DNA from: Verrucomicrobiales bacterium
Lineage (GTDB): Bacteria; Verrucomicrobiota; Verrucomicrobiia; Verrucomicrobiales; V1-33
Assembly: GCA_018003315.1 (NCBI GenBank)
Contig: JAGNEJ010000001.1
Span: 1 to 64,000, forward strand
Direction: 5' to 3'
Length of the DNA: 64,000 bases
Shown here: piece by piece, positions 1-64,000 of the stretch
How the letters are laid out: the number at the start of each line of letters is the position of its first letter
Position numbering within the stretch: the first letter of the stretch is position 1
Notes under the pieces: model-generated
Database searches by the model: none
What the model saw: the letters and a program-made list of their open reading frames with translations, nothing else
Told to the model about the DNA's origin: nothing
Made by a program: the position numbers and the translations under genes

Positions 1-256
1 GCGCAGTCGTCACGATGGCCGCCGCTGCCCGGCGAACCGGTTTTTCCCGCCGGGGCGGCACTGGCATCTGCGCGACCGCAGGCACCGTGACCTGGATCAC
101 CTCGCCGGTGGCTCCGGAGGCGTCGCCACCCCCGGAGACCGCCGGTGGAGTTGGGGGTATCAGAATTTCGATTTTCCACAGGGCGAAGGCACCGCAGGCC
201 AGGACGTGGCAAACTACGGAAAAAACCAAGCTTCCCCGCTGGCAGAAAATCTTCAC
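1..256 (-). CDS. TonB-like protein, N-terminal part (continues beyond the left edge)
   Basis: A minus-strand frame is open from a GTG at 254-256 to the edge of the window, about 85 codons. The N-terminus has a short basic part, one hydrophobic segment (roughly residues 8-24, containing VFSVVCHVLACGAFALW), then a Pro/Gly-rich stretch (PPTPPAVSGGG) and a basic patch (PRREKPVRR). This order, one N-terminal anchor followed by a Pro-rich periplasmic linker, is the usual start of TonB-family energy transducers. It begins about 10 nt after the stop of the upstream outer-membrane protein, so the two may be co-transcribed. There is no in-frame ATG nearby; the GTG start is inferred and no good ribosome-binding site is seen. 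The C-terminal TonB domain is outside the window, so the family call is tentative. Confidence 0.45.
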   Translation of the reverse strand, partial: MKIFCQRGSLVFSVVCHVLACGAFALWKIEILIPPTPPAVSGGGDASGATGEVIQVTVPAVAQMPVPPRREKPVRRAAAAIVTTA

Positions 257-266
257 AACCAAGGCA

Positions 267-1157
267 TTAGTCCCGAACTCCGGATACCGGCTGGTGCACT
301 TTCTTCGAGCCGCTGCCGCCAAAATCGAAATCGACCCCAAAAATGACCCAAGCCTCCAGATCCGGCGAATCGTCTGTAAGTCCGGCGAGGGCTACGATGT
401 CGAGGTGGGTGTTGTGCGTCGGACGCCACTGAAAAGAGGGGCCAAGCAGCACTTTGTGTTCCGGATTTCCGCGGCTGCCTTCGACCGTTTCATGGACATA
501 TTTGAATTCCGCCCCGATGCTGATGGCATCCGAAATCGTATAGCTCAGTCCGCCGGTGCCCTGCCACTCGGTCGTTTTTTCACCGCTCAGTTCCTGTTCC
601 CAGACGAAGTTGATGCCGAAAGCCCAATTTTCGCCGATGTCGTCACCCAGCAGCAGTTTCAGTTCTACCACGTCGCCGCCCATGTCCTCGTCGGTCCATT
701 TATACTCGGCGTAGAGTGTCGGATTCAGCGGGATCACATCCCAGTCGGCCAGCGCCCAGCGAACTTCCGCGGCGACATCCAAAAACTCGGTTTCACCCTT
801 CTGGTGCACCCAGTCATAGTAAAAATCCAACTGGAACCGGTGCGGCAGTCCGATTTCGATTTCCTCCGAAAAGCGGTGTCTCGAGGATTTGCCGTCATAA
901 AAACGTCCGCGCCACCACTGGGAGAGACCGACCTCCCAAGGGTCACGCTGCACGAAAACCCGGGCGGTGGCGAACCTCCGGTGTTTGGTCCATGCCGGAT
1001 TGCCGTAAACACCCCCGGGCGATTTGACACCGCCCGAAGGTGCTTGGGCAATGACCTCCGGCAGGCTTCCTCCTGACGTTGGAACCGAGGAAGTGGCGGC
1101 CGGGGAGGACAAGGTGAGGAATGGTAAAAAAACCAGGTTGGAGATGACGTATTTCAT
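267..1157 (-). CDS. Exported outer-membrane-type beta-rich protein of unknown substrate
   Basis: A 296-residue protein starting at the ATG at 1157 (MKYVISNLVFLPFLTL), followed by a cleavable signal peptide ending near Ala-Ala-Thr-Ser. The mature part alternates aromatic and charged residues in short strands (FQLDFYYDWVHQKGETEF, PTLYAEYKW, SIGAEFKYVHET, WVIFGVDFDFG), the pattern of an outer-membrane beta-barrel. It resembles the 'transporter / MetA-like' barrels found widely in Gram-negative bacteria, but I cannot assign a substrate. Longer in-frame starts exist upstream but run through the A+T-rich promoter zone and lack a signal peptide. It is divergent from the histidine kinase at 1287 and lies just ahead of the TonB-like gene. 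Confidence 0.6.
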   Translation of the reverse strand: MKYVISNLVFLPFLTLSSPAATSSVPTSGGSLPEVIAQAPSGGVKSPGGVYGNPAWTKHRRFATARVFVQRDPWEVGLSQWWRGRFYDGKSSRHRFSEEIEIGLPHRFQLDFYYDWVHQKGETEFLDVAAEVRWALADWDVIPLNPTLYAEYKWTDEDMGGDVVELKLLLGDDIGENWAFGINFVWEQELSGEKTTEWQGTGGLSYTISDAISIGAEFKYVHETVEGSRGNPEHKVLLGPSFQWRPTHNTHLDIVALAGLTDDSPDLEAWVIFGVDFDFGGSGSKKVHQPVSGVRD

Positions 1158-1286
1158 GGCAATTTTAGGATGAAGGCAGTTTACATCGATTGCATCACTG
1201 CACAATACATTATTCATAAATGACTTAAGTGTTTTGTGCTCGCCATGAATTTGGATAAAAATGTCACAAATCCGATTGCATAGTGG

Positions 1287-2630
1287 ATGGAAATTGACCA
1301 TAATTCCGCTCCAGTGAACCCCAGCTCCATTCCAGCATTTGTCCGCGGCAGTTTGACTCGCAAACTCATTCTGGTTTTCGGTCTGTTCGTGGTGGCGGGG
1401 TCGGTGCTGCTGGTGCTCTGGCTCAATGCGCAGGAGGAAGGCCGCTCCCGTCAGACCTTTGCCCTGCAGGTGAAGGCGAATGCGGAATTTTTGCACCGCA
1501 CCCGGCTGCCAGCGACCGAACGGATGGCCGAGGACTTGAGTCAGGTCCTTGGGAAAACAGTGGTCTTCCGCACTGACGTCGGCGGATTTCTACCAGCATT
1601 GCCGGACCGGTATCGCCCTTTGGAGTCCGCATTGTCCAGCCTGCCAGACGACGGCCAGGTCCACGCGATGCAACGCACGGAGGCCGTTCGGCGTGGAAAT
1701 TTTTTCGTGCTTCGGCCCGCGCAATCCCCCATCAACTCCCTCATCCGCGGTAGCACCCTGGCGGCCCTGGGCATCTTCTGGGGCCTCTCCCTGGCGCTGG
1801 CAGCCGCGGTCAGCCGCACCATTGTCCGCCCCCTGCGCAGCCTCAGCCGCGCCCTGCCGCAAATCGGGGCTTTGGAACCCTTGGAACTGCCCGGCAGCAC
1901 CCGGCGCGATGAAATCGGCCACGTCGCCCGGGTTTTTCTGGAAACCCAGCGCCAGTTGCAAACGGAACGCCAACGGCGGGCGGCAGCGGAACGGCTTGCC
2001 CTGCTGGGGAAAATGGCCACCGGGCTGGCTCATGAAATTCAAAACCCCGTCGCCGCCATCCGGATGCATGGGCAGCTCTTGCAGCGCCAGGCACCGGGGG
2101 ATGCTTCGCTGGACATGATTGTCCGGGAGACGGAAACGATCGAAGCCTTGGTGAATCAGTGGCTTTTTCTGGCGCGTCCCGAGGCGCCCCTGACCTCCCC
2201 GGCGGACCTCGCGGCACTGCTTCGCCACGCCGCGGAGACGGTGCGCCTGCGTGCGGAACACGCTGGGGTGGAGGTGCGCCTCGACCTGGGGGAGGAACCG
2301 CTCCAAGTCCCTGCGGACCGGCGGCGCCTGACCCAGGTATTTGCCAATTTGCTGCTCAATGCCATTCAGGCCATGCCCGACGGTGGGATGCTCACCGTCA
2401 CCCTGCACCGGGAATCGGCCGCTGCCGCGGTGGAGGTGCGCGACACCGGAAAAGGCTTTTCCGTCGCCGCCTTGGAACACTGGCAGGACCTGTTTTTCTC
2501 CGAAAAGGAAGGCGGCATGGGCATCGGCCTCAGCGTTGCCGCAGAAGTGGTCAAAGCCCACGGTGGCACGCTCCGCGTCCGCAACCACCACGGCGGCGTG
2601 GTCATCGTCACGCTGCCCCTGTGTTCCTGA
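1287..2630 (+). CDS. Two-transmembrane sensor histidine kinase
   Basis: A 447-residue sensor kinase. Membrane segments lie at about residues 26-46 (LILVFGLFVVAGSVLLVLWL) and 157-178, with a periplasmic sensor region of about 110 residues between them. A HAMP linker follows (RTIVRPLRSLSRAL, DEIGHVARVF). The H-box has His249 in GLAHEIQNPVAAIRMH, the N-box is NLLLNAIQAMPDGG, the G1 box is VRDTGKGFS and the G2 box is GGMGIGLS. The HEIxNP form of the H-box is typical of NtrB/ZraS/DctB-type kinases that pair with sigma-54 activators, and the next gene is exactly such a regulator (start 41 nt downstream). It probably phosphorylates Asp53 of that regulator. The signal sensed cannot be told from the sequence. 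Confidence 0.88.
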   Translation: MEIDHNSAPVNPSSIPAFVRGSLTRKLILVFGLFVVAGSVLLVLWLNAQEEGRSRQTFALQVKANAEFLHRTRLPATERMAEDLSQVLGKTVVFRTDVGGFLPALPDRYRPLESALSSLPDDGQVHAMQRTEAVRRGNFFVLRPAQSPINSLIRGSTLAALGIFWGLSLALAAAVSRTIVRPLRSLSRALPQIGALEPLELPGSTRRDEIGHVARVFLETQRQLQTERQRRAAAERLALLGKMATGLAHEIQNPVAAIRMHGQLLQRQAPGDASLDMIVRETETIEALVNQWLFLARPEAPLTSPADLAALLRHAAETVRLRAEHAGVEVRLDLGEEPLQVPADRRRLTQVFANLLLNAIQAMPDGGMLTVTLHRESAAAAVEVRDTGKGFSVAALEHWQDLFFSEKEGGMGIGLSVAAEVVKAHGGTLRVRNHHGGVVIVTLPLCS

Positions 2631-2670
2631 TTTTTCCTTGTTGTCAATCCCCCACATTGCTGCCACTCCC

Positions 2671-3990
2671 ATGAAACCCCGTCCTGTACTCATCATTGAA
2701 GACGAACCGGCGCTGGCCGCCGGATTGCGCACTGTTGTGGAGCGCCTGGGGCATCTCCCACTCCTGGCGGCGACCGGTCGGCGCGGTCTGGACCAAGCAT
2801 CCGCAGAAACCGGCCTGGCCATCCTCGACATCGGCCTTCCGGACAGCAGCGGACTGGATGTGCTACGGGAATTGTGCGAGCGTTTTTCCAATCTCCCCGT
2901 CATCATCATTACCGCTCACGGAAACCTGGAAAATGCTGTGTCGGCAAAACAGCTGGGGGCTGCCGCCTATTTGGTAAAGCCACTCGATCTCGAAATCCTG
3001 GAGGATACCGTCAAGGAATTCCTCAAGCCCGCCACCACCACCCGGTCCGCGCCCGCACCCAAACCCACCAGCGATGGCCCCCTGCTGTTTCTAGGCGGTT
3101 CGCGGGCCATGCAGCCGGCGTTTGCGGAAATCGCCCACGCCTGCGCTTCCGACGCTCCGGTGCTGATCACAGGCCAGGGCGGCGTCGGCAAATCCCTGGC
3201 CGCCCGCATCATTCACCAGCAAGGCACTCGGAAATCCGGCCCATTCGTGCTCCTGCACTGTGGCAACGGCAACGAAGCGCAGATGGAAGAACTGGCCGCC
3301 AATGCCGCGGCGGGAACCCTTTTTCTCGAGGATGCCGGACGCCTCAGCGCGGTCCTCCAATTGCAGTTGCTGGAATTGCTCGACTCCCCCGCCGCCAGCC
3401 GGCCGCGCCTCATCTGTTCGGCCCGGGAAGAACTCGGCGAATTGGTGCGTCTGCATCGGTTTCGCGAAGACCTTTTCTACCGCCTGCGCGTTCTCGAAGT
3501 GCGCATTCCGCCGCTGGCGGATCGCCTGGAGGACCTGCCCACCCTCGCTTCCTACTTTCTGGCCCAAATGACACCACAGCGGAATCTCGACCTCTCCCGT
3601 GACGCCCTCTTGTTACTCCGCCAGCACGAGTGGCCCGGCAACGTCCGGGAACTCCAGTCCGTCCTGGAACGGGCCGCCGCGGTCTGCCCCGGGCGCACCA
3701 TCCAACCCCAGCATTTGCCCCCCGAACTCCGTCCCGAAACCGCAATCGCTCCCAAACACTGGCAAAAACTCGACACCGCCCTGGCAGCCATCGCTGCCGA
3801 AGCCGTCCGCGGACACCAAACCTACGACGCCATTCTCGCGGAAATCGAAGGCCGCCTGCTCACTCAGCTCCTACCCCATTTCGACCACCGCCCCACCCGG
3901 CTCGCAGCCAATCTCGACATGAACCGCGTCACCCTCCGGCGGAAGCTGCGGCAAGCCCACCCTGACAAACGCTCCCAACCCCAATCGTGA
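2671..3990 (+). CDS. NtrC-family response regulator lacking the GAFTGA loop
   Basis: A 439-residue protein: receiver domain (acidic E10-D11, phospho-acceptor Asp53 in AILDIGLPDSSG, Lys103 in LVKPLDLE), AAA+ domain (about 138-345) and a Fis-type helix-turn-helix at the end (RLAANLDMNRVTLRRKLRQA). Walker A is GQGGVGKS (168-175), Walker B is LFLED (217-221), and the arginine-finger region FREDLFYRLRV and WPGNVREL are intact. Between HCGNG (about 197) and the Walker B, where NtrC-type activators carry the ELFGHEKGAFTGA loop that touches sigma-54, there is only EAQMEELAANAAAG. The loop that couples ATP hydrolysis to RNA polymerase is therefore missing. It follows the kinase gene and is surely its partner; whether it activates sigma-54 promoters is doubtful. 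Start ATG at 2671 gives the canonical receiver N-terminus. Confidence 0.87.
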   Translation: MKPRPVLIIEDEPALAAGLRTVVERLGHLPLLAATGRRGLDQASAETGLAILDIGLPDSSGLDVLRELCERFSNLPVIIITAHGNLENAVSAKQLGAAAYLVKPLDLEILEDTVKEFLKPATTTRSAPAPKPTSDGPLLFLGGSRAMQPAFAEIAHACASDAPVLITGQGGVGKSLAARIIHQQGTRKSGPFVLLHCGNGNEAQMEELAANAAAGTLFLEDAGRLSAVLQLQLLELLDSPAASRPRLICSAREELGELVRLHRFREDLFYRLRVLEVRIPPLADRLEDLPTLASYFLAQMTPQRNLDLSRDALLLLRQHEWPGNVRELQSVLERAAAVCPGRTIQPQHLPPELRPETAIAPKHWQKLDTALAAIAAEAVRGHQTYDAILAEIEGRLLTQLLPHFDHRPTRLAANLDMNRVTLRRKLRQAHPDKRSQPQS

Positions 3991-4105
3991 TCCCCTCGTT
4001 TGCTTCGAACCGCTGAAATGGCCCATCCCAATGAAATTTCAGGCGTGGAAAGCATGTATTTTCTTAAAAACCCAGCGGAAATTGCCTTTCGATGTAAAAT
4101 TTCAC

Positions 4106-4133
4106 TTGATCTTGAGAAATTGCCTCCTAATAT
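4106..4133 (+). promoter_or_regulatory. Candidate sigma-70-type promoter of the small OMP gene
   Basis: TTGATC (4106-4111), 16 nt, then TAATAT (4128-4133), about 20 nt before the ATG at 4154. A 10-bp direct repeat GAAATTGCCT occurs at 4078-4087 and again inside the spacer at 4116-4125, which may be an operator. The gene has no visible Shine-Dalgarno sequence. Confidence 0.45.
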
Positions 4134-4153
4134 CGCGGCTCAAGTCTTTAACT

Positions 4154-4684
4154 ATGAAAAAAGCATACATCACACTCCTGACTGTACTCGGACTGGCTGG
4201 CTTTAGCTCGGCTGGTGTCACTGGCAAAGCCCCTGTCGGCAAAACGCCTCCCCCTCCGCCTCCCGCAGGCTGCTCCTGCTTTGAGCCGGGTGGCCAATTC
4301 AGCCTTTTCGCTGCAGCCATGATCGGTGACGGCGGCGAGTTGGACGACAGTCTGGGTGGTGGTATCTCCGCCGCCTATTTCTTCACTCCCTATGTCGGCC
4401 TCGAAGGTGAAGCCGCTTGGTTTGCTGAAGACAGCGTGGTCCACTCCTTCACCGGCAGCCTCGTTCTGCGCGCTCCGATCACCAGCATCTGCCTCGCCCC
4501 CTACATCATGGTTGGCGGCGGTGTCCACGCCAACAGCGTGACCCAAGGCGTTTTCCACGCTGGTGGCGGTCTCGACTATCGCTTCAGCAACTGCATCGGC
4601 CTCTTCGCCGACGCCCGTTACGTCTGGGCCGAAGAAACCGACAACTACGTGATTGTCCGCAGCGGTTTCCGCATGAACTTCTAA
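4154..4684 (+). CDS. Small outer-membrane beta-barrel protein
   Basis: A 176-residue protein starting at the ATG at 4154 (MKKAYITLLTVLGLAG) with a signal peptide cleaved near SSA-G. A Pro-rich spacer (KTPPPPPPAG) with Cys-Ser-Cys follows, then alternating strands (QFSLFAAAMIGD, GGGISAAYFFTPYVGLEGEAAWF, SLVLRAPI, LAPYIMVGGGVHA, GGLDYRFSNCIGLFADARYVW) and a terminal strand ending in Phe (IVRSGFRMNF), the C-terminal signature for BAM-assembled barrels. Size and pattern fit an eight-stranded OmpA/OmpW-like barrel. It has its own promoter upstream and a strong terminator downstream, so it is a single-gene unit. Function is unknown. It sits beside the two-component system but no regulatory link is shown. 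Confidence 0.72.
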   Translation: MKKAYITLLTVLGLAGFSSAGVTGKAPVGKTPPPPPPAGCSCFEPGGQFSLFAAAMIGDGGELDDSLGGGISAAYFFTPYVGLEGEAAWFAEDSVVHSFTGSLVLRAPITSICLAPYIMVGGGVHANSVTQGVFHAGGGLDYRFSNCIGLFADARYVWAEETDNYVIVRSGFRMNF

Positions 4685-4704
4685 TCAGAACTTCATTTCA
4701 CTTC

Positions 4705-4740
4705 AAAACCGCGTCGGCATCCGTCGGCGCGGTTTTTTTT
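4705..4740 (+). terminator. Rho-independent terminator of the small OMP gene
   Basis: An AACCGCG / CGCGGTT stem with inner repeats of GTCGG, followed directly by a run of eight T residues. Confidence 0.88.
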
Positions 4741-4807
4741 ATTCCCGGAAAATCATGCACACACCCGCTTCCCCGGTACGCTGAATCCGCCATCCCGAAT
4801 AATTTTT

Positions 4808-4835
4808 TTGTTTTTCCATAGATTCTAGATAGGAT
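4808..4835 (+). promoter_or_regulatory. Possible promoter of the PelA-like gene
   Basis: TTGTTT (4808-4813), 16 nt, then TAGGAT (4830-4835) in an A+T-rich stretch. Two copies of TTCTAGA (4823-4829 and 4851-4857) flank the region and could be protein-binding sites. Matches to consensus are moderate only. Confidence 0.3.
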
Positions 4836-4909
4836 ACTTCTTTCTAATCTTTCTAGAAACAATCATGGTGAAGTGGCGATCAAAACTTTTTATGCGGTGG
4901 GGGACGGTG

Positions 4910-7789
4910 ATGCGTAAAACGGATCGGTTGCGATGGATTCTGGGCATGGCGGGAATGTGGCTGGGAGTGGCGCTGGCACCGGACACCGCCGAAGCACGGT
5001 CGTTCGCGGTAAATTACCAGACCAATCCCGAGCCTGCATATTTGTTGGTGCATGACTTGACGATTCTGCAGCCGCAGGCCAAGGCCGATCTGGCTCCCGG
5101 ACACCAGTTGGGGCGCAAGTATCTGGCCTATGTCAGCGTGATCGAGGTCGCTGCCACCGCTAGTTATGCCAAAGAAATCCAATCAGCCGGAATCGCGCTG
5201 GCGGGAGAAAATCAGAAATGGAAAAGTCGATGCGCCGACGTAGGTAACCCAAAGTGGGCTGAGTTTGTCGTGGAACACCTTGCGAAACCAGCGCTGGCAA
5301 AAGGGTTTGACGGATTGTTTCTAGACACGGCGGACAGCCTCACATTGCTCCAGACGGCGCGTCCGGCGGAAGCCCAGGCACTGCGTCAGGCGCTCATTGG
5401 ATTGATTCACCGGCTGCGAAAAGAATTCCCCGGCAAGGAACTGATCATCAATCGCGGTTTCGATTTGCTGGCGGATTTGCAAGGTGCAGTGGACGGAGTG
5501 CTGGTTGAGAGCGTGTTTCGAACTTTTAATGACAAGGGGGAATACCTGCCGGTGTCTGCTGCGGACAACCAACGGTTGCTCGAAAAAATTCGGCAACTGC
5601 GCACTGGCGGAATGCCGGTTTACGTAGTGGATTACCTGGCACCGGGAAATGCACTGCTGGCTGAAAGCGTGGCGGAACAGATTCAAAAGGCAGGAGCCGA
5701 GGTATTTTTGACGACCCGGGAACTCGACGGCACGCTGCTGGGCCCCATCCAGCAACTGGCCCGCCGCATTCTGGTCATTCACGGGTCGGTGCTGGCGGAA
5801 AGTGAGGTGGCAAACAAATTCGCCGCCGATACGTTTACCGGGGAACGGCTGCAGATGCCGCTGGAATGGCTCGGATACGAAGTGGACTATCTCAACGTGG
5901 GGGACCAGTCCCCGCCGGCAGTACTCGACGGGCAATACTGCGGGGTCATTTTCGATGTGGAAACCTCCCTTCCCTTCGGCGGTGAATCCTGGTATGTGGA
6001 CTGGATTCTCCAACAGCAGAAACACGGCATCAAGGTGCTGTTTACCGGCCAGTATCCCTTCCAGCAGGATGTTCAGAGAATGCGCCTGTTGAAAGGACTC
6101 GGCTGCTGGGGATCCTTCACTCAAGTCTCCAGGCCCCTGAACGTGGAATTCCGCGAGGTGAACCGCGACGTGATGAGCTACGAAGCCCTGCTCACCGCCC
6201 ACCCGGCGGAAATCGAGGATACCAGGGCGCCCGAAAATGCCAAAATCGACCTTTCCGTTTCCTGCACGGATGAAGCGGCTAACAAGCTGGTTTACGATGC
6301 CGTATTCACCTGCAACTGGGGCGGCGTGCTTATGGAGCCCTATGCCACCTTTCAGGCCAGCGCCGAGGACCAGGCATCTCTCTTCGACCCCTTCAAATTC
6401 CTCCAACGGATCTTCCCCGGCGGCTCCTTTCCCGCACCGGACCCAACCACCCGCGATGGTCGGCGCATTTTCTACAGTCACATCGACGGAGATGGCTTCT
6501 GCGGCATCACACCACATGCCGGAAATGATCTCTGCGGAGTGATCATCCGCGACCGCATTCTCAAGCGTTTTCCATTTCCCATCACGGTGTCCCTGGTGGA
6601 AGCCTCCACCCGCGGATTGGAAAAAGACCAGGAGGCAAATCAAGTGGAACGTTACGAGGAGGCAGCCCGTTCCTGCCTGGCCCTCCCCAATGTCCAGGCG
6701 GCCAGTCATTCGTTTTCCCATCCCTATGTTTGGATCGATCACGATGACGAATTCATCCCGTTGTATGAAAACCGGGGCCTGGAACTGAAACCCTCCGCAG
6801 GCTACGACACGGAGCATCCGGACATGGCCCGCGAGGTGAAGGGGTCGATCGAATACATCCAGAAACTCTGCCCACCTGGCAAAAAGGTGGATTTAATGCT
6901 CTGGTCTGGCAACTGCCGTCCTGGAGCGGAGGCGATCCGCATCTGCGATGAAATGGGTGTCGAAAACATGAACGGGGGCAACACGGTCATGAGCAAGAGC
7001 CACCCGTTTCTTTCCAATGTCAGCCCGCGGGTCATGCTTTGGGACGGACGGCTGCAAATCCACGCCGCAAACCAGAACGAATTCGTTTACACGAGCAACT
7101 GGAAGGGGCCGTTCTTCGGCGGTTTTTCCCAAGTCATTGAAACCTTCGATGCCACCGAAGAACCGCGCCGCCTGAAGCCGGTCAATGTTTACTATCATTT
7201 TTACAGCGCGGCGACGCTGGGTGCGCTCAAGGCTGTGGAAAACGTCTACTCCTGGGCGCTGGAGCGCCCGCTGCACAGCATGACCGCCGTGGACTATGCC
7301 CGGATGGTTCGCGACAGCTATCACACCGAAATTTACCGGTCCGGATCGCGCAAATGGCTGCTCGTCAACCAGGGACGACAGCGGACATTCCGACTGGATG
7401 CCGCCCACGGGGTGCCTGACATGCCGGCCTGCCGCGGTGTCACCGGCTTTTGCCGCAGCAGGGACTGGCTCTACATCCACACGAACGGATCGCCCGTCGT
7501 CGTCCTCAGCCTAACGGATGCTCCGGCCAGTCACCTCTTCCTTGAAAGCAGCCAGGGCGAGGTCACCTGGAAAGAACTGACTGCGGACAAGGCCGTCTGT
7601 TCAGTGACCGAGTTGCGACCACAGCACACCTTCATCCTGGGGGGGGCGACACCCGGTTCCTCATGGAAAGTCGGTATCAACCGGACGCAAACCGTGCTTA
7701 AGGCGGACCAGCACGGCAAAATCACCCTGAACCTTCAGGGAAATGCCGAGATTACTGTCATTCCAGACCCTGGGATGACCTCGAGGTAA
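4910..7789 (+). CDS. PelA-like bifunctional glycoside hydrolase / polysaccharide deacetylase
   Basis: A 959-residue exported protein. The ATG at 4910 is chosen because GGTGGGGGA lies at the right distance upstream and a signal peptide follows (LRWILGMAGMWLGVALAP). An ATG at 4865 in frame is the alternative. Residues about 35-300 form a GH114-like TIM barrel with likely catalytic Asp139 (GFDGLFLDT) and Glu200 (VDGVLVES). The middle carries a Rossmann-like domain (RRILVIHGS onward). Residues about 510-800 are a NodB-type deacetylase with Asp526/Asp528 (HIDGDGF) and His600/His604 (SHSFSHPY). A beta-rich C-terminus follows. This is the whole architecture of PelA from the Pel exopolysaccharide system, which cuts and deacetylates GalNAc-rich polymer in the periplasm. 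No pelB-pelG genes lie nearby, so it may act on another amino-sugar polymer. Confidence 0.82.
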   Translation: MRKTDRLRWILGMAGMWLGVALAPDTAEARSFAVNYQTNPEPAYLLVHDLTILQPQAKADLAPGHQLGRKYLAYVSVIEVAATASYAKEIQSAGIALAGENQKWKSRCADVGNPKWAEFVVEHLAKPALAKGFDGLFLDTADSLTLLQTARPAEAQALRQALIGLIHRLRKEFPGKELIINRGFDLLADLQGAVDGVLVESVFRTFNDKGEYLPVSAADNQRLLEKIRQLRTGGMPVYVVDYLAPGNALLAESVAEQIQKAGAEVFLTTRELDGTLLGPIQQLARRILVIHGSVLAESEVANKFAADTFTGERLQMPLEWLGYEVDYLNVGDQSPPAVLDGQYCGVIFDVETSLPFGGESWYVDWILQQQKHGIKVLFTGQYPFQQDVQRMRLLKGLGCWGSFTQVSRPLNVEFREVNRDVMSYEALLTAHPAEIEDTRAPENAKIDLSVSCTDEAANKLVYDAVFTCNWGGVLMEPYATFQASAEDQASLFDPFKFLQRIFPGGSFPAPDPTTRDGRRIFYSHIDGDGFCGITPHAGNDLCGVIIRDRILKRFPFPITVSLVEASTRGLEKDQEANQVERYEEAARSCLALPNVQAASHSFSHPYVWIDHDDEFIPLYENRGLELKPSAGYDTEHPDMAREVKGSIEYIQKLCPPGKKVDLMLWSGNCRPGAEAIRICDEMGVENMNGGNTVMSKSHPFLSNVSPRVMLWDGRLQIHAANQNEFVYTSNWKGPFFGGFSQVIETFDATEEPRRLKPVNVYYHFYSAATLGALKAVENVYSWALERPLHSMTAVDYARMVRDSYHTEIYRSGSRKWLLVNQGRQRTFRLDAAHGVPDMPACRGVTGFCRSRDWLYIHTNGSPVVVLSLTDAPASHLFLESSQGEVTWKELTADKAVCSVTELRPQHTFILGGATPGSSWKVGINRTQTVLKADQHGKITLNLQGNAEITVIPDPGMTSR

Positions 7790-7830
7790 CCCGATGCTCC
7801 GTTTCCAACAGGCGGTGGCGACCGTAAGGT

Positions 7831-8529
7831 TTAAGGTTTTCCACCGGGACCTGCCTGGGCCTCCTTGAGCCTGCGCACGGCCTCGCGCAGTTCCAGGTTT
7901 TCCTTCCGGAGCGCTTCCGCTTCCCGGCGGAGACCATCGGGTTCCTGATGTGCGGCCTGGCGCGACTCTTCCAGCTGGCGACCGAGTTGCTCGGCCAGGG
8001 GGTGAATCCGGGCGGCGGCATCCTGCAGGCCCGCTTCGTTCAGGTGCGCGATGGCCTGCTTCACATGGTGCAGTTTTGCCTCCAGTTGTCTGATGTCCGG
8101 ACGTTCCTCGGATTTCCGATCCCCATCGCGGCGGGGTCCATCCTCGTGCGGTTGGCCCTTTCGTTCCTGTTGCTCCCGTTCAGCATTCTGTCTGGCCTGC
8201 TGCCTTTCGTTGAATTCAGCGATTTCACGGTGCATCCGCTCCTTTGCCTGTCGGCGCAATTCCTCCGCCTTGTCCTTCGCTCCGGATTCCTCCAGCTTCT
8301 TCGCCTCGACCTCCGCCAGTTCCATCCTGTGTCGCACCCTTTCCTTGGCAGCGGCGGCTTCGAGGTGTTGCCGTGCCGCCCTTTCCTTGAATTCCCGCTG
8401 GGCATGTTCCTGCTTTTCGCGTCTGACCTGCTCCCGTTGCGCCCGTTCGGGCTGTTCCTCCTCCGCATACAGAGGGAATGCCAGTGCGGAGGTGATGGCT
8501 GCAAGGATGAGATGATGGAATGTTTTCAT
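7831..8529 (-). CDS. Exported charged coiled-coil protein
   Basis: A 232-residue protein with an N-terminal signal peptide (MKTFHHLILAAITSALAFPLYA-E). The rest is almost wholly Glu/Arg/Gln/Ala/Lys with heptad-like spacing (KKLEESGAKDKAEELRRQ, EALRKENLELREAVRRLK), so it should form long alpha-helical coiled coils broken near residues 120-140 by a Gly/Pro/Asp-rich hinge (QPHEDGPRRDGDR). No enzymatic motif is visible. It is convergent with the PelA-like gene (42 nt gap) and shares a strand with the secreted unknown at 8551-9165, whose stop is 22 nt upstream of its start, so the two are probably one transcript. A periplasmic scaffold or structural role is possible but unproven. Confidence 0.62.
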   Translation of the reverse strand: MKTFHHLILAAITSALAFPLYAEEEQPERAQREQVRREKQEHAQREFKERAARQHLEAAAAKERVRHRMELAEVEAKKLEESGAKDKAEELRRQAKERMHREIAEFNERQQARQNAEREQQERKGQPHEDGPRRDGDRKSEERPDIRQLEAKLHHVKQAIAHLNEAGLQDAAARIHPLAEQLGRQLEESRQAAHQEPDGLRREAEALRKENLELREAVRRLKEAQAGPGGKP

Positions 8530-8550
8530 GATTTGTCAGATTGGTGATGG

Positions 8551-9165
8551 CTATTCATTGACGATCGTAAACCGGGCGCCTTTTCCGGTGAGCCAGGCCC
8601 GTTTCACACTTCCGTAGAGGCGGTTCAGGTCATCCCGGCTTTCCAGTCGGTATTCCACGGTGTGGGCGTGGGTGGTGTTGGGATAGTCCTTTTGCACCAT
8701 CTGCCAGAGCTTGAGCGTTCCCGTGCGGCTCGCAGCCTCGTTCGCCACCTGGTTGATCCGCTCGATGGCCGTCTTCGTCACGTTCAGTGCCGAGGCCTCC
8801 GTTGCGGCTTCCACGTAATAAAAACGGGCAACCAATGCCGTGTCCGTTCCGATGTTCACTTCGAAAACCCGCGAAGGCAGCGGAACAGCGCCGGGAGTTT
8901 GGGTCGGCACCGGCACGGCATACTCATGAATGCTGACACTCGAAATTTTGCCGATGGAAATGCAAAAATTCCCGCCGGGCAGGGTGCAATCCCACCAGTG
9001 GTCGGTCGTTTGCACATCGCGGATGCGCTCCGGGTTGCTCTCGGCATTGTTGTTTGCGGCAGCAGGGTTGGTCCCGCCAGGACGTGCGCCCTGAGCTTGT
9101 GTGAACCAAGTGAAGCCAGCCAGGAAACCGAGAATGAGCAAAGCGGGGAAAAGCAGTCGTTTCAT
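8551..9165 (-). CDS. Exported protein of unknown function
   Basis: I do not recognise this 204-residue protein. The ATG at 9165 gives a clear signal peptide (MKRLLFPALLILGFLAGFTWF) ending near TQAQG-A. The mature part starts with an Asn/Ala-rich linker and continues with a compact domain of mixed alpha/beta character (DHWWDCTLPGGNFCIS, VFEVNIGTDTALVARFYYVE, TLKLWQMVQKDYPNTTHAHT, EYRLESRDDLNRLYGSVKRAW). Two Cys residues (DCT and FCI) may form a disulfide. It is the first gene of a probable two-gene transcript with the coiled-coil protein downstream. The upstream 234 nt to the divergent flavoprotein gene hold the likely promoters; I see no other gene there. Confidence 0.6.
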   Translation of the reverse strand: MKRLLFPALLILGFLAGFTWFTQAQGARPGGTNPAAANNNAESNPERIRDVQTTDHWWDCTLPGGNFCISIGKISSVSIHEYAVPVPTQTPGAVPLPSRVFEVNIGTDTALVARFYYVEAATEASALNVTKTAIERINQVANEAASRTGTLKLWQMVQKDYPNTTHAHTVEYRLESRDDLNRLYGSVKRAWLTGKGARFTIVNE

Positions 9166-9399
9166 GAAAGGGGCGTTGCGCTTGGATTGGATGGCACGTG
9201 CGCGACGAACGTATCCGAACTCGGGGGGGAATGCAAAGCCTCCGGTTGCCGTAAATTCTCCTTGTACGCGGACACGGAAAAGGACACCGTGACCAATCGT
9301 CCTTTCCGGCCGGGATGCGCCCCTCCCTGCCGTGCTATGCGAACGCCTGGCCGCTGCCTTTCCTCTCGACAAATGCGCGCTGCATTTGACCAGTAGGCA

Positions 9400-10890
9400 G
9401 TGCCCACGCTCCGCATCAGCCCGTCCCATTCTGCGTACCATGCCATCGTCATCGGCTCCGGTCCGAATGGACTGGCGGCCGGCATCACGCTGGCCCGGGC
9501 TGGACTTCGGGTTCTTTTGGTGGAAGCACTAAGCACGATCGGCGGCGGGATGCGGACGGAGGAATTAACCCTGCCGGGTTTTCACCATGACATCTGCTCC
9601 GCCGTGCACCCCATGGGGGCGGTTTCGCCGTTCATGCGCTCCGTTCCCCTGGAAAAATTCGGCCTCGAATGGGTGCATCCAGAGATCCTCCTCGCCCACC
9701 CCCTGGACGACGGCAGTGCGCCCGTCCTCCACCGCGACATCGCCCAGACAATCGCAGCCTTACCCAGCAAGGACCGCCGGGCCTACGAGACGAGCATCGG
9801 CTGGCTCGCCCGATCACTGGACAAACTGCTGCCGGACATGCTGGGACCGCTGCTGCGCTTTCCCAGTTGCCCCGTTGCCATGACACGCTTCGGGCTCACC
9901 GCAGTGCAAAGCGGCTGGCGCTTCGCCATGCGCCAATTTGCTTCTCCGGAGGCCCGCGCCTTGTTTGCCGGAAACGCGGCGCATTCCATTCTGCCGCTGG
10001 AAGCCCCCGCCACCGCTGCGGTCGGCCAGATGCTGATGGCCGCTGGGCATGTGGCTGGCTGGCCGGTGGCAAAAGGAGGCTCGCAGGCGATCGCCCGGGC
10101 CTTGGGTCGCTATTTTGAGGCCCTGGGTGGGGAAATCGCTGTGAATTTCCGCGTGAAATCCCTCGCCGACCTGCCAAAGGCCGAAGCGTATTTGTTCGAC
10201 ACCACGCCACGCGGACTGGTGGAAATCTGCGACGAAACACTGCCCGCCCGCTACCGGAAACGACTCGCGACCTTTCGCTACGGTGCCGGTGCGTTCAAGG
10301 TGGACCTGGCATTGAGCGGTCCCATTCCGTGGAAAAACAATGCCTGCCGCCGGGCCGGCACCGTCCATGTCGGCGGGACGATCGAAGAAATCGCTGAGGC
10401 AGAAAGGACCGTCAGTCAGGGGAAGATCCCGGAAAAACCGTTTGTCCTGCTCGCGCAGCAAAGCGTCGCGGATTCGCATCGGGCGCCGCACGGACGCCAC
10501 ACCTGCTGGGCCTACTGCCATGTACCTTCTGGCTCCACCGGCGACGCCCTGGAACCCATTCTCCGGCAAATCGAGCGGTTCGCCCCAGGTTTTCGCGACA
10601 CCATTCTTGCCACCCGGGTGATGCGTCCCCCGGATTTCGAGGCCTACAACCCGAACTACGTCGGGGGAGACATCATCGGCGGCGTCCAGGACCTGCGGCA
10701 GCTTCTCGCCCGGCCAGTGCTCCGACGCGATCCCTATGCCACCCCAGTCCGCAGCATTTATCTGTGCAGTTCCTCCACGCCACCCGGTGGCGGCGTGCAT
10801 GGCATGTGCGGACACCACGCTGCGATCTCCGCCCTGCGCCAGGTCTTCGGGCTGTCCACAAAGCCGGAGACGCCCCCGAATATCGGCTAA
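9400..10890 (+). CDS. Phytoene-dehydrogenase-like FAD-dependent oxidoreductase
   Basis: A 496-residue flavoprotein starting at the GTG at 9400. The N-terminal dinucleotide-binding motif is AIVIGSGPNGLAAGITLARAG (GxGxxG), with the acidic residue that binds ribose in LLVEA, then GGGMRTEE. The C-terminal FAD-contact region is GGGVHGMCGHHAA. Length and layout fit the CrtI/phytoene desaturase-related superfamily (the group that includes PYROXD2-like oxidoreductases) rather than a true carotenoid desaturase; no carotenoid genes are nearby. The substrate is unknown. It is transcribed alone; the next 190 nt before the convergent gene at 11080 hold nothing I can identify. Confidence 0.78.
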   Translation: MPTLRISPSHSAYHAIVIGSGPNGLAAGITLARAGLRVLLVEALSTIGGGMRTEELTLPGFHHDICSAVHPMGAVSPFMRSVPLEKFGLEWVHPEILLAHPLDDGSAPVLHRDIAQTIAALPSKDRRAYETSIGWLARSLDKLLPDMLGPLLRFPSCPVAMTRFGLTAVQSGWRFAMRQFASPEARALFAGNAAHSILPLEAPATAAVGQMLMAAGHVAGWPVAKGGSQAIARALGRYFEALGGEIAVNFRVKSLADLPKAEAYLFDTTPRGLVEICDETLPARYRKRLATFRYGAGAFKVDLALSGPIPWKNNACRRAGTVHVGGTIEEIAEAERTVSQGKIPEKPFVLLAQQSVADSHRAPHGRHTCWAYCHVPSGSTGDALEPILRQIERFAPGFRDTILATRVMRPPDFEAYNPNYVGGDIIGGVQDLRQLLARPVLRRDPYATPVRSIYLCSSSTPPGGGVHGMCGHHAAISALRQVFGLSTKPETPPNIG

Positions 10891-11079
10891 CATAAAGATT
10901 GCGCCCCGCGGAAAGGAACACCGTCGGGGTGCCCTGGCCTGTTAAAATTACACCAGGAATGCCCGGGAAAGCCGCCGGGAGAGGGCGGAGGCAACTGCGG
11001 CTGCAAAAACCAGTTTCGTCACGGTATCGAGTCGATGCATCGGTTCCGACCGCACCGCCGATGCCTCAACCGGAAAAAC

Positions 11080-11616
11080 TCACTTGGCCCTCATCTCCTG
11101 GGCCATTTGACAGAGGCGTTCCAACTGGGGCTTTGGCAGGTCATCCACATGGACGACGTGATCGTTCGTGTCCAGAATCGAGAAGGTGGTGCCCATGATG
11201 CCCTCCTTCATTTGCACACTGACGACGTTCTTCCAAAGATGGTCTTCCGTTCGCGAGCCTCCCAATCCCTGGCGAATGATGATGATCCGCTCGTTGGTGA
11301 TGATCACCGCATCCGGCCTGGATTTCATCAGACGCTTTTTCTGATGGGCGATGTAGAAAATTTTCTCGTCATGCGCCGTGATGTGCGTGAGGTGCTGGTA
11401 AACCTCCGCAATGACATCCGCATCCTGCCCCTCATCCATGTGATGATGCAGCCGCTCCTCAACATCAAAAATCTCCTCCAGCGGCTGCCACTGCTCCATG
11501 CCCTCGTAAAAAATGAGATCTCTGCGTCCTATCTGACCTTCGTTGAGCAGCTGCAAAAGCTGCGCTTCATCATAAGGACCGTGCTGTTCGTCGTTGATGC
11601 GGACAAAAATTTCCAT
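11080..11616 (-). CDS. GYF_2 domain plus bacterial PH-like domain protein
   Basis: A 178-residue cytoplasmic protein with no signal peptide or membrane segment. Residues 1-50 match the GYF_2 (DUF4339) pattern: IFVRINDEQHGPYDEAQLLQLLNEGQI, a Trp in EQWQPL. Residues about 75-175 look like a bacterial PH-like domain (SRPDAVIITNERIIIIRQ, VVSVQMKEGIMGTTFSI). GYF_2 domains usually bind proline-rich peptides, and bPH domains often act as docking modules, so this is probably an adaptor. Its partner is not evident. It is monocistronic, downstream of pnp in the opposite sense of the flavoprotein gene. Confidence 0.7.
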   Translation of the reverse strand: MEIFVRINDEQHGPYDEAQLLQLLNEGQIGRRDLIFYEGMEQWQPLEEIFDVEERLHHHMDEGQDADVIAEVYQHLTHITAHDEKIFYIAHQKKRLMKSRPDAVIITNERIIIIRQGLGGSRTEDHLWKNVVSVQMKEGIMGTTFSILDTNDHVVHVDDLPKPQLERLCQMAQEMRAK

Positions 11617-11837
11617 TGCCGTGGTGTTCAGTAGAATGTGTTGGTGGGTGCGAACTGGCGAATGTCGTTATCAAGCCATTACATCGTCTGTGGATCATTA
11701 CCGAATCGGCCCGGTTTGCTCAAGACAAGTTTTTGACAGTGAACGGATTTTCACCCCCCCCAATTTCCAGCGGACTTTGGCCCTGATCCCCGTCCATTCG
11801 CAGCACACTAGGAAATTTCGATGGTGGTTCTCGGCGC

Positions 11838-11870
11838 GAAAAACCCCCGGCCGTCTGGCAGCCGGGGGTT
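11838..11870 (-). terminator. Rho-independent terminator of pnp
   Basis: Reading the minus strand after the pnp stop, a perfect 10-bp stem (arms 11842-11851 and 11861-11870, AACCCCCGGC/GCCGGGGGTT) with a 9-nt loop is followed by TTTTT. The remaining bases between here and 11616 hold no gene I can support. Confidence 0.85.
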
Positions 11871-11910
11871 CGTGTTTGTCCGAAAAACGGGACAATTGGG
11901 CAGCTTGACC

Positions 11911-14049
11911 CTACTCGGTCGCTTCCCCCGCAAGTTGTTTTTCCTTGTCCTTGAGAGCGGCCTTGCGGCTCATTTTCACGCGGCCTTTTTCGTCGATTCC
12001 GATGCATTTCGCCGTGACGATGTCACCGACTTTGACGACATCCTCGACGGACTTGACCCGGAAATCCGCCAGTTCGGAGATGTGGATCAATCCGTCCTTT
12101 CCGGGGAAAACCTGCATGAACGCCCCGAACTCTTTGGTCGAGACGACCTTTCCGGTGTAGGTGACGCCAATTTCGACTTCAGCGAAAATCTCCTTCACCA
12201 TCTGAACGGCGCGTTCCATGCTCTCCCGCTTGATGGCATAGACATGGACGGTGCCATCGTCCTCGACATCGATTTTCGCGCCGGATTCCGCCTGGATGCC
12301 CTTGATGACCTTGCCGCCGGGGCCGATGAGTTCACCGATGCGGTCAGGGTCAATCTTGATGGTTTCGATGCGCGGGGCATGCGGGCTGAGTTCTCCCGGC
12401 TGGCTGATGACGGAATTCATCACGGCAAGCACCTGGCCGCGTCCGGTTTTGGCCTTGTGGATGGCTTCCTCCAGAATGGCAAGGGGGATGCCGGGCAGCT
12501 TCAGGTCGAGCTGGTAGCCGGTCACCCCATTTTCAGTGCCGCAGAGTTTGAAGTCCATGTCGCCGAAATGGTCCTCGCTGCCGAGGATGTCCATCATTGT
12601 CAGGTAGCGCTTCATGCTGTTGGCACCGTCATACTCGGTCACCAGACCGACCGAGATCCCGGCCACTGGCTTCTTCAGGGGCACGCCGGCCTGCAACAGC
12701 GCCATGGTCCCGGAACAAACCGAGGCCATCGAAGTGGAGCCGTTCGATTCCATAACCTCGCTGACCACACGGATGGCATAGGGAAAATCTGCGACCGCCG
12801 GGAGCACCGGTTCAATGGATTTCTCCGCCAGGGCACCGTGGCCGATTTCCCGGCGATTTTGTCCGCCGAAGCGGCCCGTTTCACCGACGCTGAACGGCGG
12901 GAAATTGTAGTGCAGCAGGAAGCGCTTGGCATCCGGACCGCCGGTGTAATTGTCCATTTCCTGAGCTTCATCCAGCGGAGCCAGGGTGGCAATGGCCAGC
13001 GCCTGGGTCTCGCCCCGGGCGAACAGGGACGAGCCGTGAACGCGCGGAATGACGCCGGCTTCGGCGGAAAGCTGGCGGATTTCGTCGATGCCGCGTCCAT
13101 CGCAGCGGTTTTTCTTGTCGAGGATGGAAATGCGGAACGCCTTCTTCTGGAGGTAGTCGAACGCCTGCGAAATCTCGAACGGCGTCGCTTCCGGATAGGT
13201 TTCCAGAATCTTCGCTTTCACTTCCCCGCGCAGGGCATCCACCGCCTTGCCGCGGGCAGTCTTGCCCGGGGTGTAAATCGCGGCCTCAATGCGGCTGCCG
13301 GCGACTTGATAGGCGATTTCCAACAGGTCTTCCTTCACCAGCATGGGGGCGAATTCGCGCTTGGCTTTGCCGGCCTTGGCGGCCAGTTCTTCTTGGGCGG
13401 CGACGAGCACCTGCACCTGCTCCTGGGCGAAGTGCAGCGCCTTGATGAATTCCTCCTCGGGGAGTTCCTTGGCGTCGCCTTCAATCATGATGACGTCGGT
13501 TTTGTTGCCGACATAAATCAGGTCCAGATCGCTGCCTTCCCGTTCAGAATGGGTTGGATTGGCCACGAATTTTCCGCCAATGCGCCCCACGCGAACGGCA
13601 CCCACCGGACCGGCAAACGGAACGTCCGAAACGCAAAGCGCCGCGGAAGCACCGTTCATCGCCAGAACATCGGAATCATTTTCCCCGTCGGCGGAGAGCA
13701 GCAGGGCCACGATCTGGGTGTCGTAATAATACCCCTTTGGAAACAGGGGGCGCAGCGGACGGTCCGTCATCCGGCAGGTTAGGATTTCTTTTTCCGTCGG
13801 CCTGCCTTCCCGCCGGAAATAGCCCCCGGGAAGACGTCCGGCGGCGGCGGCCTTTTCCTTGTATTCGACGGACAATGGGAAAAAGTCCTGGCCTTCCTTG
13901 ACGGAAGTGGCGGAAACGGCGCTGACGATCACCAGGGTCTCCCCCAGTTGCACCGTCACGGCCCCATCGGCCAGTTTGGCCATGCGGCCGGTTTCAATCA
14001 CAATGTCCTGGCCGCCGACGTTGGCGGTGACTCGGTGAATATTGCTCAT
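11911..14049 (-). CDS. pnp: Polyribonucleotide nucleotidyltransferase (PNPase)
   Basis: A 712-residue phosphorolytic 3'-5' exoribonuclease, usual length for the family. It has two RNase PH cores (first with [17 protein letters not shown] and DRPLRPLFP; second with [11 protein letters not shown] and ARGETQALA), the central alpha-helical domain, a KH domain ([19 protein letters not shown], about 570-590) and a C-terminal S1 domain ([20 protein letters not shown], about 625-695). It degrades mRNA and may work with RNase E in a degradosome. The gene lies downstream of rpsO as in many bacteria, but a terminator and a structured 335-nt spacer separate them, which suggests its own promoter and post-transcriptional autocontrol. 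Confidence 0.98.
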
Positions 14050-14083
14050 AGTTTGGTTCGTTCTCTGGTTTGTTTGTGTGATG

Positions 14084-14290
14084 GCAGGGCACAGCCCTGC
14101 TTGGCGCCGGTTTCATTGGGAAACCGGCCATTGTGGAATGGGTCCGCGGAGTTCATCCGCAGAACCGGGTTTCCCGGACTCACCAGAGGAAGGAACTGTC
14201 AGGACCGCTTATCTTCGCTGATCTGGCTTGCGTCCTCAGAGAGGGCGAATGGCAAGTCAGATCAGCGCCGATCAGCGGGTGTCCTTCCTC
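14084..14290 (-). promoter_or_regulatory. Structured leader of pnp (series of hairpins)
   Basis: The rpsO-pnp spacer contains five independent inverted repeats: 14084-14100 (GCAGGGC, 3-nt loop), 14106-14128 (GCCGGTTTC, 5-nt loop), 14146-14160 (GCGGA, 5-nt loop), 14165-14177 (CCGGG, 3-nt loop), and a long nested stem with outer arms 14186-14194/14282-14290 (9 bp) and inner arms 14216-14231/14252-14267 (15 of 16 positions paired). In E. coli the pnp leader holds a long hairpin cut by RNase III and used for PNPase autocontrol; this region has the right place and shape for the same role. A promoter for pnp is probably in or near it but I cannot point to one. Confidence 0.6.
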
Positions 14291-14304
14291 GTGCTGCTGT
14301 CCGG

Positions 14305-14356
14305 AAAAAATGGGAGAGCCTGACCCGGCGACGGTGGCGGCAGAGTCAGGCTTCTC
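14305..14356 (-). terminator. Rho-independent terminator of rpsO
   Basis: On the minus strand downstream of rpsO, arms 14345-14356 and 14314-14324 pair (GAGAAGCCTGAC with GTCAGGCTCTC, one bulged base), followed by CCCATTTTTT. The short spacer before the T run makes it a leaky candidate, so some transcripts may read into pnp. Confidence 0.7.
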
Positions 14357-14384
14357 GAAATCATGAAAGTTGGAAACGGATGGC

Positions 14385-14642
14385 TTAGCGACGCAGGCCG
14401 AGCGACTTGATCACCTTTTGATACCGTTCCTCGTTGGTGTTTTTCAGGTAATCCAGGATGCGGCGACGTTGTCCCACCAGCATCAGCAGGCCGCGGCGCG
14501 AGGAAAAATCTTTTTTATGACGTCCGAGGTGCTCGGTCAAATGATTGATGCGCTGGGTCAGCAGCGCCACCTGCACGTCGGAGGATCCAGTGTCCTTTTC
14601 GTGCAGTTGAAAATTTTTGATTTCGGTCTTGCTCTCGCTCAT
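14385..14642 (-). CDS. rpsO: 30S ribosomal protein S15
   Basis: An 85-residue protein, slightly short of the usual 88-89. Diagnostic segments are present: [37 protein letters not shown] and the C-terminal [21 protein letters not shown]15 binds the central domain of 16S rRNA early in 30S assembly. It lies upstream of pnp with a terminator between the two. The 141 nt upstream, up to the methyltransferase stop, should contain its promoter; no clear -35/-10 pair stands out. Confidence 0.98.
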
Positions 14643-14783
14643 GAACGTCGTGATTCGGAAATTGATTTTTTGGGAATTGCGAGCAAATCACAGTTTCCAA
14701 ACCCCGCAAGGAAAAATTTCGGTTCCGAAACCGGGCGGGTTCCCACCGATTTGCGGGAAGATTCGACTGCTGTTCACGGTGTG

Positions 14784-15488
14784 TCAGGGCGTCCGGGCTT
14801 TGGCCTCCGCCTTCCGAAAACGGACAAAATAGTTCTCCTGGAGGAGCCCCTTCTCCTCGCCAACCTTTTCAAATCCAGCCGTGGTGATTTCCTTTTCGAA
14901 GACCTCCTGGCCGGCCCGGACATGGCCCATCACAAAATCGCTGCTGCGCCCCGGAATGCGCACAAAGTCGATCAGGACAAGGACTCCTCCGGGCTTGAGC
15001 GCCCTGTGCAAGGACGCCAACGTCGCACCGGGGTGCTCGAAGTGGTGGTAGGTGTCGCAGATGAATGCGACATCGACCGATGCCTCAGGCAGTTCCGTCG
15101 AGCGGTCGGTGCAGAGAATCGGCTTGATGTTGCCCACCCCCTCCTTTTCCGCGCGGGTTTTGATGTGATCGATGAATTTCGGAGCGATATCCACCGCAAA
15201 AACCACACCTTCGGGGCCGACCGCCCTGGCAAAAGGAATCGTGAACAACCCGGTGCCCGCGCCGATGTCCGCCACGGCCAGTCCCGGCTTGATGCCCGCT
15301 GCCTTGAGGATTGCCTCCCGGTGGTGGTAGATTTCCCGGCTCTCCGTCTCAAATTTCTGAGTCCACTCCTCCACTTTCAGCCCGGAGTCGCGGAACTTTT
15401 CATTGATCGTCGGCTTCGCACCGGACTCCTCACCGCGCAAGGACACCACCAGCAAGAGGGCAAGGCAATGGCAAATCATGGCTTTCAT
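14784..15488 (-). CDS. Exported SAM-dependent methyltransferase
   Basis: A 234-residue class I methyltransferase. The start at 15488 gives MKAMICHCLALLLVVSLRG, a signal peptide, which is unusual for a SAM enzyme. Motif I is VADIGAGTGLFTIPFA, the acidic post-I residue is in VVFAVDIAP, and motif IV is VDVAFICDTYHHFEHP, as in UbiE/Methyltransf_11-type enzymes. The substrate is unknown. It is the last gene before rpsO on this strand; the GT25/GT14-like gene lies 202 nt upstream. Secreted or membrane-associated methyltransferases of this type recur in Planctomycetes and Verrucomicrobia, but how they would obtain SAM outside the cytoplasm is unclear, so the N-terminus may instead be a membrane anchor. 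Confidence 0.75.
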   Translation of the reverse strand: MKAMICHCLALLLVVSLRGEESGAKPTINEKFRDSGLKVEEWTQKFETESREIYHHREAILKAAGIKPGLAVADIGAGTGLFTIPFARAVGPEGVVFAVDIAPKFIDHIKTRAEKEGVGNIKPILCTDRSTELPEASVDVAFICDTYHHFEHPGATLASLHRALKPGGVLVLIDFVRIPGRSSDFVMGHVRAGQEVFEKEITTAGFEKVGEEKGLLQENYFVRFRKAEAKARTP

Positions 15489-15690
15489 CGTGCCTACACC
15501 ATGCCGCTGCGCCACCGTGGCGCAAGTCCGGATCAAACACGGCGAAACTGGGGCCTTGGTTTCAAGTTGCAAGCCGAACGGCTTGGAGCCGGGGCAGGGC
15601 GAATGGGGTGACTTGATTGGTTGGGCGCAGAACCCCTTCGTGACCTTGCCGTTTGCCTGTTTTGGTGCCAGACCACGCCAGGAGCCAAGG

Positions 15691-17307
15691 TCATACTTTG
15701 AATTCACTGTGAGACAGGGCGGGCAAATGCAGTCCAAACTCTCCGATGTTGCTTCGGGGATCAAATTTTCGAGCAAACCACGGCCCGCTCGACACGATTT
15801 CCCCAACCAGTTCCGCTGAAACATTTCCAAATGCCTCCGGATGGGCTCCGCCTTTCCATTTTGCCAACGTTGGATCAAACGGTGCCACCTTTTCATGCAG
15901 CGGGTAGCCTTTCAGTTGCAGTACCGTTCCCACATAACTCTCGTCGGGAGCAAACATCGCCTCCATGAGTCCCGTGAAATCGTCCTCGCACACCAATTCA
16001 GCCGCCTCCCGGTTCAGCAGCACCCACTGCGAATGAAAACGCCAGTCGCCCGTGGTGACCCTCCTTGCTTGGTTCATCCGCGGCACCTTCTCAGGCTGAT
16101 CTTTTTCAATTTGCTGGCCGGTTTTCCAGTTGAACCGGCTGCGGGAATCAATGCGCAGCAGCCGCAGCAGTTCCGCAAACGGACGAACCGGCACGCAGCT
16201 TTCGGAGACAAAAATGAAATGGGTGTTGCTGCCCTCCTTCAGCGCCTCTGCCAGCAATGCCAGTTGCGTCCGCACCAGTGAAATGTCGCCCCACCGCGTT
16301 TCCAGATGTTTTGGAATTTGCGCCCCTTTCAGCCAGCCATCCGCTGCCGGTTGTGGCTGCGCGATGTGGGAGTAAATCCGCCGGCGGCCCTCCCCTCCTG
16401 ACCAGTATTGCTCCCAGACTTGCGGGTGGTTCACCTCTCCCCGTGTCAGGAACAGGAACGCCACCTGTGGTCCCGTCGCTGCACCGCCCTCTCCGCCGCC
16501 CGGTTCCGGCGGTGTCTTGTCGCCGTCCGGCTCTTTCTCAGCCCATTCGGGAATTCCAAAATGTCGCGCCGGTTTGAACCAGGCGCTGGTCCGGGTGCTT
16601 TGCCGCTTCACCGGCGCATAAGCCTTTCCGCCCAGCGCTTCCGCAGGAATTCCCCGCAGATTGTCATGTGCCCAGCTTTGCTGGCAGTCGTCCGTGTAGT
16701 GGCGGTACGTCGCCCCCACCAGATCCGAATACTCCTCCCGCTGTCCTGCCAGGCTGGGGTAGGGCGCATACGTTGGAATCCGCTCCATCATCCGGCCCAA
16801 AATCACGTCCGCCGCCGGAATGTGGGAGTCCCCGTCCATCCGGGCGTCTTTCAGCGCGGCCATCACTTCCCGGTAATGGCTGGCCCGCACCCCGAACGCC
16901 TGCGTATCCAGCATCGCCCGCACCCGCACGAGTCCCGCAGCCACCGCCACGGGCCGTTCATGGTGCGTTCCGCCCAGATACACCATCCCCCAATCCTCCG
17001 GAAGTTCGATTTCCTCCAGCCGCTGATGCAGGTCTGGATGCAGCGTCACATCGTCCTCAAAAATGAACACGGCCGGCCACTTTTCATGCATTGCCCGGCG
17101 CAAAATCAGGCGGCAGCTCAACGCATGGGCATACCTGCCTGGAAACTGAAATCCCCGGGCGTCGGAAAATCTGCGCGCATCCACTGCAGGGAATCGCTCC
17201 ACCTCCAGCCCAAAATCCTCGAACAACTGCTCGCACCGCGCCCTTCGGTCCTGCCGCCGCGCCAGATTCAGCAAAAAGATTTTCGGAAATGTCTCCTGGA
17301 GTTTCAT
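15691..17307 (-). CDS. Fused glycosyltransferase: GT25 domain plus GT14/DUF266-like domain
   Basis: A 538-residue protein of two catalytic modules. Residues 1-215 are a GT25 (LPS/collagen-type galactosyltransferase) domain: KIFLLNLARRQDRRARCEQL, HALSCRLILRRAM and the DxD-like IFEDDVTLHPD. A Pro/Gly/Glu-rich linker (about 255-285) leads to a second domain (about 288-520) with AFLFLTRGEVNHPQVWEQYW, TRWGDISLVRTQLALL and HFIFVSESCVPVRPF, the pattern of GT14 core-2 branching enzymes and of plant BC10/DUF266 proteins. Both act on sugar chains, so the protein may add two sugars in sequence to a surface glycan. It lies downstream of the GT8-like gene (210 nt gap that holds two G+C-rich hairpins, 17379-17395 and 17406-17420) on the same strand. 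Confidence 0.75.
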   Translation of the reverse strand: MKLQETFPKIFLLNLARRQDRRARCEQLFEDFGLEVERFPAVDARRFSDARGFQFPGRYAHALSCRLILRRAMHEKWPAVFIFEDDVTLHPDLHQRLEEIELPEDWGMVYLGGTHHERPVAVAAGLVRVRAMLDTQAFGVRASHYREVMAALKDARMDGDSHIPAADVILGRMMERIPTYAPYPSLAGQREEYSDLVGATYRHYTDDCQQSWAHDNLRGIPAEALGGKAYAPVKRQSTRTSAWFKPARHFGIPEWAEKEPDGDKTPPEPGGGEGGAATGPQVAFLFLTRGEVNHPQVWEQYWSGGEGRRRIYSHIAQPQPAADGWLKGAQIPKHLETRWGDISLVRTQLALLAEALKEGSNTHFIFVSESCVPVRPFAELLRLLRIDSRSRFNWKTGQQIEKDQPEKVPRMNQARRVTTGDWRFHSQWVLLNREAAELVCEDDFTGLMEAMFAPDESYVGTVLQLKGYPLHEKVAPFDPTLAKWKGGAHPEAFGNVSAELVGEIVSSGPWFARKFDPRSNIGEFGLHLPALSHSEFKV

Positions 17308-17517
17308 GGTCGTCGAAATTTCATTGATTCATCACCACCTGGAAAGCCGCGCTGCGGCGGAAGGCGAAAGAATGTGGCGCCGTCCGCCGGACGGCTGCAC
17401 GGAATCCGCCGGGCCGGCGGACCCACTTTCCTGCCGGCTGGGAAGCCGAAGCAATCCTCCCAAACAGGCTCACTTTTGACAAGTGCGGGACAAAAACCTG
17501 ATTCCTCGCTTTAATCT

Positions 17518-18381
17518 TCACATCTCGATCAGGTTTAAAAACGTAATTCCCGGGTCCCCGTAAAACCGCGCCATGTAGGCCCCGAACATGAACTGAATCC
17601 GATCCGCCTGGGAAGCTCCCGTGCAGTGCAGCACCGCCGCGTCCCTGTAGGTTTTCCAGTCCGGATCGTGCGTCAGCGGGCAGCGCATTTCTCCATCCTC
17701 GAACGGTTTCACCCGCAGCCCGCAGTCCCGCAGCACCCGGTTCCACGCACTGGCGTCCACCCGGCTGGTTGGCCGGGAGGGACTCAATCCCATCACCCGC
17801 TCCCATTCCGCCATCAAGGCGGCAAAATGCTCCCCCCGCACCGCCCACGCCCACGTCGCCGCCGGATACACGCTCACATTTGGCATTCTGCCGCTTGGAC
17901 GCTGCGCCTCCTTTTCCAATTCTTCCACCGTCAGGAAACCGGCATACCTTTCGTCGCCCGGGCTCGCAGCGGCATCGCGCACCACCAGCACATCCGCATC
18001 CGTGCGGAACAGGTGATCCAAATCCCGCAGCACCAGGCAGTCCGCATCCAGCCACAGCACCCATTCATAATCCTCCGCATTGAACATTTCCCGCACCTTC
18101 GGCACCCAGCGCCGTGCATGGTCGGCCAGTTGTGCCCCCTTCAGCGCCGGCGTGTCCACCACCACTTCCTCCAGTCCCTCCCGAAACACCAGAAACAGCG
18201 GTCCCGCCGAGTTCCGGAACACCTTCACTTCCCCTCCAAAATAGTTCCGCACCAGCGACCCCGCCAGCATCTTCGCCATCTGCAGTGTTCCGCCCGTTTC
18301 CGGCGGGTCAAACGCCACCGTCACCGCCAGTTTGGGTTTGGACAGGGAACATCCTGGTTCTCTTGCATTCGCCATGCCCAT
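17518..18381 (-). CDS. GT8-like glycosyltransferase (intact copy)
   Basis: A 287-residue protein. The start at 18381 (MGMANAREPGCS) follows AAAGG at a suitable distance; a longer in-frame extension to 18564 exists but looks non-coding. The central WVLWLDADCLVLRDLDHLF carries the DxD metal/nucleotide-sugar motif and the C-terminal AVLHCTGASQADR carries the His-x-x-Gly typical of GT8 and related retaining transferases; the acceptor-side motif WNRVLRDCGLRV also fits. It probably transfers a sugar to a cell-surface glycan together with the neighbouring GT25/GT14-like fusion. Positions 17670-18408 are duplicated at 21492-22230, where the copy has lost its last 50 codons. Divergent from the Tat-signal protein at 18557. 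Confidence 0.75.
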   Translation of the reverse strand: MGMANAREPGCSLSKPKLAVTVAFDPPETGGTLQMAKMLAGSLVRNYFGGEVKVFRNSAGPLFLVFREGLEEVVVDTPALKGAQLADHARRWVPKVREMFNAEDYEWVLWLDADCLVLRDLDHLFRTDADVLVVRDAAASPGDERYAGFLTVEELEKEAQRPSGRMPNVSVYPAATWAWAVRGEHFAALMAEWERVMGLSPSRPTSRVDASAWNRVLRDCGLRVKPFEDGEMRCPLTHDPDWKTYRDAAVLHCTGASQADRIQFMFGAYMARFYGDPGITFLNLIEM

Positions 18382-18408
18382 TGTTAGCAGCCTTTTCCGC
18401 CATTGCCA
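17670..18408 (-). repeat. 739-bp direct repeat, copy A (GT8-like gene)
   Basis: This segment recurs at 21492-22230 in the same orientation, with a constant offset of 3822 at both ends. It covers 27 nt upstream of the glycosyltransferase start (including the ribosome-binding site) and the first 237 codons. I count 16 amino-acid differences over those codons. Similarity stops sharply at both edges. Confidence 0.92.
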
Positions 18409-18556
18409 GCTTCCTTCCCAAAAATCGTCCGGCAACTCCCCCGCGCTCAAAAAAGATAGGAATCTTCTTCTGGACATCTCCGCATCCTCAGGAGAAACTC
18501 GCCCGTGCGGATTCCCCCTGCTTGAACCCAGCCCAAGCCCAAAAGCCACGAATCCC

Positions 18557-19975
18557 ATGAACAACGATCAAAATCCCAGAGAGAGAGAGGGAGAGAGCTG
18601 CAATTTCCAGAATGAGGTCCGCGCTGCGTGGAATAACCCCATCAGCAGGCGGAGGTTTCTGAAGCGGACGGGCGGGGCGGCTGCAGGCACAACCATCTTT
18701 TTTCAATTAACAGGAACACGCCAGGCGGTAGCTGATCCTGCTGAAATTCACGATCCCTCTGGCGATATCAAATACAAATTGATTTTCGATCTCGGTGGTC
18801 AAACGCAGGAGCGTGAAGGCACTTCGACAACTTTTGATCCCACACTGATTGTGGTTGTCCCTGAAGGAGTCGGAACAGTAAGATTGCGCATCGATGGAGT
18901 GCGGGAGACGGACAAGGATGAAGTAACGTGGAGCGTGCAACGGAACGCCAACGATTCTAGCGGTGCGAAAGCCACACCTGACATTGTTGTCACGCCGGAT
19001 CCTTCAGACAAACGTAATGCTACAATTAGTGCTCCACAAAACCTTAAGGGAGTTTATGGTTCATTTTTGATTTCCGTTGGGCTTCAGGGATCAACCCTTG
19101 TTGTTGGCCAATTTATCGTTATCCGTTCCGTGATTGATGTGGCAACGGCAACGCCGAAACTCCATTGGGTATTTGCTCCTATAGATCAAGGCGGAGGGTT
19201 GCACGGCCTGTTCTCTACCAACAAACCGCAGCCTCCTGCAGGACCGTTTTTGGATTTTTTAGCGCATATCATTTTGCGTGGCGGAAACGGTGACGAAAAA
19301 TTGGGCTGTCAAAGAATTCACCTTGGTTTCATTGGTAACTTAAGATCAACAACTAGATTCCGAACTTATGAAGTGACGATTGGGGAGGTCACGCACAGCC
19401 GTTTTGAAGAAGAGCAATTTGAGGATACTCACTCCAGACTGCTAGACAAACTAGACGGCCCAGCTGCAAATGGCCAATGGAATAAAGTACCGGACAGTTA
19501 TCGTTCAACCTCGGAGGAGATTCCAGCTTCACCCTATTCTCAGCCTTCGACTGGCAAGCTACTATACTTGATCGCCAACGACTCTCCCAATTTTCAGTAT
19601 TCAGCCGAAGTACCGAAATCTGAAACTGTAAAACTTTACATTAAATCCTTGGGAGGTATCCTCGAATTCGAGGATTTCATCGCTTCTCATTCCGACGATT
19701 TCAACCGAGCAGCTGCGATTGATGCCGGGATATTTTGGTCGCTAGAGTTTTCCGCTATTTTGAATCACCAGACGACCCCACCAAATAATTCAGCAACTGG
19801 GACGTGCAAAATAGAAGGCAATTTTATTCCTAATGGTCAAAGCGTAAATTTCCGGAAAGAGAGCTCGGATTTTCCGACGCCGGGAACTGCTCCATACGTT
19901 ATTCAACCAGGAGGAACAACAGCGACAGATTTGGATGACCCGGGTTTACACTTCACCGATACTACAACCGAATGA
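18557..19975 (+). CDS. Tat-exported protein of unknown function
   Basis: I do not recognise this 472-residue protein. The ATG at 18557 is followed by a hydrophilic leader and a clear twin-arginine signal (SRRRFLKRTGGAAAGTTIFF, about residues 32-51), so it is folded before export. The rest is rich in short beta strands (KLIFDLGGQTQ, TLIVVVPEGVGTVRLRIDGV, GVYGSFLISVGLQGSTLVVG, FRTYEVTIGEV) without Cys clusters or a known catalytic motif. An AG/GA dinucleotide tract lies at codons 8-14. The segment is visibly richer in A+T than the genes around it. Its stop overlaps the next gene's start (ATGA), so the two are translationally coupled. It lies between the two copies of the glycosyltransferase repeat, suggesting acquisition by transfer. 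Confidence 0.7.
   Translation: MNNDQNPREREGESCNFQNEVRAAWNNPISRRRFLKRTGGAAAGTTIFFQLTGTRQAVADPAEIHDPSGDIKYKLIFDLGGQTQEREGTSTTFDPTLIVVVPEGVGTVRLRIDGVRETDKDEVTWSVQRNANDSSGAKATPDIVVTPDPSDKRNATISAPQNLKGVYGSFLISVGLQGSTLVVGQFIVIRSVIDVATATPKLHWVFAPIDQGGGLHGLFSTNKPQPPAGPFLDFLAHIILRGGNGDEKLGCQRIHLGFIGNLRSTTRFRTYEVTIGEVTHSRFEEEQFEDTHSRLLDKLDGPAANGQWNKVPDSYRSTSEEIPASPYSQPSTGKLLYLIANDSPNFQYSAEVPKSETVKLYIKSLGGILEFEDFIASHSDDFNRAAAIDAGIFWSLEFSAILNHQTTPPNNSATGTCKIEGNFIPNGQSVNFRKESSDFPTPGTAPYVIQPGGTTATDLDDPGLHFTDTTTE
18578..18597 (+). repeat. AG dinucleotide tract near the start of a CDS
   Basis: Six AG units, GG, then three more GA-type units, inside codons 8-14 of the Tat-exported unknown. Slippage of one unit would shift the frame ahead of the signal peptide. 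Confidence 0.8.
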
Positions 19976-21090
19976 AAGTTAACTTTTGGATAGCAATTGC
20001 TACATTTTTCAGCAATTTTGCTGAATGCGTCGCCGGGAACGATGCTGAAGTCGATAATTATTCAATACATGAATCCCTCAATTCCGGCGGTGGACTTTAT
20101 CTCATTTCTGTAACTTCAGTTGAAGGTGACGAGCCGCGGCGAGGAGCGCGAACATTGGAGGCGCACGCCAAAGTTGTAGTTATGGAGACGATTGCGGGTA
20201 AGCGCCGACACTCGTTTTCCATTCCATATAAATATTTGATAATCGGAACGCGGGATGGAGGTCCAGCAATGATTGGAAACCCGACTGGTTACGACGATGC
20301 GGATCTAGAAATTCCCAACGCAAAATTTGTTATTCTTGCTACTCCCGGAGTCAACAGAAACGGCGTATATCCTCCTAATGTAGAAAAATTCGGATTCAGC
20401 ATGCTGGCGCCAGCGGAGAAAGTAATCGAAAAATCAAGAATCGTCGCGGAACTTTGGTCGAATCCGTTATCTCTGGAGAGGCGTGTTGAATTGCTTGATT
20501 TGCTAGTGGAACCAACGCATGACAGGCGGTTTTTTAGAAGACAGGAAGCTGGATTGTTTTGCCGCTTTGCGCTGTCCGAAGCAACTCAGACCGTGCTGCC
20601 CCTCGACCCAAAAGTTTATAAGCGCTTTCTCGACCATATTGGTCCACGCATCTCAAAAAATTACCTTGCGTCATACAAATGGGGCCTCGACGAGGCGTTG
20701 AAATGGACCGGGGAAAACGGCATGATTCCCGGCATCCCTTCGGACTTAAGCAAATGGTATTTAGCAGAGGATATGTCAGGGATAAATAAATTAGTGGACT
20801 GGCTTTGTGCAAACACTACATCCCCTCAAAACGATATTTTTCAAATGCGCAAGGGAACGAATCTTTCCGGCCCTGGAACTGGAAGGAACACTGGGCGGTC
20901 AGATTCCGGCGGTCTTCTCGAACCTTCCAAAAAGCGCTTTCCAAATGCGCTGTCAGAAGACCGATTTGCAAAACCGCAGATCGAGCGGGGGGGCATCAGC
21001 GCAGGCATGTTGGTGGTTTGGCTGGCGGTGTCAGGAATCGTCTGCGGAGGTGCTTTGTGGATCGGGTTCAAACGCTGGCGGGAGGTATAA
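19972..21090 (+). CDS. Exported, C-terminally anchored protein of unknown function
   Basis: I do not recognise this 372-residue protein. It starts at the ATG at 19972, overlapping the stop of the gene before by four bases. Residues 1-21 are a signal peptide (MKVNFWIAIATFFSNFAECVAG), and residues about 345-364 are a single membrane segment (AGMLVVWLAVSGIVCGGALWIGF) followed by the basic tail KRWREV, so most of the protein should lie outside the cytoplasm. The body has a strand-rich first half (GGLYLISVTSVEGDEP, AHAKVVVMETIAG, KYLIIGTRDGG) and a helical second half (RIVAELWSNPLSLERRVELLDLL). The membrane anchor and coupling suggest that it forms a complex with the Tat-exported partner. A+T content is higher than the surroundings. 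It ends 38 nt before an IS66-type end. Confidence 0.68.
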   Translation: MKVNFWIAIATFFSNFAECVAGNDAEVDNYSIHESLNSGGGLYLISVTSVEGDEPRRGARTLEAHAKVVVMETIAGKRRHSFSIPYKYLIIGTRDGGPAMIGNPTGYDDADLEIPNAKFVILATPGVNRNGVYPPNVEKFGFSMLAPAEKVIEKSRIVAELWSNPLSLERRVELLDLLVEPTHDRRFFRRQEAGLFCRFALSEATQTVLPLDPKVYKRFLDHIGPRISKNYLASYKWGLDEALKWTGENGMIPGIPSDLSKWYLAEDMSGINKLVDWLCANTTSPQNDIFQMRKGTNLSGPGTGRNTGRSDSGGLLEPSKKRFPNALSEDRFAKPQIERGGISAGMLVVWLAVSGIVCGGALWIGFKRWREV

Positions 21091-21128
21091 TCGTCACACT
21101 TTTTCACTCCATTCACGTGGAATTAGAG

Positions 21129-21491
21129 GTAAGCGTCTCACCAGACCATGTTGGTGCCGACCTTCGTGGGCGTCGGGCGGCGGGCGGCCGCGGCGGGCGG
21201 TGCGAGCCGTGGACGGGGCACCTCAGCGGGCGCGGAACCAGGCGGCGGGAGTCAGCGCGGGGACGACGGACGTGGTGCCATTGGCCAGGCGGGGGAGGAC
21301 GTCGGCGAGGTAGTCCCTGGGATTGAGGCCAAGGCGCTTGGCGGATTCGATCACGCTGGCGATGGCGGCGACGCGGGGTCCGGCTTCCCAACTGCCGACG
21401 TGGAGCCAGTTCTTGCGGCCGAGCACCAGGGGGCGCACTGAGTTCTCCGCCCAGTTGGTGTCGAGTTCGACTTCGCCGTGGTCAAAGATAC
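21129..21491 (-). mobile_element. IS66-family remnant: right end and C-terminal part of the transposase
   Basis: Minus-strand codons 21223-21491 match the C-terminal end of the IS66 transposase TnpC: LDTNWAENSVRPLVLGRKNW, GSWEAGPRVAAIASVIESAK and NPRDYLADVLPRL. The terminal sequence GTAAGCG at 21129-21135 is, from memory, the start of IS66-type inverted repeats. The N-terminal part of the transposase, the tnpA/tnpB genes and the other end of the element are absent: similarity ends at 21491, where the duplicated glycosyltransferase begins. The element is therefore dead. Confidence 0.82.
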
Positions 21492-22203
21492 GCGTCAGCG
21501 GGCAGCGCATTTCCCCATCCTCAAACGGTTTCACCCGCAGACCGCAGTCCCGCAGCACCCGGTTCCACGCACTGGCATCCACCCGGCTGGTTGGCCGGGA
21601 GGGACTCAATCCCATCACCCGCTCCCATTCCGTCATCAAGGCGGCGGAATGTTCCCCCCGCACCGCCCACGCCCACGTCGCCGCCGGATACACGCTCACA
21701 TTCGGCACCCGGCCGCCCGGACGCAGGGCCTCCTTTTCCAATTCTTCCGCCGTAAGGAAACCGGCATATCTTTCGTCACCCGGTCTCGCAGCGGCATCCC
21801 GCACCACCAGCACATCCGCATCCACACGGAACAGGTGGTCCAAATCCCGCAGCACCAGGCAGTCCGCATCCAGCCACAGCACCCATTCATAATCCTCCGG
21901 TCGGATCATTTCCCGCACCTTTGGCGCCCACCGCCGGGCATGGTCGGCCAGTTGGGCCCCCTTCAGCGCCGGCGTGTCCACCACCACTTCCTCCAGTCCC
22001 TCCCGAAACACCAGAAACAGCGGCCCAGAAGAATTCCGAAACACCTTCACTTCCCCTCCAAAATAGTTCCGCACCAGCGACCCCGCCAGCATTTTGGCCA
22101 TCTGCCGCGTTCCCCCCGTTTCCGGCGGGTCAAACGCCACCGTCACCGCCAGTTTGGGTTTGGGCATGGAACATCCTGGTTCTCTTGCATTCGCCATGCC
22201 CAT
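21223..22203 (-). pseudogene. Chimeric ORF: truncated GT8-like copy fused in frame to IS66 transposase tail
   Basis: The first 237 codons from 22203 (MGMANAREPGCSMPKPK) are the second copy of the GT8-like gene, with the same ribosome-binding site and the DxD motif WLDADCLVLRDLDHLF. At 21492 the reading frame passes without a stop into 89 codons of IS66 transposase. The last 50 residues of the glycosyltransferase, including its HCTG motif, are lost, so catalysis is unlikely even though the 326-codon frame is open and could be translated. I class it as a pseudogene on that ground. Confidence 0.8.
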
Positions 22204-22230
22204 TGTTAGCAGCCTTTTCCGCCATTGCCA
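21492..22230 (-). repeat. 739-bp direct repeat, copy B
   Basis: Second copy of the segment at 17670-18408, same orientation. Its left edge is the IS66 remnant and its right edge is a sugar-isomerase fragment on the other strand. Confidence 0.92.
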
Positions 22231-22231
22231 T

Positions 22232-22615
22232 CTCGAACACGGCAGGCAGGTGCTGCAATACGACCGGGACTCTGAGTGGACGCAGCAGCACCTCATCAAC
22301 CGCGTGGAGCCCACCGCCACGGGCGAGGGATGGACCGAGGAGCGCACCGGACTCCACGAGTCCGAGTTCATCGAAACCCGCCGTCACTGGTTCACCGGCC
22401 CTGTTCCCCACAACACCGGAGGCACGCTCAACGTGCTCAACCTGATCGAAGGCCGCGAGGCCATCGTCGAAAGCCCCAGCGGCGCCTTTGACCCCTTCGT
22501 CGTCCACTACGCCGAGACCTTCATCGTGCCCGCAGCCGTCGGCCCCTACACGATCCGCCCGCACGGCGAGTCTGCCGGCCGGCGCTGTGCCACCCTCAAG
22601 GCTTTCGTGCGCTGA
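22232..22615 (+). pseudogene. C-terminal fragment of a class I mannose-6-phosphate-isomerase-like gene
   Basis: An open frame that starts exactly at the edge of repeat copy B and has no start or ribosome-binding site of its own. It encodes about 127 residues: VLQYDRDSEWTQQHLINRVE, HNTGGTLNVLNLIEGREAIV, PFVVHYAETFIVPAAVGPYT and a C-terminal ATLKAFVR. The 'VHYAETFIVPA.VG.Y...P.G' end resembles the cupin-type C-terminus of class I phosphomannose isomerase relatives seen in PVC bacteria. The N-terminal two thirds are missing, presumably lost when the repeat arrived. Confidence 0.6.
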
Positions 22616-22657
22616 ATGCAGCGGGGCGTGCTTTTCTGCCGGGCAGCCGCTTCCTGC

Positions 22658-24280
22658 CTACTCCGTTTCGCCGGATAGCGGCGCGGCGGGGGCGGAATCG
22701 GGACGATCCAGCATGGATTTGACCACCAAGCCTTTGGCGATTTCCAGCCAGCTGCGGGCCCGCTGCGGGCCGGGAGGAAACCGCATCGCCAGTTTGGCGG
22801 CTTCGGATTCACCCTGGGATGCGGCCACCTGACGGAGATCCTTGAACGCATGGTCTTGGGAAAGGGCAAATCCGGGACCCGCGGAGGATTCCACCGGAAG
22901 GCCGGCCAGCGCTTCCAACACCACGCCGCGTCCGTCGGCGGGCAGTCGTTCAGCCAGAGCCAGGGCGTTTTCCCAATCGCCATCACGGAACAGCACCAGT
23001 GCAATGCTGCGCGCTGACTGGACGGAAGGGACCTGCTTTTGCAGCAGAGGGCGGAGATCTGCCAGCACCTCGTGCAACCCCTCGGGTTCGGAATTTTTGA
23101 AAGCGGCGTCAAGCAGGGCGGCCAGCACATCGATCGCCTGCTGGTCAGGCAGGGTCTGCGCAAGAGTGCGGGCGGATTCCAGACAACGGCGGCTCTGGTC
23201 GAATTCCAGGGCATCATTGCAAAGCTGTCCCAGATCCACCCACAGCGCCCCCTGACTTGCGGGCGGACACGCGGCGATAGCCCTGCGGGCAAGGTCGGCC
23301 AGGGGTTTCCACTCCTCCGGAGTTTTACCCAACTGCCAGGCAGCACGGGTGGCCAGCAACCAGGCTTGCGCCTGCGGCAGCGGGGCCGTTTCGGCCTCCG
23401 CCCGGCGGCGGAGATCCGCGCGCAGTTCCGCGGGAGTTTCCAGAGTGCCATTGAGCCTGGCGGCCTCCAGGCGCAAGGGCAGGCGCAGGCTGGCGGGAAG
23501 GGAATCCAGCAGAGCCCGGGCATTTTCCGGATGCTCCATGCGCACCAGGCGGAAAAGTTCCGCCAGCAGTTCGTCGCAGGCTGACTCCGGCAAATCCTGA
23601 CACAAGGCTCTGACCCGGTCCGGATGGCCCAGCCAAAGGTGAATCCAGGCCAGTTGTTCGCGCAGTGCCGGCTGGACTTCGGGAGCTGCTGCTGTCAGCA
23701 GGTTTTCCAGCCCTGGAAGCCGTCGCGCGGCTTCGTCGCGACCGTCGGTTTCCGCCATAACCCTGACAATTTTTGCCTCCAGGACCGGCTCCGGACGCTG
23801 TCCCAGCGCCAAATCCGAAAGGCCCATCCGCGTGATTTCGAGCAGAATTTCCTCCCGTGCCGCAGCGCGACGGACGGGATTTGCAATCCGCTCACAAAAC
23901 TGCAGGGCCGGCGCAAGCGACCCGGAATCTTTCTGCAAATGGCCGCGGGCAAGGGCGCGCCAGGCCTGCTCCCGCAGGGCGGGTTCGGCAATTCGCCCGA
24001 CAACCGCAGCGGCAGCGTCGAAATTTCCTGCCCGCAGTTGCAGCATCGACAGCTCCAGCAAATCAAAATCAAAGGCCAGGGGGCGCGGAGATTTGGATGC
24101 CTCCAGGGCGGCCACGGCCCGCTGGACGAGTCCGTCCACGCCGGCATCCTCCGGGGTGTTTTCCGTGGAAAACCACCACCAGAGAAAAGAGCCACACAGA
24201 ACCGCGACGATGACAACCCCGCGCCAGCTTTCCTGCATTTTGGGTGCGGGCGGCACCGGCGGCGTGGCTTCCCCGCTCAT
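22658..24280 (-). CDS. Membrane-anchored helical-repeat (TPR-like) protein
   Basis: A 540-residue protein with a Pro-rich cytoplasmic start, one membrane segment at about residues 20-37 (GVVIVAVLCGSFLWWWF) and a long extracytoplasmic part of Ala/Leu/Glu-rich helix pairs (MLQLRAGNFDAAAAVVGRIA, ALREQAWRALARGHLQ, DVLAALLDAAFKNSEPEGLH), consistent with degenerate TPR/SEL-type repeats. No catalytic motif is visible. Its ATG overlaps the stop of the FHA-cyclase gene (ATGA at 24277-24280), so the two proteins are made together. A scaffold or sensor function linked to cyclic-nucleotide signalling is an inference from that coupling only. Confidence 0.68.
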   Translation of the reverse strand: MSGEATPPVPPAPKMQESWRGVVIVAVLCGSFLWWWFSTENTPEDAGVDGLVQRAVAALEASKSPRPLAFDFDLLELSMLQLRAGNFDAAAAVVGRIAEPALREQAWRALARGHLQKDSGSLAPALQFCERIANPVRRAAAREEILLEITRMGLSDLALGQRPEPVLEAKIVRVMAETDGRDEAARRLPGLENLLTAAAPEVQPALREQLAWIHLWLGHPDRVRALCQDLPESACDELLAELFRLVRMEHPENARALLDSLPASLRLPLRLEAARLNGTLETPAELRADLRRRAEAETAPLPQAQAWLLATRAAWQLGKTPEEWKPLADLARRAIAACPPASQGALWVDLGQLCNDALEFDQSRRCLESARTLAQTLPDQQAIDVLAALLDAAFKNSEPEGLHEVLADLRPLLQKQVPSVQSARSIALVLFRDGDWENALALAERLPADGRGVVLEALAGLPVESSAGPGFALSQDHAFKDLRQVAASQGESEAAKLAMRFPPGPQRARSWLEIAKGLVVKSMLDRPDSAPAAPLSGETE

Positions 24281-25191
24281 GTCAGGATCAGGGCCGGAGC
24301 GGTTTCCACGGCGAAGAGTTCCACGGGCGCCTGGCGGCCCTTCAGTTCATGAATGCCCAGCGGATGGCAGTAGCGCAGCCCTTCCGGCCAGTTGCTGAAA
24401 AAGTCCCCGGTGGCCAGCACATCGCTGCCCAGCACGCGCGTCAGCGCCTGGACCCGGAAGGCGGTGTTGACGGCATCCCCTAACATTGTCAGTCCGCCCT
24501 GACCGAACTGCCCCCAGGCCACATCCCCGGCATGAAGACCCACGCCGCTGGCGAATTCCACCTCGTAGCGCTCAAAGGTCCAGCGCATCTGCTGGGCGAT
24601 TTCCTCGCAGCCGCGCCGGAGTTCCCGCGCGGCCTGCACCGCCCACTTGCGGGCGTTGGGAGTCACGTCGGTCCAGTAGGCGAGCACGGCATCGCCGATG
24701 AATTTGTCGATGGCCGCACCGTGCTCGGTCAGGATTTCATTGCAGTAGTCATACCAGCTACCGATGGCCTGGGCGAGTTCCTCATGCGGGATGATTTCCG
24801 ACAGGCGGGTGAACCCCTTGATGTCGCTGACCAGAATCAGCATGGGAACCGTCTGGACATCGATCTCGGTGGTCGGTGTCGTCTGCCCCGGCACCAGCAT
24901 GTGGAAGCGGAAGCCATGGTCGCAGATGCGGATGACATCGTTCGGCTCCAGTTGCCGGGTGGTGCTGACCCGTTCGTCGTTGATGTAGCTCCCGTTGAAG
25001 CTGCCGAGATCATAAAACCAGTATTGCCCGCCTTCCTGGCGGCGGATCATGGCATGGCGGCGCGACACGCGCGTGTCGGGCAGGTGGATGGTGCAGTCCG
25101 CCTTGCGGCCAAAGATGGTCATGTCCGAGAGGATGTGTTCATCCCCGTCGGCCAGGTTGGCCAAAATGGCATAAGGTTCGTCAGATTTCAT
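24277..25191 (-). CDS. FHA-domain class III nucleotidyl cyclase
   Basis: A 304-residue cytoplasmic protein from the ATG at 25191 (MKSDEPYAILAN). Residues about 18-95 are a forkhead-associated domain (IFGRKADCTIHLPD, VSRRHAMI, DLGSFNGSYINDERV), which binds phosphothreonine. Residues about 118-290 are a class III cyclase: the first metal Asp in LILVSDIKGFTRLSE, Lys and the second Asp in DKFIGDAVLAYW, and the transition-state Asn/Arg in LGDAVNTAFRVQ. The Lys/Thr pair at the purine-specificity positions suggests ATP rather than GTP. It should therefore make cAMP in response to a phosphorylated partner, probably under a Ser/Thr kinase not in this window. Overlaps the downstream membrane protein gene by four bases. 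Confidence 0.85.
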   Translation of the reverse strand: MKSDEPYAILANLADGDEHILSDMTIFGRKADCTIHLPDTRVSRRHAMIRRQEGGQYWFYDLGSFNGSYINDERVSTTRQLEPNDVIRICDHGFRFHMLVPGQTTPTTEIDVQTVPMLILVSDIKGFTRLSEIIPHEELAQAIGSWYDYCNEILTEHGAAIDKFIGDAVLAYWTDVTPNARKWAVQAARELRRGCEEIAQQMRWTFERYEVEFASGVGLHAGDVAWGQFGQGGLTMLGDAVNTAFRVQALTRVLGSDVLATGDFFSNWPEGLRYCHPLGIHELKGRQAPVELFAVETAPALILT

Positions 25192-25314
25192 GCAGCCCGT
25201 CCCGCACCCTGCGGGAACCATGCGGTGTAAGCACATTTCATGCGCCGCCGGAAGGGAAATTTTTCTGTCGAACATCAAATGTCGGGCGGACGGTGAGAAC
25301 CGGGGTATTTCCTG

Positions 25315-25343
25315 TTGACAGGTTTTTGGGGTGTCCTTAGATT
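25315..25343 (+). promoter_or_regulatory. Sigma-70-type promoter of rplI
   Basis: A perfect TTGACA (25315-25320), 17 nt, then TAGATT (25338-25343), 67 nt before the rplI start. It lies in the 218-nt divergent gap with the FHA-cyclase gene. Confidence 0.72.
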
Positions 25344-25409
25344 CTTGGCCCTCCCGAAGCCGGGAGTTTTTCGTTTCATCCCTGAACCTTCACCGGCACC
25401 TCCACCATC

Positions 25410-25898
25410 ATGGCCCAAGTCCAAGTCATTCTGAAAGAGAAAATCGCAGCGCTCGGCGCGGAAGCTGACATCGTTTCCGTGAAGGCCGGCTATGCCCGGA
25501 ATTTTCTGGTGCCGCAAGGCAAGGCCTTCGAGGCGACCCAGGGGAACCTGCGCCACGTCGCCAACCTCAAAGCCAAGCGGGCGGAACGCGAGGGCCGGGA
25601 ACTGGCGGATGCCCACAACCTGGCGGGTAAAATCCGCAAACTCAATCTCAAGCTGGAACTGAGCACCAGCCAGGCTGGCAAGGCTTTTGGCTCCATCACC
25701 AACATGGACATCGCCAGGGCTCTGGAGGAGCAGAAGATCACGGTGGACCGCCACGCCATTCAGTTGGACAAACCCATCAAGGGCACCGGCAAATTCGAGG
25801 TGCCCGTCCGCATCCATCCCGATGTGGAGGCGATCATCCGCGTGACCGTCAATGCGGCAGCCACCGCCGATGAGGTGGAGGTCGCTGACGAAGAATAA
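25410..25898 (+). CDS. rplI: 50S ribosomal protein L9
   Basis: A 162-residue L9. The N-terminal rRNA-binding domain has VILKEKIAALGAEADIVSVK and the signature GYARNFLVPQGKA; the connecting helix is Lys/Arg/Glu-rich (NLKAKRAEREGRELADAHNL), and the C-terminal domain has KAFGSITNMDIARAL and PIKGTGKFEVPVRIHPDV. It binds domain V of 23S rRNA near the L1 stalk. An acidic tail (EVEVADEE) makes it slightly longer than the usual 148-150 residues. Elsewhere rplI follows rpsF and rpsR; here it stands alone between a promoter and a terminator. Confidence 0.98.
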   Translation: MAQVQVILKEKIAALGAEADIVSVKAGYARNFLVPQGKAFEATQGNLRHVANLKAKRAEREGRELADAHNLAGKIRKLNLKLELSTSQAGKAFGSITNMDIARALEEQKITVDRHAIQLDKPIKGTGKFEVPVRIHPDVEAIIRVTVNAAATADEVEVADEE

Positions 25899-25926
25899 TT
25901 TTTTCGTCCATCGCAATTTCTGCGCC

Positions 25927-25960
25927 AAAGCGGGGAACGTCTTCGGATTTTCCCCGTTTT
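25927..25960 (+). terminator. Rho-independent terminator of rplI
   Basis: CGGGGAA (25931-25937) pairs with TTCCCCG (25950-25956), extended by A/T pairs, followed by TTTT. The 185 nt from here to the next start hold no gene I can support. Confidence 0.7.
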
Positions 25961-26144
25961 GCTGTATGGGGAGTCCATTCATCCGGTTCAAGGGCTCCTT
26001 CTTCCCCAGCCGCCGAAGCCCGGTCAGGCAGCATCGGCTGCGGAGCAGGCCGGAATGCGCAGCGCACCCTGCCCGGAAAATCTCAGCGGCACGCTGAAAG
26101 CTCGCTGCTTGCCAGCGGGCGCATTGTCGGCACATTCACCGCCT

Positions 26145-26954
26145 ATGAAAACCCTATTTGGCCTGATTTGCTGCACGCTGCTTGCCGCGGTATCTGCACC
26201 GGTGCATGCCGAACCCCCGGTTGTCTCCAAAACCATTTCCTACAAGGATGGAGAGGTGGAACTGGAGGGCGTGCTGGTGATGCCGGCAAAGCCCTCCGCA
26301 GCAAAAATTCCGGGCGTCCTGCTGGTGCATGACTGGACCGGTGTGCAGGACTACGCCCGGAGCCGGGCGGCGCAACTGGCGCAGTTGGGTTATGCCGCGT
26401 TCTGTGCGGACATTTACGGCAAGGGCATCCGGCCGAATGATCCCAAGGAATGCTCTGCGGAGGCCGGAAAATACAAAACCAACCGTGTCCTTTTCCGCCA
26501 GCGGCTGAACCTGGCGCTGGACGCGTTCAAAACGCAGCCGGGCATAGACGCCTCGCGGCTGGCGGCCATCGGCTACTGTTTTGGCGGCCTGGGGGTCATC
26601 GAACTGGCCCGCAGTGGAGCGGATGTCAAAGGGGTGGTTTCCTTTCACGGAGCGCTGGATGCCCCCGCGCCGACGGATGGCAGCACGGTGAAGGCCAAGG
26701 TGCTGATACTCCACGGGGCGGAAGACCCGTTCGTTCCCGAGAAGGACATCAAGGCCTTCGTCACCGACATGAACACGGCGAAGGTGGACTGGCAGATGGT
26801 TTACTACAGCGGCGCGGTGCATTCGTTCACCAAACCTGCTGCCGGAAGCAACAAAGCCAGCGGTTCGGCCTACGACGAGAAGGCGGATCGCCGGTCCTGG
26901 AAAGCGATGGATGATTTCCTGCAGGAAGTTCTCTCCCCCACCCCCGGCCACTGA
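26145..26954 (+). CDS. Exported dienelactone hydrolase family protein
   Basis: A 269-residue alpha/beta hydrolase with a signal peptide (MKTLFGLICCTLLAAVSAPVHA). The nucleophile is Cys in AIGYCFGGLG (G-x-C-x-G), with the acid Asp in LHGAEDPFVPE and the His in SGAVHSFTKPAAG, the catalytic triad of dienelactone hydrolases. The oxyanion region is LLVHDWTGVQDYAR. Family members cleave cyclic ester bonds, but exported versions are common in Verrucomicrobia with unknown physiological substrates. The M28-like gene starts 5 nt after its stop, so the two are one operon. Confidence 0.88.
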   Translation: MKTLFGLICCTLLAAVSAPVHAEPPVVSKTISYKDGEVELEGVLVMPAKPSAAKIPGVLLVHDWTGVQDYARSRAAQLAQLGYAAFCADIYGKGIRPNDPKECSAEAGKYKTNRVLFRQRLNLALDAFKTQPGIDASRLAAIGYCFGGLGVIELARSGADVKGVVSFHGALDAPAPTDGSTVKAKVLILHGAEDPFVPEKDIKAFVTDMNTAKVDWQMVYYSGAVHSFTKPAAGSNKASGSAYDEKADRRSWKAMDDFLQEVLSPTPGH

Positions 26955-26959
26955 TTCCC

Positions 26960-28012
26960 TTGACGCAGCCCACTCTGTTCAAAGTATTCCTTTTGGGACT
27001 GCCCATCGGGCTTGCCCTGATCGGCGGCGGTTCGCTGCTGGTGCATTCGCTGCGGGGGAAGGGTGGTGAAACCGAAGGAAAGGCAGCCGCCCAGCGCCGA
27101 TCCGTGGCGCAGGCCGACCTGAAGTTCTTTATCGAGCGGCTGGCCAAAGACATCGGCCCCCGTCCCGCGGGCGATCCCGCCGCCCTGCGCAAAACCCGGG
27201 CGTTCATCGAGGGTCTGCTGGCCCAGAACAATTTTGGCTATCCGGAAGTCAAACGTCAGAATTACGCCGCGGGCAGCGGCGAATGGACGAATCTGAGCGT
27301 GGAAATTCCCGGAAGCGATCCTGCGCGGCGCGGTGAAATTGTCCTGGTGGCCGCCCGGTGTGACACCGCAGCACTTTCGCCTGGAGCCAACAGCAGCGGG
27401 TCGGGATTGGCGGCGCTGCTTTCCCTGGCACAAGCCTTCGTGGGCACGCAGCATGAACGGACCCTGCGTTTTGTCGCATTCGGAAATTCCCTGCCACCGC
27501 TCACCGCTCCAAATGCCACCGGTGCGGCGGCCTGCGCAGCGGCAGCCCAGACCAGGGGTGAGAAGCTCGCCGGCGTGCTGGTGCTGGGATCACTGGGCTG
27601 TTTCAGGCAGGGCGCGGGCACCCAGCAGCCAGCCTCCCCAAACGGACTAGCATGGCCGACGGAAGGCAATTTTATCGCCCTGCTCGGATGCGGTGCAGAG
27701 ACTCCCTTCCAGAAAGAACTGGCCGCAGGCTTTGCCGCCGCCAGCACCGTTCCGCTCGCTTCCGGGTTTTCCCCCACAGCCCTCGCAGGGCCGGAATTTT
27801 CGGATCTTTGGGCGTTCCACGCACTGGGATTTCCCGCGGTGCTGCTGACGGACACCGGACCGTTTCGTTCCCCCGATTTCCAACTGTTTTCCGACACGCC
27901 GGAAAAAATCGACTTGGCGCAACTGACCCAGGTCACGAAGGGAATCGAACGCGCCTTGCGGGATGTGCTCAACCCCCGGCAGACTTCCCCCGTCACGTCT
28001 GGCGCACCATGA
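26960..28012 (+). CDS. M28-peptidase-like membrane protein without metal ligands
   Basis: A 350-residue protein starting at a TTG five bases after the upstream stop. One N-terminal membrane segment (VFLLGLPIGLALIGGGSLLV) is followed by an M28 aminopeptidase fold: DLKFFIERLAKDIGPRPAGD, an IVLVAARCDT strand, GANSSGSGLAALLSLAQAF, FVAFGNSLP and SDLWAFHALGFPAVLLTDTG. In active M28 enzymes these positions hold His, Asp, Glu-Glu and Asp-His zinc ligands (AHxDS, GANDDxSG, FxxxEE, SDH); here they read Arg-Cys, Ser-Ser, Ser-Leu and Asp-Leu, and the last His is also absent. The fold seems kept but zinc binding and peptidase activity are not expected. It shares an operon with the dienelactone hydrolase. 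Confidence 0.72.
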   Translation: MTQPTLFKVFLLGLPIGLALIGGGSLLVHSLRGKGGETEGKAAAQRRSVAQADLKFFIERLAKDIGPRPAGDPAALRKTRAFIEGLLAQNNFGYPEVKRQNYAAGSGEWTNLSVEIPGSDPARRGEIVLVAARCDTAALSPGANSSGSGLAALLSLAQAFVGTQHERTLRFVAFGNSLPPLTAPNATGAAACAAAAQTRGEKLAGVLVLGSLGCFRQGAGTQQPASPNGLAWPTEGNFIALLGCGAETPFQKELAAGFAAASTVPLASGFSPTALAGPEFSDLWAFHALGFPAVLLTDTGPFRSPDFQLFSDTPEKIDLAQLTQVTKGIERALRDVLNPRQTSPVTSGAP

Positions 28013-28067
28013 CCACCCCGCCTCCCGGCAGCACACCGGGAGGCACGCGAACAACAGGCGGAGCCGC

Positions 28068-28349
28068 CTACGGGGAGCCTTCAACCGGCTTGCAGCGGTG
28101 GCTCCAGTCTGCCAAATGATAGGCCTCATAGGCGGACCAGCCGATCCACATCGCAGGCACCAGCAGCAAAGCCACGCCGAACGTGGCGAATGCGAGCAGC
28201 CCGGCGGCAAAGCCAAAAGCCGGCGTGAGGATGAGCAAATAGAGCAGCCCGTGCCCAATGTGGTGCTTGAAGATGTGCCCCATGCCGGGCAGCACGCTGA
28301 GGTAGGCCGCGGTGACATCCCGGTTCATTTGCGGATTTGGTTTCTCCAT
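28068..28349 (-). CDS. Small membrane protein with two hydrophobic segments
   Basis: A 93-residue protein. The ATG at 28349 (MEKPNPQMNRD) is preceded by GGGAGGTG at an ideal distance, better than a GTG nine bases upstream. Hydrophobic segments lie at about 35-58 (GLLYLLILTPAFGFAAGLLAFA) and 60-75. The opening AAYLSVLPGMGHIFKHHIGHG resembles the TM2 / 'LPGLGQ' type small membrane proteins, which often read 'PGxGhxYxG'. Function unknown. It is convergent with the M28-like gene. Confidence 0.62.
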   Translation of the reverse strand: MEKPNPQMNRDVTAAYLSVLPGMGHIFKHHIGHGLLYLLILTPAFGFAAGLLAFATFGVALLLVPAMWIGWSAYEAYHLADWSHRCKPVEGSP

Positions 28350-28489
28350 GGTCTTCACCTCCCTTCACGATCTCAGGAATACACGCGCAGTGTAACCGAT
28401 GCGCCGCGATTCCACAAAGACATTCTGTTTGTTCAGACACTCTGGAAATCACCGAATCCTGGCGGTGACTGGCGGCTCGAAATGGCTGG

Positions 28490-29482
28490 TCACCCGCCGC
28501 GCAGCCAGCGGGCGGCATCCTTGGCGAAATAGGTGAGAATGAAGTCCGCCCCGGCCCGGCGGATTCCTGTCAGGCTTTCCAAAACCACGCGCTTCTCATC
28601 AATCCAGCCGGCGGCCGCCGCGCTTTTGATCATGAGATACTCCCCGCTGACCTGGTAGGCCGCGATGGGAAGGGTGGTTCGCTGACGAATCCGGTGCAGA
28701 ATGTCCAGATACGGGCCGGCGGGCTTCACCATGAGAACGTCCGCACCCTCCGCAGCATCCAGATCCGCCTCGCGCTCCGCCTCGCGGGCATTGGCCGGAT
28801 CCATTTGATAGGTTTTCTTGTCGCCTGCCTTGGGAGCGGAATCCAGCGCACCCCGGAACGGGCCGTAGTAGGCGCTGGCATACTTTGCGGTGTAGCTGAG
28901 AATGGAAACCTCCGGGTGGCCAGCGCTGTCCAGCGCCCGGCGCAGGGCGGCCACCCGGCCATCCATCATGTCGCTGGGGCTGACGACGTCCGCACCGGCC
29001 GCCGCGTGGCAGAGCGCCTGCCGGCAGAGTGCCGCCACGGTTTCATCATTCAAAATGCGGCCATCCGGCGCCACCAGCCCATCGTGACCATCGCTGTTGT
29101 AGGGATCGAGCGCCACGTCGGTCATGACGCAGACATCCGGCAGGGCTGACTTGATGGCCCTGATGGCACGGGGCACCAGGCCATCTGCATTCCAGGCCTC
29201 CTGAGCCTGCGGTGTTTTGAGTGTTTCGCAAATGCGGGGAAACAGCACCACCGCCCGCACCCCCAGTGCAGCGGCCTCGGCCGCCTCACGCACCAGTTCT
29301 GCCAGACACCAGCGCTGGCAGCCCGGCATCGAGGCAATGGGTTCGCTTGCCGAACCTTCCTGAATGAACAGGGGCAGAACAAAGTGTTCCGGTGCCAGAC
29401 GGGTTTCGCAAACCAGATCACGAACGGCAGGCGACTTGCGGTTGCGGCGCGGACGAACGGGCAGATCAAGCGGCGGAATCAT
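28490..29482 (-). CDS. hemB: Delta-aminolevulinic acid dehydratase (porphobilinogen synthase)
   Basis: A 330-residue enzyme that condenses two 5-aminolevulinate molecules to porphobilinogen for heme and related tetrapyrroles. The two active-site lysines are in SYTAKYASAYYGPFR and LMVKPAGPYLDI, and the flexible lid region is SDMMDGRVAALRRALD. The metal-binding loop reads DVALDPYNSDGHDG, the Asp-rich Mg-type, not the Cys-rich Zn-type. The start at 29482 (MIPPLDLPVRPRRNRKSPAV) fits the family. Single gene; the 175 nt upstream to the divergent DUF1080 gene hold the promoters. Confidence 0.96.
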   Translation of the reverse strand: MIPPLDLPVRPRRNRKSPAVRDLVCETRLAPEHFVLPLFIQEGSASEPIASMPGCQRWCLAELVREAAEAAALGVRAVVLFPRICETLKTPQAQEAWNADGLVPRAIRAIKSALPDVCVMTDVALDPYNSDGHDGLVAPDGRILNDETVAALCRQALCHAAAGADVVSPSDMMDGRVAALRRALDSAGHPEVSILSYTAKYASAYYGPFRGALDSAPKAGDKKTYQMDPANAREAEREADLDAAEGADVLMVKPAGPYLDILHRIRQRTTLPIAAYQVSGEYLMIKSAAAAGWIDEKRVVLESLTGIRRAGADFILTYFAKDAARWLRGG

Positions 29483-29657
29483 GCGGGGACATGCCGTCAA
29501 ATGCCGCCCCGTGCAACGAAATTGGGGGGCGAGGCACCACAAGCACTGGCGGCATCCGCCACCGCAAACACGGCGGTTTCATTGCGTTCCTACTCTTGCC
29601 TCCCGCGGGCATTGCAGTTGATATTCGCCGCGCATTGCAACCAGCCACACCCGAACC

Positions 29658-31013
29658 ATGATTCGTCATCTCCCTCTCCTCCTCACGCTTGCCGCTCCCT
29701 TGTTTTGCCGGGCAGACATCGCCCCCATCCCCACGGAACCGCTGACCCCGGCAGCAAAGACCGAGGAAATTCTCAAGGGTGCCGTCTGGACGCAACTCTT
29801 CGACGGCAAGAGTCTCGCGGGCTGGAAGGGAAGCGGCTACGAGGTGCAGGATGGTGCCATCGTCTGCACGCCGAAGGGCAGTTTCCTGCACACCGAAAAA
29901 GAATACGGTGATTTTGTGCTCGATTTTCAGTTCAAACTCCAGCCCGGCAGCAACAATGGCATTGGTCTGCGCTATCCAGGGACTGGCGATGCCGCCTATG
30001 CAGGGATGGAAATCCAGGTGCTCGACGACCGCCACGAAAAATACAAGGGGCTTCAGGAATGGCAGTATCACGGCTCCGTTTACAACATCCAACCCTCCCT
30101 CCAAGCCAGGAAAAACTGCCTGAAGCCGACCGGCGAATGGAACCATGAAACCATCGTCTGCATCGGCGACCACATCAAAGTCATCCTCAACGGGGAAACC
30201 ATCACTGATTGTTTTCTCGGGGACATCAAGTTCGATCCTGCCAAACATCCCGGAGCGCTGCGCAAAAGCGGCTTCATCGCCTTCTGCGGTCACGGGGATT
30301 ACGTGGCCTACAAGGATCTAAAGGTGGCGGACTACACCGCAGCTCCCGCCCTGCCAAAATCTTCCGGCGACAACCAGCCGCCCGCGGGATTCACCGCCCT
30401 CTTCAACGGGACCGATCTCAACGGCTGGCAGGGAATGGTGGGCGATGGCAACCCCTACAAGCGCCGCGCCATGAGTCCGGAAGCCCTGGCTGCAGCCCAG
30501 ACCAAAGCCAACGAGTCCGCCAAGACGCACTGGAAAGTAGCGGATGGCGCCCTGGTTTTCGACGGCAAGGGACAGAACCTGTGCACGGCAAAACCCTATG
30601 GTGACTTCGAAGTCTATGTGGACTGGAAAATTCCCGCCACTGCGGACAGCGGACTCTATCTGCGTTCCACTCCGCAAGTCCAAATCTGGGATCCTGGCAA
30701 TCCCGCGCAAAATGCGGCTGGAAACCAAAAAGGATCCGGCGGCCTGTGGAACAACTCCGGCCCCGGAAAAGCCGGCAAGGATCCGCTGGTGAAAGCGGAC
30801 AAACCCATCGGCGAATGGAACACGTTTTGCATTCGCATGATCGGTGATCGCGTGACCATCCATCTCAACGGCCAGTTGGTGGTGGACAACCAGATTCTGG
30901 AAAACTACTGGAAGCGCGGTTCCAAGCTGCTGCGCGAGGAATTTTTCGAACTCCAGAACCACGGAAACAACCTCTGGTTCAAAAACATCTACCTCCGCGA
31001 GCTGCCCTACTGA
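29658..31013 (+). CDS. Exported protein with two tandem DUF1080 (3-keto-disaccharide hydrolase-like) domains
   Basis: A 451-residue protein with a signal peptide (MIRHLPLLLTLAAPLFCRA). Two DUF1080 domains follow: residues about 43-228 (WTQLFDGKSLAGWKGSGYEV, FKLQPGSNNGIGLRYPGTG, GEWNHETIVCIGDHIKVILN) and about 240-451 (GFTALFNGTDLNGWQGMVGD, GDFEVYVDWKIPATADSGLY, GEWNTFCIRMIGDRVTIHLN). The fold is concanavalin-like; characterised relatives cleave 3-keto-glycosides after a Gfo/Idh oxidoreductase has oxidised the sugar. This window has such an oxidoreductase at 47162, though not next to it. DUF1080 proteins are highly expanded in Verrucomicrobia and Planctomycetes. The tandem form may bind longer substrates. 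Confidence 0.88.
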   Translation: MIRHLPLLLTLAAPLFCRADIAPIPTEPLTPAAKTEEILKGAVWTQLFDGKSLAGWKGSGYEVQDGAIVCTPKGSFLHTEKEYGDFVLDFQFKLQPGSNNGIGLRYPGTGDAAYAGMEIQVLDDRHEKYKGLQEWQYHGSVYNIQPSLQARKNCLKPTGEWNHETIVCIGDHIKVILNGETITDCFLGDIKFDPAKHPGALRKSGFIAFCGHGDYVAYKDLKVADYTAAPALPKSSGDNQPPAGFTALFNGTDLNGWQGMVGDGNPYKRRAMSPEALAAAQTKANESAKTHWKVADGALVFDGKGQNLCTAKPYGDFEVYVDWKIPATADSGLYLRSTPQVQIWDPGNPAQNAAGNQKGSGGLWNNSGPGKAGKDPLVKADKPIGEWNTFCIRMIGDRVTIHLNGQLVVDNQILENYWKRGSKLLREEFFELQNHGNNLWFKNIYLRELPY

Positions 31014-31038
31014 ACCGGACGGGCCGCCTGCCTGGCGC

Positions 31039-31917
31039 TTACGGGTCCCCTTTTTTCGGCACCCGCCAATCCTGCGGTGTCTTGCCGGTGTAGCGCTTGA
31101 AGACGGTGGCGAAATACTGGGAGGTGGGAAACGCCAGTTCCTTGGCGATGTCCGCAATGCGGTACTGGGTTTTGCGCAGCCACAGTTTGGCTTTTTCGAT
31201 CCGGCGGCGCATCAGATATTCCCCTGGCGGGATGCCGACTTCCTGCTTGAAACGCACCTTGAAGCGCGCCTCGGAAAGCCGCGCCTCCTGCGCCAGCTCT
31301 GCGATGGAAACATCCCACTGGTCATCGCGCTTCAGGCGCTCCAGAACCCGCCCCACCGCACCTCCAATGTCATCTTTCACCTCCCGGGTGAAACAGGCGG
31401 CCAGCTCCAGCACCAGCAGATCCACCCGCGCCATCAGTGCGGCTTTGGCCAGCGGATTGCTCTGGTGGGTTTCATGCAGCTCAAACAATTTGTTCAGGTG
31501 TTCCTGGAGTTCCGCGGAGGCCCGCGCAGAGCGCCGCCCGGTTTCAAAAATGCTGCGGAAAGCGCTGACCGCCTCCGCGTCGAACCGCAAAAAGGAACCA
31601 CCAGGCACTGCGCGAATGAAAATCCAGTAGGCCTCGCCTTTTTCCTCCGGCTGGCCCGCGGTGCTGTGGCTTTCGCCCGGCCTGGTCAGGTAGAGGTCGC
31701 CGCCGCGCAGCACGGTGCGTTCCCCTTCCGTTTCGTAAATCTGCACTCCTTTGGTTAGAAAGGTCACCTCAAAGTGTTCACTGTGCGTCTCCCGCTGGAG
31801 GCCCTGGGCAGCGCGGCGGTAGGTGTAGTGGCCAATGACAGGCACGTCGCGGATTCCCAGCACCCGCAGGTCCAGAATGCGCCTTTCCGGAGTGGATTTG
31901 AGGTCGAACTCGTCCAT
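31039..31917 (-). CDS. AraC-family transcriptional regulator with cupin sensor
   Basis: A 292-residue regulator starting at 31917 (MDEFDLKSTPERRIL). The N-terminal half is a cupin-type ligand domain (HFEVTFLTKGVQIYETEGER, LYLTRPGESHSTAGQPEEKG) and the C-terminal 100 residues form the double helix-turn-helix (SIAELAQEARLSEARFKVRF; IADIAKELAFPTSQYFATVFKRYTG). AraC members with this layout usually control sugar or glycan use. It lies 68 nt downstream of the DUF1549/1553 gene on the same strand and is convergent with the DUF1080 gene, either of which could be a target. Confidence 0.9.
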   Translation of the reverse strand: MDEFDLKSTPERRILDLRVLGIRDVPVIGHYTYRRAAQGLQRETHSEHFEVTFLTKGVQIYETEGERTVLRGGDLYLTRPGESHSTAGQPEEKGEAYWIFIRAVPGGSFLRFDAEAVSAFRSIFETGRRSARASAELQEHLNKLFELHETHQSNPLAKAALMARVDLLVLELAACFTREVKDDIGGAVGRVLERLKRDDQWDVSIAELAQEARLSEARFKVRFKQEVGIPPGEYLMRRRIEKAKLWLRKTQYRIADIAKELAFPTSQYFATVFKRYTGKTPQDWRVPKKGDP

Positions 31918-31985
31918 GGCCGAATGCTTTCCGAATTCCCGCAGAAGTTCAATCCGGAAATTGCAGCATCGCGCAGCGGAGACAG

Positions 31986-34307
31986 TCAGCGGATGGTCAG
32001 GAATTCGTGATGGTTGAGCAGGGTGTGGAGCAGCAGCGTCCGCCGCCGCGCAGCCGGAAGGCGACCATCCGCCAGCAGCCCAAGGCCCAGGCGGTGTTCG
32101 TCGGCAGTGGGTTCGCGGCCCAGGACATGCAAAAAAGCCGCCGTGACAAACGGTTCCGGCGCCGTGCCCAGTCCCGGCAATTTCTCCAGGGCTGCGGCGC
32201 GCTGCCAGGCGAGTTCGCTGTTGAGCAGGGCCAGAGCCTGCTGGGGAATCACGCTGGGTTTGCGCTCGTAGCATTCGACCACGCTGGGGCCGTCGAAGAT
32301 CTGGAGGAATTCCGGTTGTTTCTCCTGGGCGCAGCGCAGGTAAAGGCTGCGCCGGGGCGAAGTCAGGGCCAGGGCCTGGTCGATTTCTGGTCCGCCGCGG
32401 GTCAGGTCCAGTCCTCCGGTGACCCAGAGCAGATTGTCCCGCACCGCCTCCGCTTCGAGCCGCCGCGGAGCGAAGTGCCAAAGATAAACATTGTCAGGAT
32501 CTCCCTGCGGTGCGGCATCGCCGCCGGTCTGGCTGGCCTGGCGATAGGCGGCGCTGGTAACGATGAGGCGGTGGAGGTGCCGGAAGTGCCACCCGTGGTC
32601 CGTGAACTCCGCCGCCAGCCAGTCGAGCAGTCCAGGGTGTGACGGCGGGCGGCCTGAATTTCCGAAATCCGCAGTTGTCGGCACCAGTCCGTGTCCGAAA
32701 TGCCGACACCAGACGTGATTGACCGCCACTCGCGCCGTGAGGGGATGGGCGGGATTCACCAGCCAGCGGGCGAAGGCCAGTCGGCGTCCGGAACTTTTGT
32801 CAGGGAACTTCGGCTCCTCCCGCGGGGCGTATCCTGGGCTGGGTTTCGCGGCACAGGCCGCCTCCGCCTCCAGCAGCGACTTCCGGGCAGCTGCGGATTT
32901 CCCCACCGACTCGTCCAGCGCTTTCATGGCGGCCTCAGACGCCTGCAGTTTTGCTGCGGTGTCCGGGGCCTGGGTTTGGGCCGCAGTGGCCTCTGCCAGC
33001 CGGGATGCCACCGCCTTCATCCGTGCCTCGAATTCCCTGGCACCCGCCTGCTGGGCGGCCAGGCGGGCCTCTGCAGCCTTGGCGTGGAACTGCAGGGTCG
33101 TGGTTTTTTCCGCCTGCGCCTGCCATTGCGGCGTGCCCCGGCGTCCGGCGTCCTCCAGGCGTTCCGTCGCCAGCAAAGCATCGAGTGCGGCCACCCTGGC
33201 CGAGGCTGCGGCGGCCGCAAGGTGCGCCTCAAATATGCGGTGCGCGGAGGCCTTGGCATCCGCCACGGTCGCGGAAGCAGCGGCGGCGGTCTCCTGCCGC
33301 GATTTTTCAGCGGCGGCATGGAGATTCGCCCTGACAGATTCCCGGCGCAGCGGATGGACTGCGGCGAATGGCAGTGCCACCGGCTGAGGGTTGAAATTTC
33401 CGCCCAGAAACGGCGGCACCCCCGGCGGGATCACCCTGGATTTGTCAGGAAAACGCTCGTCGCCCCGCGTCAGCAGATAAGTGACCGTGGAGACATCGGC
33501 ATCATAAACCCTTGGCAGCCCGTCCAGCGCGGTGTCCGCCTGGCCGGGCACCTGGTCGAGCCTCACCTGATGCGGTTCGAAAATGGCACGCAGAGCGTAG
33601 TAGTCTGCCTGCCGGATCGGGTCCCGGAAATGGTCGTGGCATTTGGCACAGCCGGTGGTCAGCCCCATGAAGGCCTGGCCGGTATGCTTCACGGTGTCCT
33701 CCATCCATTGTTCGCGGCTGAGCATTTTGTAGTTTCTCGCCAGGAAACCAGTGGCGCGCAGGGATTCTGGATTGTCAGGGTCCAGTTCATCGGCAGCGAG
33801 CATTTCGAGGAGCATCCGGTCGTAGCCCTTGTCGGCGGCCAGACTTTCCACAATCCAGTCCCGCCACCGCCAAATGTGCGGCTGGCTGTCACGAATCTGC
33901 TTCCCGTCCGTCCAGCCCGCCCAGTCGCTGTAGCGCCACACATCCATCCAGTGCCGCGCCCAGCGTTCGGCGTGCCGTGGATCACCCAGCAGGCGGTCCA
34001 CCACCCGATCATAGGCTCCCGGCGCCGTATCCGCCAGAAATGCCGCCCGTTCTTCCGGGGTGGGGCTCAACCCGATGAGGTCGAGATGCACCCGGCGCAG
34101 CAGGACCTCCCGCGGCGCTTCCGGGCGCATGTTCAAACCCCGGGCATCCAGCTCCGCCTGCACAAAGGCATCAATGGCATTGCCGCCCGCAGGCACGGCG
34201 GGAACCGGCGGACGCTGCACTGGCTCGAACGGACGCCACGCCCAGGACTCCGCAGCCTGCGCACCGCCGAGCAACAGCACCAACGCCAGTTTGAATCGGA
34301 CCCACAT
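31986..34307 (-). CDS. DUF1549/DUF1553 protein with an Ala-rich coiled-coil insert
   Basis: A 773-residue exported protein (signal peptide MWVRFKLALVLLLGGAQA). DUF1549 spans about 40-265 (DAFVQAELDARGLN, RRVHLDLIGLSPTPEERAAF, ERWARHWMDVWRYSDWAGW) and includes a CxxCH heme-type motif in GCAKCHDHFRDPI. DUF1553 fills about 520-770 (RLAFARWLVNPAHPLTARVA, NHVWCRHFGHGLV, RRLEAEAVRDNLLW). Between them, about 330-500, is an Ala/Glu/Lys-rich helical insert likely to be a coiled coil. These proteins are a hallmark of Planctomycetes and Verrucomicrobia and usually pair with a DUF1501 sulfatase-like protein; none is here. The lone CxxCH could bind one heme. Function is undetermined. Confidence 0.88.
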   Translation of the reverse strand: MWVRFKLALVLLLGGAQAAESWAWRPFEPVQRPPVPAVPAGGNAIDAFVQAELDARGLNMRPEAPREVLLRRVHLDLIGLSPTPEERAAFLADTAPGAYDRVVDRLLGDPRHAERWARHWMDVWRYSDWAGWTDGKQIRDSQPHIWRWRDWIVESLAADKGYDRMLLEMLAADELDPDNPESLRATGFLARNYKMLSREQWMEDTVKHTGQAFMGLTTGCAKCHDHFRDPIRQADYYALRAIFEPHQVRLDQVPGQADTALDGLPRVYDADVSTVTYLLTRGDERFPDKSRVIPPGVPPFLGGNFNPQPVALPFAAVHPLRRESVRANLHAAAEKSRQETAAAASATVADAKASAHRIFEAHLAAAAASARVAALDALLATERLEDAGRRGTPQWQAQAEKTTTLQFHAKAAEARLAAQQAGAREFEARMKAVASRLAEATAAQTQAPDTAAKLQASEAAMKALDESVGKSAAARKSLLEAEAACAAKPSPGYAPREEPKFPDKSSGRRLAFARWLVNPAHPLTARVAVNHVWCRHFGHGLVPTTADFGNSGRPPSHPGLLDWLAAEFTDHGWHFRHLHRLIVTSAAYRQASQTGGDAAPQGDPDNVYLWHFAPRRLEAEAVRDNLLWVTGGLDLTRGGPEIDQALALTSPRRSLYLRCAQEKQPEFLQIFDGPSVVECYERKPSVIPQQALALLNSELAWQRAAALEKLPGLGTAPEPFVTAAFLHVLGREPTADEHRLGLGLLADGRLPAARRRTLLLHTLLNHHEFLTIR

Positions 34308-34411
34308 TTTGCCTGTTTACCCCTTTCGCCACCAAAGCAACAAGGGGATTCCCCCTCCGCAAAAGGGGATGTCCATCCCTGATTTCCTAACGCAAATTCT
34401 CCGGAAGGAAA

Positions 34412-35605
34412 TCAAATCCGCGGAAAGGCTGCTTCGCGAGTGACCTTGCCGTCAAGGTCCCGCATCACCAGCTTCAGCCCGGAGGCATCAGCCCGACCCT
34501 CGATCCAGCGGGCGATGGCGGGCTTCGGACCGCCGGAGACGAGCTGTCCGTAGGGGAACTTTTCGGTGGCGGGAAGCCATTCGTCGTCGTGCGTATGTCC
34601 GGAGATGATCACCTGGGCACCCCATGCCACCAGGGAGTCATGCCAGGCGGTGCGGCATCCGCGTGCAAAGGCATCGTATTCGCCCTTGTCGTAGTGCACG
34701 GTCTCCCGCTCCTGCTTCCAGCGCAGGGGGATGTGGCAGAAGACAACCCGGTGGGGGGCGTCGCGGATTTCCGGAACGGCGATGACCCCTTTCAGCCACT
34801 CCGCCTGTTCACGGCGCAATGGTTCGAGCGCCACGCGTCCGCCGAAGCTGGGATGGTTGTCGGGCTTGTCCTCGCCGGTATGCAGGCAGATGCAGGCCAC
34901 CGGTCCGTGGCGAAACGCGTAAAACGGCCGCCCGTGCGGCGTGGCGATCAGTTGCGGCACTTTGAACGCCCACGGTCCGCGGACATCATGGTTTCCCCAT
35001 GTCAGGAAAAGCGGGCGGTCCGTGGTGATGTCCTGCCCCGCGGGATGCAGCAGCGTGGGGACCAGCCAATCCTCCTTCATCCAGTTGTTGCCGGTGTCGC
35101 CATTCCACAGCAGAAAATCCGCCGCCGGCGTAATCTGGTGCAACCGCTTGATCGTGTCATGGTGTTCATGCGTGTCGTTCCACACCACAAAGTGCGATTC
35201 CGCCGCCGCCGGATCGAGCGTGCGGAAATTTTTCCACGGACTTTCCTCGCGACCCGGTTTGCCATCGGCGGCCTCCACCACGGCACGCACCTGGTATTTT
35301 TTCCCGGGTTGCAGCCCGCTGATGCGCACCCGCATCAGCGAATCGCCCTGCGGAACGAACCCGTATGCATCCGATGCGAATGGTTGCGCCGGGCCGCCGT
35401 CCGGCCGGCACTCCAACCACCCCCGGCACAAGCGGCTCACCGCCCAGACCACTTCCACCCCATCAGTGCGCGGAGCCATGACCACGGCGGGAGTGGTCAT
35501 GAGGGGTTTTGTTTCCTCTGGCTGCGCCTCAGTCGGTGCTGCACCGAAGGCCGCCACGCCTGCCGTGCCGGCCATGGAACCTGTCAAAAAAACGCGTCGT
35601 TTCAT
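34412..35605 (-). CDS. Exported metallophosphoesterase (purple-acid-phosphatase-like)
   Basis: A 397-residue protein with a signal sequence (MKRRVFLTGSMAGTAGVAAF). Residues about 35-125 form a fibronectin-III-like domain (VRISGLQPGKKYQVRAVVEA). The catalytic domain follows with the dinuclear metal ligands of calcineurin-type phosphoesterases: VVWNDTHEH (D-x-H), WNGDTGNNW (GD), TWGNHDVRGP (GNHD), VVFCHIPL (H) and ISGHTHDDEW (GHTH). It probably hydrolyses phosphate mono- or diesters in the periplasm. It lies upstream of the DUF1549/1553 gene on the same strand (104-nt gap) and downstream of the ABC-F gene. Confidence 0.87.
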   Translation of the reverse strand: MKRRVFLTGSMAGTAGVAAFGAAPTEAQPEETKPLMTTPAVVMAPRTDGVEVVWAVSRLCRGWLECRPDGGPAQPFASDAYGFVPQGDSLMRVRISGLQPGKKYQVRAVVEAADGKPGREESPWKNFRTLDPAAAESHFVVWNDTHEHHDTIKRLHQITPAADFLLWNGDTGNNWMKEDWLVPTLLHPAGQDITTDRPLFLTWGNHDVRGPWAFKVPQLIATPHGRPFYAFRHGPVACICLHTGEDKPDNHPSFGGRVALEPLRREQAEWLKGVIAVPEIRDAPHRVVFCHIPLRWKQERETVHYDKGEYDAFARGCRTAWHDSLVAWGAQVIISGHTHDDEWLPATEKFPYGQLVSGGPKPAIARWIEGRADASGLKLVMRDLDGKVTREAAFPRI

Positions 35606-35727
35606 CCTGGTGGTTTCTACACCCGTCCCGGACCATGTTCAAACCCGGCGTCAGGAAACCTGCCGGTTCAAGACTCCGTGTGTGCGGAAGCATCGATGAC
35701 GGCTGCGTTCCCGCTGACAGGGCCGGG

Positions 35728-37338
35728 TTATTCCGCAGTGACCGCCGCCCGGGCATTGGCTTCGGCTCCGGTTTTTTCCAGGTAGTAGTCGTAGCCGCCC
35801 ACGTAGGGAGTCACTTTTCCGGAGTTGATGTGGAGGACCTTGGTGGCGATGGCGCGGATGAAATGCACGTCGTGGCTGATGAATACCAGAGTGCCATCGA
35901 ACCGTTGCAGGGCGCCGATAAGCCCCTCGATGCTGAGCAGGTCGAGGTGCGTCGTCGGCTCGTCCATGAGGAGGAGATTGGGCGGATCAACGAGGAATTT
36001 TACGAGATTGAGGCGGCTTTTTTCTCCGCCGGATAGAACCTGGCATTTCTTGAAGACGTCCTCTCGTTTGAAAAGAAAACTGCCCAGAATGGCGCGGGCG
36101 TCGTCTTCCCGCAGTTCCTTTCCGGACTCCATCACTTCCTGGAGCACGGTATTTTCCGGGTCCAGCAGTTCGCTGCGGTGCTGGCTAAAATAACCCAGCT
36201 TGAGATTCGCTCCGTGGCGGATTTTCCCCTGCTGGATGGGCACGTTCCCCGCGAGGATTTTCAGCAGTGTGGACTTGCCCGCTCCATTCGGTCCGATGAG
36301 GACCGTACGCTCTCCGCGCTCCACTTCCAGGTCCAGACCCTCGTACACCTTGCGGGAACCATAGGCCTGGTGGACCCCTTCCACGGAAATGGTCCGCTGT
36401 CCGCTGCGGAGCGGCTGGGGAAAGTTGAAGCGAAATGCCTTGCGGGGCGGTTTCGGTTTTTCCAGCTTCTCCATCCGGTCGAGCTGCTTCTGGCGGCTCT
36501 GCGCCTGCGAGGCCTTGGAGGCCACGCTGCGGAAGCGGTCGATGAAGTCCTGCATCGCTGCGATTTCCTTCTGCTGGTTTTTCCACGAAGCCAGCGCCCG
36601 TTCGTAGCGCTCCTCCTTCTGGCGCAGGTAGTCGGAATAGTTTCCCGTGTAGGCGCTGAACTTCGACTCGTCGATTTCATGCACACTCTGGATCACCTGG
36701 TCCATGAAATCCCGGTCATGGGAAATGAGCAGAATGGCGCCCGGGTAACGCTGCAAAAACGTGCGAAACCACAGCAGCGAAAGCAGGTCGAGGTGGTTTG
36801 TCGGCTCGTCGAGCAGCAGCAAATCCGGTTCTTGGGCGAGCAGGCGCGAGAGATGGGCGCGCATCACCCAGCCTCCGGAAAGTTCCCGCGCCGGCCGTGC
36901 GAAATCCTCTTCCTTGAAGCCCAGTCCCCTCAGGATTTTTTTCGCCTTGGCTTCGAATTGGGGATTCTGCAGCGCCTCATGCTTGGCCTGCGCTTCATAA
37001 TATTCCGGCTCCTGCACCGCACCGGAAGTTTCGTGCTGCTGCAGGATTTCCTCCAGCTGCTGGATTTCTCCGGCCTTTCCGGTGGCGATGTCGAGCACCG
37101 ATTCCTCTCCCACCGCTTCCGCTTCCTGCGGCAGATACCCCAGTGTCGTCCACTCATCACGGGAAATCTCCCCGGCATCCGCCGTGTCCTTTCCCAGGAT
37201 CAGGGAAAAGAGCGTCGTCTTGCCCGCGCCGTTCGGCCCCACCAGGGCCACCCGCTCGCCATAGTTCACGGTTAGCGATGCCTCCCGGAAAAGCACGCGG
37301 TTGTTGAAGGATTTGGTGAGGTTGCGGATCGTGAGCAT
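35728..37338 (-). CDS. ABC-F family ATPase
   Basis: A 536-residue protein of two ABC cassettes with no membrane segments. Start at 37338 (MLTIRNLTKSFNNRVLF). First cassette: Walker A GPNGAGKT, signature LSGGW, Walker B LLLLDEPTNHLDL. Interdomain linker (about 240-315) is charged and helical (SDYLRQKEERYERALASWKN), as in ribosome-binding ABC-F proteins. Second cassette: GPNGAGKS, LSGGEKSRL, LLLMDEPTTHLDL. ABC-F proteins act on the ribosome E site in translation control or antibiotic protection. It is closest to the Uup/YbiT-type housekeeping group by layout, but the exact subfamily is not decided. Its other neighbours show no functional link. Confidence 0.92.
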   Translation of the reverse strand: MLTIRNLTKSFNNRVLFREASLTVNYGERVALVGPNGAGKTTLFSLILGKDTADAGEISRDEWTTLGYLPQEAEAVGEESVLDIATGKAGEIQQLEEILQQHETSGAVQEPEYYEAQAKHEALQNPQFEAKAKKILRGLGFKEEDFARPARELSGGWVMRAHLSRLLAQEPDLLLLDEPTNHLDLLSLLWFRTFLQRYPGAILLISHDRDFMDQVIQSVHEIDESKFSAYTGNYSDYLRQKEERYERALASWKNQQKEIAAMQDFIDRFRSVASKASQAQSRQKQLDRMEKLEKPKPPRKAFRFNFPQPLRSGQRTISVEGVHQAYGSRKVYEGLDLEVERGERTVLIGPNGAGKSTLLKILAGNVPIQQGKIRHGANLKLGYFSQHRSELLDPENTVLQEVMESGKELREDDARAILGSFLFKREDVFKKCQVLSGGEKSRLNLVKFLVDPPNLLLMDEPTTHLDLLSIEGLIGALQRFDGTLVFISHDVHFIRAIATKVLHINSGKVTPYVGGYDYYLEKTGAEANARAAVTAE

Positions 37339-37518
37339 GGCAGCCTCTCCGGTTATCCGCACCCGCCAAGGATGCAAGAAGTGCTTTCCAGCACCCCCGC
37401 CCCCGCCGCCCAGGCTGATGCAGCCGCTCCGGAACGGCAGGGTGGTGCGAAAGTCCTCAGTCGTGCAACAGGCATTCGAGACAAAACGTCACTTAAAATC
37501 TAAATTTTATGAAAATTC

Positions 37519-37547
37519 TTGATATAATCGAATATCTGGCGTAAATA
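37519..37547 (+). promoter_or_regulatory. A+T-rich promoter region upstream of the nucleotidyltransferase-fold gene
   Basis: TTGATA (37519-37524), 17 nt, TAAATA (37542-37547). A perfect TATAAT also occurs at 37523-37528 but has no good -35 partner. The region 37480-37560 is sharply A+T-rich compared with its surroundings. Confidence 0.4.
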
Positions 37548-37598
37548 ATTTAGACTGCTAAGAAGTGTGCCCATCCCGCAGCCGTGAAACTCTGAACG

Positions 37599-38321
37599 AT
37601 GCCGACTCCGAACGATATTTTGGTCTTTGGCCAGCGCCTCCTGGAGGGGGTGTTTGGCGGCTGCCGGTTTGAGGAGGATGTTTTTTTGTGTGGGGGATCA
37701 TTCAAAGCGCTGTTGAACTCGCGGATGGGAATCAATGACGTGGATCTCTGGGTGCGGGACCGCAAGCGCCGGGAAGCTCTGCGGGAAGCGCTGGTGAATT
37801 CCGGGGCCAGGGTGGTGCGGGACTTTCAGCCCTACTGCATCCGGATGGACCACGCCGGCTACCCGGTCGAAATCAACTATCAAAACGTCAAGGACCGCCC
37901 CATCACCACGGTGCTGGACGGCTTCGACATGGCGGTCTGCTGTGTGGCGGTGCACTGGCGCAACGGCCAAGTGGTGGAAAGTTATGCCCACGAACAGTAT
38001 TTCCGCTCCGCCCACGACCGGTGCATCCGCCTGCAGGATTCCTTTCTGGACACGGTGCGGCAAACCCGCCCACCCTCTCTCCTGCGCACGCTCGACCGCA
38101 TGGAAAAGGCTGCCCAGGAACTGGAATTTTCCCTGGCGTCCGAAGACGTCCGCAGGCTGTGGGATCTCTTCATGGACTACTCCGAGGAGCAGAAACGGGA
38201 GTGCCTCGACAACTATCTGGAAACCATGGTCGGCTACAAGGGACGCTGCAATGCTCCGGTGCTGCGGCGGGCCTGCGAATTGCTCGGCAAAAGCGAGTGT
38301 CTCATTGCACTGGCAGCGTAA
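37599..38321 (+). CDS. Nucleotidyltransferase-fold protein of unknown function
   Basis: A 240-residue cytoplasmic protein. Near residue 31 it has CGGSFKALLNSRMGINDVDLWV, that is, GG/S followed 14 residues later by D-x-D, the signature of the polymerase-beta/poly(A)-polymerase nucleotidyltransferase fold. A third acidic residue could be Glu92 or Asp99 region (GYPVEINYQNVKD). The C-terminal half is helical (LRTLDRMEKAAQELEF, SEEQKRECLDNYLETMV). Such proteins transfer NMP groups to RNA, proteins or small molecules; some are toxins (MenA/AbiEii-like), but no antitoxin or adenylation partner lies beside it. The adjacent promoter is A+T-rich. Function not assigned. Confidence 0.65.
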   Translation: MPTPNDILVFGQRLLEGVFGGCRFEEDVFLCGGSFKALLNSRMGINDVDLWVRDRKRREALREALVNSGARVVRDFQPYCIRMDHAGYPVEINYQNVKDRPITTVLDGFDMAVCCVAVHWRNGQVVESYAHEQYFRSAHDRCIRLQDSFLDTVRQTRPPSLLRTLDRMEKAAQELEFSLASEDVRRLWDLFMDYSEEQKRECLDNYLETMVGYKGRCNAPVLRRACELLGKSECLIALAA

Positions 38322-38436
38322 AGCGCATCCGCTGAGGAACATGCCAGACCAGCGGTGAATGGGCCTGGATTTCCCGCCCCGCTCCGCATCTTCGGAGTTG
38401 CGCTGGGGAATGCTTCCCCCACAGAATGCCCCACCG

Positions 38437-39504
38437 ATGAACCCTTGGCTGAACGCTCTCCTGCCGTGCCTCGCCGTTGCGGCGCTGATTCCCGTTTTGG
38501 CGGACAAGCCTGCACCCGCCGCGGCCCCGGCCACGGCCGTTTCCGCAGTGGATTCCGTAATCCATGAAATGGCAGCGGCAGCGAAGGACTTCCTGGCGGT
38601 GCTCGATGCTCCGCAACGGAGCCGGGCGCAGTTTCCCTTCCAGGATGCCGAGCGGGAAAACTGGCACTTTGTGCCCTACGACCGCAAAGGACTTCCCCTG
38701 AAAGACATGCGACCCGACCAGCAGCATCTCGCCTATGGATTGCTGGCCACCGCGCTGAGTCATGAGGGATTCCGCAAAGCCACCCAGATCATGAGCCTGG
38801 AACAGGTGCTCTTCGAACAGGAAAACAAGGCACCCCACCGCGATCCCGCCCGGTATTTTGTCAGCATCTTCGGCACGCCTTCCGCGGACGGCACCTGGGG
38901 GTGGCGATTCGAGGGCCATCACCTCGCCACCAATTTCACCATCGTGCAGGGAAAGCATCTCTCTGTCACCCCGACCTTCATGGGGGCCAACCCCGGTGAA
39001 ATCGCCACCGGCCCGCGGCAGGGCCTGCAGGTTCTCGGTCGGGAGGATGCTCTGGGTTTTGAGCTGGTGAATTCACTGGATGCGGAGCAGAAACAGGCCG
39101 CAGTGATCCAGGAAAAAGCAGTGGAAGAGGTCATCACTCATCAGGAAAAGCGCGCCAAACCCCTGCAGCCGGACGGCCTGGCCGCGGCGAAGATGAACGC
39201 AGCCCAGCTTGCTGTTTTGCAAAAACTTGTCAGCGAATACGTCCGCCGCTTCCGTCCTGAACTTGCCGATGCCGACCTCGCAAAAATCCGCTCCAGCGGA
39301 TGGGAGCAGGTGGCCTTTGCCTGGGCCGGAGGATTCAAGCCGGGGGAAGGCCATTACTACCGGATTCAAGGGCCGGCGTTTCTCCTGGAATTTGCCAACA
39401 CCCAGAACCATGCCCACCACCCCCATGCGGTGTGGCGGGATTTTGCCAACGATTTCGGCGAGGATATTTTGCGCAGACACTATGTCGAAGACCATGCAAA
39501 ATAA
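38437..39504 (+). CDS. Exported DUF3500 protein
   Basis: A 355-residue protein from the ATG at 38437 (MNPWLNALLPCLAVAALIPV) with a signal peptide. The body matches the DUF3500 pattern: ENWHFVPYDRKGLPLKDM, GLLATALSHEGFRKATQIM, RDPARYFVSIFGTPS, WGWRFEGHHLATNFTIV, PTFMGANPGEI and a C-terminal PAFLLEFANTQNHAHHPHAVW. The many conserved His and aromatic residues suggest a metal site, but no activity is known to me. Family members are common in Planctomycetes, Verrucomicrobia and Bacteroidetes. The ThuA gene follows 42 nt later on the same strand and is probably co-transcribed. Confidence 0.85.
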   Translation: MNPWLNALLPCLAVAALIPVLADKPAPAAAPATAVSAVDSVIHEMAAAAKDFLAVLDAPQRSRAQFPFQDAERENWHFVPYDRKGLPLKDMRPDQQHLAYGLLATALSHEGFRKATQIMSLEQVLFEQENKAPHRDPARYFVSIFGTPSADGTWGWRFEGHHLATNFTIVQGKHLSVTPTFMGANPGEIATGPRQGLQVLGREDALGFELVNSLDAEQKQAAVIQEKAVEEVITHQEKRAKPLQPDGLAAAKMNAAQLAVLQKLVSEYVRRFRPELADADLAKIRSSGWEQVAFAWAGGFKPGEGHYYRIQGPAFLLEFANTQNHAHHPHAVWRDFANDFGEDILRRHYVEDHAK

Positions 39505-39546
39505 CCCCCGATCCACCTCAATCCCAACCACTGCATTCCAACCAGC

Positions 39547-40392
39547 ATGAAAAAACAGATCGTAACTCTGACCGCCGCCCTCAGTGTGGCGATTGCCGCC
39601 CTGTCCTCGCTCCTGCCCAGCCAGGCTGAGGAAAAAAAGAACGCACCCAAACCGCTGCGCGCCCTGCTCATTCTTGGCGGGTGCTGCCACGACTACAAGC
39701 ATCAGAAAGATGTGCTCAAAGCCGGACTGGAGCAGCGAGCCAACCTCGCGGTGGATGTCTGCTATTCACCGGACACCAGCACGAAGGCGAAATTCCCCTG
39801 CTACGACAAGGAAAACTGGGCCGCGGAATACGACGTGATCATTCACGACGAATGTTCTGCCGATGTCACCGACCCGGCCTACGTGAAAAAAATTCTCGAC
39901 GCCCATCGCGGCGGCATTCCTGCGGTCAACCTGCACTGCGCCATGCACAGCTACCGCTGGGGCAACTTCCGTCAGGCGGTCAAGGCGGGGGACAACAATG
40001 CCGGCTGGTATGAAATGCTGGGGCTGCAGTCCACCGGCCACGGTCCGCAGCAGCCGATCGCCGTCACCTACACCGCGAAGGACAGTCCGGTGACCAAAGG
40101 ACTGGCCGACTGGACCACCATCAATGAGGAACTCTACAACAACGTGCAAATCCTCCCCACCGCGAAGCCTCTGGCCCGCGGAAAACAAGGCAAGGAAGAC
40201 ACCGTCGTGGTCTGGACCAATGAATTCGGCGGCAAAAAGACCCGCATTTTCAGCACCACCCTGGGCCACAACACCGAAACCGTTGCCGATGACCGTTATC
40301 TGGACCTCGTGTGCCGCGGACTGCTCTGGGTCTGTGGAAAACTGGATGCCGATGGCAAGCCTGCCGCCGGCTACGGAGCCGCAGCCAAATAA
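39547..40392 (+). CDS. Exported ThuA-domain protein
   Basis: A 281-residue protein with a signal peptide (MKKQIVTLTAALSVAIAALSSLLPSQA). The ThuA glutamine-amidotransferase-like fold is seen in LLILGGCCHDYKHQKDVLK, DVIIHDECSADVTDPAYV, IPAVNLHCAMHSYRWG, EELYNNVQI and RIFSTTLGHNTETVADDRYL. ThuA domains take part in disaccharide (trehalose) use and occur in large numbers in this phylum beside DUF1080 and Gfo/Idh proteins. The substrate is not known. It lies downstream of the DUF3500 gene in the same transcript. Confidence 0.87.
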   Translation: MKKQIVTLTAALSVAIAALSSLLPSQAEEKKNAPKPLRALLILGGCCHDYKHQKDVLKAGLEQRANLAVDVCYSPDTSTKAKFPCYDKENWAAEYDVIIHDECSADVTDPAYVKKILDAHRGGIPAVNLHCAMHSYRWGNFRQAVKAGDNNAGWYEMLGLQSTGHGPQQPIAVTYTAKDSPVTKGLADWTTINEELYNNVQILPTAKPLARGKQGKEDTVVVWTNEFGGKKTRIFSTTLGHNTETVADDRYLDLVCRGLLWVCGKLDADGKPAAGYGAAAK

Positions 40393-40408
40393 CCCTTGGT
40401 ACACAGCA

Positions 40409-40431
40409 ATGGGCGGGTCAAACCCGCCCAT
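40409..40431. terminator. Perfect hairpin between convergent genes
   Basis: ATGGGCGGGT (40409-40418), CAA loop, ACCCGCCCAT (40422-40431): a 10-bp perfect stem just after the ThuA stop. No T run, so termination is inferred from position. Confidence 0.5.
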
Positions 40432-40485
40432 GCAGTGATTCGCCAAACCCACGACCACCGGAATCCGAACAGCATTCCAGTGAGC

Positions 40486-40521
40486 CGGGAGAGCGGCGGC
40501 GAGAATCCCCGCCGCCTCCCG
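40486..40521. terminator. Second hairpin between convergent genes
   Basis: CGGGAG/CTCCCG outer arms (40486-40491, 40516-40521) and CGGCGG/CCGCCG inner arms (40494-40499, 40509-40514). It lies just after the end of the HhH protein gene on the minus strand and could serve both directions. Confidence 0.45.
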
Positions 40522-40537
40522 CTCGTGAAAGCGCAGC

Positions 40538-41122
40538 CTATTTTTTGAGCGGCTTGACGACTTTGTCGGCTGCCTTCTCTGCGGCTTTGGATGCCTTGTC
40601 CACGGCCTTCTCCGCCGCCTTTTCGGTCTTGTCCGCGGAATTTTCAGCCTTTGGCTTTTCGGCCTTCTTCTCAGTTTTTTCCTCCTTGGCTTCCTCCTTT
40701 TTGCCTCCCTTGGCGGCGGAAACCAGGTTCTTGAAGGTGACTTCGCCGATCCCATCCACAAGAATGGCATCTTCAGCGGCAGCATACGGACGCTTGCCGA
40801 TGAGGTTTTTCGCCTTCTCCTCGCCAACCCCATCGACCGCAGTCAGGGCCTTGACATCTCCCTTGTTGAGCAGGTCCATGAGCTTGGTTTTCTGGGCTGC
40901 GGTGAGTCCTTTAACCTCTTCCGTCGCGGCGGCCACCAGGGCCTTGTCGGACTCGCTCAGTTCGCCAGGCTTGGTTTCGGTTTTCTTAGTCTCGGTTTTC
41001 TTTGACGTCTTTTTGGTGGTGGCGGTCGGCTTGGATTTCGAGGCCGTTTCCGTTTTCTTTTCCGCATGGGCCAGCGGCATCAACAGGCCGAGGGCAAGCG
41101 AGAGCAGCAGGGACTTTTTCAT
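40538..41122 (-). CDS. Exported helix-hairpin-helix protein with Lys/Ala-rich histone-like tails
   Basis: A 194-residue protein. The ATG at 41122 gives a signal peptide (MKKSLLLSLALGLLMPLAHA). Low-complexity Lys/Thr and Lys/Glu/Ala segments (TATTKKTSKKTETKKTETK, and a tail of KAAEKAVDKASKAAEKAADK type) surround a core of about 70 residues with two helix-hairpin-helix motifs: LTAVDGVGEEKAKNLIGKRP and ILVDGIGEVTFKNLVSA. ComEA, the periplasmic DNA receptor of competence, has a similar HhH core, and H1-like tails also bind DNA. An extracytoplasmic DNA-binding role is the simplest reading, but no other competence gene is present. Single gene between a convergent and a same-strand neighbour. Confidence 0.68.
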   Translation of the reverse strand: MKKSLLLSLALGLLMPLAHAEKKTETASKSKPTATTKKTSKKTETKKTETKPGELSESDKALVAAATEEVKGLTAAQKTKLMDLLNKGDVKALTAVDGVGEEKAKNLIGKRPYAAAEDAILVDGIGEVTFKNLVSAAKGGKKEEAKEEKTEKKAEKPKAENSADKTEKAAEKAVDKASKAAEKAADKVVKPLKK

Positions 41123-41275
41123 GGAGTGCAGGTTGGGTGACAAACAGTTTTTGTTAGGATGTTGAATGATTCACTGGCGGCTTCAGGCGCGTGCGGGCAT
41201 GGGTCTTGGCCATTTCCGAACTCTGCCGTATTCCACCGGTGATGGGGAGGAGCAAACCAGCACCTGCCAGTTGTT

Positions 41276-42031
41276 TCAACCCGAAAAGCGCGAGCCAATC
41301 CGTCGGCATCGGAGCTGTTGCCAGAGGGTGCGATCCCGGCGATGCGACCAAAGATGGTGGTAGGGATGCAGCACGGATGGAGGACTGAGGGCATCGCCGC
41401 CCGCCAGAGATTCGTTGAGACTGTGCGGCGCGGCGACGGAGCGGACACAAGGAAATGTGCTGCGAAAAAACCGGCGAAAGGCACTCTGCATCGTGCGGTG
41501 CCCGGGACCGGTTACCAGATTGGCCACGAAGACTCCGCCGGATGCCAGCGAGCGGCGCAGGGCGTCCGCCAGTTGCGGAGTGTAAACGGTGGGCCGGTGC
41601 ACATCATGGACTCCGCTACCGTAAACATCGTCCACGATGGCATCAAACGGCTTCCGGTTTTTCAGCAGCCAGTCATAGGCGTCGCCCTCCACGATCTCAA
41701 TGTCCAGGTCGTCGAGATGCATGAATTTAGCCGCCAGGGAAATCATGCCCGGATCCAGTTCCACTGCGGTGACGCGCAGGTCCGGAACGAGAAAACGAAG
41801 CTGGCGCAGTGCGGTGCCTCCGCCCAGCCCTAGCATGAGGAGCGATCGGGGCGGACCCGCCGCCCGCAGCAGCACCGCAGCGCAAATGGCGTCCCAGGCC
41901 AGACCGGTGAGGAAGCGCTCGCGGTGCCACCAGGCGTGGATGGCGCCAGCGACGCGGAATTCCACCTCCTGAGCGCTGCCCCAGACCTCGATGCGCTGGC
42001 AGGGGGTGACTTCCGTAGTGAGGCGTTTCAT
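41276..42031 (-). CDS. Spermidine-synthase-like methyltransferase-fold protein
   Basis: A 251-residue Rossmann-fold protein starting at 42031 (MKRLTTEVTPCQRIEVWG), overlapping the queC stop by four bases (ATGA). Motifs: LLMLGLGGGTALRQLRF (SAM/dcSAM glycine loop), VTAVELDPGMISLAAKF (acidic strand-2 end), IEIVEGDAYDWLLKN and FDAIVDDVYGSGVHD. This is the spermidine synthase / fused polyamine-synthase-like pattern, but no polyamine genes are here. Translational coupling with queC suggests co-expression with deazaguanine synthesis; a function in tRNA or DNA modification is only a guess. Confidence 0.75.
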   Translation of the reverse strand: MKRLTTEVTPCQRIEVWGSAQEVEFRVAGAIHAWWHRERFLTGLAWDAICAAVLLRAAGPPRSLLMLGLGGGTALRQLRFLVPDLRVTAVELDPGMISLAAKFMHLDDLDIEIVEGDAYDWLLKNRKPFDAIVDDVYGSGVHDVHRPTVYTPQLADALRRSLASGGVFVANLVTGPGHRTMQSAFRRFFRSTFPCVRSVAAPHSLNESLAGGDALSPPSVLHPYHHLWSHRRDRTLWQQLRCRRIGSRFSG

Positions 42032-42723
42032 TGCGGCGAAACGATGGGTGCCGCCGGCAGCGGACCGGTTTGTTCGTAATCGGTCGGATCGTGGATTCCG
42101 GCCAGAGAAAAGGCTTCCCGCCGCTCCACACAGGTGCCGCATGAGCCGCAATGCCGCAGCCGCCCCTTGTAGCACGACCAGGTTAGGGAAAAATCCACCC
42201 CCAGCTGCGCACCCCGCCGGACAATGCCCGCCTTGTCGAGGTGAAGAAACGGGAACAGCAGGGCGATCCGGGCGTAGGTTCCCTCGCGGATTGCTGCGGC
42301 CATGGCGTCCATGAACGCAGGGCGGCAGTCAGGATAAATGGCATGGTCCCCGCCATGAGCCGCAATGGCCAGTGCCTCGGCGCCGGTGCTTTCCGCATAG
42401 CCCGCCGCGATGGCCAGCAGAATGCCGTTGCGGAAGGGCACCACGGTTCGCTTCATGGATTCCTCAGCGTAGTGGCCGTCGGGAATGTCCCCGCCGCCCG
42501 CCAACAGGTCTGAGGCGAAGGTCTCGTTCATAAATGCCAGGGGGATGACCCGGTGGGCAAGGCCCAGTCCAGCGCACTGTGCGGCAGCGCAGGGGATTTC
42601 CCGCGGATTGTGCTTCGCGCCGTAATCGAATGTCAGGGTGCTGACGACTTGCTGCTCCCGGGCCAGGTGATGCAGTGCGGTGACGGAGTCCAGCCCGCCG
42701 GAGACCAGAACGCAGACTTTCAT
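42028..42723 (-). CDS. queC: 7-cyano-7-deazaguanine synthase
   Basis: A 231-residue ATP-dependent ligase that turns 7-carboxy-7-deazaguanine and ammonia into preQ0, on the path to queuosine. The PP-loop is VLVSGGLDSVTALHHLA, the central part has FDYGAKHNPRE and IAAHGGDHAIYPDCRPAF, and the zinc-binding Cys cluster is SCYKGRLRHCGSCGTCVER. Its start overlaps the queF stop (42720-42723) and its stop overlaps the next start, so three genes are translationally coupled. queD and queE are not in the window. Confidence 0.96.
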   Translation of the reverse strand: MKVCVLVSGGLDSVTALHHLAREQQVVSTLTFDYGAKHNPREIPCAAAQCAGLGLAHRVIPLAFMNETFASDLLAGGGDIPDGHYAEESMKRTVVPFRNGILLAIAAGYAESTGAEALAIAAHGGDHAIYPDCRPAFMDAMAAAIREGTYARIALLFPFLHLDKAGIVRRGAQLGVDFSLTWSCYKGRLRHCGSCGTCVERREAFSLAGIHDPTDYEQTGPLPAAPIVSPQ

Positions 42724-43169
42724 GAAATGCCGGACACCGGAAGCAGTCCCAGCGCAGCCGGTGCCCCGTCCGGATGGGCCGCCTGACAGGTTAGTTGAAT
42801 GCCGCCGCGGGCGGAAAAGCTCCCGCGAATCACCATGCGCTGCGGCGCGCAGACTCGGACAAGATCCGTCAGGATGCGGTTGACGATGTCCTCGTTGAAC
42901 GCCGGCACATTGCGAAACGAGGCGAGGTAGAACTTCAGCGACTTGGTTTCAATGCAGAGCTGGGCCGGGACATAGGTGATGGAAAGCCGGGCGAAGTCTG
43001 GCTGACCAGTCACCGGACACAGGCTGGCAAATTCCGCCGTTTCCAGGTGGATCACATATTCGCGCTGCGGGTGCCGGTTGGGGAAACACTCCAACTGCGC
43101 TTGCTCCGGCGAGTCCGGCAAGCGCGTTTCAGAATGCCCCAGCAAGGTGAGTGGAGAGGACTCGGTCAT
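42720..43169 (-). CDS. queF: NADPH-dependent 7-cyano-7-deazaguanine reductase
   Basis: A 149-residue, unimodular QueF that reduces the nitrile of preQ0 to preQ1 before insertion into tRNA. Motifs: the catalytic Cys in ASLCPVTGQPDFA and substrate-binding LCIETKSLKFYLASFRN and AFNEDIVNRI. The start at 43169 (MTESSPLTLLGHSE) gives the usual length; TTG further upstream is an alternative. No preQ1 riboswitch is recognised in the 40 nt between it and the dehydrogenase gene upstream. First gene of the queF-queC-spermidine-synthase-like unit. Confidence 0.93.
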   Translation of the reverse strand: MTESSPLTLLGHSETRLPDSPEQAQLECFPNRHPQREYVIHLETAEFASLCPVTGQPDFARLSITYVPAQLCIETKSLKFYLASFRNVPAFNEDIVNRILTDLVRVCAPQRMVIRGSFSARGGIQLTCQAAHPDGAPAALGLLPVSGIS

Positions 43170-43208
43170 GGGCAAAGCAGTGGGACGCGGAATTGCCAGG
43201 TGCAAACG

Positions 43209-44033
43209 TTAATACTGGGCAAAGAGCACGGAATAGTCCTCCCCGCCGCGACCGGACTCCGCCAGCCGGGCCATGCGGGCGGAGGCCGCACCCAGCGCCG
43301 GCAACTCCAGTCCATGCTGCGCCGCCAGTTCCAGGGCAAAGCGCGAATCCTTGAGCATGTTTGTCAGCGAAAAATGGGGCGTGAAATCCCCGGCGATCAT
43401 CGACGGAACCTTCATGCGCACCAGGCCGGAACAGCATGCGTTGCTTTCAACGGCCCTCCGAAAGCTTTCCAGCGGGATCCCGCACGCCCTGGTCACGGCC
43501 ATGGCTTCGGAAAGCACCTGCACCGTAGTGGCGGAAATCATGTTCGTGACAATTTTCAGCACCGTTGCCTGGCCGATGCCGCCGACGGGAATGATTTCCC
43601 TGGATGAATCCTCCAGCACCGGGCGCACCCGGTCAAGCACCGCAGCATCGCCCCCGACATAATAAACGAGCTGGCCGCCGCCGGCGGCATCGCGACTGCC
43701 GGTAAATGGACAGTCGAGAAAGGCCGCGCCTGATTCCCTGACCATTGTCTCGGCCTCCAGCGTTGCCTTCAGGGAGACGGTGGCGCTGTTGATGATCGTG
43801 TGCTGCGGAGTCAGCGCGGGCTGCATGGCACGGAGCACCTGCAGCAAGCTGGCACCGTCGTTGACGAAAATCTGCACCGCTTCCGCCGCAGCCGCAGCCT
43901 CTGCCGGGGTGGCGGAAAATCCGGGCGTCGCCCGCGGAGTGCGGCTCCAGGCGGTGACCCGGTGTCCCGCCTCGCGGTATTTTGCCGAGATGCGGCTGCC
44001 GATGATGCCAAGTCCGATCACTGCAATGTTCAT
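43209..44033 (-). CDS. NAD(P)-dependent beta-hydroxyacid dehydrogenase
   Basis: A 274-residue oxidoreductase of the 3-hydroxyisobutyrate dehydrogenase group. The Rossmann motif is IAVIGLGIIGSRISAKYREA, with TAWSRTPRA after strand 2 (an Arg that favours NADPH). The substrate-binding DCPFTGSRDAAGGGQLVYYV and the catalytic Lys in GQATVLKIVTNMISATTVQV are present. The start at 44033 is followed by MNIAVIG; an ATG six bases upstream is equally possible. Substrate unknown; glyoxylate/succinic semialdehyde reductase-like enzymes look similar. It is divergent from the membrane protein gene. Confidence 0.9.
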   Translation of the reverse strand: MNIAVIGLGIIGSRISAKYREAGHRVTAWSRTPRATPGFSATPAEAAAAAEAVQIFVNDGASLLQVLRAMQPALTPQHTIINSATVSLKATLEAETMVRESGAAFLDCPFTGSRDAAGGGQLVYYVGGDAAVLDRVRPVLEDSSREIIPVGGIGQATVLKIVTNMISATTVQVLSEAMAVTRACGIPLESFRRAVESNACCSGLVRMKVPSMIAGDFTPHFSLTNMLKDSRFALELAAQHGLELPALGAASARMARLAESGRGGEDYSVLFAQY

Positions 44034-44091
44034 GGGCATCAGGTTGAAAGCATCCGGGAAGAACTCAAGTCGAAAGCGCCGCCCTGCACGG

Positions 44092-44808
44092 ATGGCTTGC
44101 CAGGCGCGGAGATCGGGCCTTTTTTGCGCGGTGCAATTCTTTGCGGGCATCCTCCAGAATGTCGTGCTCCGTCCGGTGCTCCGGCCGGTTTTTCGTGTTG
44201 TCTGCGGACTGGTGGCCATTCCGGTGTTTCGGTTCATTCTGCGCAAAATCCTACGCCTGCAGACCAGTGATGCGGAGCTGGAGCGGGATCTCGAACAATG
44301 GTTTCGCGCCTCGGTGCTGCTGCTCGCCGCCACGGCGAATCTGGAGGATTTCCTCTTCGGCTGGCTGCCGTGGCATAAGGTCGATGAACCGTGGATCACC
44401 ATGGTGCTGCGCCTGCTGCTGGCCATCGGGGTCATCGAATCCATGCCGGATGAACAGCTCTTCAGCATCCTGCACCGCGGACCGCCAAAAATAAAACTCT
44501 CCCTGGGCGGATTGCGCTGGGCATGGAAACACTGGCCGAGGTTTCTGCGGGGGATTGCCGTGCTGCACCTGCGGCGGTCCTCGCCGATGTTTTGCATCAT
44601 GTGCGTGATTTTCGGCGGGATGGCGGGCACCACGGACTGGGCGGTCGGCTGGTGGTGCTACGGTCTCTGCATCACGCAGTATCTCATCATCGCGGTGGTC
44701 ACGGACCGCGATCGCGCCGCGGGGCTGCTGGAGGCATTGGAGCGCGAAACGTCCGAAATGCGCGAGCAAATCCTGAGTCTGGAGGCGGAGCGGGAAAGCG
44801 CGGGCTGA
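44092..44808 (+). CDS. Membrane protein of unknown function with a C-terminal coiled coil
   Basis: I do not recognise this 238-residue protein. Hydrophobic segments lie near residues 22-48 (VVLRPVLRPVFRVVCGLVAI), 75-90, 103-118 (WITMVLRLLLAIGVI) and 165-205 (MFCIMCVIFGGMAGTTDWAV, WWCYGLCITQYLIIAVV). The C-terminus is a charged helix (ALERETSEMREQILSLEAERE), probably cytoplasmic. The start is uncertain: ATG at 44092 or GTG at 44131 in the same frame. Only 58 bp separate it from the divergent dehydrogenase start. Confidence 0.55.
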   Translation: MACQARRSGLFCAVQFFAGILQNVVLRPVLRPVFRVVCGLVAIPVFRFILRKILRLQTSDAELERDLEQWFRASVLLLAATANLEDFLFGWLPWHKVDEPWITMVLRLLLAIGVIESMPDEQLFSILHRGPPKIKLSLGGLRWAWKHWPRFLRGIAVLHLRRSSPMFCIMCVIFGGMAGTTDWAVGWWCYGLCITQYLIIAVVTDRDRAAGLLEALERETSEMREQILSLEAERESAG

Positions 44809-44837
44809 GCGGCCCCGCGGCGTGGGCAGAATCGATG

Positions 44838-45764
44838 TCAGGGTTTGGCGGACTCCCATTTGCCAGGGTAGAGCAGCCCCCAGTCACGCCCCCGCTGCAG
44901 AAACACCCCGGCAGCCGTGAGGCGCAGGCGGAGGTTGCGCTTTTCGTCGAGCAATTCCACATGATGTTCGGTCCGGGCGGTTTCGGTGAACCGCCAGAGT
45001 TCCGCTCCCTTCTGATATTCGATCCAAAGGCTTTTTTCCTTGTGCTCGAAGACCCCGCCGCCATTGCCCTGATGGCGGAAAAGCCGGGCGTTGGCCGGGA
45101 GGGCGGCGGTCTGCCCCCGCGCACTCACATAGTCCTGCCACAGAGCATCCAGCGTTTTGCCTGCGGCCTTTTCAAAGAGTCCGGCGTCATGCTTGCGTTC
45201 CCGCAGCGCAGTGTTCAGGCGGCGCACGATTCCCGGCGCTGGTCCGGCCTCCAGCCAGAGGAGAAACCCCGCGGCAACCTGGTAGGAATCGCGGTAGCCC
45301 TGGGTTTTTTTTGATGTTGGAAACCAGTCGAGCGGCCGGGCTTCGTAAATGCCAAAGCGCACATAGTCGGCAATGCCTTCGACAAGCCAGGGTTCCGCAC
45401 CGCCAGGGTAGCTCTGCACCACATGCGTCAGTTCGTGAATGATCACGCCGTAGCTGTCAGCCGGGTTTTTCCGCACCCATTCGTCGGCAATCGTGATGGC
45501 ATCGCCCGAGGCATAGGCCACGCCCTTGTATTCCTTGCTGATCTGGATGCGGACCACCCGCGGTGATGGCGGATGCCGCGCAAAGGAGATCAGGTTGACG
45601 ATGCGTCCGAACCACTCCGAACCCAGTTTTTCCGCCGCTTCCGCCCATTTGGCATGTTCCGGAGCGTCGGCAACATTGATTTCCACACGGTAGGGCGGCG
45701 CAGTATCCGCCAGCGTCACAAACGCAACCGGCAGCAGGAAAAGAGCAGGAAGCAGGGAGCGCAT
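44838..45764 (-). CDS. Exported basic-secretory-protein-type metallopeptidase
   Basis: A 308-residue protein from the ATG at 45764 with a signal peptide (MRSLLPALFLLPVAFVTLA). The catalytic domain (about 20-215) has the zincin motif in YGVIIHELTHVVQSYPGG (HExxH), then EPWLVEGIADYVRFGIYEA (Glu and Asp as third-ligand region) and GYRDSYQVAAGFLLWLE. This is the plant basic secretory protein (BSP) peptidase family, also found in bacteria. The last 75 residues form a small beta-rich domain (GGVFEHKEKSLWIEYQKGAE). It probably degrades proteins outside the cell. Convergent with the membrane protein gene. Confidence 0.86.
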   Translation of the reverse strand: MRSLLPALFLLPVAFVTLADTAPPYRVEINVADAPEHAKWAEAAEKLGSEWFGRIVNLISFARHPPSPRVVRIQISKEYKGVAYASGDAITIADEWVRKNPADSYGVIIHELTHVVQSYPGGAEPWLVEGIADYVRFGIYEARPLDWFPTSKKTQGYRDSYQVAAGFLLWLEAGPAPGIVRRLNTALRERKHDAGLFEKAAGKTLDALWQDYVSARGQTAALPANARLFRHQGNGGGVFEHKEKSLWIEYQKGAELWRFTETARTEHHVELLDEKRNLRLRLTAAGVFLQRGRDWGLLYPGKWESAKP

Positions 45765-45819
45765 GGGAACGGGGCGGGATGTGCCGACAAGTGCGGCGGC
45801 CATTTCCCAGCGGGAAAGG

Positions 45820-47034
45820 TTAGAAACTCACTGCCTTGGGTGGCTGAGCCGGCGTGGGCGGTGGTGCCGGAGCGGGGGGCGTTGGTGCAGGGGATGCCTC
45901 CGGCGGCGTGAGGGGCCGGATGGTCCCGGCTGGAGGCGTTACCGGCTCCGTCACCGGCGGAACCGCCGCTGCAGGGGGCAGGGGATTTTTAGCCGCTGCC
46001 CCGGCGGGCGGTTCATGCTTGAGGAGGCGGGAAAATTCCTCGATCCAGCCGGTGGCGTCCTTGTGGCCGAGATTGCTGCGGATGTGGGCGAGCATCTGCG
46101 GTCCGGTCGCGGCTTCATTTCCCGCGAGGAACAGGTCCTTGAACATGCCCCACTGGAGGCGCGGCAGTTTTTCCTCACGAAACCGGATGAGCCGCTCTTC
46201 GTTCCGGTTGCCTCCGCTGCGGACGCGCGGATCGCGGTTGTTGTTATTCCCGGCGGCACCGTCGCGCTGTTCGATTTCAATCCGTTCGGCATCGAAGGCG
46301 ATGCGTTTTTGCCAGGCGCTCTGCAGCAGGACGGCATTGCGTTTTCCGCGCAGGTAGGGCAGAATGGTCTGCTCGCAGATCTGGTCAAGATCCCCCGGCA
46401 CGGTGCACCAGCCGGTGCGCTTTTCCATGACCTTGTCGAGTTCGTAATAGCGGCCAAAGACGCTGCCGACCACGTCGGTATAAAGTTCCCGCCGGGCCGG
46501 TCCCATGCGTTTCCAGGCTGCCTGTGCCGCTTCCAGAAAGGCGGGAACCTGCGAAACGACGAAGCCATAAGAAGTTTCGGTGCTCGCGTTGGCCGCTTGG
46601 ATGGTCAAGACCAGCCACTGCAACTGGAGTTTGAGCATCGCGGTGTATTCCGGCTCGTGCAGCGCCTTGGTGTCATCCCGCCGTTTGTAGTCCCCCCATT
46701 CGCCGCCGGTGCGTCCCTTGTCGTCGAAGTCCACCTTTTTCTTGCAGTCCATGAACAGGCTGTAGGCCTTGTCGTCGCTGGTCATCGCCGCTTTGAAGGC
46801 TTCCAGCGCCGTGGCCGTGTGCCGGTTCTTGGCAGTATCGAGCTGGGTGGCAATGTCGTTGAGGCTTCGGAGCAGATCTGCCGCGGCCTTTTCGGTTAGG
46901 GCGGCACCACCCGGTTTGGGTGCGCTTTCTGCAGGCGCCGGCGCACCGGGGATGGACGGCGTGGTTTGTCCCGGCAGAGAGGTGGAAAGCGGGAGCACCA
47001 GGGTGGCACACAGGAACGATGCGGACAGTTTCAT
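45820..47034 (-). CDS. Exported protein of unknown function with Pro-rich ends
   Basis: I do not recognise this 404-residue protein. It has a signal peptide (MKLSASFLCATLVLPLSTSLPG), a Pro/Ala linker, a helical body (about 45-330: AADLLRSLNDIATQLDTAKN, MLKLQLQWLVLTIQAA, RRELYTDVVGSVFGRYYELD) and a C-terminal tail of about 55 residues rich in Pro/Ala/Thr (PPVTEPVTPPAGTIRPLTPP). Such tails commonly span or attach to cell-wall structures. It lies 55 nt upstream of the BSP-type peptidase on the same strand, so the two may be co-transcribed. No catalytic motif is visible. Confidence 0.6.
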   Translation of the reverse strand: MKLSASFLCATLVLPLSTSLPGQTTPSIPGAPAPAESAPKPGGAALTEKAAADLLRSLNDIATQLDTAKNRHTATALEAFKAAMTSDDKAYSLFMDCKKKVDFDDKGRTGGEWGDYKRRDDTKALHEPEYTAMLKLQLQWLVLTIQAANASTETSYGFVVSQVPAFLEAAQAAWKRMGPARRELYTDVVGSVFGRYYELDKVMEKRTGWCTVPGDLDQICEQTILPYLRGKRNAVLLQSAWQKRIAFDAERIEIEQRDGAAGNNNNRDPRVRSGGNRNEERLIRFREEKLPRLQWGMFKDLFLAGNEAATGPQMLAHIRSNLGHKDATGWIEEFSRLLKHEPPAGAAAKNPLPPAAAVPPVTEPVTPPAGTIRPLTPPEASPAPTPPAPAPPPTPAQPPKAVSF

Positions 47035-47161
47035 GGAGTCGGAAAACTAGCCGTGGGCGCTCGTCCGCGCAAGACGGCGATGGCGCGGCGGATGCCGCAT
47101 TCGTGGCTCGGGTTTTCACCGGGGGACCGGACAAATCCTGCCGCCGGAAAGGCCGCAGTTC

Positions 47162-48517
47162 TCAAACGGCCGGCCGTTCCCACGGACCGCGGTAGGCACG
47201 GGCCAGCAGACGGGTAGCCTCGGCATCGCCGGGGATGGTGCGGGTCGCCGGATCGTAGGCCAAAGATCGTCCAAGCTTCATGGAAAGGTTTGCCAGGATG
47301 CAGCTGGAGGAGGAAATGTGCCCCTGTTCCACGTCGGCAACCGGGCGGCCGCGGCTGTCGATCGCAGCGAGGAAATCCAGCATGTGGAGGCGCGTCGCCG
47401 GAGCGGCGTTGAGTTCGATGTCTTTCTCGCTGTTGTCCTCGGGAAATTTCTCCCGCTCGAACACACAATCAAAATGGAGTGGCGTGCCGCCCTTGTCCAG
47501 CGGGATGAAGTCCGCCCGCATGGTGCTGGCCTTGAGCACGCCTTTTTCACCGTGGATGAACAGCGCCCACGGGTAGTCGGGATCGGTGGGCGCGCCCCAG
47601 GTGCGGTGGGTCCAGGAACACGTCAGGCCGTCATATTCAAAACTGGCGGTCTGGGTGTCGGAGATGTTGGATTTGCCTTCCTTCTGGACAAAAATGCCGC
47701 CGGAGGAACTGACGCGGCGCGGCCAGCCGAGTCCCAGCATCCAGCGCACGGTGTCGAACATGTGGACGCACATGTCGCCGGTGATTCCGTTGCCGTATTC
47801 CATAAAGGTGCGCCACCAGCGCCGGTGGGGCAGTCCGTCATAGGGCCGCAGCGGTGCCGGGCCGGTCCACATTTCATAGTCCAGAAAATCCGGCACGGGT
47901 TCCGCCGGGGGATTTCCGTTCGCCCGCATGTGGTAGTAGCAGCACATGTCCACATGCCCGATTTTCCCCAGCAGTCCCGCCTCGATCACTTTCTTTTTGG
48001 CATCGATGAGATGCGGAGTGCTTTTGCGCTGGGTGCCGATCTGCACCACCCGCCCGTGTTTCCTGGCAGATGCCAGGATGGCCTCCCCTTCGAGCACGTC
48101 CACGCAGATGGGTTTTTGCAGATACACATCCGCGCCGGCTTCGATGGCGGCCACGGCGTGCAGCGCATGCCAGTGGTCCGGTGACCCGACCAGCACGATG
48201 TCGAGATCCTTTTCCGCGAGCATTTTCCGGTAGTCGCCGTAGCTGCGCGGGGTCTTTTTCGATGGCTGCCGCTGCGCGGCGATTTCCAGCGCACCGGCCA
48301 GCATGTTTTTGTCAGGGTCACAGATGGACACAATTTCCACCGGGGCCACCTGATTGAGCCGCCACAGGTCGCTTTTCCCATACCAGCCGGCCCCGATGAG
48401 CCCCACGCGGCGCGGTTTGCGGTTCACCAGATCGACCCCGTAGGCACCCAGTGCGGAGGCGGCAAATGCGGTGGAGGAAGATTGCAGAAAGCGGCGACGG
48501 GAGACAGTAACGTTCAT
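47162..48517 (-). CDS. Tat-exported Gfo/Idh/MocA family oxidoreductase
   Basis: A 451-residue NAD(P)-dependent sugar oxidoreductase. The start at 48517 (MNVTVSRRRFLQSSSTAFAA) carries a twin-arginine signal, as often in this phylum. The nucleotide-binding part has VGLIGAGWYGKSDL, IVSICDPDKNM, DIVLVGSPDHWHALHAVAAI and the conserved DVYLQKPICVDVLEGEAI (the EKP-type motif is QKP here). The C-terminal substrate domain includes GITGDMCVHMFDTVRWML. Export bound to a nucleotide cofactor explains the Tat route. It could make 3-keto sugars for DUF1080-type enzymes such as that at 29658. Single gene. Confidence 0.92.
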   Translation of the reverse strand: MNVTVSRRRFLQSSSTAFAASALGAYGVDLVNRKPRRVGLIGAGWYGKSDLWRLNQVAPVEIVSICDPDKNMLAGALEIAAQRQPSKKTPRSYGDYRKMLAEKDLDIVLVGSPDHWHALHAVAAIEAGADVYLQKPICVDVLEGEAILASARKHGRVVQIGTQRKSTPHLIDAKKKVIEAGLLGKIGHVDMCCYYHMRANGNPPAEPVPDFLDYEMWTGPAPLRPYDGLPHRRWWRTFMEYGNGITGDMCVHMFDTVRWMLGLGWPRRVSSSGGIFVQKEGKSNISDTQTASFEYDGLTCSWTHRTWGAPTDPDYPWALFIHGEKGVLKASTMRADFIPLDKGGTPLHFDCVFEREKFPEDNSEKDIELNAAPATRLHMLDFLAAIDSRGRPVADVEQGHISSSSCILANLSMKLGRSLAYDPATRTIPGDAEATRLLARAYRGPWERPAV

Positions 48518-48600
48518 GGCCCGGCAGTTTCCCCCGCGTGCAACCGTGTGCAAGTGCCCGTTCCCGTAAGTGCCGCCGCGCAGACGGGATGGCGGCGGCG

Positions 48601-51600
48601 TCAGGGAGCCGGAATGGTCACCTCCAGCACGGCAAACAGCCTGGCCCCAACCGCGAGGGATCGGGGAATCCTAACTTCTACTTTGTCCACGCCCGCGCCA
48701 AAGCCGTCCTGGGTGATGGTGATGGCCGCACCGTTGACCGGTGCTCCCGGCGTGGTCGCGGGGATGGCCGCCTCCGTCCAGGTGTTCAAATTTGAACCGA
48801 AGCGCACGGCGACGGCAATGCCCGGCTGGGTGAGCGCGAGGTCGGTGCGGCGAAAGGTGAATACCAGATCGGTGGCGGTTGCGGCCACCGTCGGCGCCAG
48901 CCCGCTGGAATCCGCACTGGGGCTGGCTGGGTTCGGCTCCCCTCCGATCACAAATTCCACAGCATTGGCCAGACGATCCCGGTCCGGGTCGGCATCGGGC
49001 GCGGCCTCGGCGCCGCTCAGGCCTTTGGTGTTTGCCCAGTTTTGATAGGGGGAGCCGGGCGATGCATTGAGCAGCCGAATCTGCCCGGGAGTGGAGTAGT
49101 CCAGTGAACACCCCGGAGGCAGGGAGGCGTCGGTCAGAAAGTGCACCGGCTCCGCACCGCTGTAGGTGGCGATCAGCAGGCTGGCGGCGGCCGAAAATCC
49201 GGTGAAGGTGATTTTGGCTGCCGGATCGACAGTCAACGCTCCGGCAGCCAGCCGGTCACAGGCGTTTCCGGCCAGGTGACAGGCGTATTCGCCGGTGGCG
49301 GAAAAAACCACATCCCCGGTGGTCAGGGTGGCCGTCCCGCCGCCGGAGGTGCCGGGATTCAGCGTGCCGGCAATGGCAATCTTCCCTTCCACCGCACCGT
49401 CGCCCGCAAGGGTCTGACCAGTGGTGATGGAAAAGCCGCCCGCGTCAGCGACGTCCAGCACCGCACCGGATTGCACCTCGATCACCGGTGACACCAAGGT
49501 TGTGGTCTGCCCGCCAAACGTCAACGTCCCGAAAAAGGCGGAGGCATGGGGCGTGCTGACGGTCACTTGCGTGGGCGTGTCGATGGAGGCGATCATTGCC
49601 CCGGCGGCTACGCCAGGGCCGCTGACCGGCTGGCCAACCGCCAGCAGCGAGGTGTCCCGGAGACTGGTGATCGTGGTGGCATTGACCGCGCCGGAACCGG
49701 TCATGGTGGTGGTGCTGGTGGTGACGAGGCGAAGCCGCCCAGCCTGGACAACCGTGTTTCCGGAATAGGTGTTGCTGGCGCTCAGGGTTTGAATGCCCGT
49801 GCCTGTCTTGACCAGGCCGGCGCTGCCGGAAAGGGCTCCTGCATAGCTGTTCGACTGATTGTTGGAACCGATGGTGATGAAGCCGCTGCCGCCTGCTGCG
49901 CTGCCGCTGCCGAGGTCAATGCTGACTCCGCCCTCCAGGCCGCCGATGTTGCAGGCCAGATTGTGGGTGGCCAGGTCGGCCAGAATCCGCTGCCCGCTCA
50001 TGACAAGCGTGGCGTTTTTCAGCGCGTTGACATGACCGAGCGTGACGCGGCTGTCGTTTTGAAACAGCATGCTTCCAGTGAAAGAATTGTCCCCGGCCAG
50101 CACCAGATTGCCGGTTCCTCCCGCCGTCGCAGGACCCGCGGTGTCTCCGTCCGTGCTGAGATTTCCGCTGCCGGAAATGGAACCCGTGATGGTCTGGGTG
50201 AAGTCTCCCTTCACATAAAATCCGCCGGTGCCGGCAAGGCTGATGCTGCGGTTGCTGGAACCGGTGGTGCCGGTCTGGATGATCGCGCTGTTCAGCACCA
50301 CCTCCGAGCCTGCCCCAAATTCGGAAGGCACACCGGCATCGCGCAGCGCCGATATGAGGATGGTCCGCAGGCCATCGGCGGTTCCATAACTGCCGTTGAT
50401 GACCGTCTTTCCCGTGTAGGTGTTTCCCGTGCCCAGGGTGAGCGGAGCCGGATGCGCCGCGGCATAGGAACTCAATCCCATGTGTGTCAGGCCGGAGGCT
50501 CCCGCGGCATTGTCCGCGATGACCGCATTGATGAGGATGCCGTTTCCATTCGGACCGGAGCGCGCCGAGGTGGTGATGACCAGTTCCCGTGAAGCTCCGA
50601 TGGTCAGGGTTCCGGAGTCAATGGTCCACGGCGCATTCGCCAGGCCGACAGCGTTCATCAGGCCGTTGACGGAAAAGGAGCCGCCCAGCCGGGTGGTGCC
50701 CGCAGTGGCGGCGGTATAGCGCACGGTGTTGCCGGCAAATCCGCCCGGAACAGTGTCGTTGGGGGCGGTCCCTGCGGCGGTCAGCTCGTAGTTGAGGTCT
50801 CCGGCGGTGCCGGTCAGCCCGCTGCTCTGGGCAACGGAGACATGGTTAGGCCCACTGGTGAGCGGCTCCACGGCTCCAGCCTTCACCGTGGCATAGGACG
50901 CCGGATTGCTGCCGGAAAGCATGGTAACCCACGGCCCGATGATGCCGTTTGTCAGTGACGGACTGGAAGTGACCGTGACGCCCGTGCCGCCTCCGGTGGT
51001 GATGTTCAGCCCGCCGAAAGCGGTGCGGGTCCAGGCATTGCTGAACGTGAGACCAAGCGCAGCGCCGGTTCCAGCGCTGGCGGAAAGCTGATTCAGTCCT
51101 GGACCGGCGGTGAGGCTGCCGAATGTCTGGCTGCTGCCGGTGCTGGCCTTGCCGGTGAGCGCCACCGTCGAACCATTGGCCAGGGTCAGCGTGTTTGCGG
51201 CGGCAAGAATGTTTGCCGGAGTCGTCATTTCCGCCAGCCGAAGGGAAAGGGACCCGCCGTTGACGGTGACGCCGCCGGTGAAAGCATGCCCGACCGTGCC
51301 GCCAAGCATCAGGGTTCCAGGTCCGCTTTTGACCAACCCGGCACCCGCGGCACCGGTGATTTTTCCTGCCGCGCTGCTGTTAATGACAACGGAACTGTTG
51401 AGCGTCAGGGTCCGGGTACTGCCCCCCAGGCTGACCAGGCCGTCAAAGAGCAGCACCCCGGAATGGGAAACACTGCCCATGACGACATCCGCGTTGAGGG
51501 TCAGGCCGGCGAGTTTTCCCGTGAGATTGCGGGCGGAAATCGAGTCGGAGCGGAGCGTGCCGCCGTTGACGGTCAGGCTGGCACCGGTGCCGAGCGCTCC

Positions 51601-52314
51601 CGCGTGGCCGAGGGCGATGGTGCCCGAATTCAAAATCGTTCCGCCACCATGGGAATTGTCACCGCTGAGTGTGAGGACACCCGTCCCTGACATGACGATG
51701 CCCCCCGCCCCGGTCACATTGGCCAGACTGCCGGTGTTTTGTCCGATCTGAATGGGGCCGGGACCGGCAAAGGTGAGCTGCTTTCCGGAAACGATGGCCA
51801 CCGCGGTGGCATTGCTGCCATAAATCGCCAGCGGTGCCGTAGCGCGGTTCGTCCAAGTCTGTGAATCATTGATCTGCGCTGTGAGCGTGCCCAGGGTGGC
51901 TGCCTCCGCTCCAAAAACCACCTGCCCGCCCCCGGAATTCAGGGTAATGCCACCCTTGCCGATGGTGAGCAGGCGCTGGGGAGAAACGCCGGAGGCATTG
52001 TTGAAGATGTCCGCGCCGCCAGGGCTGTTGAAGGTGAAGGAACGCACCGCCTGGTCCGCGCCGAGGTGGATCAAAGTTCGCGCCGTGGCCCCGGCAATAT
52101 TGAAAACCACATCATCCCCGGAACCAGGCGGAGCCGCGGGGTCCGGCGCAGCCGCACCCGGAACCGCGGACCAATTCGCAGCATCCGCCCAGGGCAGGCC
52201 CGGACTGGCGGCAACGCTGCCATCCCAATGCAGCGTCGCCGCATGGGTGTTGCGACCGACACATGCCGTCACCGCCAAACCGGCGGTCAAGAGGGAGAGG
52301 GACCGGAATTTCAT
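48601..52314 (-). CDS. Giant exported beta-strand-repeat passenger protein
   Basis: A 1237-residue protein from the ATG at 52314 with a signal peptide (MKFRSLSLLTAGLAVTACVG). The first domain (LHWDGSVAASPGLPWADAAN) is typical of verrucomicrobial 'autotransporter-associated beta strand repeat' proteins. At least six imperfect repeats follow, of the type GVLTLSGDNSHGGGTIL, LVLAGDNSFTGSMLF and IQTLSASNTYSGNTVVQAG, which should form a right-handed beta-helix. The C-terminal 170 residues contain NWANTKGLSGAEAAPDADPD and RLANAVEFVIGGEPNP, a domain common at the ends of large exported proteins in this phylum. There is no autotransporter barrel and no PEP-CTERM tail, so the mode of surface attachment is unclear. 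Likely an adhesin or matrix protein. Confidence 0.88.
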   Translation of the reverse strand: MKFRSLSLLTAGLAVTACVGRNTHAATLHWDGSVAASPGLPWADAANWSAVPGAAAPDPAAPPGSGDDVVFNIAGATARTLIHLGADQAVRSFTFNSPGGADIFNNASGVSPQRLLTIGKGGITLNSGGGQVVFGAEAATLGTLTAQINDSQTWTNRATAPLAIYGSNATAVAIVSGKQLTFAGPGPIQIGQNTGSLANVTGAGGIVMSGTGVLTLSGDNSHGGGTILNSGTIALGHAGALGTGASLTVNGGTLRSDSISARNLTGKLAGLTLNADVVMGSVSHSGVLLFDGLVSLGGSTRTLTLNSSVVINSSAAGKITGAAGAGLVKSGPGTLMLGGTVGHAFTGGVTVNGGSLSLRLAEMTTPANILAAANTLTLANGSTVALTGKASTGSSQTFGSLTAGPGLNQLSASAGTGAALGLTFSNAWTRTAFGGLNITTGGGTGVTVTSSPSLTNGIIGPWVTMLSGSNPASYATVKAGAVEPLTSGPNHVSVAQSSGLTGTAGDLNYELTAAGTAPNDTVPGGFAGNTVRYTAATAGTTRLGGSFSVNGLMNAVGLANAPWTIDSGTLTIGASRELVITTSARSGPNGNGILINAVIADNAAGASGLTHMGLSSYAAAHPAPLTLGTGNTYTGKTVINGSYGTADGLRTILISALRDAGVPSEFGAGSEVVLNSAIIQTGTTGSSNRSISLAGTGGFYVKGDFTQTITGSISGSGNLSTDGDTAGPATAGGTGNLVLAGDNSFTGSMLFQNDSRVTLGHVNALKNATLVMSGQRILADLATHNLACNIGGLEGGVSIDLGSGSAAGGSGFITIGSNNQSNSYAGALSGSAGLVKTGTGIQTLSASNTYSGNTVVQAGRLRLVTTSTTTMTGSGAVNATTITSLRDTSLLAVGQPVSGPGVAAGAMIASIDTPTQVTVSTPHASAFFGTLTFGGQTTTLVSPVIEVQSGAVLDVADAGGFSITTGQTLAGDGAVEGKIAIAGTLNPGTSGGGTATLTTGDVVFSATGEYACHLAGNACDRLAAGALTVDPAAKITFTGFSAAASLLIATYSGAEPVHFLTDASLPPGCSLDYSTPGQIRLLNASPGSPYQNWANTKGLSGAEAAPDADPDRDRLANAVEFVIGGEPNPASPSADSSGLAPTVAATATDLVFTFRRTDLALTQPGIAVAVRFGSNLNTWTEAAIPATTPGAPVNGAAITITQDGFGAGVDKVEVRIPRSLAVGARLFAVLEVTIPAP

Positions 52315-52588
52315 GATGCAGAATCTGAGGGGAGAACTGGAACAGGCCAGTGGGGGAAAGGCCACGGGCGGAAACAGCAATAATGAGGATAAATCGAAAA
52401 ACGCAAAATGGTTCATCCTTCCCTGCCGGGCACAAATGGAAACGGGTGCGGTGCCGGAATTCGTTTTTTGATGGCGTTTCGGATCCCGCCGCCATGTTCT
52501 CCACCAGCAAATCCGCTGCTTTCATCACCATGCATGCCGCACCCAATCCTCGCAGTGGGTTGGGGCGGGAACACGACTGGGTGAACCC

Positions 52589-54076
52589 TCAATTCCGCAG
52601 CAGCACCGTGGCGGTGCGGCCGTTGCGCCAGACGTGAATGAGGCTTTGGCCGTCGCTGGCCTTGGAAAACGCGGCTTCCGCCTGCGCCATGGTGGCCACC
52701 GGATCGCGGTTGATCCTGACAATCAGATCCCCGGGGGAAAATCCGGCGGCATCCGCCGGGGAATCGCGCGTCACTTTCAGCACCACCAGGCCGCGTGAAT
52801 CCGCGGAAAGTCCGAGTTGTTCGCGGTAGTTGTCGTCCAGTGCCGCCAGCTTCAAACCATAATGCAGACCGTCGGCGGGTTCCTTCGCTTCCGCTCCGGC
52901 CACTTTGCTCCGGTCGCCCAGTTCGACTTTGATTTCCTTTTTTTCACCGTTGCGCCAGATGCCCAGCGTGACCTCGCGACCCGGAGGCAGGGCGCTGATT
53001 TCGTCGTCCAACTGACTCTTGTCTTCGACCTTCCGCCCCTGCATATCCAGCACCACATCATCCACCTGCATTCCTGCCTGGGCGGCGGGGGAGCCTTCGG
53101 TGATGTGCTTCACATACACGCCGCGGCTTTCCGGCAGCTTGAGGTAACGGGCGACGTCTTCGGTGACCGTTTCGGTTTCCATGCCCAGATAGCCGCTTTG
53201 TCCGCTGACTTTTCCTGACACCAGGGCCGCGGCGGTCTGCACCACGCGGTTGATGGGAATGGCGAAGCCAATGCCGGCATTGCTGCCGGTGTTGGAATAA
53301 ATGGCGGTGTTGATGCCAATGACGCGGCCTTCGGCATCGATCAGCGGTCCGCCGCTGTTGCCAGGGTTGATCGCGGCATCGGTCTGGATGAAATTTTCCT
53401 GCCCCTGGCCGGCCACGCCGATTTCACGGCGACCGATCGCGCTGACGATCCCCATGCTCACCGACTGGTCATAACCAAACGGTGCGCCCACGGCGAAAAC
53501 GATGTCTCCGCGGCGCACCTGGCTGCTGTCCGCCAGCGTAGCCACCGGCAGGTTCGACGCCTCCACCTTGATGACGGCAATGTCGGTGTCCGGTGCACTG
53601 TTGACTACTTTCCCATCCAGCGGCTCCTCCTTGCCGGGCAGGAACACCTTAATCTCCGTGGCCTTGTCGATCACATGATTGTTTGTCAGGATGTAGCCGT
53701 TTTTCGTCACAATGACGCCGCTGCCAAGCCCCAACGGGCGTTTTTGCCGGACCGACGGACCGATGTATTCGTTGTCAGGAATGTTGAAGAAGCGGCGGAC
53801 ATAAGGATCGTCCGACCACATGGAGCGCCGCCGGCGCAAAATGACCTCCTGCGCCGTGGTAATCTTCACCACCGCAGGCTCCACTTTTTCAATGACATCC
53901 GCATAGCTTTTCAGCGTTCCGGATTCCCGCTTCAGCGGCGTGGTGTCCAGTGTCAGAACCTGCCGGAAGGCATCCTTTCCTGCAGTGGATGCGCCCCGCT
54001 GGGCCTGGCAATAGTACACGCCTGCAGCAATCAGAACCGCGGCGAAAATCAGCTTCGGCAGGTGTTTGGTGGTCAT
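52589..54076 (-). CDS. DegP/HtrA (Do-like) periplasmic serine protease
   Basis: A 495-residue protein from the ATG at 54076 with an N-terminal anchor or signal (LIFAAVLIAAGVYY). The trypsin-like domain has His in ILTNNHVIDKATEIKV, Asp in SAPDTDIAVIKVEAS and the nucleophile Ser in AAINPGNSGGPLIDAEG. Two PDZ domains follow (SGYLGMETETVTEDVARYL with RGVYVKHITEGSPAAQAGM; and HYGLKLAALDDNYREQLGL with GLVVLKVTRDSPADAAGF). It degrades or refolds misfolded envelope proteins. The 274 nt between its stop and the start of the giant passenger gene hold no gene I can support. Confidence 0.95.
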   Translation of the reverse strand: MTTKHLPKLIFAAVLIAAGVYYCQAQRGASTAGKDAFRQVLTLDTTPLKRESGTLKSYADVIEKVEPAVVKITTAQEVILRRRRSMWSDDPYVRRFFNIPDNEYIGPSVRQKRPLGLGSGVIVTKNGYILTNNHVIDKATEIKVFLPGKEEPLDGKVVNSAPDTDIAVIKVEASNLPVATLADSSQVRRGDIVFAVGAPFGYDQSVSMGIVSAIGRREIGVAGQGQENFIQTDAAINPGNSGGPLIDAEGRVIGINTAIYSNTGSNAGIGFAIPINRVVQTAAALVSGKVSGQSGYLGMETETVTEDVARYLKLPESRGVYVKHITEGSPAAQAGMQVDDVVLDMQGRKVEDKSQLDDEISALPPGREVTLGIWRNGEKKEIKVELGDRSKVAGAEAKEPADGLHYGLKLAALDDNYREQLGLSADSRGLVVLKVTRDSPADAAGFSPGDLIVRINRDPVATMAQAEAAFSKASDGQSLIHVWRNGRTATVLLRN

Positions 54077-54256
54077 GGGGTTGTTGGTTAGAAATGTCCG
54101 CAAAATGGTCACCCGGTGCGCTGCGGATGCGTTTCCTGTCATTCCATCTCCAATAGCGCCGTCAATCGAAGGTTTTTTTCATCATTCCAGCCGGCTGGCT
54201 CCGCGGGATGAATCGGGAAACCGCCCGTTTCGCAGGACCCATTGCTTCGCAACCCG

Positions 54257-55165
54257 CTACTCCGCGGGTTCCGCCAGGGCCGCCGCCCGGTTGGCGATCA
54301 GACTTGCCAGGGTGGCCAGTTCGCGATTTTCCACGGCGGGAGCAGTGACGAGCAGCAGTTCGGTCATGGGCACCGGAGCGGCCAGCGTCATGAACCGGCA
54401 GCCGCCGTGCGGCAGCTTTTGCGCATGGGCGGGAATGAGGGCCACCCCGTCCCCTGAGGCCACCGCGGCGAGCATCAGGGAAAGGGAGTCCAGTTCCGCC
54501 ACGATCCGTGGCTCGAATCCAGCCCGGGCGCAGACCTGGCGCAAAAATTCCCTCCTGCCGGGAAAGGAGACGTTGGACAGGGAAACCCAGTCCTCTTTTG
54601 CCAGGGTGGACAGACGCAGCGACTTCCGGGGGGCGAGGGCATGGTGTTCCGGCAGCACCACCGCCATGCGGTGCCGGGAGAGCAGGCGGATTTCGAAATG
54701 ACCCCGTTCTTGGTCCTCGATGTTGCCGAGGATGGCGGCGTCGAGTTCCCGGCTGCGCAGCCGGTCCAGTTGCGCCCGCGGGGGGAGGTCGAACAGGCTG
54801 ATCTGGGTCCGCGGGTGGCGCTGGCGGAATTCGCGGACTGCCGGGGCCACCAGATCATCGGTGAACGGACTGATGAATCCCAGCCGCAGAGTGCGCCGGG
54901 CCTTGCCAAACTGCTCGCGCACTTGCTGCTTGCCAGTCTCCGCATCGCAAACCAACTGCCGCGCCCTCGGCAAAAAATACCGCCCCGCCTCCGTCAAATG
55001 GATGCGTTTGCGGATGCGGTCAAACAGCGCCACGCCCAGCTCGTCCTCCAGCACCGCAATCTGCCGACTCAGGGCGGGCTGCGAGACATGCAGCCGGGCC
55101 GCGGCCCGCGAGACGTTCAGTTCCTCGGCCGCGGCAATGAAATAACGAAGCTGATGGAATTCCAT
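54257..55165 (-). CDS. LysR-family transcriptional regulator
   Basis: A 302-residue regulator. The N-terminal winged helix-turn-helix is MEFHQLRYFIAAAEELNVSR with AAARLHVSQPALSRQIAVLE and DELGVALFDRI; the co-inducer-binding domain follows (LRLGFISPFTDDLVAPAVRE, ELDAAILGNIEDQERG, MLAAVASGDGVALIPAH). Its divergent neighbour is the pirin-DoxX pair, which is the most likely target, and a perfect inverted repeat lies just before its start (55170-55188). Confidence 0.95.
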   Translation of the reverse strand: MEFHQLRYFIAAAEELNVSRAAARLHVSQPALSRQIAVLEDELGVALFDRIRKRIHLTEAGRYFLPRARQLVCDAETGKQQVREQFGKARRTLRLGFISPFTDDLVAPAVREFRQRHPRTQISLFDLPPRAQLDRLRSRELDAAILGNIEDQERGHFEIRLLSRHRMAVVLPEHHALAPRKSLRLSTLAKEDWVSLSNVSFPGRREFLRQVCARAGFEPRIVAELDSLSLMLAAVASGDGVALIPAHAQKLPHGGCRFMTLAAPVPMTELLLVTAPAVENRELATLASLIANRAAALAEPAE

Positions 55166-55169
55166 GCCG

Positions 55170-55188
55170 GAACTTTATCCGCAAGTTC
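55170..55188. promoter_or_regulatory. Putative LysR-type operator in the LysR/pirin divergent region
   Basis: GAACTT, 7 nt, AAGTTC: a perfect 6-bp inverted repeat beginning 5 nt before the regulator's start codon, overlapping a looser TTAT-N10-ATAA repeat (55175-55192). The place fits autoregulation plus control of the divergent pirin gene. Confidence 0.45.
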
Positions 55189-55306
55189 ATAACTGCAAAG
55201 CATGAAGTTGAGAAGCAAACACGATTGGCCTTGCTGCGGTGACGGAACCAAGGTTTCGGCATCAAGCAACCGGAGGCTCCCGCCTCCCCAACCAACATCC
55301 ACTGAC

Positions 55307-56008
55307 ATGAAACTCACCATTCGCAAATCGAACCGCCGCGGCCAGGCCGATCACGGCTGGCTCAAGTCCGCCCACACCTTTTCATTTGCCGACTACTACG
55401 ACCCCGCCCACATGGGATTCCGCTCTCTGCGGGTCATCAACGAGGACTGGATCGCCCCCGGCTCCGGATTTCCCACGCACCCGCACCGCGACATGGAAAT
55501 CTTCACCGTCATGGTGGCGGGCACCCTGGAACACCGGGACAGCATGGGCAATGGTCGGCAGATCAAGCCTGGGCAGATCCAACTCATGAGCGCCGGAAGC
55601 GGAGTGACCCACAGCGAATTCAACCCATCCCCGGAGGAACCCGCCCACCTCCTGCAGATCTGGATCCTTCCCGCAACGCCGGGTCTGGAACCTGGCTACA
55701 CGGAATGGCACCCCGATCCGGCGCGTGAAAACGACCCCAAGGTGCTGGTGATTTCCCGCGACGGACGCGAAGGCTCCGCCACCATCCACCAGGATGCGAA
55801 CATCTTCCGCCTGCGGCTCGAACCTGGAGCCACCGCATCGCATGCAGTCGAACCCGGACGCGGGGCCTGGCTGCAGGTCATTTCCGGGGCGGCAGAGCTC
55901 AACGGCACCGCCCTGAGCGCCGGGGACGCCGCCAGCACCGAAGATCCCGGCACCCTGAACATCACCGCCACCCAGCCGCTCGAAGCACTGCTTTTCGACT
56001 TGAAGTAA
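55307..56008 (+). CDS. Pirin family protein
   Basis: A 233-residue bicupin starting at the ATG at 55307 (MKLTIRKSNRRGQADHGWLK). The metal-binding cupin motif is in GFPTHPHRDMEIFTVMVAG and the Glu in SAGSGVTHSEFNP; pirins of this YhaK/YhhW type can act as quercetin dioxygenases or redox sensors. The second cupin half is degenerate. It is divergent from the LysR gene and followed 54 nt later by a DoxX-type gene, a frequent pairing in quinone or oxidative-stress responses. Confidence 0.93.
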   Translation: MKLTIRKSNRRGQADHGWLKSAHTFSFADYYDPAHMGFRSLRVINEDWIAPGSGFPTHPHRDMEIFTVMVAGTLEHRDSMGNGRQIKPGQIQLMSAGSGVTHSEFNPSPEEPAHLLQIWILPATPGLEPGYTEWHPDPARENDPKVLVISRDGREGSATIHQDANIFRLRLEPGATASHAVEPGRGAWLQVISGAAELNGTALSAGDAASTEDPGTLNITATQPLEALLFDLK

Positions 56009-56062
56009 ATCTCTGCTTTCCAGAAACAAACCCAACCCACATCATCCCACCACCATCCCATC

Positions 56063-56449
56063 ATGAAACACATCCCAACCATCGCCGGAGCCCTGCTGGG
56101 CCTTGTCTTCGTCACGTTCGGTCTCGACCACTTCCTGGGCTTTCTCCCGAAACCTCCCGGCCCGGCGGAAGGCTCCCCCGCAGCGCTCTTCTTCGGAGCC
56201 ATTTTCCCTACCGGGTTTTTCTCCATGGTCAAAGTGTGTGAAATCACCGGCGGCCTGCTCGTAGCCCTGCCAAAAACACGCAACCTCGGACTGCTCATCC
56301 TCGGCCCCATCATCGTCAATATCCTGGGCTTCCACACCTTCATTGGAGACCGGAGCAACCTCCTTTCCCCGCCGGTTCTCGCCATCTCGGTGCTCGGTGC
56401 CTCCCTGCTCTGGTGCGGACGCCGCAAATTCGCCGCCCTGCTGAACTGA
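56063..56449 (+). CDS. DoxX-like membrane protein
   Basis: A 128-residue protein with four hydrophobic segments: IAGALLGLVFVTFGLDHFLG, ALFFGAIFPTGFFSMVKVCE, LGLLILGPIIVNILGFHTF and LAISVLGASLLWCG. Length and pattern fit the DoxX/DoxD family, small membrane proteins linked to quinone redox chemistry. The gene lies downstream of pirin and should be co-transcribed with it under the LysR regulator. Confidence 0.85.
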   Translation: MKHIPTIAGALLGLVFVTFGLDHFLGFLPKPPGPAEGSPAALFFGAIFPTGFFSMVKVCEITGGLLVALPKTRNLGLLILGPIIVNILGFHTFIGDRSNLLSPPVLAISVLGASLLWCGRRKFAALLN

Positions 56450-56476
56450 ACTACCGCCTCACCGCTCGGCCAAGCA

Positions 56477-56509
56477 CCGCGGCACCGGTTTCCACACCCG
56501 GTGCCGCGG
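56477..56509 (+). terminator. Strong hairpin terminating the pirin-DoxX transcript
   Basis: CCGCGGCACCGG (56477-56488), 9-nt loop, CCGGTGCCGCGG (56498-56509): a perfect 12-bp stem 27 nt after the DoxX stop, followed by GTTCATTT rather than a full T run. Confidence 0.65.
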
Positions 56510-56771
56510 GTTCATTTGCAGCAATATACCCCACCAATAGGCAATACCAATGCGCCCTCATCATAATATGCCAGGCAAATTATTGGAATTTCGTTACAGG
56601 TAAAAACTTAACGTAGTCCGCACAATCCACGGCCCGGCTTCACCTTCCCAAGTCCATGCTGCACAACGAATTGAGAATCGAAGGCGACTACCCTGATCGC
56701 GTTGCGCCGTGCATCCGTTTTGGCATTCCTGGCTGGGGTGTATCCGCCGCACGGCGGCGCAGGCAAGAGAA
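56510..56771. other. Intergenic region between convergent genes
   Basis: The gap from DoxX to the amidase gene is 322 nt. Past the hairpin at 56477-56509 it contains an A+T-rich stretch (56515-56625) with CCAAT/ATTGG boxes that could pair weakly, then G+C-normal sequence. I see no coding frame with a start and ribosome-binding site, no tRNA and no repeat. Confidence 0.4.
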
Positions 56772-58103
56772 TCACTTGTCTTCCACCAACGGCCGGGTGC
56801 CTGCGTAGTAAGCTTTGAGGCCTTCTGCGACCCCCCGGGCATATTCGCGGAAAATGCTGCGCACCTGCTTGCCATGAATTTCCGTTTCTCCGGCGAAGTC
56901 CCCTGCCTGCACCCGCTCGTACACTTCCTGGTTGTTCATGACATAAGGTTCGCAGAAAACCACGGGACACTGGTAGAGTCGGTTGGCCAGGAGATTGCGT
57001 GCCCAGACGTAGGGGTTTCGGGCGACGGGCAGGGCATTTCCAGTGCGGTAAACGTAGGCGGGCAGCGCGGTGGCGACGGCCAGTGAGCGGGCCACGGCAT
57101 CGGACACGGCGGCCTCCTCGTCGTGAATGCCCTGGAGCAGACGCGTCAGCATCTCAAAACGCTGGTCGTCGAGCATCAGTTCCTCCAGGGAATACGCGCC
57201 GTTGACGATGAGATGCAGGTGGTTTTCCGGGGAGAACGCGGATGCACCGGAAGGCCCCCACGGAGCGGCATTGAAATGCAGGCAAACCACAAGATCCGGG
57301 CGCAGATGGTCGTTGATCATCGCCGCCCGGGCCCGGATTTCCGCCGTGCGATAAAAGAGCTTTTCGGCATGGGTCTGAACCGTGCGAGGCGGGGGTGCCT
57401 CCGACGTGCCGGAGCCGGGTTTGAGGAGTTCCGCGGTGGCGGCAGAGAGGAAATCTGCCGGGCGCAGCGGCGTCACCGGATCCAGCCGGCTGCGCACCAG
57501 GGAAACTTTCGCTCCCAGTTCTTCCAGCATGGGCTGAAGCAGCCGCGCTGTTGTCAGGGTGATGTCGCCTTCCTTGATGGGCTGCTGGTCCGCGGAGTGC
57601 CGCCAGGATCGCTCCTCCATGTGCGCCCAGTTTCCGCCAATGTGTCCCGGATCCAGCGCGATATGGATTCCCTCCAGCGGCCGGGCGGGATCGCGCAACG
57701 GCGGCAGTTCCGCCGCCGGACGCCAGTAGCGCGGCGGCCTGGCTGGAGCCGCTGCGGCAAAACGCAGCAGATACGTTTCCGCCTTGGCGCTGGCCGTTTC
57801 CCGACGGATGGACACGGCGTCGCTGTTCAGAGAAAGGGTGCTCTGCCAGGCACCGGGCAGCGCGTAAACGGTGGTGAGTTGCCGCTCGAATTCCTCCCTG
57901 CTCACCGTGCCCTGGAGCGGCTGCAGCTTCCCCCAGTCTGGTGGATTTCCCAGCGGTGTCAGGTTCGGCCGTGGAGTTTCGGTGGTTGGAGCCGCCGCGG
58001 CTGGCGGAGGTGCGGGATTTTCCCGACGACACGCCGGGCCCAGCAGGCAGGCCGCGGCCACAGCGAGGCTCACGGGAAACGGAATGGACAAAAGACGCAG
58101 CAT
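56772..58103 (-). CDS. N-acetylmuramoyl-L-alanine amidase (Amidase_3), probable lipoprotein
   Basis: A 443-residue protein from the ATG at 58103 with an export signal (MLRLLSIPFPVSLAVAAACLLGPAC); the Cys may be lipidated, although LGPAC is a poor lipobox. A Pro/Ala linker and an unassigned region (about 45-150) precede the catalytic domain: first zinc His in IHIALDPGHIGGNW, GDITLTTARLLQPMLEELGAKVSLVRSR split over this region, and the second His in DLVVCLHFNAAP. The acidic ligand is probably Glu in HMEERSWR. It should cleave the amide between MurNAc and the peptide during wall turnover or cell separation. Its start is only 24 nt from the divergent ymdB start. Confidence 0.88.
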   Translation of the reverse strand: MLRLLSIPFPVSLAVAAACLLGPACRRENPAPPPAAAAPTTETPRPNLTPLGNPPDWGKLQPLQGTVSREEFERQLTTVYALPGAWQSTLSLNSDAVSIRRETASAKAETYLLRFAAAAPARPPRYWRPAAELPPLRDPARPLEGIHIALDPGHIGGNWAHMEERSWRHSADQQPIKEGDITLTTARLLQPMLEELGAKVSLVRSRLDPVTPLRPADFLSAATAELLKPGSGTSEAPPPRTVQTHAEKLFYRTAEIRARAAMINDHLRPDLVVCLHFNAAPWGPSGASAFSPENHLHLIVNGAYSLEELMLDDQRFEMLTRLLQGIHDEEAAVSDAVARSLAVATALPAYVYRTGNALPVARNPYVWARNLLANRLYQCPVVFCEPYVMNNQEVYERVQAGDFAGETEIHGKQVRSIFREYARGVAEGLKAYYAGTRPLVEDK

Positions 58104-58127
58104 CGCCGAAACAAAACGGACTCCATC

Positions 58128-58961
58128 ATGGCTCTGACTCCCCTGAACGCAACCGAAAGCCCCGGCCAGCCCCTGCGCATCCTCTTTCTGGGGGATGTCT
58201 TCGGCGAACCTGGACGCCGTGCGGTGATTGACTTGCTGCCGAAACTCAAGGAACGCCACCAGATCGATTTTGTGATCGTCAATGGCGAAAACAGCGCCGG
58301 CGGACGCGGCATCACTCCGAAAATCTGCATTGCCCTGCTGCGCGCCGGCGCGGCCGTGGTCACGCTGGGGGACCACGCCTGGGACCAGCAGGAAATCATC
58401 GACTACATGGAGACCGAACCGCGGCTGCTGCGTCCGGTGAACTACCCGCCCGGCACTCCGGGCCAAGGCGCGGTGGTGCTGGAAACCGACAAGGGAAAAG
58501 TGGCCGTGCTCAACGCCCAGGGCCGCACCTTCACTAATCCTCCGCTGGAAAATCCCTTCCTCGCCTGTGACCGGGAAGTGGATGCGTTGCGGCAGGAAAC
58601 ACCGGTGATTTTTGTCGATTTCCATGCCGAGGCGACCAGCGAAAAAATCGCCATGGGCCGCGCCTTGGACGGGCGGGTCAGCGCGGTGGTCGGCACGCAC
58701 ACCCATGTGCAGACGGCGGATGAAACGATTTTTCCCGGCGGCACCGCATTTTTATGTGATGCCGGCATGTGCGGGCCGGTGGAGAGCATCATTGGCAGCC
58801 GCATCGAACCGGTGTTGCAGCGCTTCCGCACCAGCATGCCGGGGAAATTCCTGGTCGGCGGGGGACCATCGATCGTCTGCGGCGTGTGGGTGGAAGTGGA
58901 CAGCGCCACCGGGCGGGCCCGGCACATTGAACGGGTGAGGGAAATGTGGACCACGCCCTAG
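58128..58961 (+). CDS. YmdB-family metallophosphoesterase
   Basis: A 277-residue cytoplasmic protein from the ATG at 58128. Metal-binding motifs of the YmdB / TIGR00282 family: ILFLGDVFGEPGRRAV (D), VIVNGENSAGGRGIT (N and E), VVTLGDHAWDQQEI (D/H), FVDFHAEATSEK (H) and VVGTHTHVQTADE (H-x-H). Relatives cleave 2',3'-cyclic nucleotides and cyclic AMP. Start spacing of 24 nt to the divergent amidase gene means that their promoters must overlap. Its stop is followed by the panE ATG after 14 nt, so ymdB, panE and the transglutaminase gene are one operon. Confidence 0.9.
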   Translation: MALTPLNATESPGQPLRILFLGDVFGEPGRRAVIDLLPKLKERHQIDFVIVNGENSAGGRGITPKICIALLRAGAAVVTLGDHAWDQQEIIDYMETEPRLLRPVNYPPGTPGQGAVVLETDKGKVAVLNAQGRTFTNPPLENPFLACDREVDALRQETPVIFVDFHAEATSEKIAMGRALDGRVSAVVGTHTHVQTADETIFPGGTAFLCDAGMCGPVESIIGSRIEPVLQRFRTSMPGKFLVGGGPSIVCGVWVEVDSATGRARHIERVREMWTTP

Positions 58962-58975
58962 CTGGAAACGATCTC

Positions 58976-59935
58976 ATGGACGCTCTTGCACCGCTTCCCC
59001 AGCCGCCCTGGAAGATCGCCGTCGTTGGCGCCGGTGCGGTCGGCTGCTATTACGGCGGGCGGCTGGCACAAGGCGGCAATGAGGTGCATTTCCTCCTGCG
59101 GCGGGATTTGGACCACGTCCGGCAGCACGGTCTGGACATCCGCAGCCACCTCGGGGACTTCCACCTGCAACCGGTGCACGCACACGGCAGCACTCGGGAG
59201 ATCGGCCCGTGCGACGTGGTGCTCATCGCCCTGAAAACCACCGGCAATGCCGCGCTGGAGACCCTGCTGCCGCCGCTGCTCGGCGACCGAACCCTGCTGG
59301 TCACCCTGCAAAACGGTTTGGGCAACGAGGAATTCCTCGCGGCCCGCTGGGGAGCCGGGCGCGTGCTGGGCGGGGTATGCTTCACCTGCATCAACCGGAC
59401 GGCTCCGGGCCTCATCGAACATACCGCCCAGGGCACCGTGGCCCTGGGGGAATTCCAGCGCCCGGTTCTCCAGCGTACCGAAACCCTCGCCGCGGAATTC
59501 CGCCGCTGCGGCATCGACTGCCGCACCGAACCGCTCGACTGGACCCGCTGGAAAAAACTCGTCTGGAACGTCCCTTTCAACGGTCTCGCCATCGCCGCCG
59601 GAGGCATGAACACGGCGGAGATTCTCGGTTCCCCGGCGCTCGCCCATCTCGTCACCGCCCTGATGGAGGAAATCATCGCCATCGCCGCCGTCCTCGGCCA
59701 CGACTTGCCGGAATCACTGGCTGCTGACATGCTTGCCAGCACCCGCGGCATGGGACCCTACCGGCCCAGCAGCATGATTGATTATCTGGAAGGCCGCGAA
59801 GTGGAAGTCGAAGCCCTCTGGGGAGAGCCCTGGCGTCGCGCTCTGGCCGCTGGCGCTCCAGCCGGACGCCTGGACATGCTCTATCATTTTATTTCGCACG
59901 CCGTTGCCTGCCGGAAAAATGCCCGCGCTGACTAG
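58976..59935 (+). CDS. panE: 2-dehydropantoate 2-reductase
   Basis: A 319-residue NADPH-dependent enzyme of pantothenate/CoA synthesis that reduces ketopantoate to pantoate. The dinucleotide motif is IAVVGAGAVGCYYGGRLAQG, the catalytic Lys is in WKKLVWNVPFNGLAIA, and PSSMIDYLEGREVEVEALWG is the conserved C-terminal part that binds substrate. The ATG at 58976 is chosen; an overlapping GTG at 58946 would extend it by 10 residues. Related ketopantoate-reductase-like proteins exist, so the exact substrate is probable rather than certain. Confidence 0.86.
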   Translation: MDALAPLPQPPWKIAVVGAGAVGCYYGGRLAQGGNEVHFLLRRDLDHVRQHGLDIRSHLGDFHLQPVHAHGSTREIGPCDVVLIALKTTGNAALETLLPPLLGDRTLLVTLQNGLGNEEFLAARWGAGRVLGGVCFTCINRTAPGLIEHTAQGTVALGEFQRPVLQRTETLAAEFRRCGIDCRTEPLDWTRWKKLVWNVPFNGLAIAAGGMNTAEILGSPALAHLVTALMEEIIAIAAVLGHDLPESLAADMLASTRGMGPYRPSSMIDYLEGREVEVEALWGEPWRRALAAGAPAGRLDMLYHFISHAVACRKNARAD

Positions 59936-59968
59936 CTTTTCTCCTGCGGTTTAACCACGATTCGACTG

Positions 59969-61561
59969 GTGATCCGCGGCGCATCCCCTCCATTTTCCCC
60001 TCCCCAAGTGCTGCCTTTCCCACCGCGTTTCCCGGCGTTGATCCGGAGCCTCTGCTCCCTGCTGGCGGTGTGGAGCGCCCATTTCGCCACGGCCACGCCC
60101 GGGACGCAGGAGAGCCTGCAGACCCTTCCCCGGCTGGAAGTCAGCGATCGCCTCGAAATCCCCCCGTCGCGCCTGACACAACGCCAGGCGGACTTTTTCG
60201 GAATCTACGAGCACCACGGCGGGCGCAAAATCGGCTGGATGTCCGTCTCCCGGCAGCCTTCCACCCACGACGGGCGTCCGTCCATCCGGATCATTCACCA
60301 CTCGGAATTTCTGGTTAGCGTCGAAGGGCATCCCGTCCGCAACACCACGGTTGAAGAGTATCATTTTTCCGCAGCCGCTCCCCACGCCCTGCTGGGCGCC
60401 CGCTGCGCGGAGACGCTCAAACATTTCCGCAAATCCATCGTGCTCCGTCCCAAATCCCTCGGAGCCTGGCAGGCGGAAATCACCGAAGGCAGGGAACGCC
60501 GCACCGTCACCGCGGCCAAAGTGGACCTCCACCTCAGCGACCTGCTGTCCCCCGCCCTCTGGGCTGCCGATCCTTCCCGGCGCACCGGCGACTGCTTCAG
60601 CACCGCCGCCTTCGACTTTCAAGACCTCACCGGCTATGCCCAACGGCATAAATTTCTCGGCCCTTCCCACGCTCCGGACGCCGCCGAAGGCTGGCTGGAA
60701 TTTGAAACCGAAGACACCCGGGACCATTGCCGCAGCCGCTTCACCTGCGACGCCGACGGCACCGTCCGCTGGGCACTCATCGCCGGTGCCACCGAACGGC
60801 GCGGCGAACCCGAAGCCCATGCCCGCAGCCTGCCGCAACCCACCGATCTCTTTGCGGACAGCGTCGTGCCCATCGACCTTCCGCTCGGCGAACCGAACGC
60901 CACCATTTCCTCCATCAAAGTCCGACTCTGCGGTCCGGACGTCACCGGCATTGCCTCCACCGCCCTGCAAAAGGTCGAAACCGCTCCGGATGGCAAAAGC
61001 GCCGTCATCGCCGTGGGACGCACCGCCGGCAGACCGGTCGCGGCCACTGCGGAGGAAATGGCCGTCCACCTCAAGGCCACCCCGCTCCTGCCCATCGGCG
61101 ACCCGCGCATTCAGGCCCTGGCCCGCAGCGCCATTGCAGATGCCCGCACTCCGCTGGAAAAAGTCCAGCGCCTGCTCGCCAAAGTGGAGACCTTCATCGT
61201 CAACGATGCCACTGCCACCCCGCTGAGCCTTTTCGACCTGCTGAGAATCCGCCGCGGCGACTGCACCGAACACGCCCTGCTTTTCAACGCCCTGGCCCGC
61301 GCCTCCGGCATTCCCTGCCGCGAAGTCACCGGCTATCTCTACCTGGGCGACCAGCGCCGCGCCTTCGGCGGCCACGCTTGGTGTGAAGTCGTTCTCGACG
61401 GCCACTGGCACGCTGTGGACCCCACCTGGAACCAGTTCGACCTCGACGCCGCGCACATCCACCTCGCCAGCGGCCCGGCCACCCCGCGCATGGCCCGATT
61501 CCTCTCCGGCGGGTTGAGCATGGAACGACTGGACCTGGTGCGCATCCCGCGGCGAAAATAA
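59969..61561 (+). CDS. Exported transglutaminase-like protein
   Basis: A 530-residue protein starting at a GTG (59969), with an N-terminal hydrophobic segment (LIRSLCSLLAVWSAHFATA) as signal peptide. The C-terminal transglutaminase core carries the Cys in RRGDCTEHALLFNALARA, the His in FGGHAWCEVVLDG and the Asp in WHAVDPTWNQFDLDA. The preceding 370 residues form a beta-rich domain of the kind found before bacterial transglutaminase/protease domains. It may act as a protease or peptide-crosslinking enzyme in the envelope. Last gene of the ymdB-panE operon. Confidence 0.87.
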   Translation: MIRGASPPFSPPQVLPFPPRFPALIRSLCSLLAVWSAHFATATPGTQESLQTLPRLEVSDRLEIPPSRLTQRQADFFGIYEHHGGRKIGWMSVSRQPSTHDGRPSIRIIHHSEFLVSVEGHPVRNTTVEEYHFSAAAPHALLGARCAETLKHFRKSIVLRPKSLGAWQAEITEGRERRTVTAAKVDLHLSDLLSPALWAADPSRRTGDCFSTAAFDFQDLTGYAQRHKFLGPSHAPDAAEGWLEFETEDTRDHCRSRFTCDADGTVRWALIAGATERRGEPEAHARSLPQPTDLFADSVVPIDLPLGEPNATISSIKVRLCGPDVTGIASTALQKVETAPDGKSAVIAVGRTAGRPVAATAEEMAVHLKATPLLPIGDPRIQALARSAIADARTPLEKVQRLLAKVETFIVNDATATPLSLFDLLRIRRGDCTEHALLFNALARASGIPCREVTGYLYLGDQRRAFGGHAWCEVVLDGHWHAVDPTWNQFDLDAAHIHLASGPATPRMARFLSGGLSMERLDLVRIPRRK

Positions 61562-61649
61562 TCCTCCGCCGTCCCCAACCCGGAACTTCCGCTAAAATCC
61601 CGTTGCGTCAGCGGCAACCGGCGCTAGACATTGGCGGCTCGCAACTCAG

Positions 61650-61724
61650 GCGCGATTAGCTCAGTGGTAGAGCGCTTGCTTCACACGCAAGAAGTCGCAG
61701 GTTCGAACCCTGCATCGCGCACCA
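61650..61724 (+). tRNA. tRNA-Val (anticodon CAC)
   Basis: A 75-nt cloverleaf with encoded CCA. Acceptor arms GCGCGAT / ATCGCGC, D-arm TAGCTCAGTGGTAGAGC, anticodon arm CTTGC-TTCACAC-GCAAG with anticodon CAC (reads GTG), and T-arm GCAGG-TTCGAAC-CCTGC. Discriminator A. Confidence 0.96.
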
Positions 61725-61913
61725 TTCCGGCGAAGCCCCCCCCACCGCAGAACATGCCCGGGTGCCGCCAAAGGCGAAATGGCCCGACTTTGATCCCTGC
61801 CCGGATCACCGCGGACCGCTCCAGCCGTGGTCGTCACCATGGGGGAGGAATTCGCCAAAGGGGCTTGCGGGGAGCGGGCGATGACCGACCGATGAGGCAA
61901 TTCTGCCTCCCCT

Positions 61914-62783
61914 GTGTACCTTCTTCTGCCACTGGTCGCCGCTGCCATTTACACCGTCTCTGCGCTGTTTTTCAAACAGGCCTATGCCCGCGGAGTCGGA
62001 CCGAACCAGGCCTTTTACCTGGCAAACATCCTTGCCTCCTGCCTTTTTGTCTGGCTTTGGATGTTCGGTGGCAGCGTGCCTGCGGCAGACCTGTGGCGTC
62101 CGGCATTCATCGCCTGCCTGCACTACATCGGGGGCTGGGCCACATTTCTGGCGATGCGCGAGGGGGACGTGTCGATGGTGACACCGGTTCTGGGTTCCAA
62201 AATCGTCTTTGTGGCCCTGTTTGAAGCGCTGGTGGCCGGGCAGGTGCTGCCGTGGACGCTGTGGGTGGCGGCATTGGCGGCATCCGGTGGGATTTTTCTG
62301 ATTGGCTTCCGGGATTTCCGCCAGGGCCGGGGCAGTCCGGTGGCATTTTTTCTGGCCATTGCCAGTTGTCTGTGTTTTGGCATTTCCGACATTTTCACTC
62401 AAATGTGGGGGACCCGTTATGGTGGTCTGGCATTTCTGGGGGCCAACGCCGCGGCATTGGGAGTGTATTCCCTGATCCACGCAGCATTGACCGGACCGCG
62501 CCAGTTGTTGCTGCCTGCGGGCACGCGCGTTCCGGTGCTGCTGGGTTCCTGCGCCCTGGCTGCCCAGGGATTCCTCATTGCCTACTCCCTGATGGTTTTC
62601 AACGACGCCACCGGGGTCAATGTGGTCTATGCAACCCGGGGGCTGTGGTCGCTGGTGCTGGTGTGGTTTGCCGGAAAATGGTTTGAAAACCACGAACGCC
62701 GCACCAGCCGGGACGCCCTGCTCTGGCGGGCTGCGGGATCAGCCCTGGTCTTGGCCGCTGTGGCTCTCGCGTTCGCACGGTAG
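61914..62783 (+). CDS. EamA-family (DMT) membrane transporter
   Basis: A 289-residue protein starting at a GTG (61914), with about ten hydrophobic segments in two halves (YLLLPLVAAAIYTVSALFF; LPWTLWVAALAASGGIFLIG; AFFLAIASCLCFGISDIF; ALVLAAVALAF), the layout of two EamA repeats. Such proteins export metabolites such as amino acids or import sugars; the substrate is unknown. It sits alone between tRNA-Val and the atp operon. Confidence 0.87.
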   Translation: MYLLLPLVAAAIYTVSALFFKQAYARGVGPNQAFYLANILASCLFVWLWMFGGSVPAADLWRPAFIACLHYIGGWATFLAMREGDVSMVTPVLGSKIVFVALFEALVAGQVLPWTLWVAALAASGGIFLIGFRDFRQGRGSPVAFFLAIASCLCFGISDIFTQMWGTRYGGLAFLGANAAALGVYSLIHAALTGPRQLLLPAGTRVPVLLGSCALAAQGFLIAYSLMVFNDATGVNVVYATRGLWSLVLVWFAGKWFENHERRTSRDALLWRAAGSALVLAAVALAFAR

Positions 62784-62879
62784 CCGCCGCCGATACGGTA
62801 CAGCGCCCCTCCCCGTTCCGGACTCGCGAGCCCTGCATTGCAACCGCACCGGCTCGGCACCCCGGCCTCACGGCGGGAC

Positions 62880-62899
62880 TTTGTGAAAAATTTCACAAA
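62880..62899. promoter_or_regulatory. Palindromic operator candidate upstream of atpB
   Basis: TTTGTGAAA, AA, TTTCACAAA: a perfect 9-bp inverted repeat with a 2-nt centre, 145 nt before the atpB start. The TGTGA/TCACA half sites resemble CRP/FNR-family boxes but with shorter spacing than CRP's. No other gene is seen in the 260-nt gap. Confidence 0.55.
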
Positions 62900-63043
62900 T
62901 TGGGCTTGCGGCAAAATCTGTTTCCGTCTATGCAGGCAGCCCGAGTGCCGGAGGCTGCGTTGACTCCGAATGCGGTGTGGACTCCGGCGCTTCCCGGTTG
63001 TTCGCCGCCCCGGCACAGATTTGCCGATTTCTTTATCGTCCCT

Positions 63044-63985
63044 ATGTTTCTTTCATCCCTTGCAGCATCCGGCCTCGCCCTGCTGGCGAACGCGACTCCG
63101 GTGGAATCCACGGGCCACGAGGCTGCGGGCGGCCATGGAGGCGGTGAGCACCATGGCGTCAGCGGTGCGGCATCCGATCTGTTCGGCTATTTCACCAATT
63201 CCATGCTCACGGCAGCCATCGTGTGCGTGCTGGTCATCCTCTTTGTGCGCAGTGCCATGCGCCGCCCCGCGCTCATTCCCGGACGCAAGCAGAACTTCGT
63301 GGAATTCCTCGTCGAATTCCTCTACAAGCAGGTCGAAATCATCCTCGGCCCCAAAGTCGCCCCCAAAGCCTTCCCGCTGCTCGGCACCATCTTCATCTTC
63401 GTGCTCGTTTCCAACTACCTCGGCCTGCTGCCCGGGGTGGGCACCATCGGCCTGGAACCGGCATCCGATGTCAAAAGCGCCTTCTCGGTGCACAGCATCA
63501 CCACCCCGCTCTTGCGCCCGTCCACCGCGGACATGAACATGACCATCGCCATCGCGATCGTCGCCACCATCATCTGGTTCATTCTCACCATGCTGGAGAT
63601 TGGCCCCTGGGGATTCATCGTGCACACCTTTGGTCCCAAGGGCGGCCTCAAGGGGTTCATGAAATTCGGTCTCATGCCCATTTTTTTCGTCGTCGGACTC
63701 ATCGAGATTTTCTCCATTGTCTTCCGTCCGGTTTCCCTGTCGTTTCGACTTTACGGAAACATCTTTGCCGGGGAAAACCTGCTGCACACCATGTCCGGCC
63801 TGGTGAAGGGAAATGCCTTCGTCGAATTTCTTTTCAGCGTGCTGCTGCCCATTCCGTTTTACTTTATGGAACTGCTGGTGGGGCTGCTGCAGGCGATGGT
63901 CTTTGCCCTGCTCTGCGCGGTTTACATCCAGTTGACCACCTCCCACGACGAGAGTCACGGACCCGAAGGGGAGCACGCCCACTGA
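63044..63985 (+). CDS. atpB: ATP synthase F0 subunit a
   Basis: A 313-residue membrane protein from the ATG at 63044. The N-terminal extension is Gly/His-rich (GHEAAGGHGGGEHHG). The proton-channel helix has the essential Arg and the conserved Asn in VSLSFRLYGNIFAGE, and later FVEFLFSVLLPIPFYFMELL with Glu. Earlier NYLGLLPGVG and MNMTIAIAIVATIIW are also family features. It should be the first structural gene of an atp operon (atpB-E-F-H-A-G-D-C) that continues beyond the right edge; the 15 nt after the stop contain nothing else. Confidence 0.96.
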   Translation: MFLSSLAASGLALLANATPVESTGHEAAGGHGGGEHHGVSGAASDLFGYFTNSMLTAAIVCVLVILFVRSAMRRPALIPGRKQNFVEFLVEFLYKQVEIILGPKVAPKAFPLLGTIFIFVLVSNYLGLLPGVGTIGLEPASDVKSAFSVHSITTPLLRPSTADMNMTIAIAIVATIIWFILTMLEIGPWGFIVHTFGPKGGLKGFMKFGLMPIFFVVGLIEIFSIVFRPVSLSFRLYGNIFAGENLLHTMSGLVKGNAFVEFLFSVLLPIPFYFMELLVGLLQAMVFALLCAVYIQLTTSHDESHGPEGEHAH

Positions 63986-64000
63986 GAGACGCTTTTTTGC

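Follow-up and report, generated by a model that had tools for sequence, protein, structure and literature searches.

The 739-bp direct repeat that brackets two genes for predicted exported proteins in this window (the whole 64,000-nucleotide stretch of DNA analysed here) is probably what remains after a resident module was copied in tandem and the copy decayed, and not the trace of a cargo insertion. The module would be built of two back-to-back arms, one carrying a gene for a protein with a twin-arginine (Tat) leader (T) and then its partner gene (M), the other a GT8-type glycosyltransferase gene and then a GT25/GT14 gene (Table 1). Sequence comparison further indicates that T-M is a widespread gene pair in Verrucomicrobiales, and demonstrates that, at other loci, the body of T is replaced together with M, as a unit, whereas the Tat leader and the neighbouring genes are kept. 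The duplication by itself is ordinary; the surrounding module is not.

Table 1. Features of the repeat region, with window coordinates
Feature	Position	Strand	Evidence or remark
GT25 + Core-2/I-branching (GT14) fusion glycosyltransferase	15694..17307	-	PF02485 E 2.8e-24; PF01755 E 8.7e-8
GT8a, intact GT8-type glycosyltransferase	17518..18381	-	weak PF01501; homologs in family; conserved DxD; GT8 model match 17521-18354
Repeat copy 1	17670..18408	-	within intact GT8a gene
58-bp block from the intergenic stretch between the divergent T and GT8 genes	18381..18438		scar at C142:65105-65162, 91%
T, 472 aa, Tat leader + body	18557..19975	+	leader match 18560-18736, SRRRFLKRTGG; TIGR01409
M, 372-aa partner of T	19972..21090	+	N-terminal hydrophobic stretch, C-terminal transmembrane helix
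IS66 remnant	21129..21499	-	end GTAAGCG at 21129; TnpC C-terminal 91 aa at 21223-21498
8-bp microhomology GCGTCAGC where IS66 meets GT8b (left edge of copy 2)	21492..21499		sequence common to GT8 and IS66 tnpC
Repeat copy 2 (GT8b remnant, C-terminal part missing)	21492..22230	-	GT8 model match
Mannose-6-phosphate-isomerase-like protein, C-terminal 128 aa	22229..22615	+	head lost at the GT8b junction

The repeat, first described in an earlier note made from the letters of the window, is real: its copies align without gaps at an offset of 3822 and with 93% identity, and a search of the whole 5.09-Mb draft genome found no further full copy. The note also placed the first copy in an intact gene and regarded the duplication as not very recent, and both statements agree with our results, which point to an old duplication. 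Among 246 codons, 27 differ synonymously and 16 by an amino-acid change, and the differences fall at codon positions 1, 2 and 3 in the ratio 11/7/31 (dN ~0.03, dS ~0.18-0.31, dN/dS ~0.1-0.2); as the changes are mostly synonymous, both GT8 copies have evolved as genes. On the GT8 tree the branch of GT8b (0.025) is not longer than that of GT8a (0.046), and departures from relatives, at nine in one copy and six in the other, show no clear difference. GT8a likely starts at the ATG at 18381 (Met62 of the long reading frame) rather than at 18564, judging from the alignment with relatives. The match to PF01501 (E 3.8e-4, 20.6 bits) lies under the curated cut-off of 24.3, while D112 and D114 of the DxD motif are invariant in the alignment with relatives; we would weakly assign both copies to a remote GT8-like protein rather than to a clear Pfam member. 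A GT25 gene adjoins GT8 in G002, G003, G005, G008, G077 and G584 as well, so the two form a conserved pair.

The sharp edges of the repeat, which the earlier note had pointed out, are present, but the junction sequences indicate that they are damage to copy 2 and not duplication or insertion edges. The left edge of copy 2 coincides with the 8-bp microhomology, and the right edge of copy 1 (18408) falls within the 58-bp block, which is continuous elsewhere in the genome, at C142. Weak short matches to this block also occur on C55, C19, C140 and C37, besides C142 and copy 2. Copy 2 is cut, as had been noticed, by an IS66 remnant on one side and a beheaded isomerase gene on the other. The remnant, which aligns to the copy at C64, resembles the IS66 family in its TnpC C-terminus (PF03050 and PF13817 above cut-off, NF033517 partial) and in its right terminal end, which is common to the copies at C64 and C65. 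Unlike a complete IS66, it consists of the right part only, with no readable target duplication. The description of a dead insertion sequence is borne out. The isomerase tail, the end of a ~590-aa protein, is 79% identical to its intact counterpart in G117 and is single-copy in its own genome; the intact relative matches PDB 1zx5/1qwr (E ~1e-8).

We compared the region with a set of genomes, one per species, with no close relative of the window's species among them. A search of contigs for GT8 loci gave none with a single GT8 protein as query and 18 with an alignment. At 12 loci, spread over several genera and two or more families of Verrucomicrobiales, a T leader lies divergent from GT8: in the window, at C79 and C105 of the same genome, and in G001, G002 (leader remnant only), G005, G008 (two), G010, G077, G584 and G544. 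An M-type gene mostly follows the leader gene. T-linked rows are found on both sides of the GT8 tree, where the T label needs 2 changes, versus 5.9 when shuffled; G003, whose GT8 is closest to the window's in that tree, has the GT8-GT25 pair but no T. No recognised transferase adjoins the T leaders at G500, G642 and G008c. In G005 a T-leader/GT8 remnant lies beyond M-T, as a decayed array, and the ends of C105 and C75, whose join we infer from two contig ends, suggest a GT8 converging on the M of the next module, as GT8b does here. The neighbouring transferases are of GT8, GT25, GT14, GT11, GT31 and GT32 types and have no predicted transmembrane segments, nor did a flippase-like gene turn up in their neighbourhood. 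We found no description of the T-M/GT8 module in a literature search that covered few subscription journals and no bioRxiv preprints; it is apparently undescribed so far.

The G+C content of the island between the copies is 45-49%, versus ~56-67% around it, in line with the A+T-richer island of the earlier note. In 13 of 13 modules, however, the T body has a higher A+T content than its linked GT8; low G+C therefore belongs to the T-M pair in general.

The tandem copy probably arose and decayed as follows. GT8 and its upstream region would have been duplicated in tandem in this lineage; coding constraint then acted on both copies, as the codon differences show. IS66 would then have inserted just after M. 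One deletion, at the microhomology, would have brought the IS66 tail up against the middle of GT8b, and another would have fused the 5' region of GT8b with the isomerase tail; both junctions are observed, and the order given here is the one that we infer. It would be through these two deletions that the 739-bp repeat came to bracket T-M. Loss of the island by deletion between the direct repeats, raised in the earlier note, is indeed possible, an intact GT8 reading frame in the product following from the coordinates; a deletion of this kind was not observed.

It is improbable that, as the earlier note proposed, a composite insertion or unequal exchange interrupted a glycosyltransferase gene with T-M and IS66, the 739-bp duplication being a by-product. 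Such an event would fit the low G+C of the island, the IS66 remnant adjoining it and the direct repeats around it; against this, the T leader is found in this divergent place at all 12 GT8 loci listed above and GT8-GT25 is conserved, low G+C is general for T-M, damage to copy 2 accounts for the repeat edges, and IS66 stands on one side of T-M only, its surviving end towards M. Synteny in relatives, which the note had suggested comparing, largely points to an ancestral T-M/GT8 cluster. A composite transposon was rejected, as the IS66 remnant is one-sided and the repeat on either side of T-M comes from a glycosyltransferase gene of the host. It is very improbable that the repeat arose in the assembly of the metagenome bin: the draft genome has 155 contigs and IS66 is multi-copy, but the copies are 7% different, mostly at third positions, and the IS66 remnant is 87% identical to its nearest copy and is therefore unique sequence.

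The genes of the T-M run, divergent from the GT8-GT25 pair, had been described as two coupled exported genes of unknown family, and this holds: they share an ATGA overlap at 19972, and the only match is a weak one to a Tat signal (TIGR01409, 16.9 bits, cut-off 16.7). With its twin-arginine leader and hydrophobic region, and with TatC encoded in the same genome (E 1.3e-56), T is a predicted Tat substrate. M is a predicted exported or membrane-anchored partner, its C-terminal transmembrane helix being read from the sequence and present as a helix in an otherwise poor structure model. The T body had no match, and M no significant match, in Pfam, NCBIfam, PADLOC, PHROGs or PDB, and no relatives were found along the bodies of either. 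AlphaFold models from single sequences reached a mean pLDDT of 33 (T) and 40 (M), too poor for a fold search.

Replacement of the T body and M is best seen between G005 and G008. Their flanks are 96-98% identical in DNA (96% with looser scoring) and their GT8 proteins are identical, whereas 1.95 kb containing the T body and M has no DNA similarity, with borders inside the Tat leader and 34 bp past the M stop; the T bodies and Ms are unrelated. DNA similarity also stops near the leader end in C105/C75, G599a/b and G642a/b. Among 30 T genes, leaders are similar in 260 of 435 pairs and bodies in 5 of 378, a contrast that is inflated because the set was gathered partly by leader similarity; it is also present, with fewer pairs, in loci found by GT8 alone. 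Where T bodies are similar (G001b, G001c, G008c, G010), so are the Ms. The exchange would proceed by homologous recombination through leader and flanks. Of the note's cargo idea, then, exchangeability as a unit survives, with leader and flanks kept, and the import of a small module does not.

As a tentative working model, T may fold in the cytoplasm, receive glycans there from the soluble transferases encoded next to it and leave via Tat, with M retaining or helping it at the envelope and body replacement varying the exposed surface. More speculatively, Verrucomicrobiales might possess a diversifying surface-protein display, in which linked soluble transferases add glycans in the cytoplasm to a folded, Tat-exported protein; its leader would be constant, while its body and the membrane partner would form a cassette that is swapped. 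The module transferases are of kinds that decorate proteins in eukaryotes. In serine-rich-repeat adhesin loci, which use accessory Sec, an exported protein is encoded beside several soluble glycosyltransferases, GT8 included, and is modified before export. The T module likewise has an exported protein beside soluble transferases, GT8 among them, but the loci read have no serine-rich repeats or SecA2/SecY2, the signal of T is Tat, and T bodies are unrelated between loci. To our knowledge, known Tat substrates keep conserved bodies; in T only the leader is conserved. Tat substrates are exported folded, some as heterodimers (PMC10924467, PMC9251779), and T with its leader and M, a possible partner without a Tat leader of its own, would be comparable.

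It is doubtful that T-M is a polymorphic toxin/immunity pair, in which the conserved leader would serve trafficking, the variable body would be toxic and the downstream gene would encode the cognate immunity protein. The leader is conserved while bodies are replaced, the downstream gene overlaps T, and T-body similarity goes with M similarity; moreover, exchange of a variable part and the downstream gene behind a conserved N-terminal export part, as in such systems (PMC3482391), was found between G005 and G008. However, these systems have a large trafficking protein, and the text consulted of that survey of their trafficking modes does not mention twin-arginine export, whereas T has a Tat leader of ~45-60 aa. 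T-M is also linked to glycosyltransferases, steadily and in a manner that a toxin would leave unexplained, it has no toxin or immunity domain detected in Pfam, NCBIfam, PADLOC or PHROGs, and many Ms, at 230-400 aa with a membrane segment, are long for immunity proteins. We consider it similarly unlikely that T and M, instead of being substrates of protein glycosylation, are secreted to bind carbohydrate or handle polymers and are selected along with the glycan type. The linkage to transferases would agree with this, as would a weak CBM5/12 match, just below the Pfam cut-off, in the C79 T protein; but none of the nine further T and M proteins in the same scan showed a CBM or enzyme match, and T bodies are too diverse to show one binding fold.

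If T is instead a glycosylation substrate, as in our working model, Tat would be exporting proteins that had received their glycans in the cytoplasm, and this in a phylum about whose surface biology little is known. What is unusual in the module is that a Tat leader stays and everything behind it is replaced, beside transferases. Independently of glycosylation, the leader could be used to gather many exported proteins of unknown kind and to ask what drives their replacement (phages, predators, rivals). A 22-nt inverted repeat at 17155/19863 was set aside as chance, on an estimate of the expected seed matches in 16 kb.

The earlier note read the stretch between the two copies of a GT8-type glycosyltransferase gene as cargo brought in by composite insertion or unequal exchange. 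We found instead that T (a gene with a Tat-type leader and a variable body) and M (its exported or membrane partner) are resident beside GT8, as a leader-model scan places a T leader divergent from GT8 at 12 loci (the window; own-genome contigs C79 and C105; G001 C213; G002 C54, where the leader is a 73-codon remnant; G005; two in G008; G010; G077; G584; G544). Where loci had been collected by GT8 alone, the upstream side of GT8 repeatedly showed an ORF that runs divergently and bears a twin-arginine leader, and directly behind it there is usually an ORF whose N-terminus has a membrane or lipoprotein-like segment; neighbourhood comparison places a GT25/Core-2 protein gene after GT8 in several relatives. 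In G623 and G489, T and GT8 are close to each other and point the same way, and a GT8 fragment follows M in G599. G003 and the tandem-GT8 loci L088, L091 and L093 lack T, and L095 showed no Tat-motif ORF; L092 and L094 start at a contig edge, where the presence of T cannot be judged. T-linked rows fall on both sides of the GT8 tree and the T label requires two changes; an old T-GT8 linkage with later losses would fit, depending on where the root lies. Tandem GT8 pairs with no T seen beside them occur in Chthoniobacter and some Verrucomicrobiaceae bins (L088, L091, L092, L093); in three such pairs the first copies group in one clade and the second copies in another, which makes the tandem duplication old.

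The low G+C of the island, which the earlier note had singled out, is shared by T-M pairs: in 13 of 13 modules the T body is richer in A+T than the GT8 linked to it (mean difference 9 points). Low G+C therefore characterises the gene pair itself, and may stem from frequent exchange or weak constraint.

The 739-bp repeat itself was confirmed, at the coordinates noted earlier, by aligning the two segments, and a search of the own genome gave no further full copy. Across 738 aligned codon bases the two segments show 49 differences (11, 7 and 31 at codon positions 1, 2 and 3), with dN/dS of ~0.1-0.2 by several methods, a pattern which argues that copy 2 was a working gene for most of its past. In the GT8 tree its branch (0.025) is not longer than that of copy 1 (0.046). 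Relatives align to the copy 1 ORF only from about residue 60 onward, and the gene is likely shorter than this long ORF.

The edges of the repeat are sharp, as had been noted; however, they are injuries to copy 2 and not borders of a duplication or insertion. The left junction (IS66/copy 2) sits on the 8-base GCGTCAGC, common to the GT8 gene and the IS66 tnpC on C64. On the right, copy 1 runs on into a 58-bp block found again on C142 at 91% identity; as copy 1 is continuous with this recurring block, the right-hand break belongs to copy 2, which there jumps into an isomerase gene retaining 128 of ~590 residues. An intact relative in G117 shares 79% identity with the retained part and resembles solved mannose-6-phosphate isomerases; no second copy turned up in the own genome or in those family genomes that were searched. 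The C142 block adjoins the truncated start of an apparent GT32-type glycosyltransferase (IPKIIHQTWK) and is likely the scar of another module.

Coordinates of features in the window and at related loci
Feature	Locus	Position
Copy 1	window	17670-18408
Copy 2	window	21492-22230
Likely start of copy 1 gene	window	18381
58-bp T/GT8 intergenic block	window	18381-18438
Copy of 58-bp block	G000:C142 (L021)	65105-65162 (1503-1560)
TPR and FHA/adenylate-cyclase-like pair	window	22658-25278
Dissimilar stretch, G005/G008	L052/L089	3144-5096
T-leader and GT8 remnant	G005	551-1067
Transposase remnants, own genome	L130	3907-4584
	L077	3065-4331
	L078	8146-8817
Two consecutive T-M pairs	G001 L138	4062-10035
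G642 T leaders	L137	7226-7639
	L137	10198-10581
C79 T gene	L048	4999-7821
Fused transferase genes	L053	14075-16693
	L079	4187-7900

Cassette exchange is seen most clearly between G005 and G008. Their GT8 proteins are identical and the flanking blocks on both sides 96-98% identical (96% under looser scoring), whereas DNA similarity is nil across T body and M. One border lies within the T leader, ~20 codons in, and the other 34 bp beyond the M stop; the two T proteins align over no more than their first 50 residues. Three pairs within single genomes (C105/C75, G599a/b, G642a/b) show the same pattern, with DNA similarity that spans the leader and stops near its end. When 30 T genes were compared pair by pair, leaders were similar in 260 of 435 cases but bodies in 5 of 378, a contrast biased by the collection of some loci by leader, and seen also in a smaller set collected by GT8. 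Both G642 leaders read TRWSILKRTGG, with RW replacing RR.

Decayed module arrays appear to be common. In G005 a T-leader and GT8 remnant lies past the M end of the module, where it is joined to the tail of a GT25 gene, and matches the layout of copy 2. Contig C105 carries a divergent T and then terminates within a GT8; C75 terminates within a GT8 tail converging on the M of another T. Both GT8 parts show ~80% identity to the only GT8 of G001 and probably belong to a single gene interrupted by a gap; the result would be an array resembling that of the window. Remnants of a second, putative ISL3-like transposase lie beside T-M or scar loci on C105, C127 and C142. In G001, two T-M pairs stand in succession, and behind each comes one of two related proteins of unknown family (MNWTEIFPI...); the pairs adjoin a divergent gene reading as a GT32-type transferase.

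T bears a Tat-type leader, and the own genome encodes TatC. The T-M genes are linked to transferase genes (GT8, GT25, GT14, GT11, GT31 and GT32-type domains, with several of them combined in single proteins) and also to methyltransferases. At the loci scanned, a crude hydropathy count gave no transmembrane segments in these transferases and no many-helix flippase-like protein near them. Tat transports folded proteins, so glycosylation by neighbouring transferases before export is possible, and T may be modified in this way. The best-fitting reading, a tentative one, is that T may be a glycosylated surface protein whose body can be replaced. A glycan-binding role for T and M is unlikely, and a toxin-immunity pair is just as doubtful. 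The libraries scanned gave no known domain in T or M, except one weak CBM5/12 match, and nothing beyond weak matches to their bodies. Exchange behind a constant leader, the feature in common, is already known from polymorphic toxins (PMC3482391). T-M showed neither a toxin nor an immunity domain, and we therefore do not claim it as a member. No published description of the module came up in the literature searched.

The T protein of C79 (940 aa) is far longer than the others and holds the CBM5/12 match. Very large genes fusing GT11, GT32-type and GT31 domains follow M at two loci, and the TPR and FHA/adenylate-cyclase-like gene pair recurs in family relatives, apart from the GT8 locus.

Follow-up and report, generated by a model that had tools for sequence, protein, structure and literature searches.

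We found that P0001 and P0002, two adjoining genes of a Verrucomicrobiales bacterium, are one copy of a recurring, apparently undescribed module of this bacterial order in which the protein bodies are hypervariable. They lie in the window, by which we mean the whole 64,000-nucleotide stretch of DNA that was analyzed. The module would consist of a Tat protein with a conserved leader and an S/T-rich hypervariable body, a tethered protein encoded directly downstream, and an adjoining, order-specific GT8-like gene, often accompanied by GT25/Branch and other cytosolic glycosyltransferase genes. The partner's tether would be an N-terminal anchor, a lipoprotein or, in the window, a C-terminal transmembrane (TM) segment. 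We observed directly the leader family, the pairing, the GT8 linkage, the signals, and the variability. No description of such a module was found in the titles and abstract openings of the literature searched. A first-pass annotation of this DNA had proposed a coupled exported pair, and such pairs do recur across genomes; it missed the glycosyltransferase linkage and that conservation is confined to the leader.

Features of the pair and its flanks in the window
Feature	Position	Strand	Remarks
GT25 and Core-2/I-Branching glycosyltransferase gene	15691..17307	-	Pfam PF02485, E 2.8e-24; PF01755, E 8.7e-8
GT8-like (putative) glycosyltransferase gene	17518..18381	-	Head-to-head with P0001; start position uncertain; family alignment
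Intergenic region, GT8-like gene/Tat gene	18382..18556	.	Between divergent genes
P0001, Tat-exported protein	18557..19975	+	472 aa; Tat leader, residues ~1-59; low-confidence model beta-rich
P0002, partner	19972..21090	+	372 aa; probable Sec signal; C-terminal TM, ~340-368
IS66 transposase C-terminal remnant	21226..21480	-	Fused to second GT8-like copy; PF03050, E 2.3e-9; PF13817
Second, truncated GT8-like copy	21484..22161	-	93% identical to first over 300 nt

P0001 starts at the ATG at 18557 and stops at 19973-19975, and its stop overlaps the start of P0002 by ATGA. An upstream TTG (547 aa) is possible as an alternative start but would run into the divergent GT8-like gene. The region between the two divergent genes is a possible two-way promoter. 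After 500 rounds of mononucleotide shuffling of 18557-21090, plus-strand ATG open reading frames (ORFs) reached 184 aa at most. Therefore, the frames of P0001 and P0002 are not due to chance. P0001 has a twin-arginine signal, SRRRFLKRTGG (residues 30-40), followed by AVA|D, which by eye resembles a cleavage site. It matched NCBIfam TIGR01409 at 16.9 bits (cutoff, 16.7) and Pfam TAT_signal at 16.1 bits, under the cutoff of 22.7. The N-terminal h-region of P0002 is moderately hydrophobic (14-residue maximum, 1.5). The GC content is 0.48 in P0001 and 0.49 in P0002 versus a window mean of 0.61, and GC3 is 0.44 and 0.48 versus 0.75 in both pnp and the neighboring GT8-like gene. Thus, the twin-arginine signal, the Sec signal (as a probable one) with its C-terminal anchor, and the A+T-rich composition that had been read from the letters all held up. 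The ATGA overlap had also been taken to imply fixed stoichiometry; it suggests translational coupling only. AlphaFold models built without an alignment had a mean pLDDT of 35 for mature P0001 and 40 for P0002. These low-confidence models, which are only hints, show mostly strands for P0001 and a helical middle (~148-290), a linker, and a C-terminal helix for P0002.

Neither protein had a convincing family match beyond the Tat signal in Pfam, NCBIfam, PADLOC, or PHROGs, and a PDB sequence search returned nothing meaningful for either, in agreement with the first-pass statement that no family was recognized. Full-length relatives of P0001 were absent from 13 same-family genomes, from pattern scans of GTDB contigs and IMG/VR, and from plasmids, and 387 phylum-sample genomes gave leader-only matches with no relative of the body. 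P0002 had no relatives elsewhere in its own genome, in the 387 phylum-sample genomes, or in GTDB contigs, IMG/VR, plasmids, or phages. Searched against 288 genomes of the order, P0002 gave weak matches (E ≤0.1) in ten other genomes. The best of these (E 7.9e-4, to P0002 residues 26-164) was dismissed as chance because it sits in an unrelated 1805-aa frame, which we take to be CHRD/DUF1800-like. P0002 resembled neither of the two profiles built for the main partner groups, and the class-A partner profile had no match among PDB sequences.

The only matches of P0001 were to its leader: G000:C127, from the window's own genome, and G227:C33, from a different family of the order. Both adjoin a downstream exported gene and sugar-enzyme genes; the exported gene in G000:C127 has an ATGA overlap, and the gene order in G227 (GT25/Branch, GT8-like, Tat) is that of the window. 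A three-row leader profile had matches in 53 of the 288 genomes of the order at E 0.01. With a minimum score of 27 bits, a cut set after the profile results were known, it recovered 22 genes from 14 genomes. Five of these genes belong to the window's own genome (G000). It is on this recovery and on the TIGR01409 match above cutoff that P0001 counts as a Tat substrate. An unusual c-region motif of the HGLKVEVLA type was common to 9 of 29 leaders and absent from the window's leader. Judged from sequence comparison, the conserved part of the module's Tat proteins is the Tat leader only.

We defined a partner as a same-strand ORF of at least 100 aa with a hydrophobic N-terminus, starting no more than 60 nt from the Tat stop. 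A partner was present at 17 of the 22 leader genes versus 5 of 20 weaker Tat hits (Fisher p 0.0016), and a GT8-like gene lay within 5 kb of 16 of the 22 versus none of the 20 (p 4.8e-7); three of the 22 went into the leader model, and excluding them gives 15/19 for pairing and 14/19 for GT8. The controls are part of the weaker leader-profile hits, those whose loci were fetched; the five paired ones are L109, L112, L119, L121, and L122, and without the poorly parsed L105 and L119 the count is 4/18. The loci L053, L054, L055, and L056 came in with the family set. L053 is counted in the 22, and the other three scored below 27 bits and stand outside the 20 controls. None of these three has a GT8-like gene; L054 is pair-like, L055 has a pair, and L056 has a partner at 98 nt. 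Adding them to the controls gives 0/23 for GT8 and 7/23 for pairing. The first-pass annotation had made its proposal of a system depend on pairing beyond this locus: the arrangement does recur, and it is the protein bodies of the window that have no relatives.

Among the leader genes unpaired by the rule, L006 has a partner 177 nt downstream, L052 is at a contig end, L053 is by appearance an unrelated Tat enzyme, and L046 and L050 have Tat ORFs of just 54 and 62 aa. These two short ORFs (L046, 7154-7315; L050, 7353-7541) adjoin GT8-like genes and are possibly decayed copies. Overlaps of -4 nt recur in the window, L005, L042, L044, and L051, and also in L055 and L090. Partner sequences were unrelated, except inside groups. 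A tether was visible in 24/24 listed partners (22 by a hydrophobic N-terminus, L037 by a lipobox, and the window's partner by its C-terminal TM), which had been chosen for comparison with a preference for hydrophobic N-termini. Two sets of paralogous modules share both Tat body and partner, as expected of a unit: L044/L048 (body, E 4.6e-31; partner, E 4.7e-6) and L045/L056 (body, E 3.3e-7; partner, E 2.8e-45). Two tandem Tat-plus-partner pairs stand in L041 (G498:C53), with no GT8-like gene close by. Elsewhere in the window, the minus strand at 22658-24280 encodes a 540-aa protein that has a hydrophobic segment at its N-terminus and a helical-repeat look, and that by eye only resembles the class-A partners.

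A leader that is conserved in front of a variable body, a partner that overlaps or lies close, multiple copies per genome (G000 has five), mobile-element debris, and co-inheritance of the pair in two cases would also fit a polymorphic toxin-immunity pair, in which the variable body is toxic and the membrane-tethered protein is its cognate protector. However, no toxin, immunity, or defense family or domain was recognized in P0001 or P0002 with Pfam, NCBIfam, PADLOC, or PHROGs, and the partner often exceeds the Tat protein in length (406 versus 176 aa in L042; 390 versus 151 aa in L045). A toxin-immunity pair also leaves the GT8 linkage unexplained, and we consider it improbable.

The GT8-like gene of the window matched Pfam Glyco_transf_8 at 20.6 bits (E 3.8e-4), below the cutoff of 24.3, and the DxD region of the family alignment has acidic positions that hardly vary. 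Among solved structures, the GT8 profile came closest to Skp1 galactosyltransferase and glycogenin, with matches spanning just 30-42 residues; both enzymes act on protein-bound sugar. The family was present in 24 of the 288 order genomes, and matches in a 327-genome phylum sample came from four genomes, all of the window's order; in the samples searched, it appears to be order-specific. A Tat-signal ORF lay within ~2.2 kb of the GT8-like gene in 21 of 32 GT8 loci, with no Tat gene in the other 11; 10 of the 32 gave rows of the GT8 model, and among the other 22 the Tat gene was found in 11. For loci fetched solely for GT8, the count was 7/18. The two genes were head-to-head in 13 of 29 tabulated loci, which take in L053, L054, and loci without GT8, and the nearest spacing was 100-453 nt, or 1481 nt in L049; in the window, 215 nt separate the conserved GT8-like domain from the Tat ATG. 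GT8-like genes that are not head-to-head mostly lie downstream of the Tat gene and on its strand, with a convergent one in L043. No GT8-like gene was within 5 kb of 6 of the 22 leader hits (L005, two in L041, L044, L048, and L053).

Other neighbors include members of the Core-2/I-Branching, GT25, GT11, GT34, GT90, and DUF707 families, methyltransferases, and UDP-galactopyranose mutase, and relatives of the window's GT25/Branch gene adjoin the pair in L006 and L037 too. Neighbors were called by a crude gene finder, and 69 of 145, plus two L039 genes added by hand, were family-scanned. None of the 145 predicted neighbors had more than 8 predicted TM segments, and they thus include no evident Wzx/Wzy-like flippase or polymerase. 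Codivergence of GT8 and leader was not significant (Mantel r 0.18, p 0.13; within-family p 0.058).

The flanks of the pair are rearranged. A direct repeat of the GT8-like gene (17670-17969 and 21492-21791, 93%) flanks the Tat pair, and its second copy abuts an apparently truncated ORF at ~22230-22615. In L005, also from the window's genome, methyltransferase and UDP-galactopyranose mutase genes are duplicated on the two sides of the Tat operon (1388-3417 and 7907-9453), with a transposase-like ORF, apparently ISL3, at one side of the duplication. A REP-like palindromic element at 17366-17431 of the window is ~84-91% identical to copies in G000:C127, C66, and C30, and the copy in C127 lies ~150 nt upstream of the C127 Tat gene.

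Such flanks, with the GT8 duplication, the methyltransferase and mutase (GLF) duplication, and the IS66 and ISL3 remnants, are what one would see if the Tat pair and the glycosyltransferases simply shared a hypervariable surface island and did separate jobs. The enzymes would then build some glycan, such as LPS core, independently of the pair, which would be a variable envelope protein (an adhesin, a sensor, or a phage-exposed protein). The module copies without GT8 (L041, L044, and L048, with L055 and L056 among the weaker hits) and the absence of GT8-leader codivergence point the same way. However, the GT8-like gene is order-specific in our samples, has a Tat gene near it in about two-thirds of its loci, and is repeatedly placed head-to-head at mostly short spacing. 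General coresidence would not favor one enzyme and one geometry. We regard the shared island as short of probable, yet nearly as likely as the reading that we prefer below.

The Tat bodies are hypervariable: among 29, convincing matches were limited to L044/L048 and L045/L056. Their S+T content was 16.8% (n=25; 17% in the P0001 body) versus 12.1% in control Tat bodies (n=18, p 2e-4), a modest excess over control proteins that are mostly enzymes. A CBM_5_12 match was seen in one of 26 bodies scanned. Many Tat substrates carry cofactors, and a two-part redox or metabolic complex had been suggested for the pair. However, CxxCH occurred in 0/25 bodies and CxxC in 2/25, no cofactor-binding motif or family was found in P0001 and P0002 (Pfam and NCBIfam) or in the scanned Tat bodies, and the bodies contain less His than the control Tat enzymes. 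Thus, the redox suggestion found no support, and we judge it highly improbable.

Our preferred reading is that the module makes a variable cell-envelope glycoprotein. The Tat body would fold in the cytosol, where linked soluble glycosyltransferases would decorate it with sugar; it would then leave through Tat, and the tethered partner would catch or display it at the surface. A substrate that had been folded and modified beforehand would suit the Tat route. The neighboring nucleotide-sugar glycosyltransferases, methyltransferases, and UDP-galactopyranose mutase support a glycoprotein, as do the pairing, the GT8 linkage, the visible tethers, the S+T excess, the lack of an obvious flippase among the neighbors, and the solved relatives of the GT8 profile; that P0002 has no sequence similarity to other partners counts against it, and so do the 11 GT8 loci that have no Tat gene. 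The GT8 and GT25 enzymes could equally be making LPS core or other glycans. Because of this, of the GT8-free copies, and of the lack of GT8-leader codivergence, we hold the glycoprotein reading tentatively, as somewhat short of probable.

These results place an orphan gene pair in a module that recurs and can be tested. Should the glycoprotein reading be true, Tat would be a general export route for cytosolically glycosylated proteins, and a bacterial order would own a hypervariable surface glycoprotein family that homology-based annotation overlooks because the bodies share no sequence. Serine-rich-repeat glycoproteins and accessory Sec (see PMC5578698) resemble the module in their locus-linked glycosyltransferases, in intracellular glycosylation (proposed for the module), and in giving a surface protein an export route of its own. 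They differ in that the module has a Tat leader rather than SecA2/SecY2, no long Ser repeats, a GT8-like enzyme, and a tethered partner gene. P0001 itself is no member of that class, with its Tat signal and the S+T content given above. That the module is a Gram-negative counterpart of accessory Sec, in which a dedicated GT8-like enzyme would O-glycosylate hypervariable proteins in the cytosol, Tat would export them folded and glycosylated, and a dedicated tethered partner would display them, is an analogy that we think rather unlikely to hold in full. In PEP-CTERM/EpsH sorting (see PMC1569441), a short conserved signal also sits on variable proteins and is tied to glycan loci; the module's signal is N-terminal Tat rather than C-terminal, and an EpsH-like gene was absent among the Pfam matches listed for the scanned neighbors. 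The module's enzyme weakly resembles the GT8 glycosyltransferases glycogenin and Skp1 galactosyltransferase in profile comparison, around the DxD region. Unlike them, its family of putative glycosyltransferases is bacterial, order-specific, and Tat-linked.
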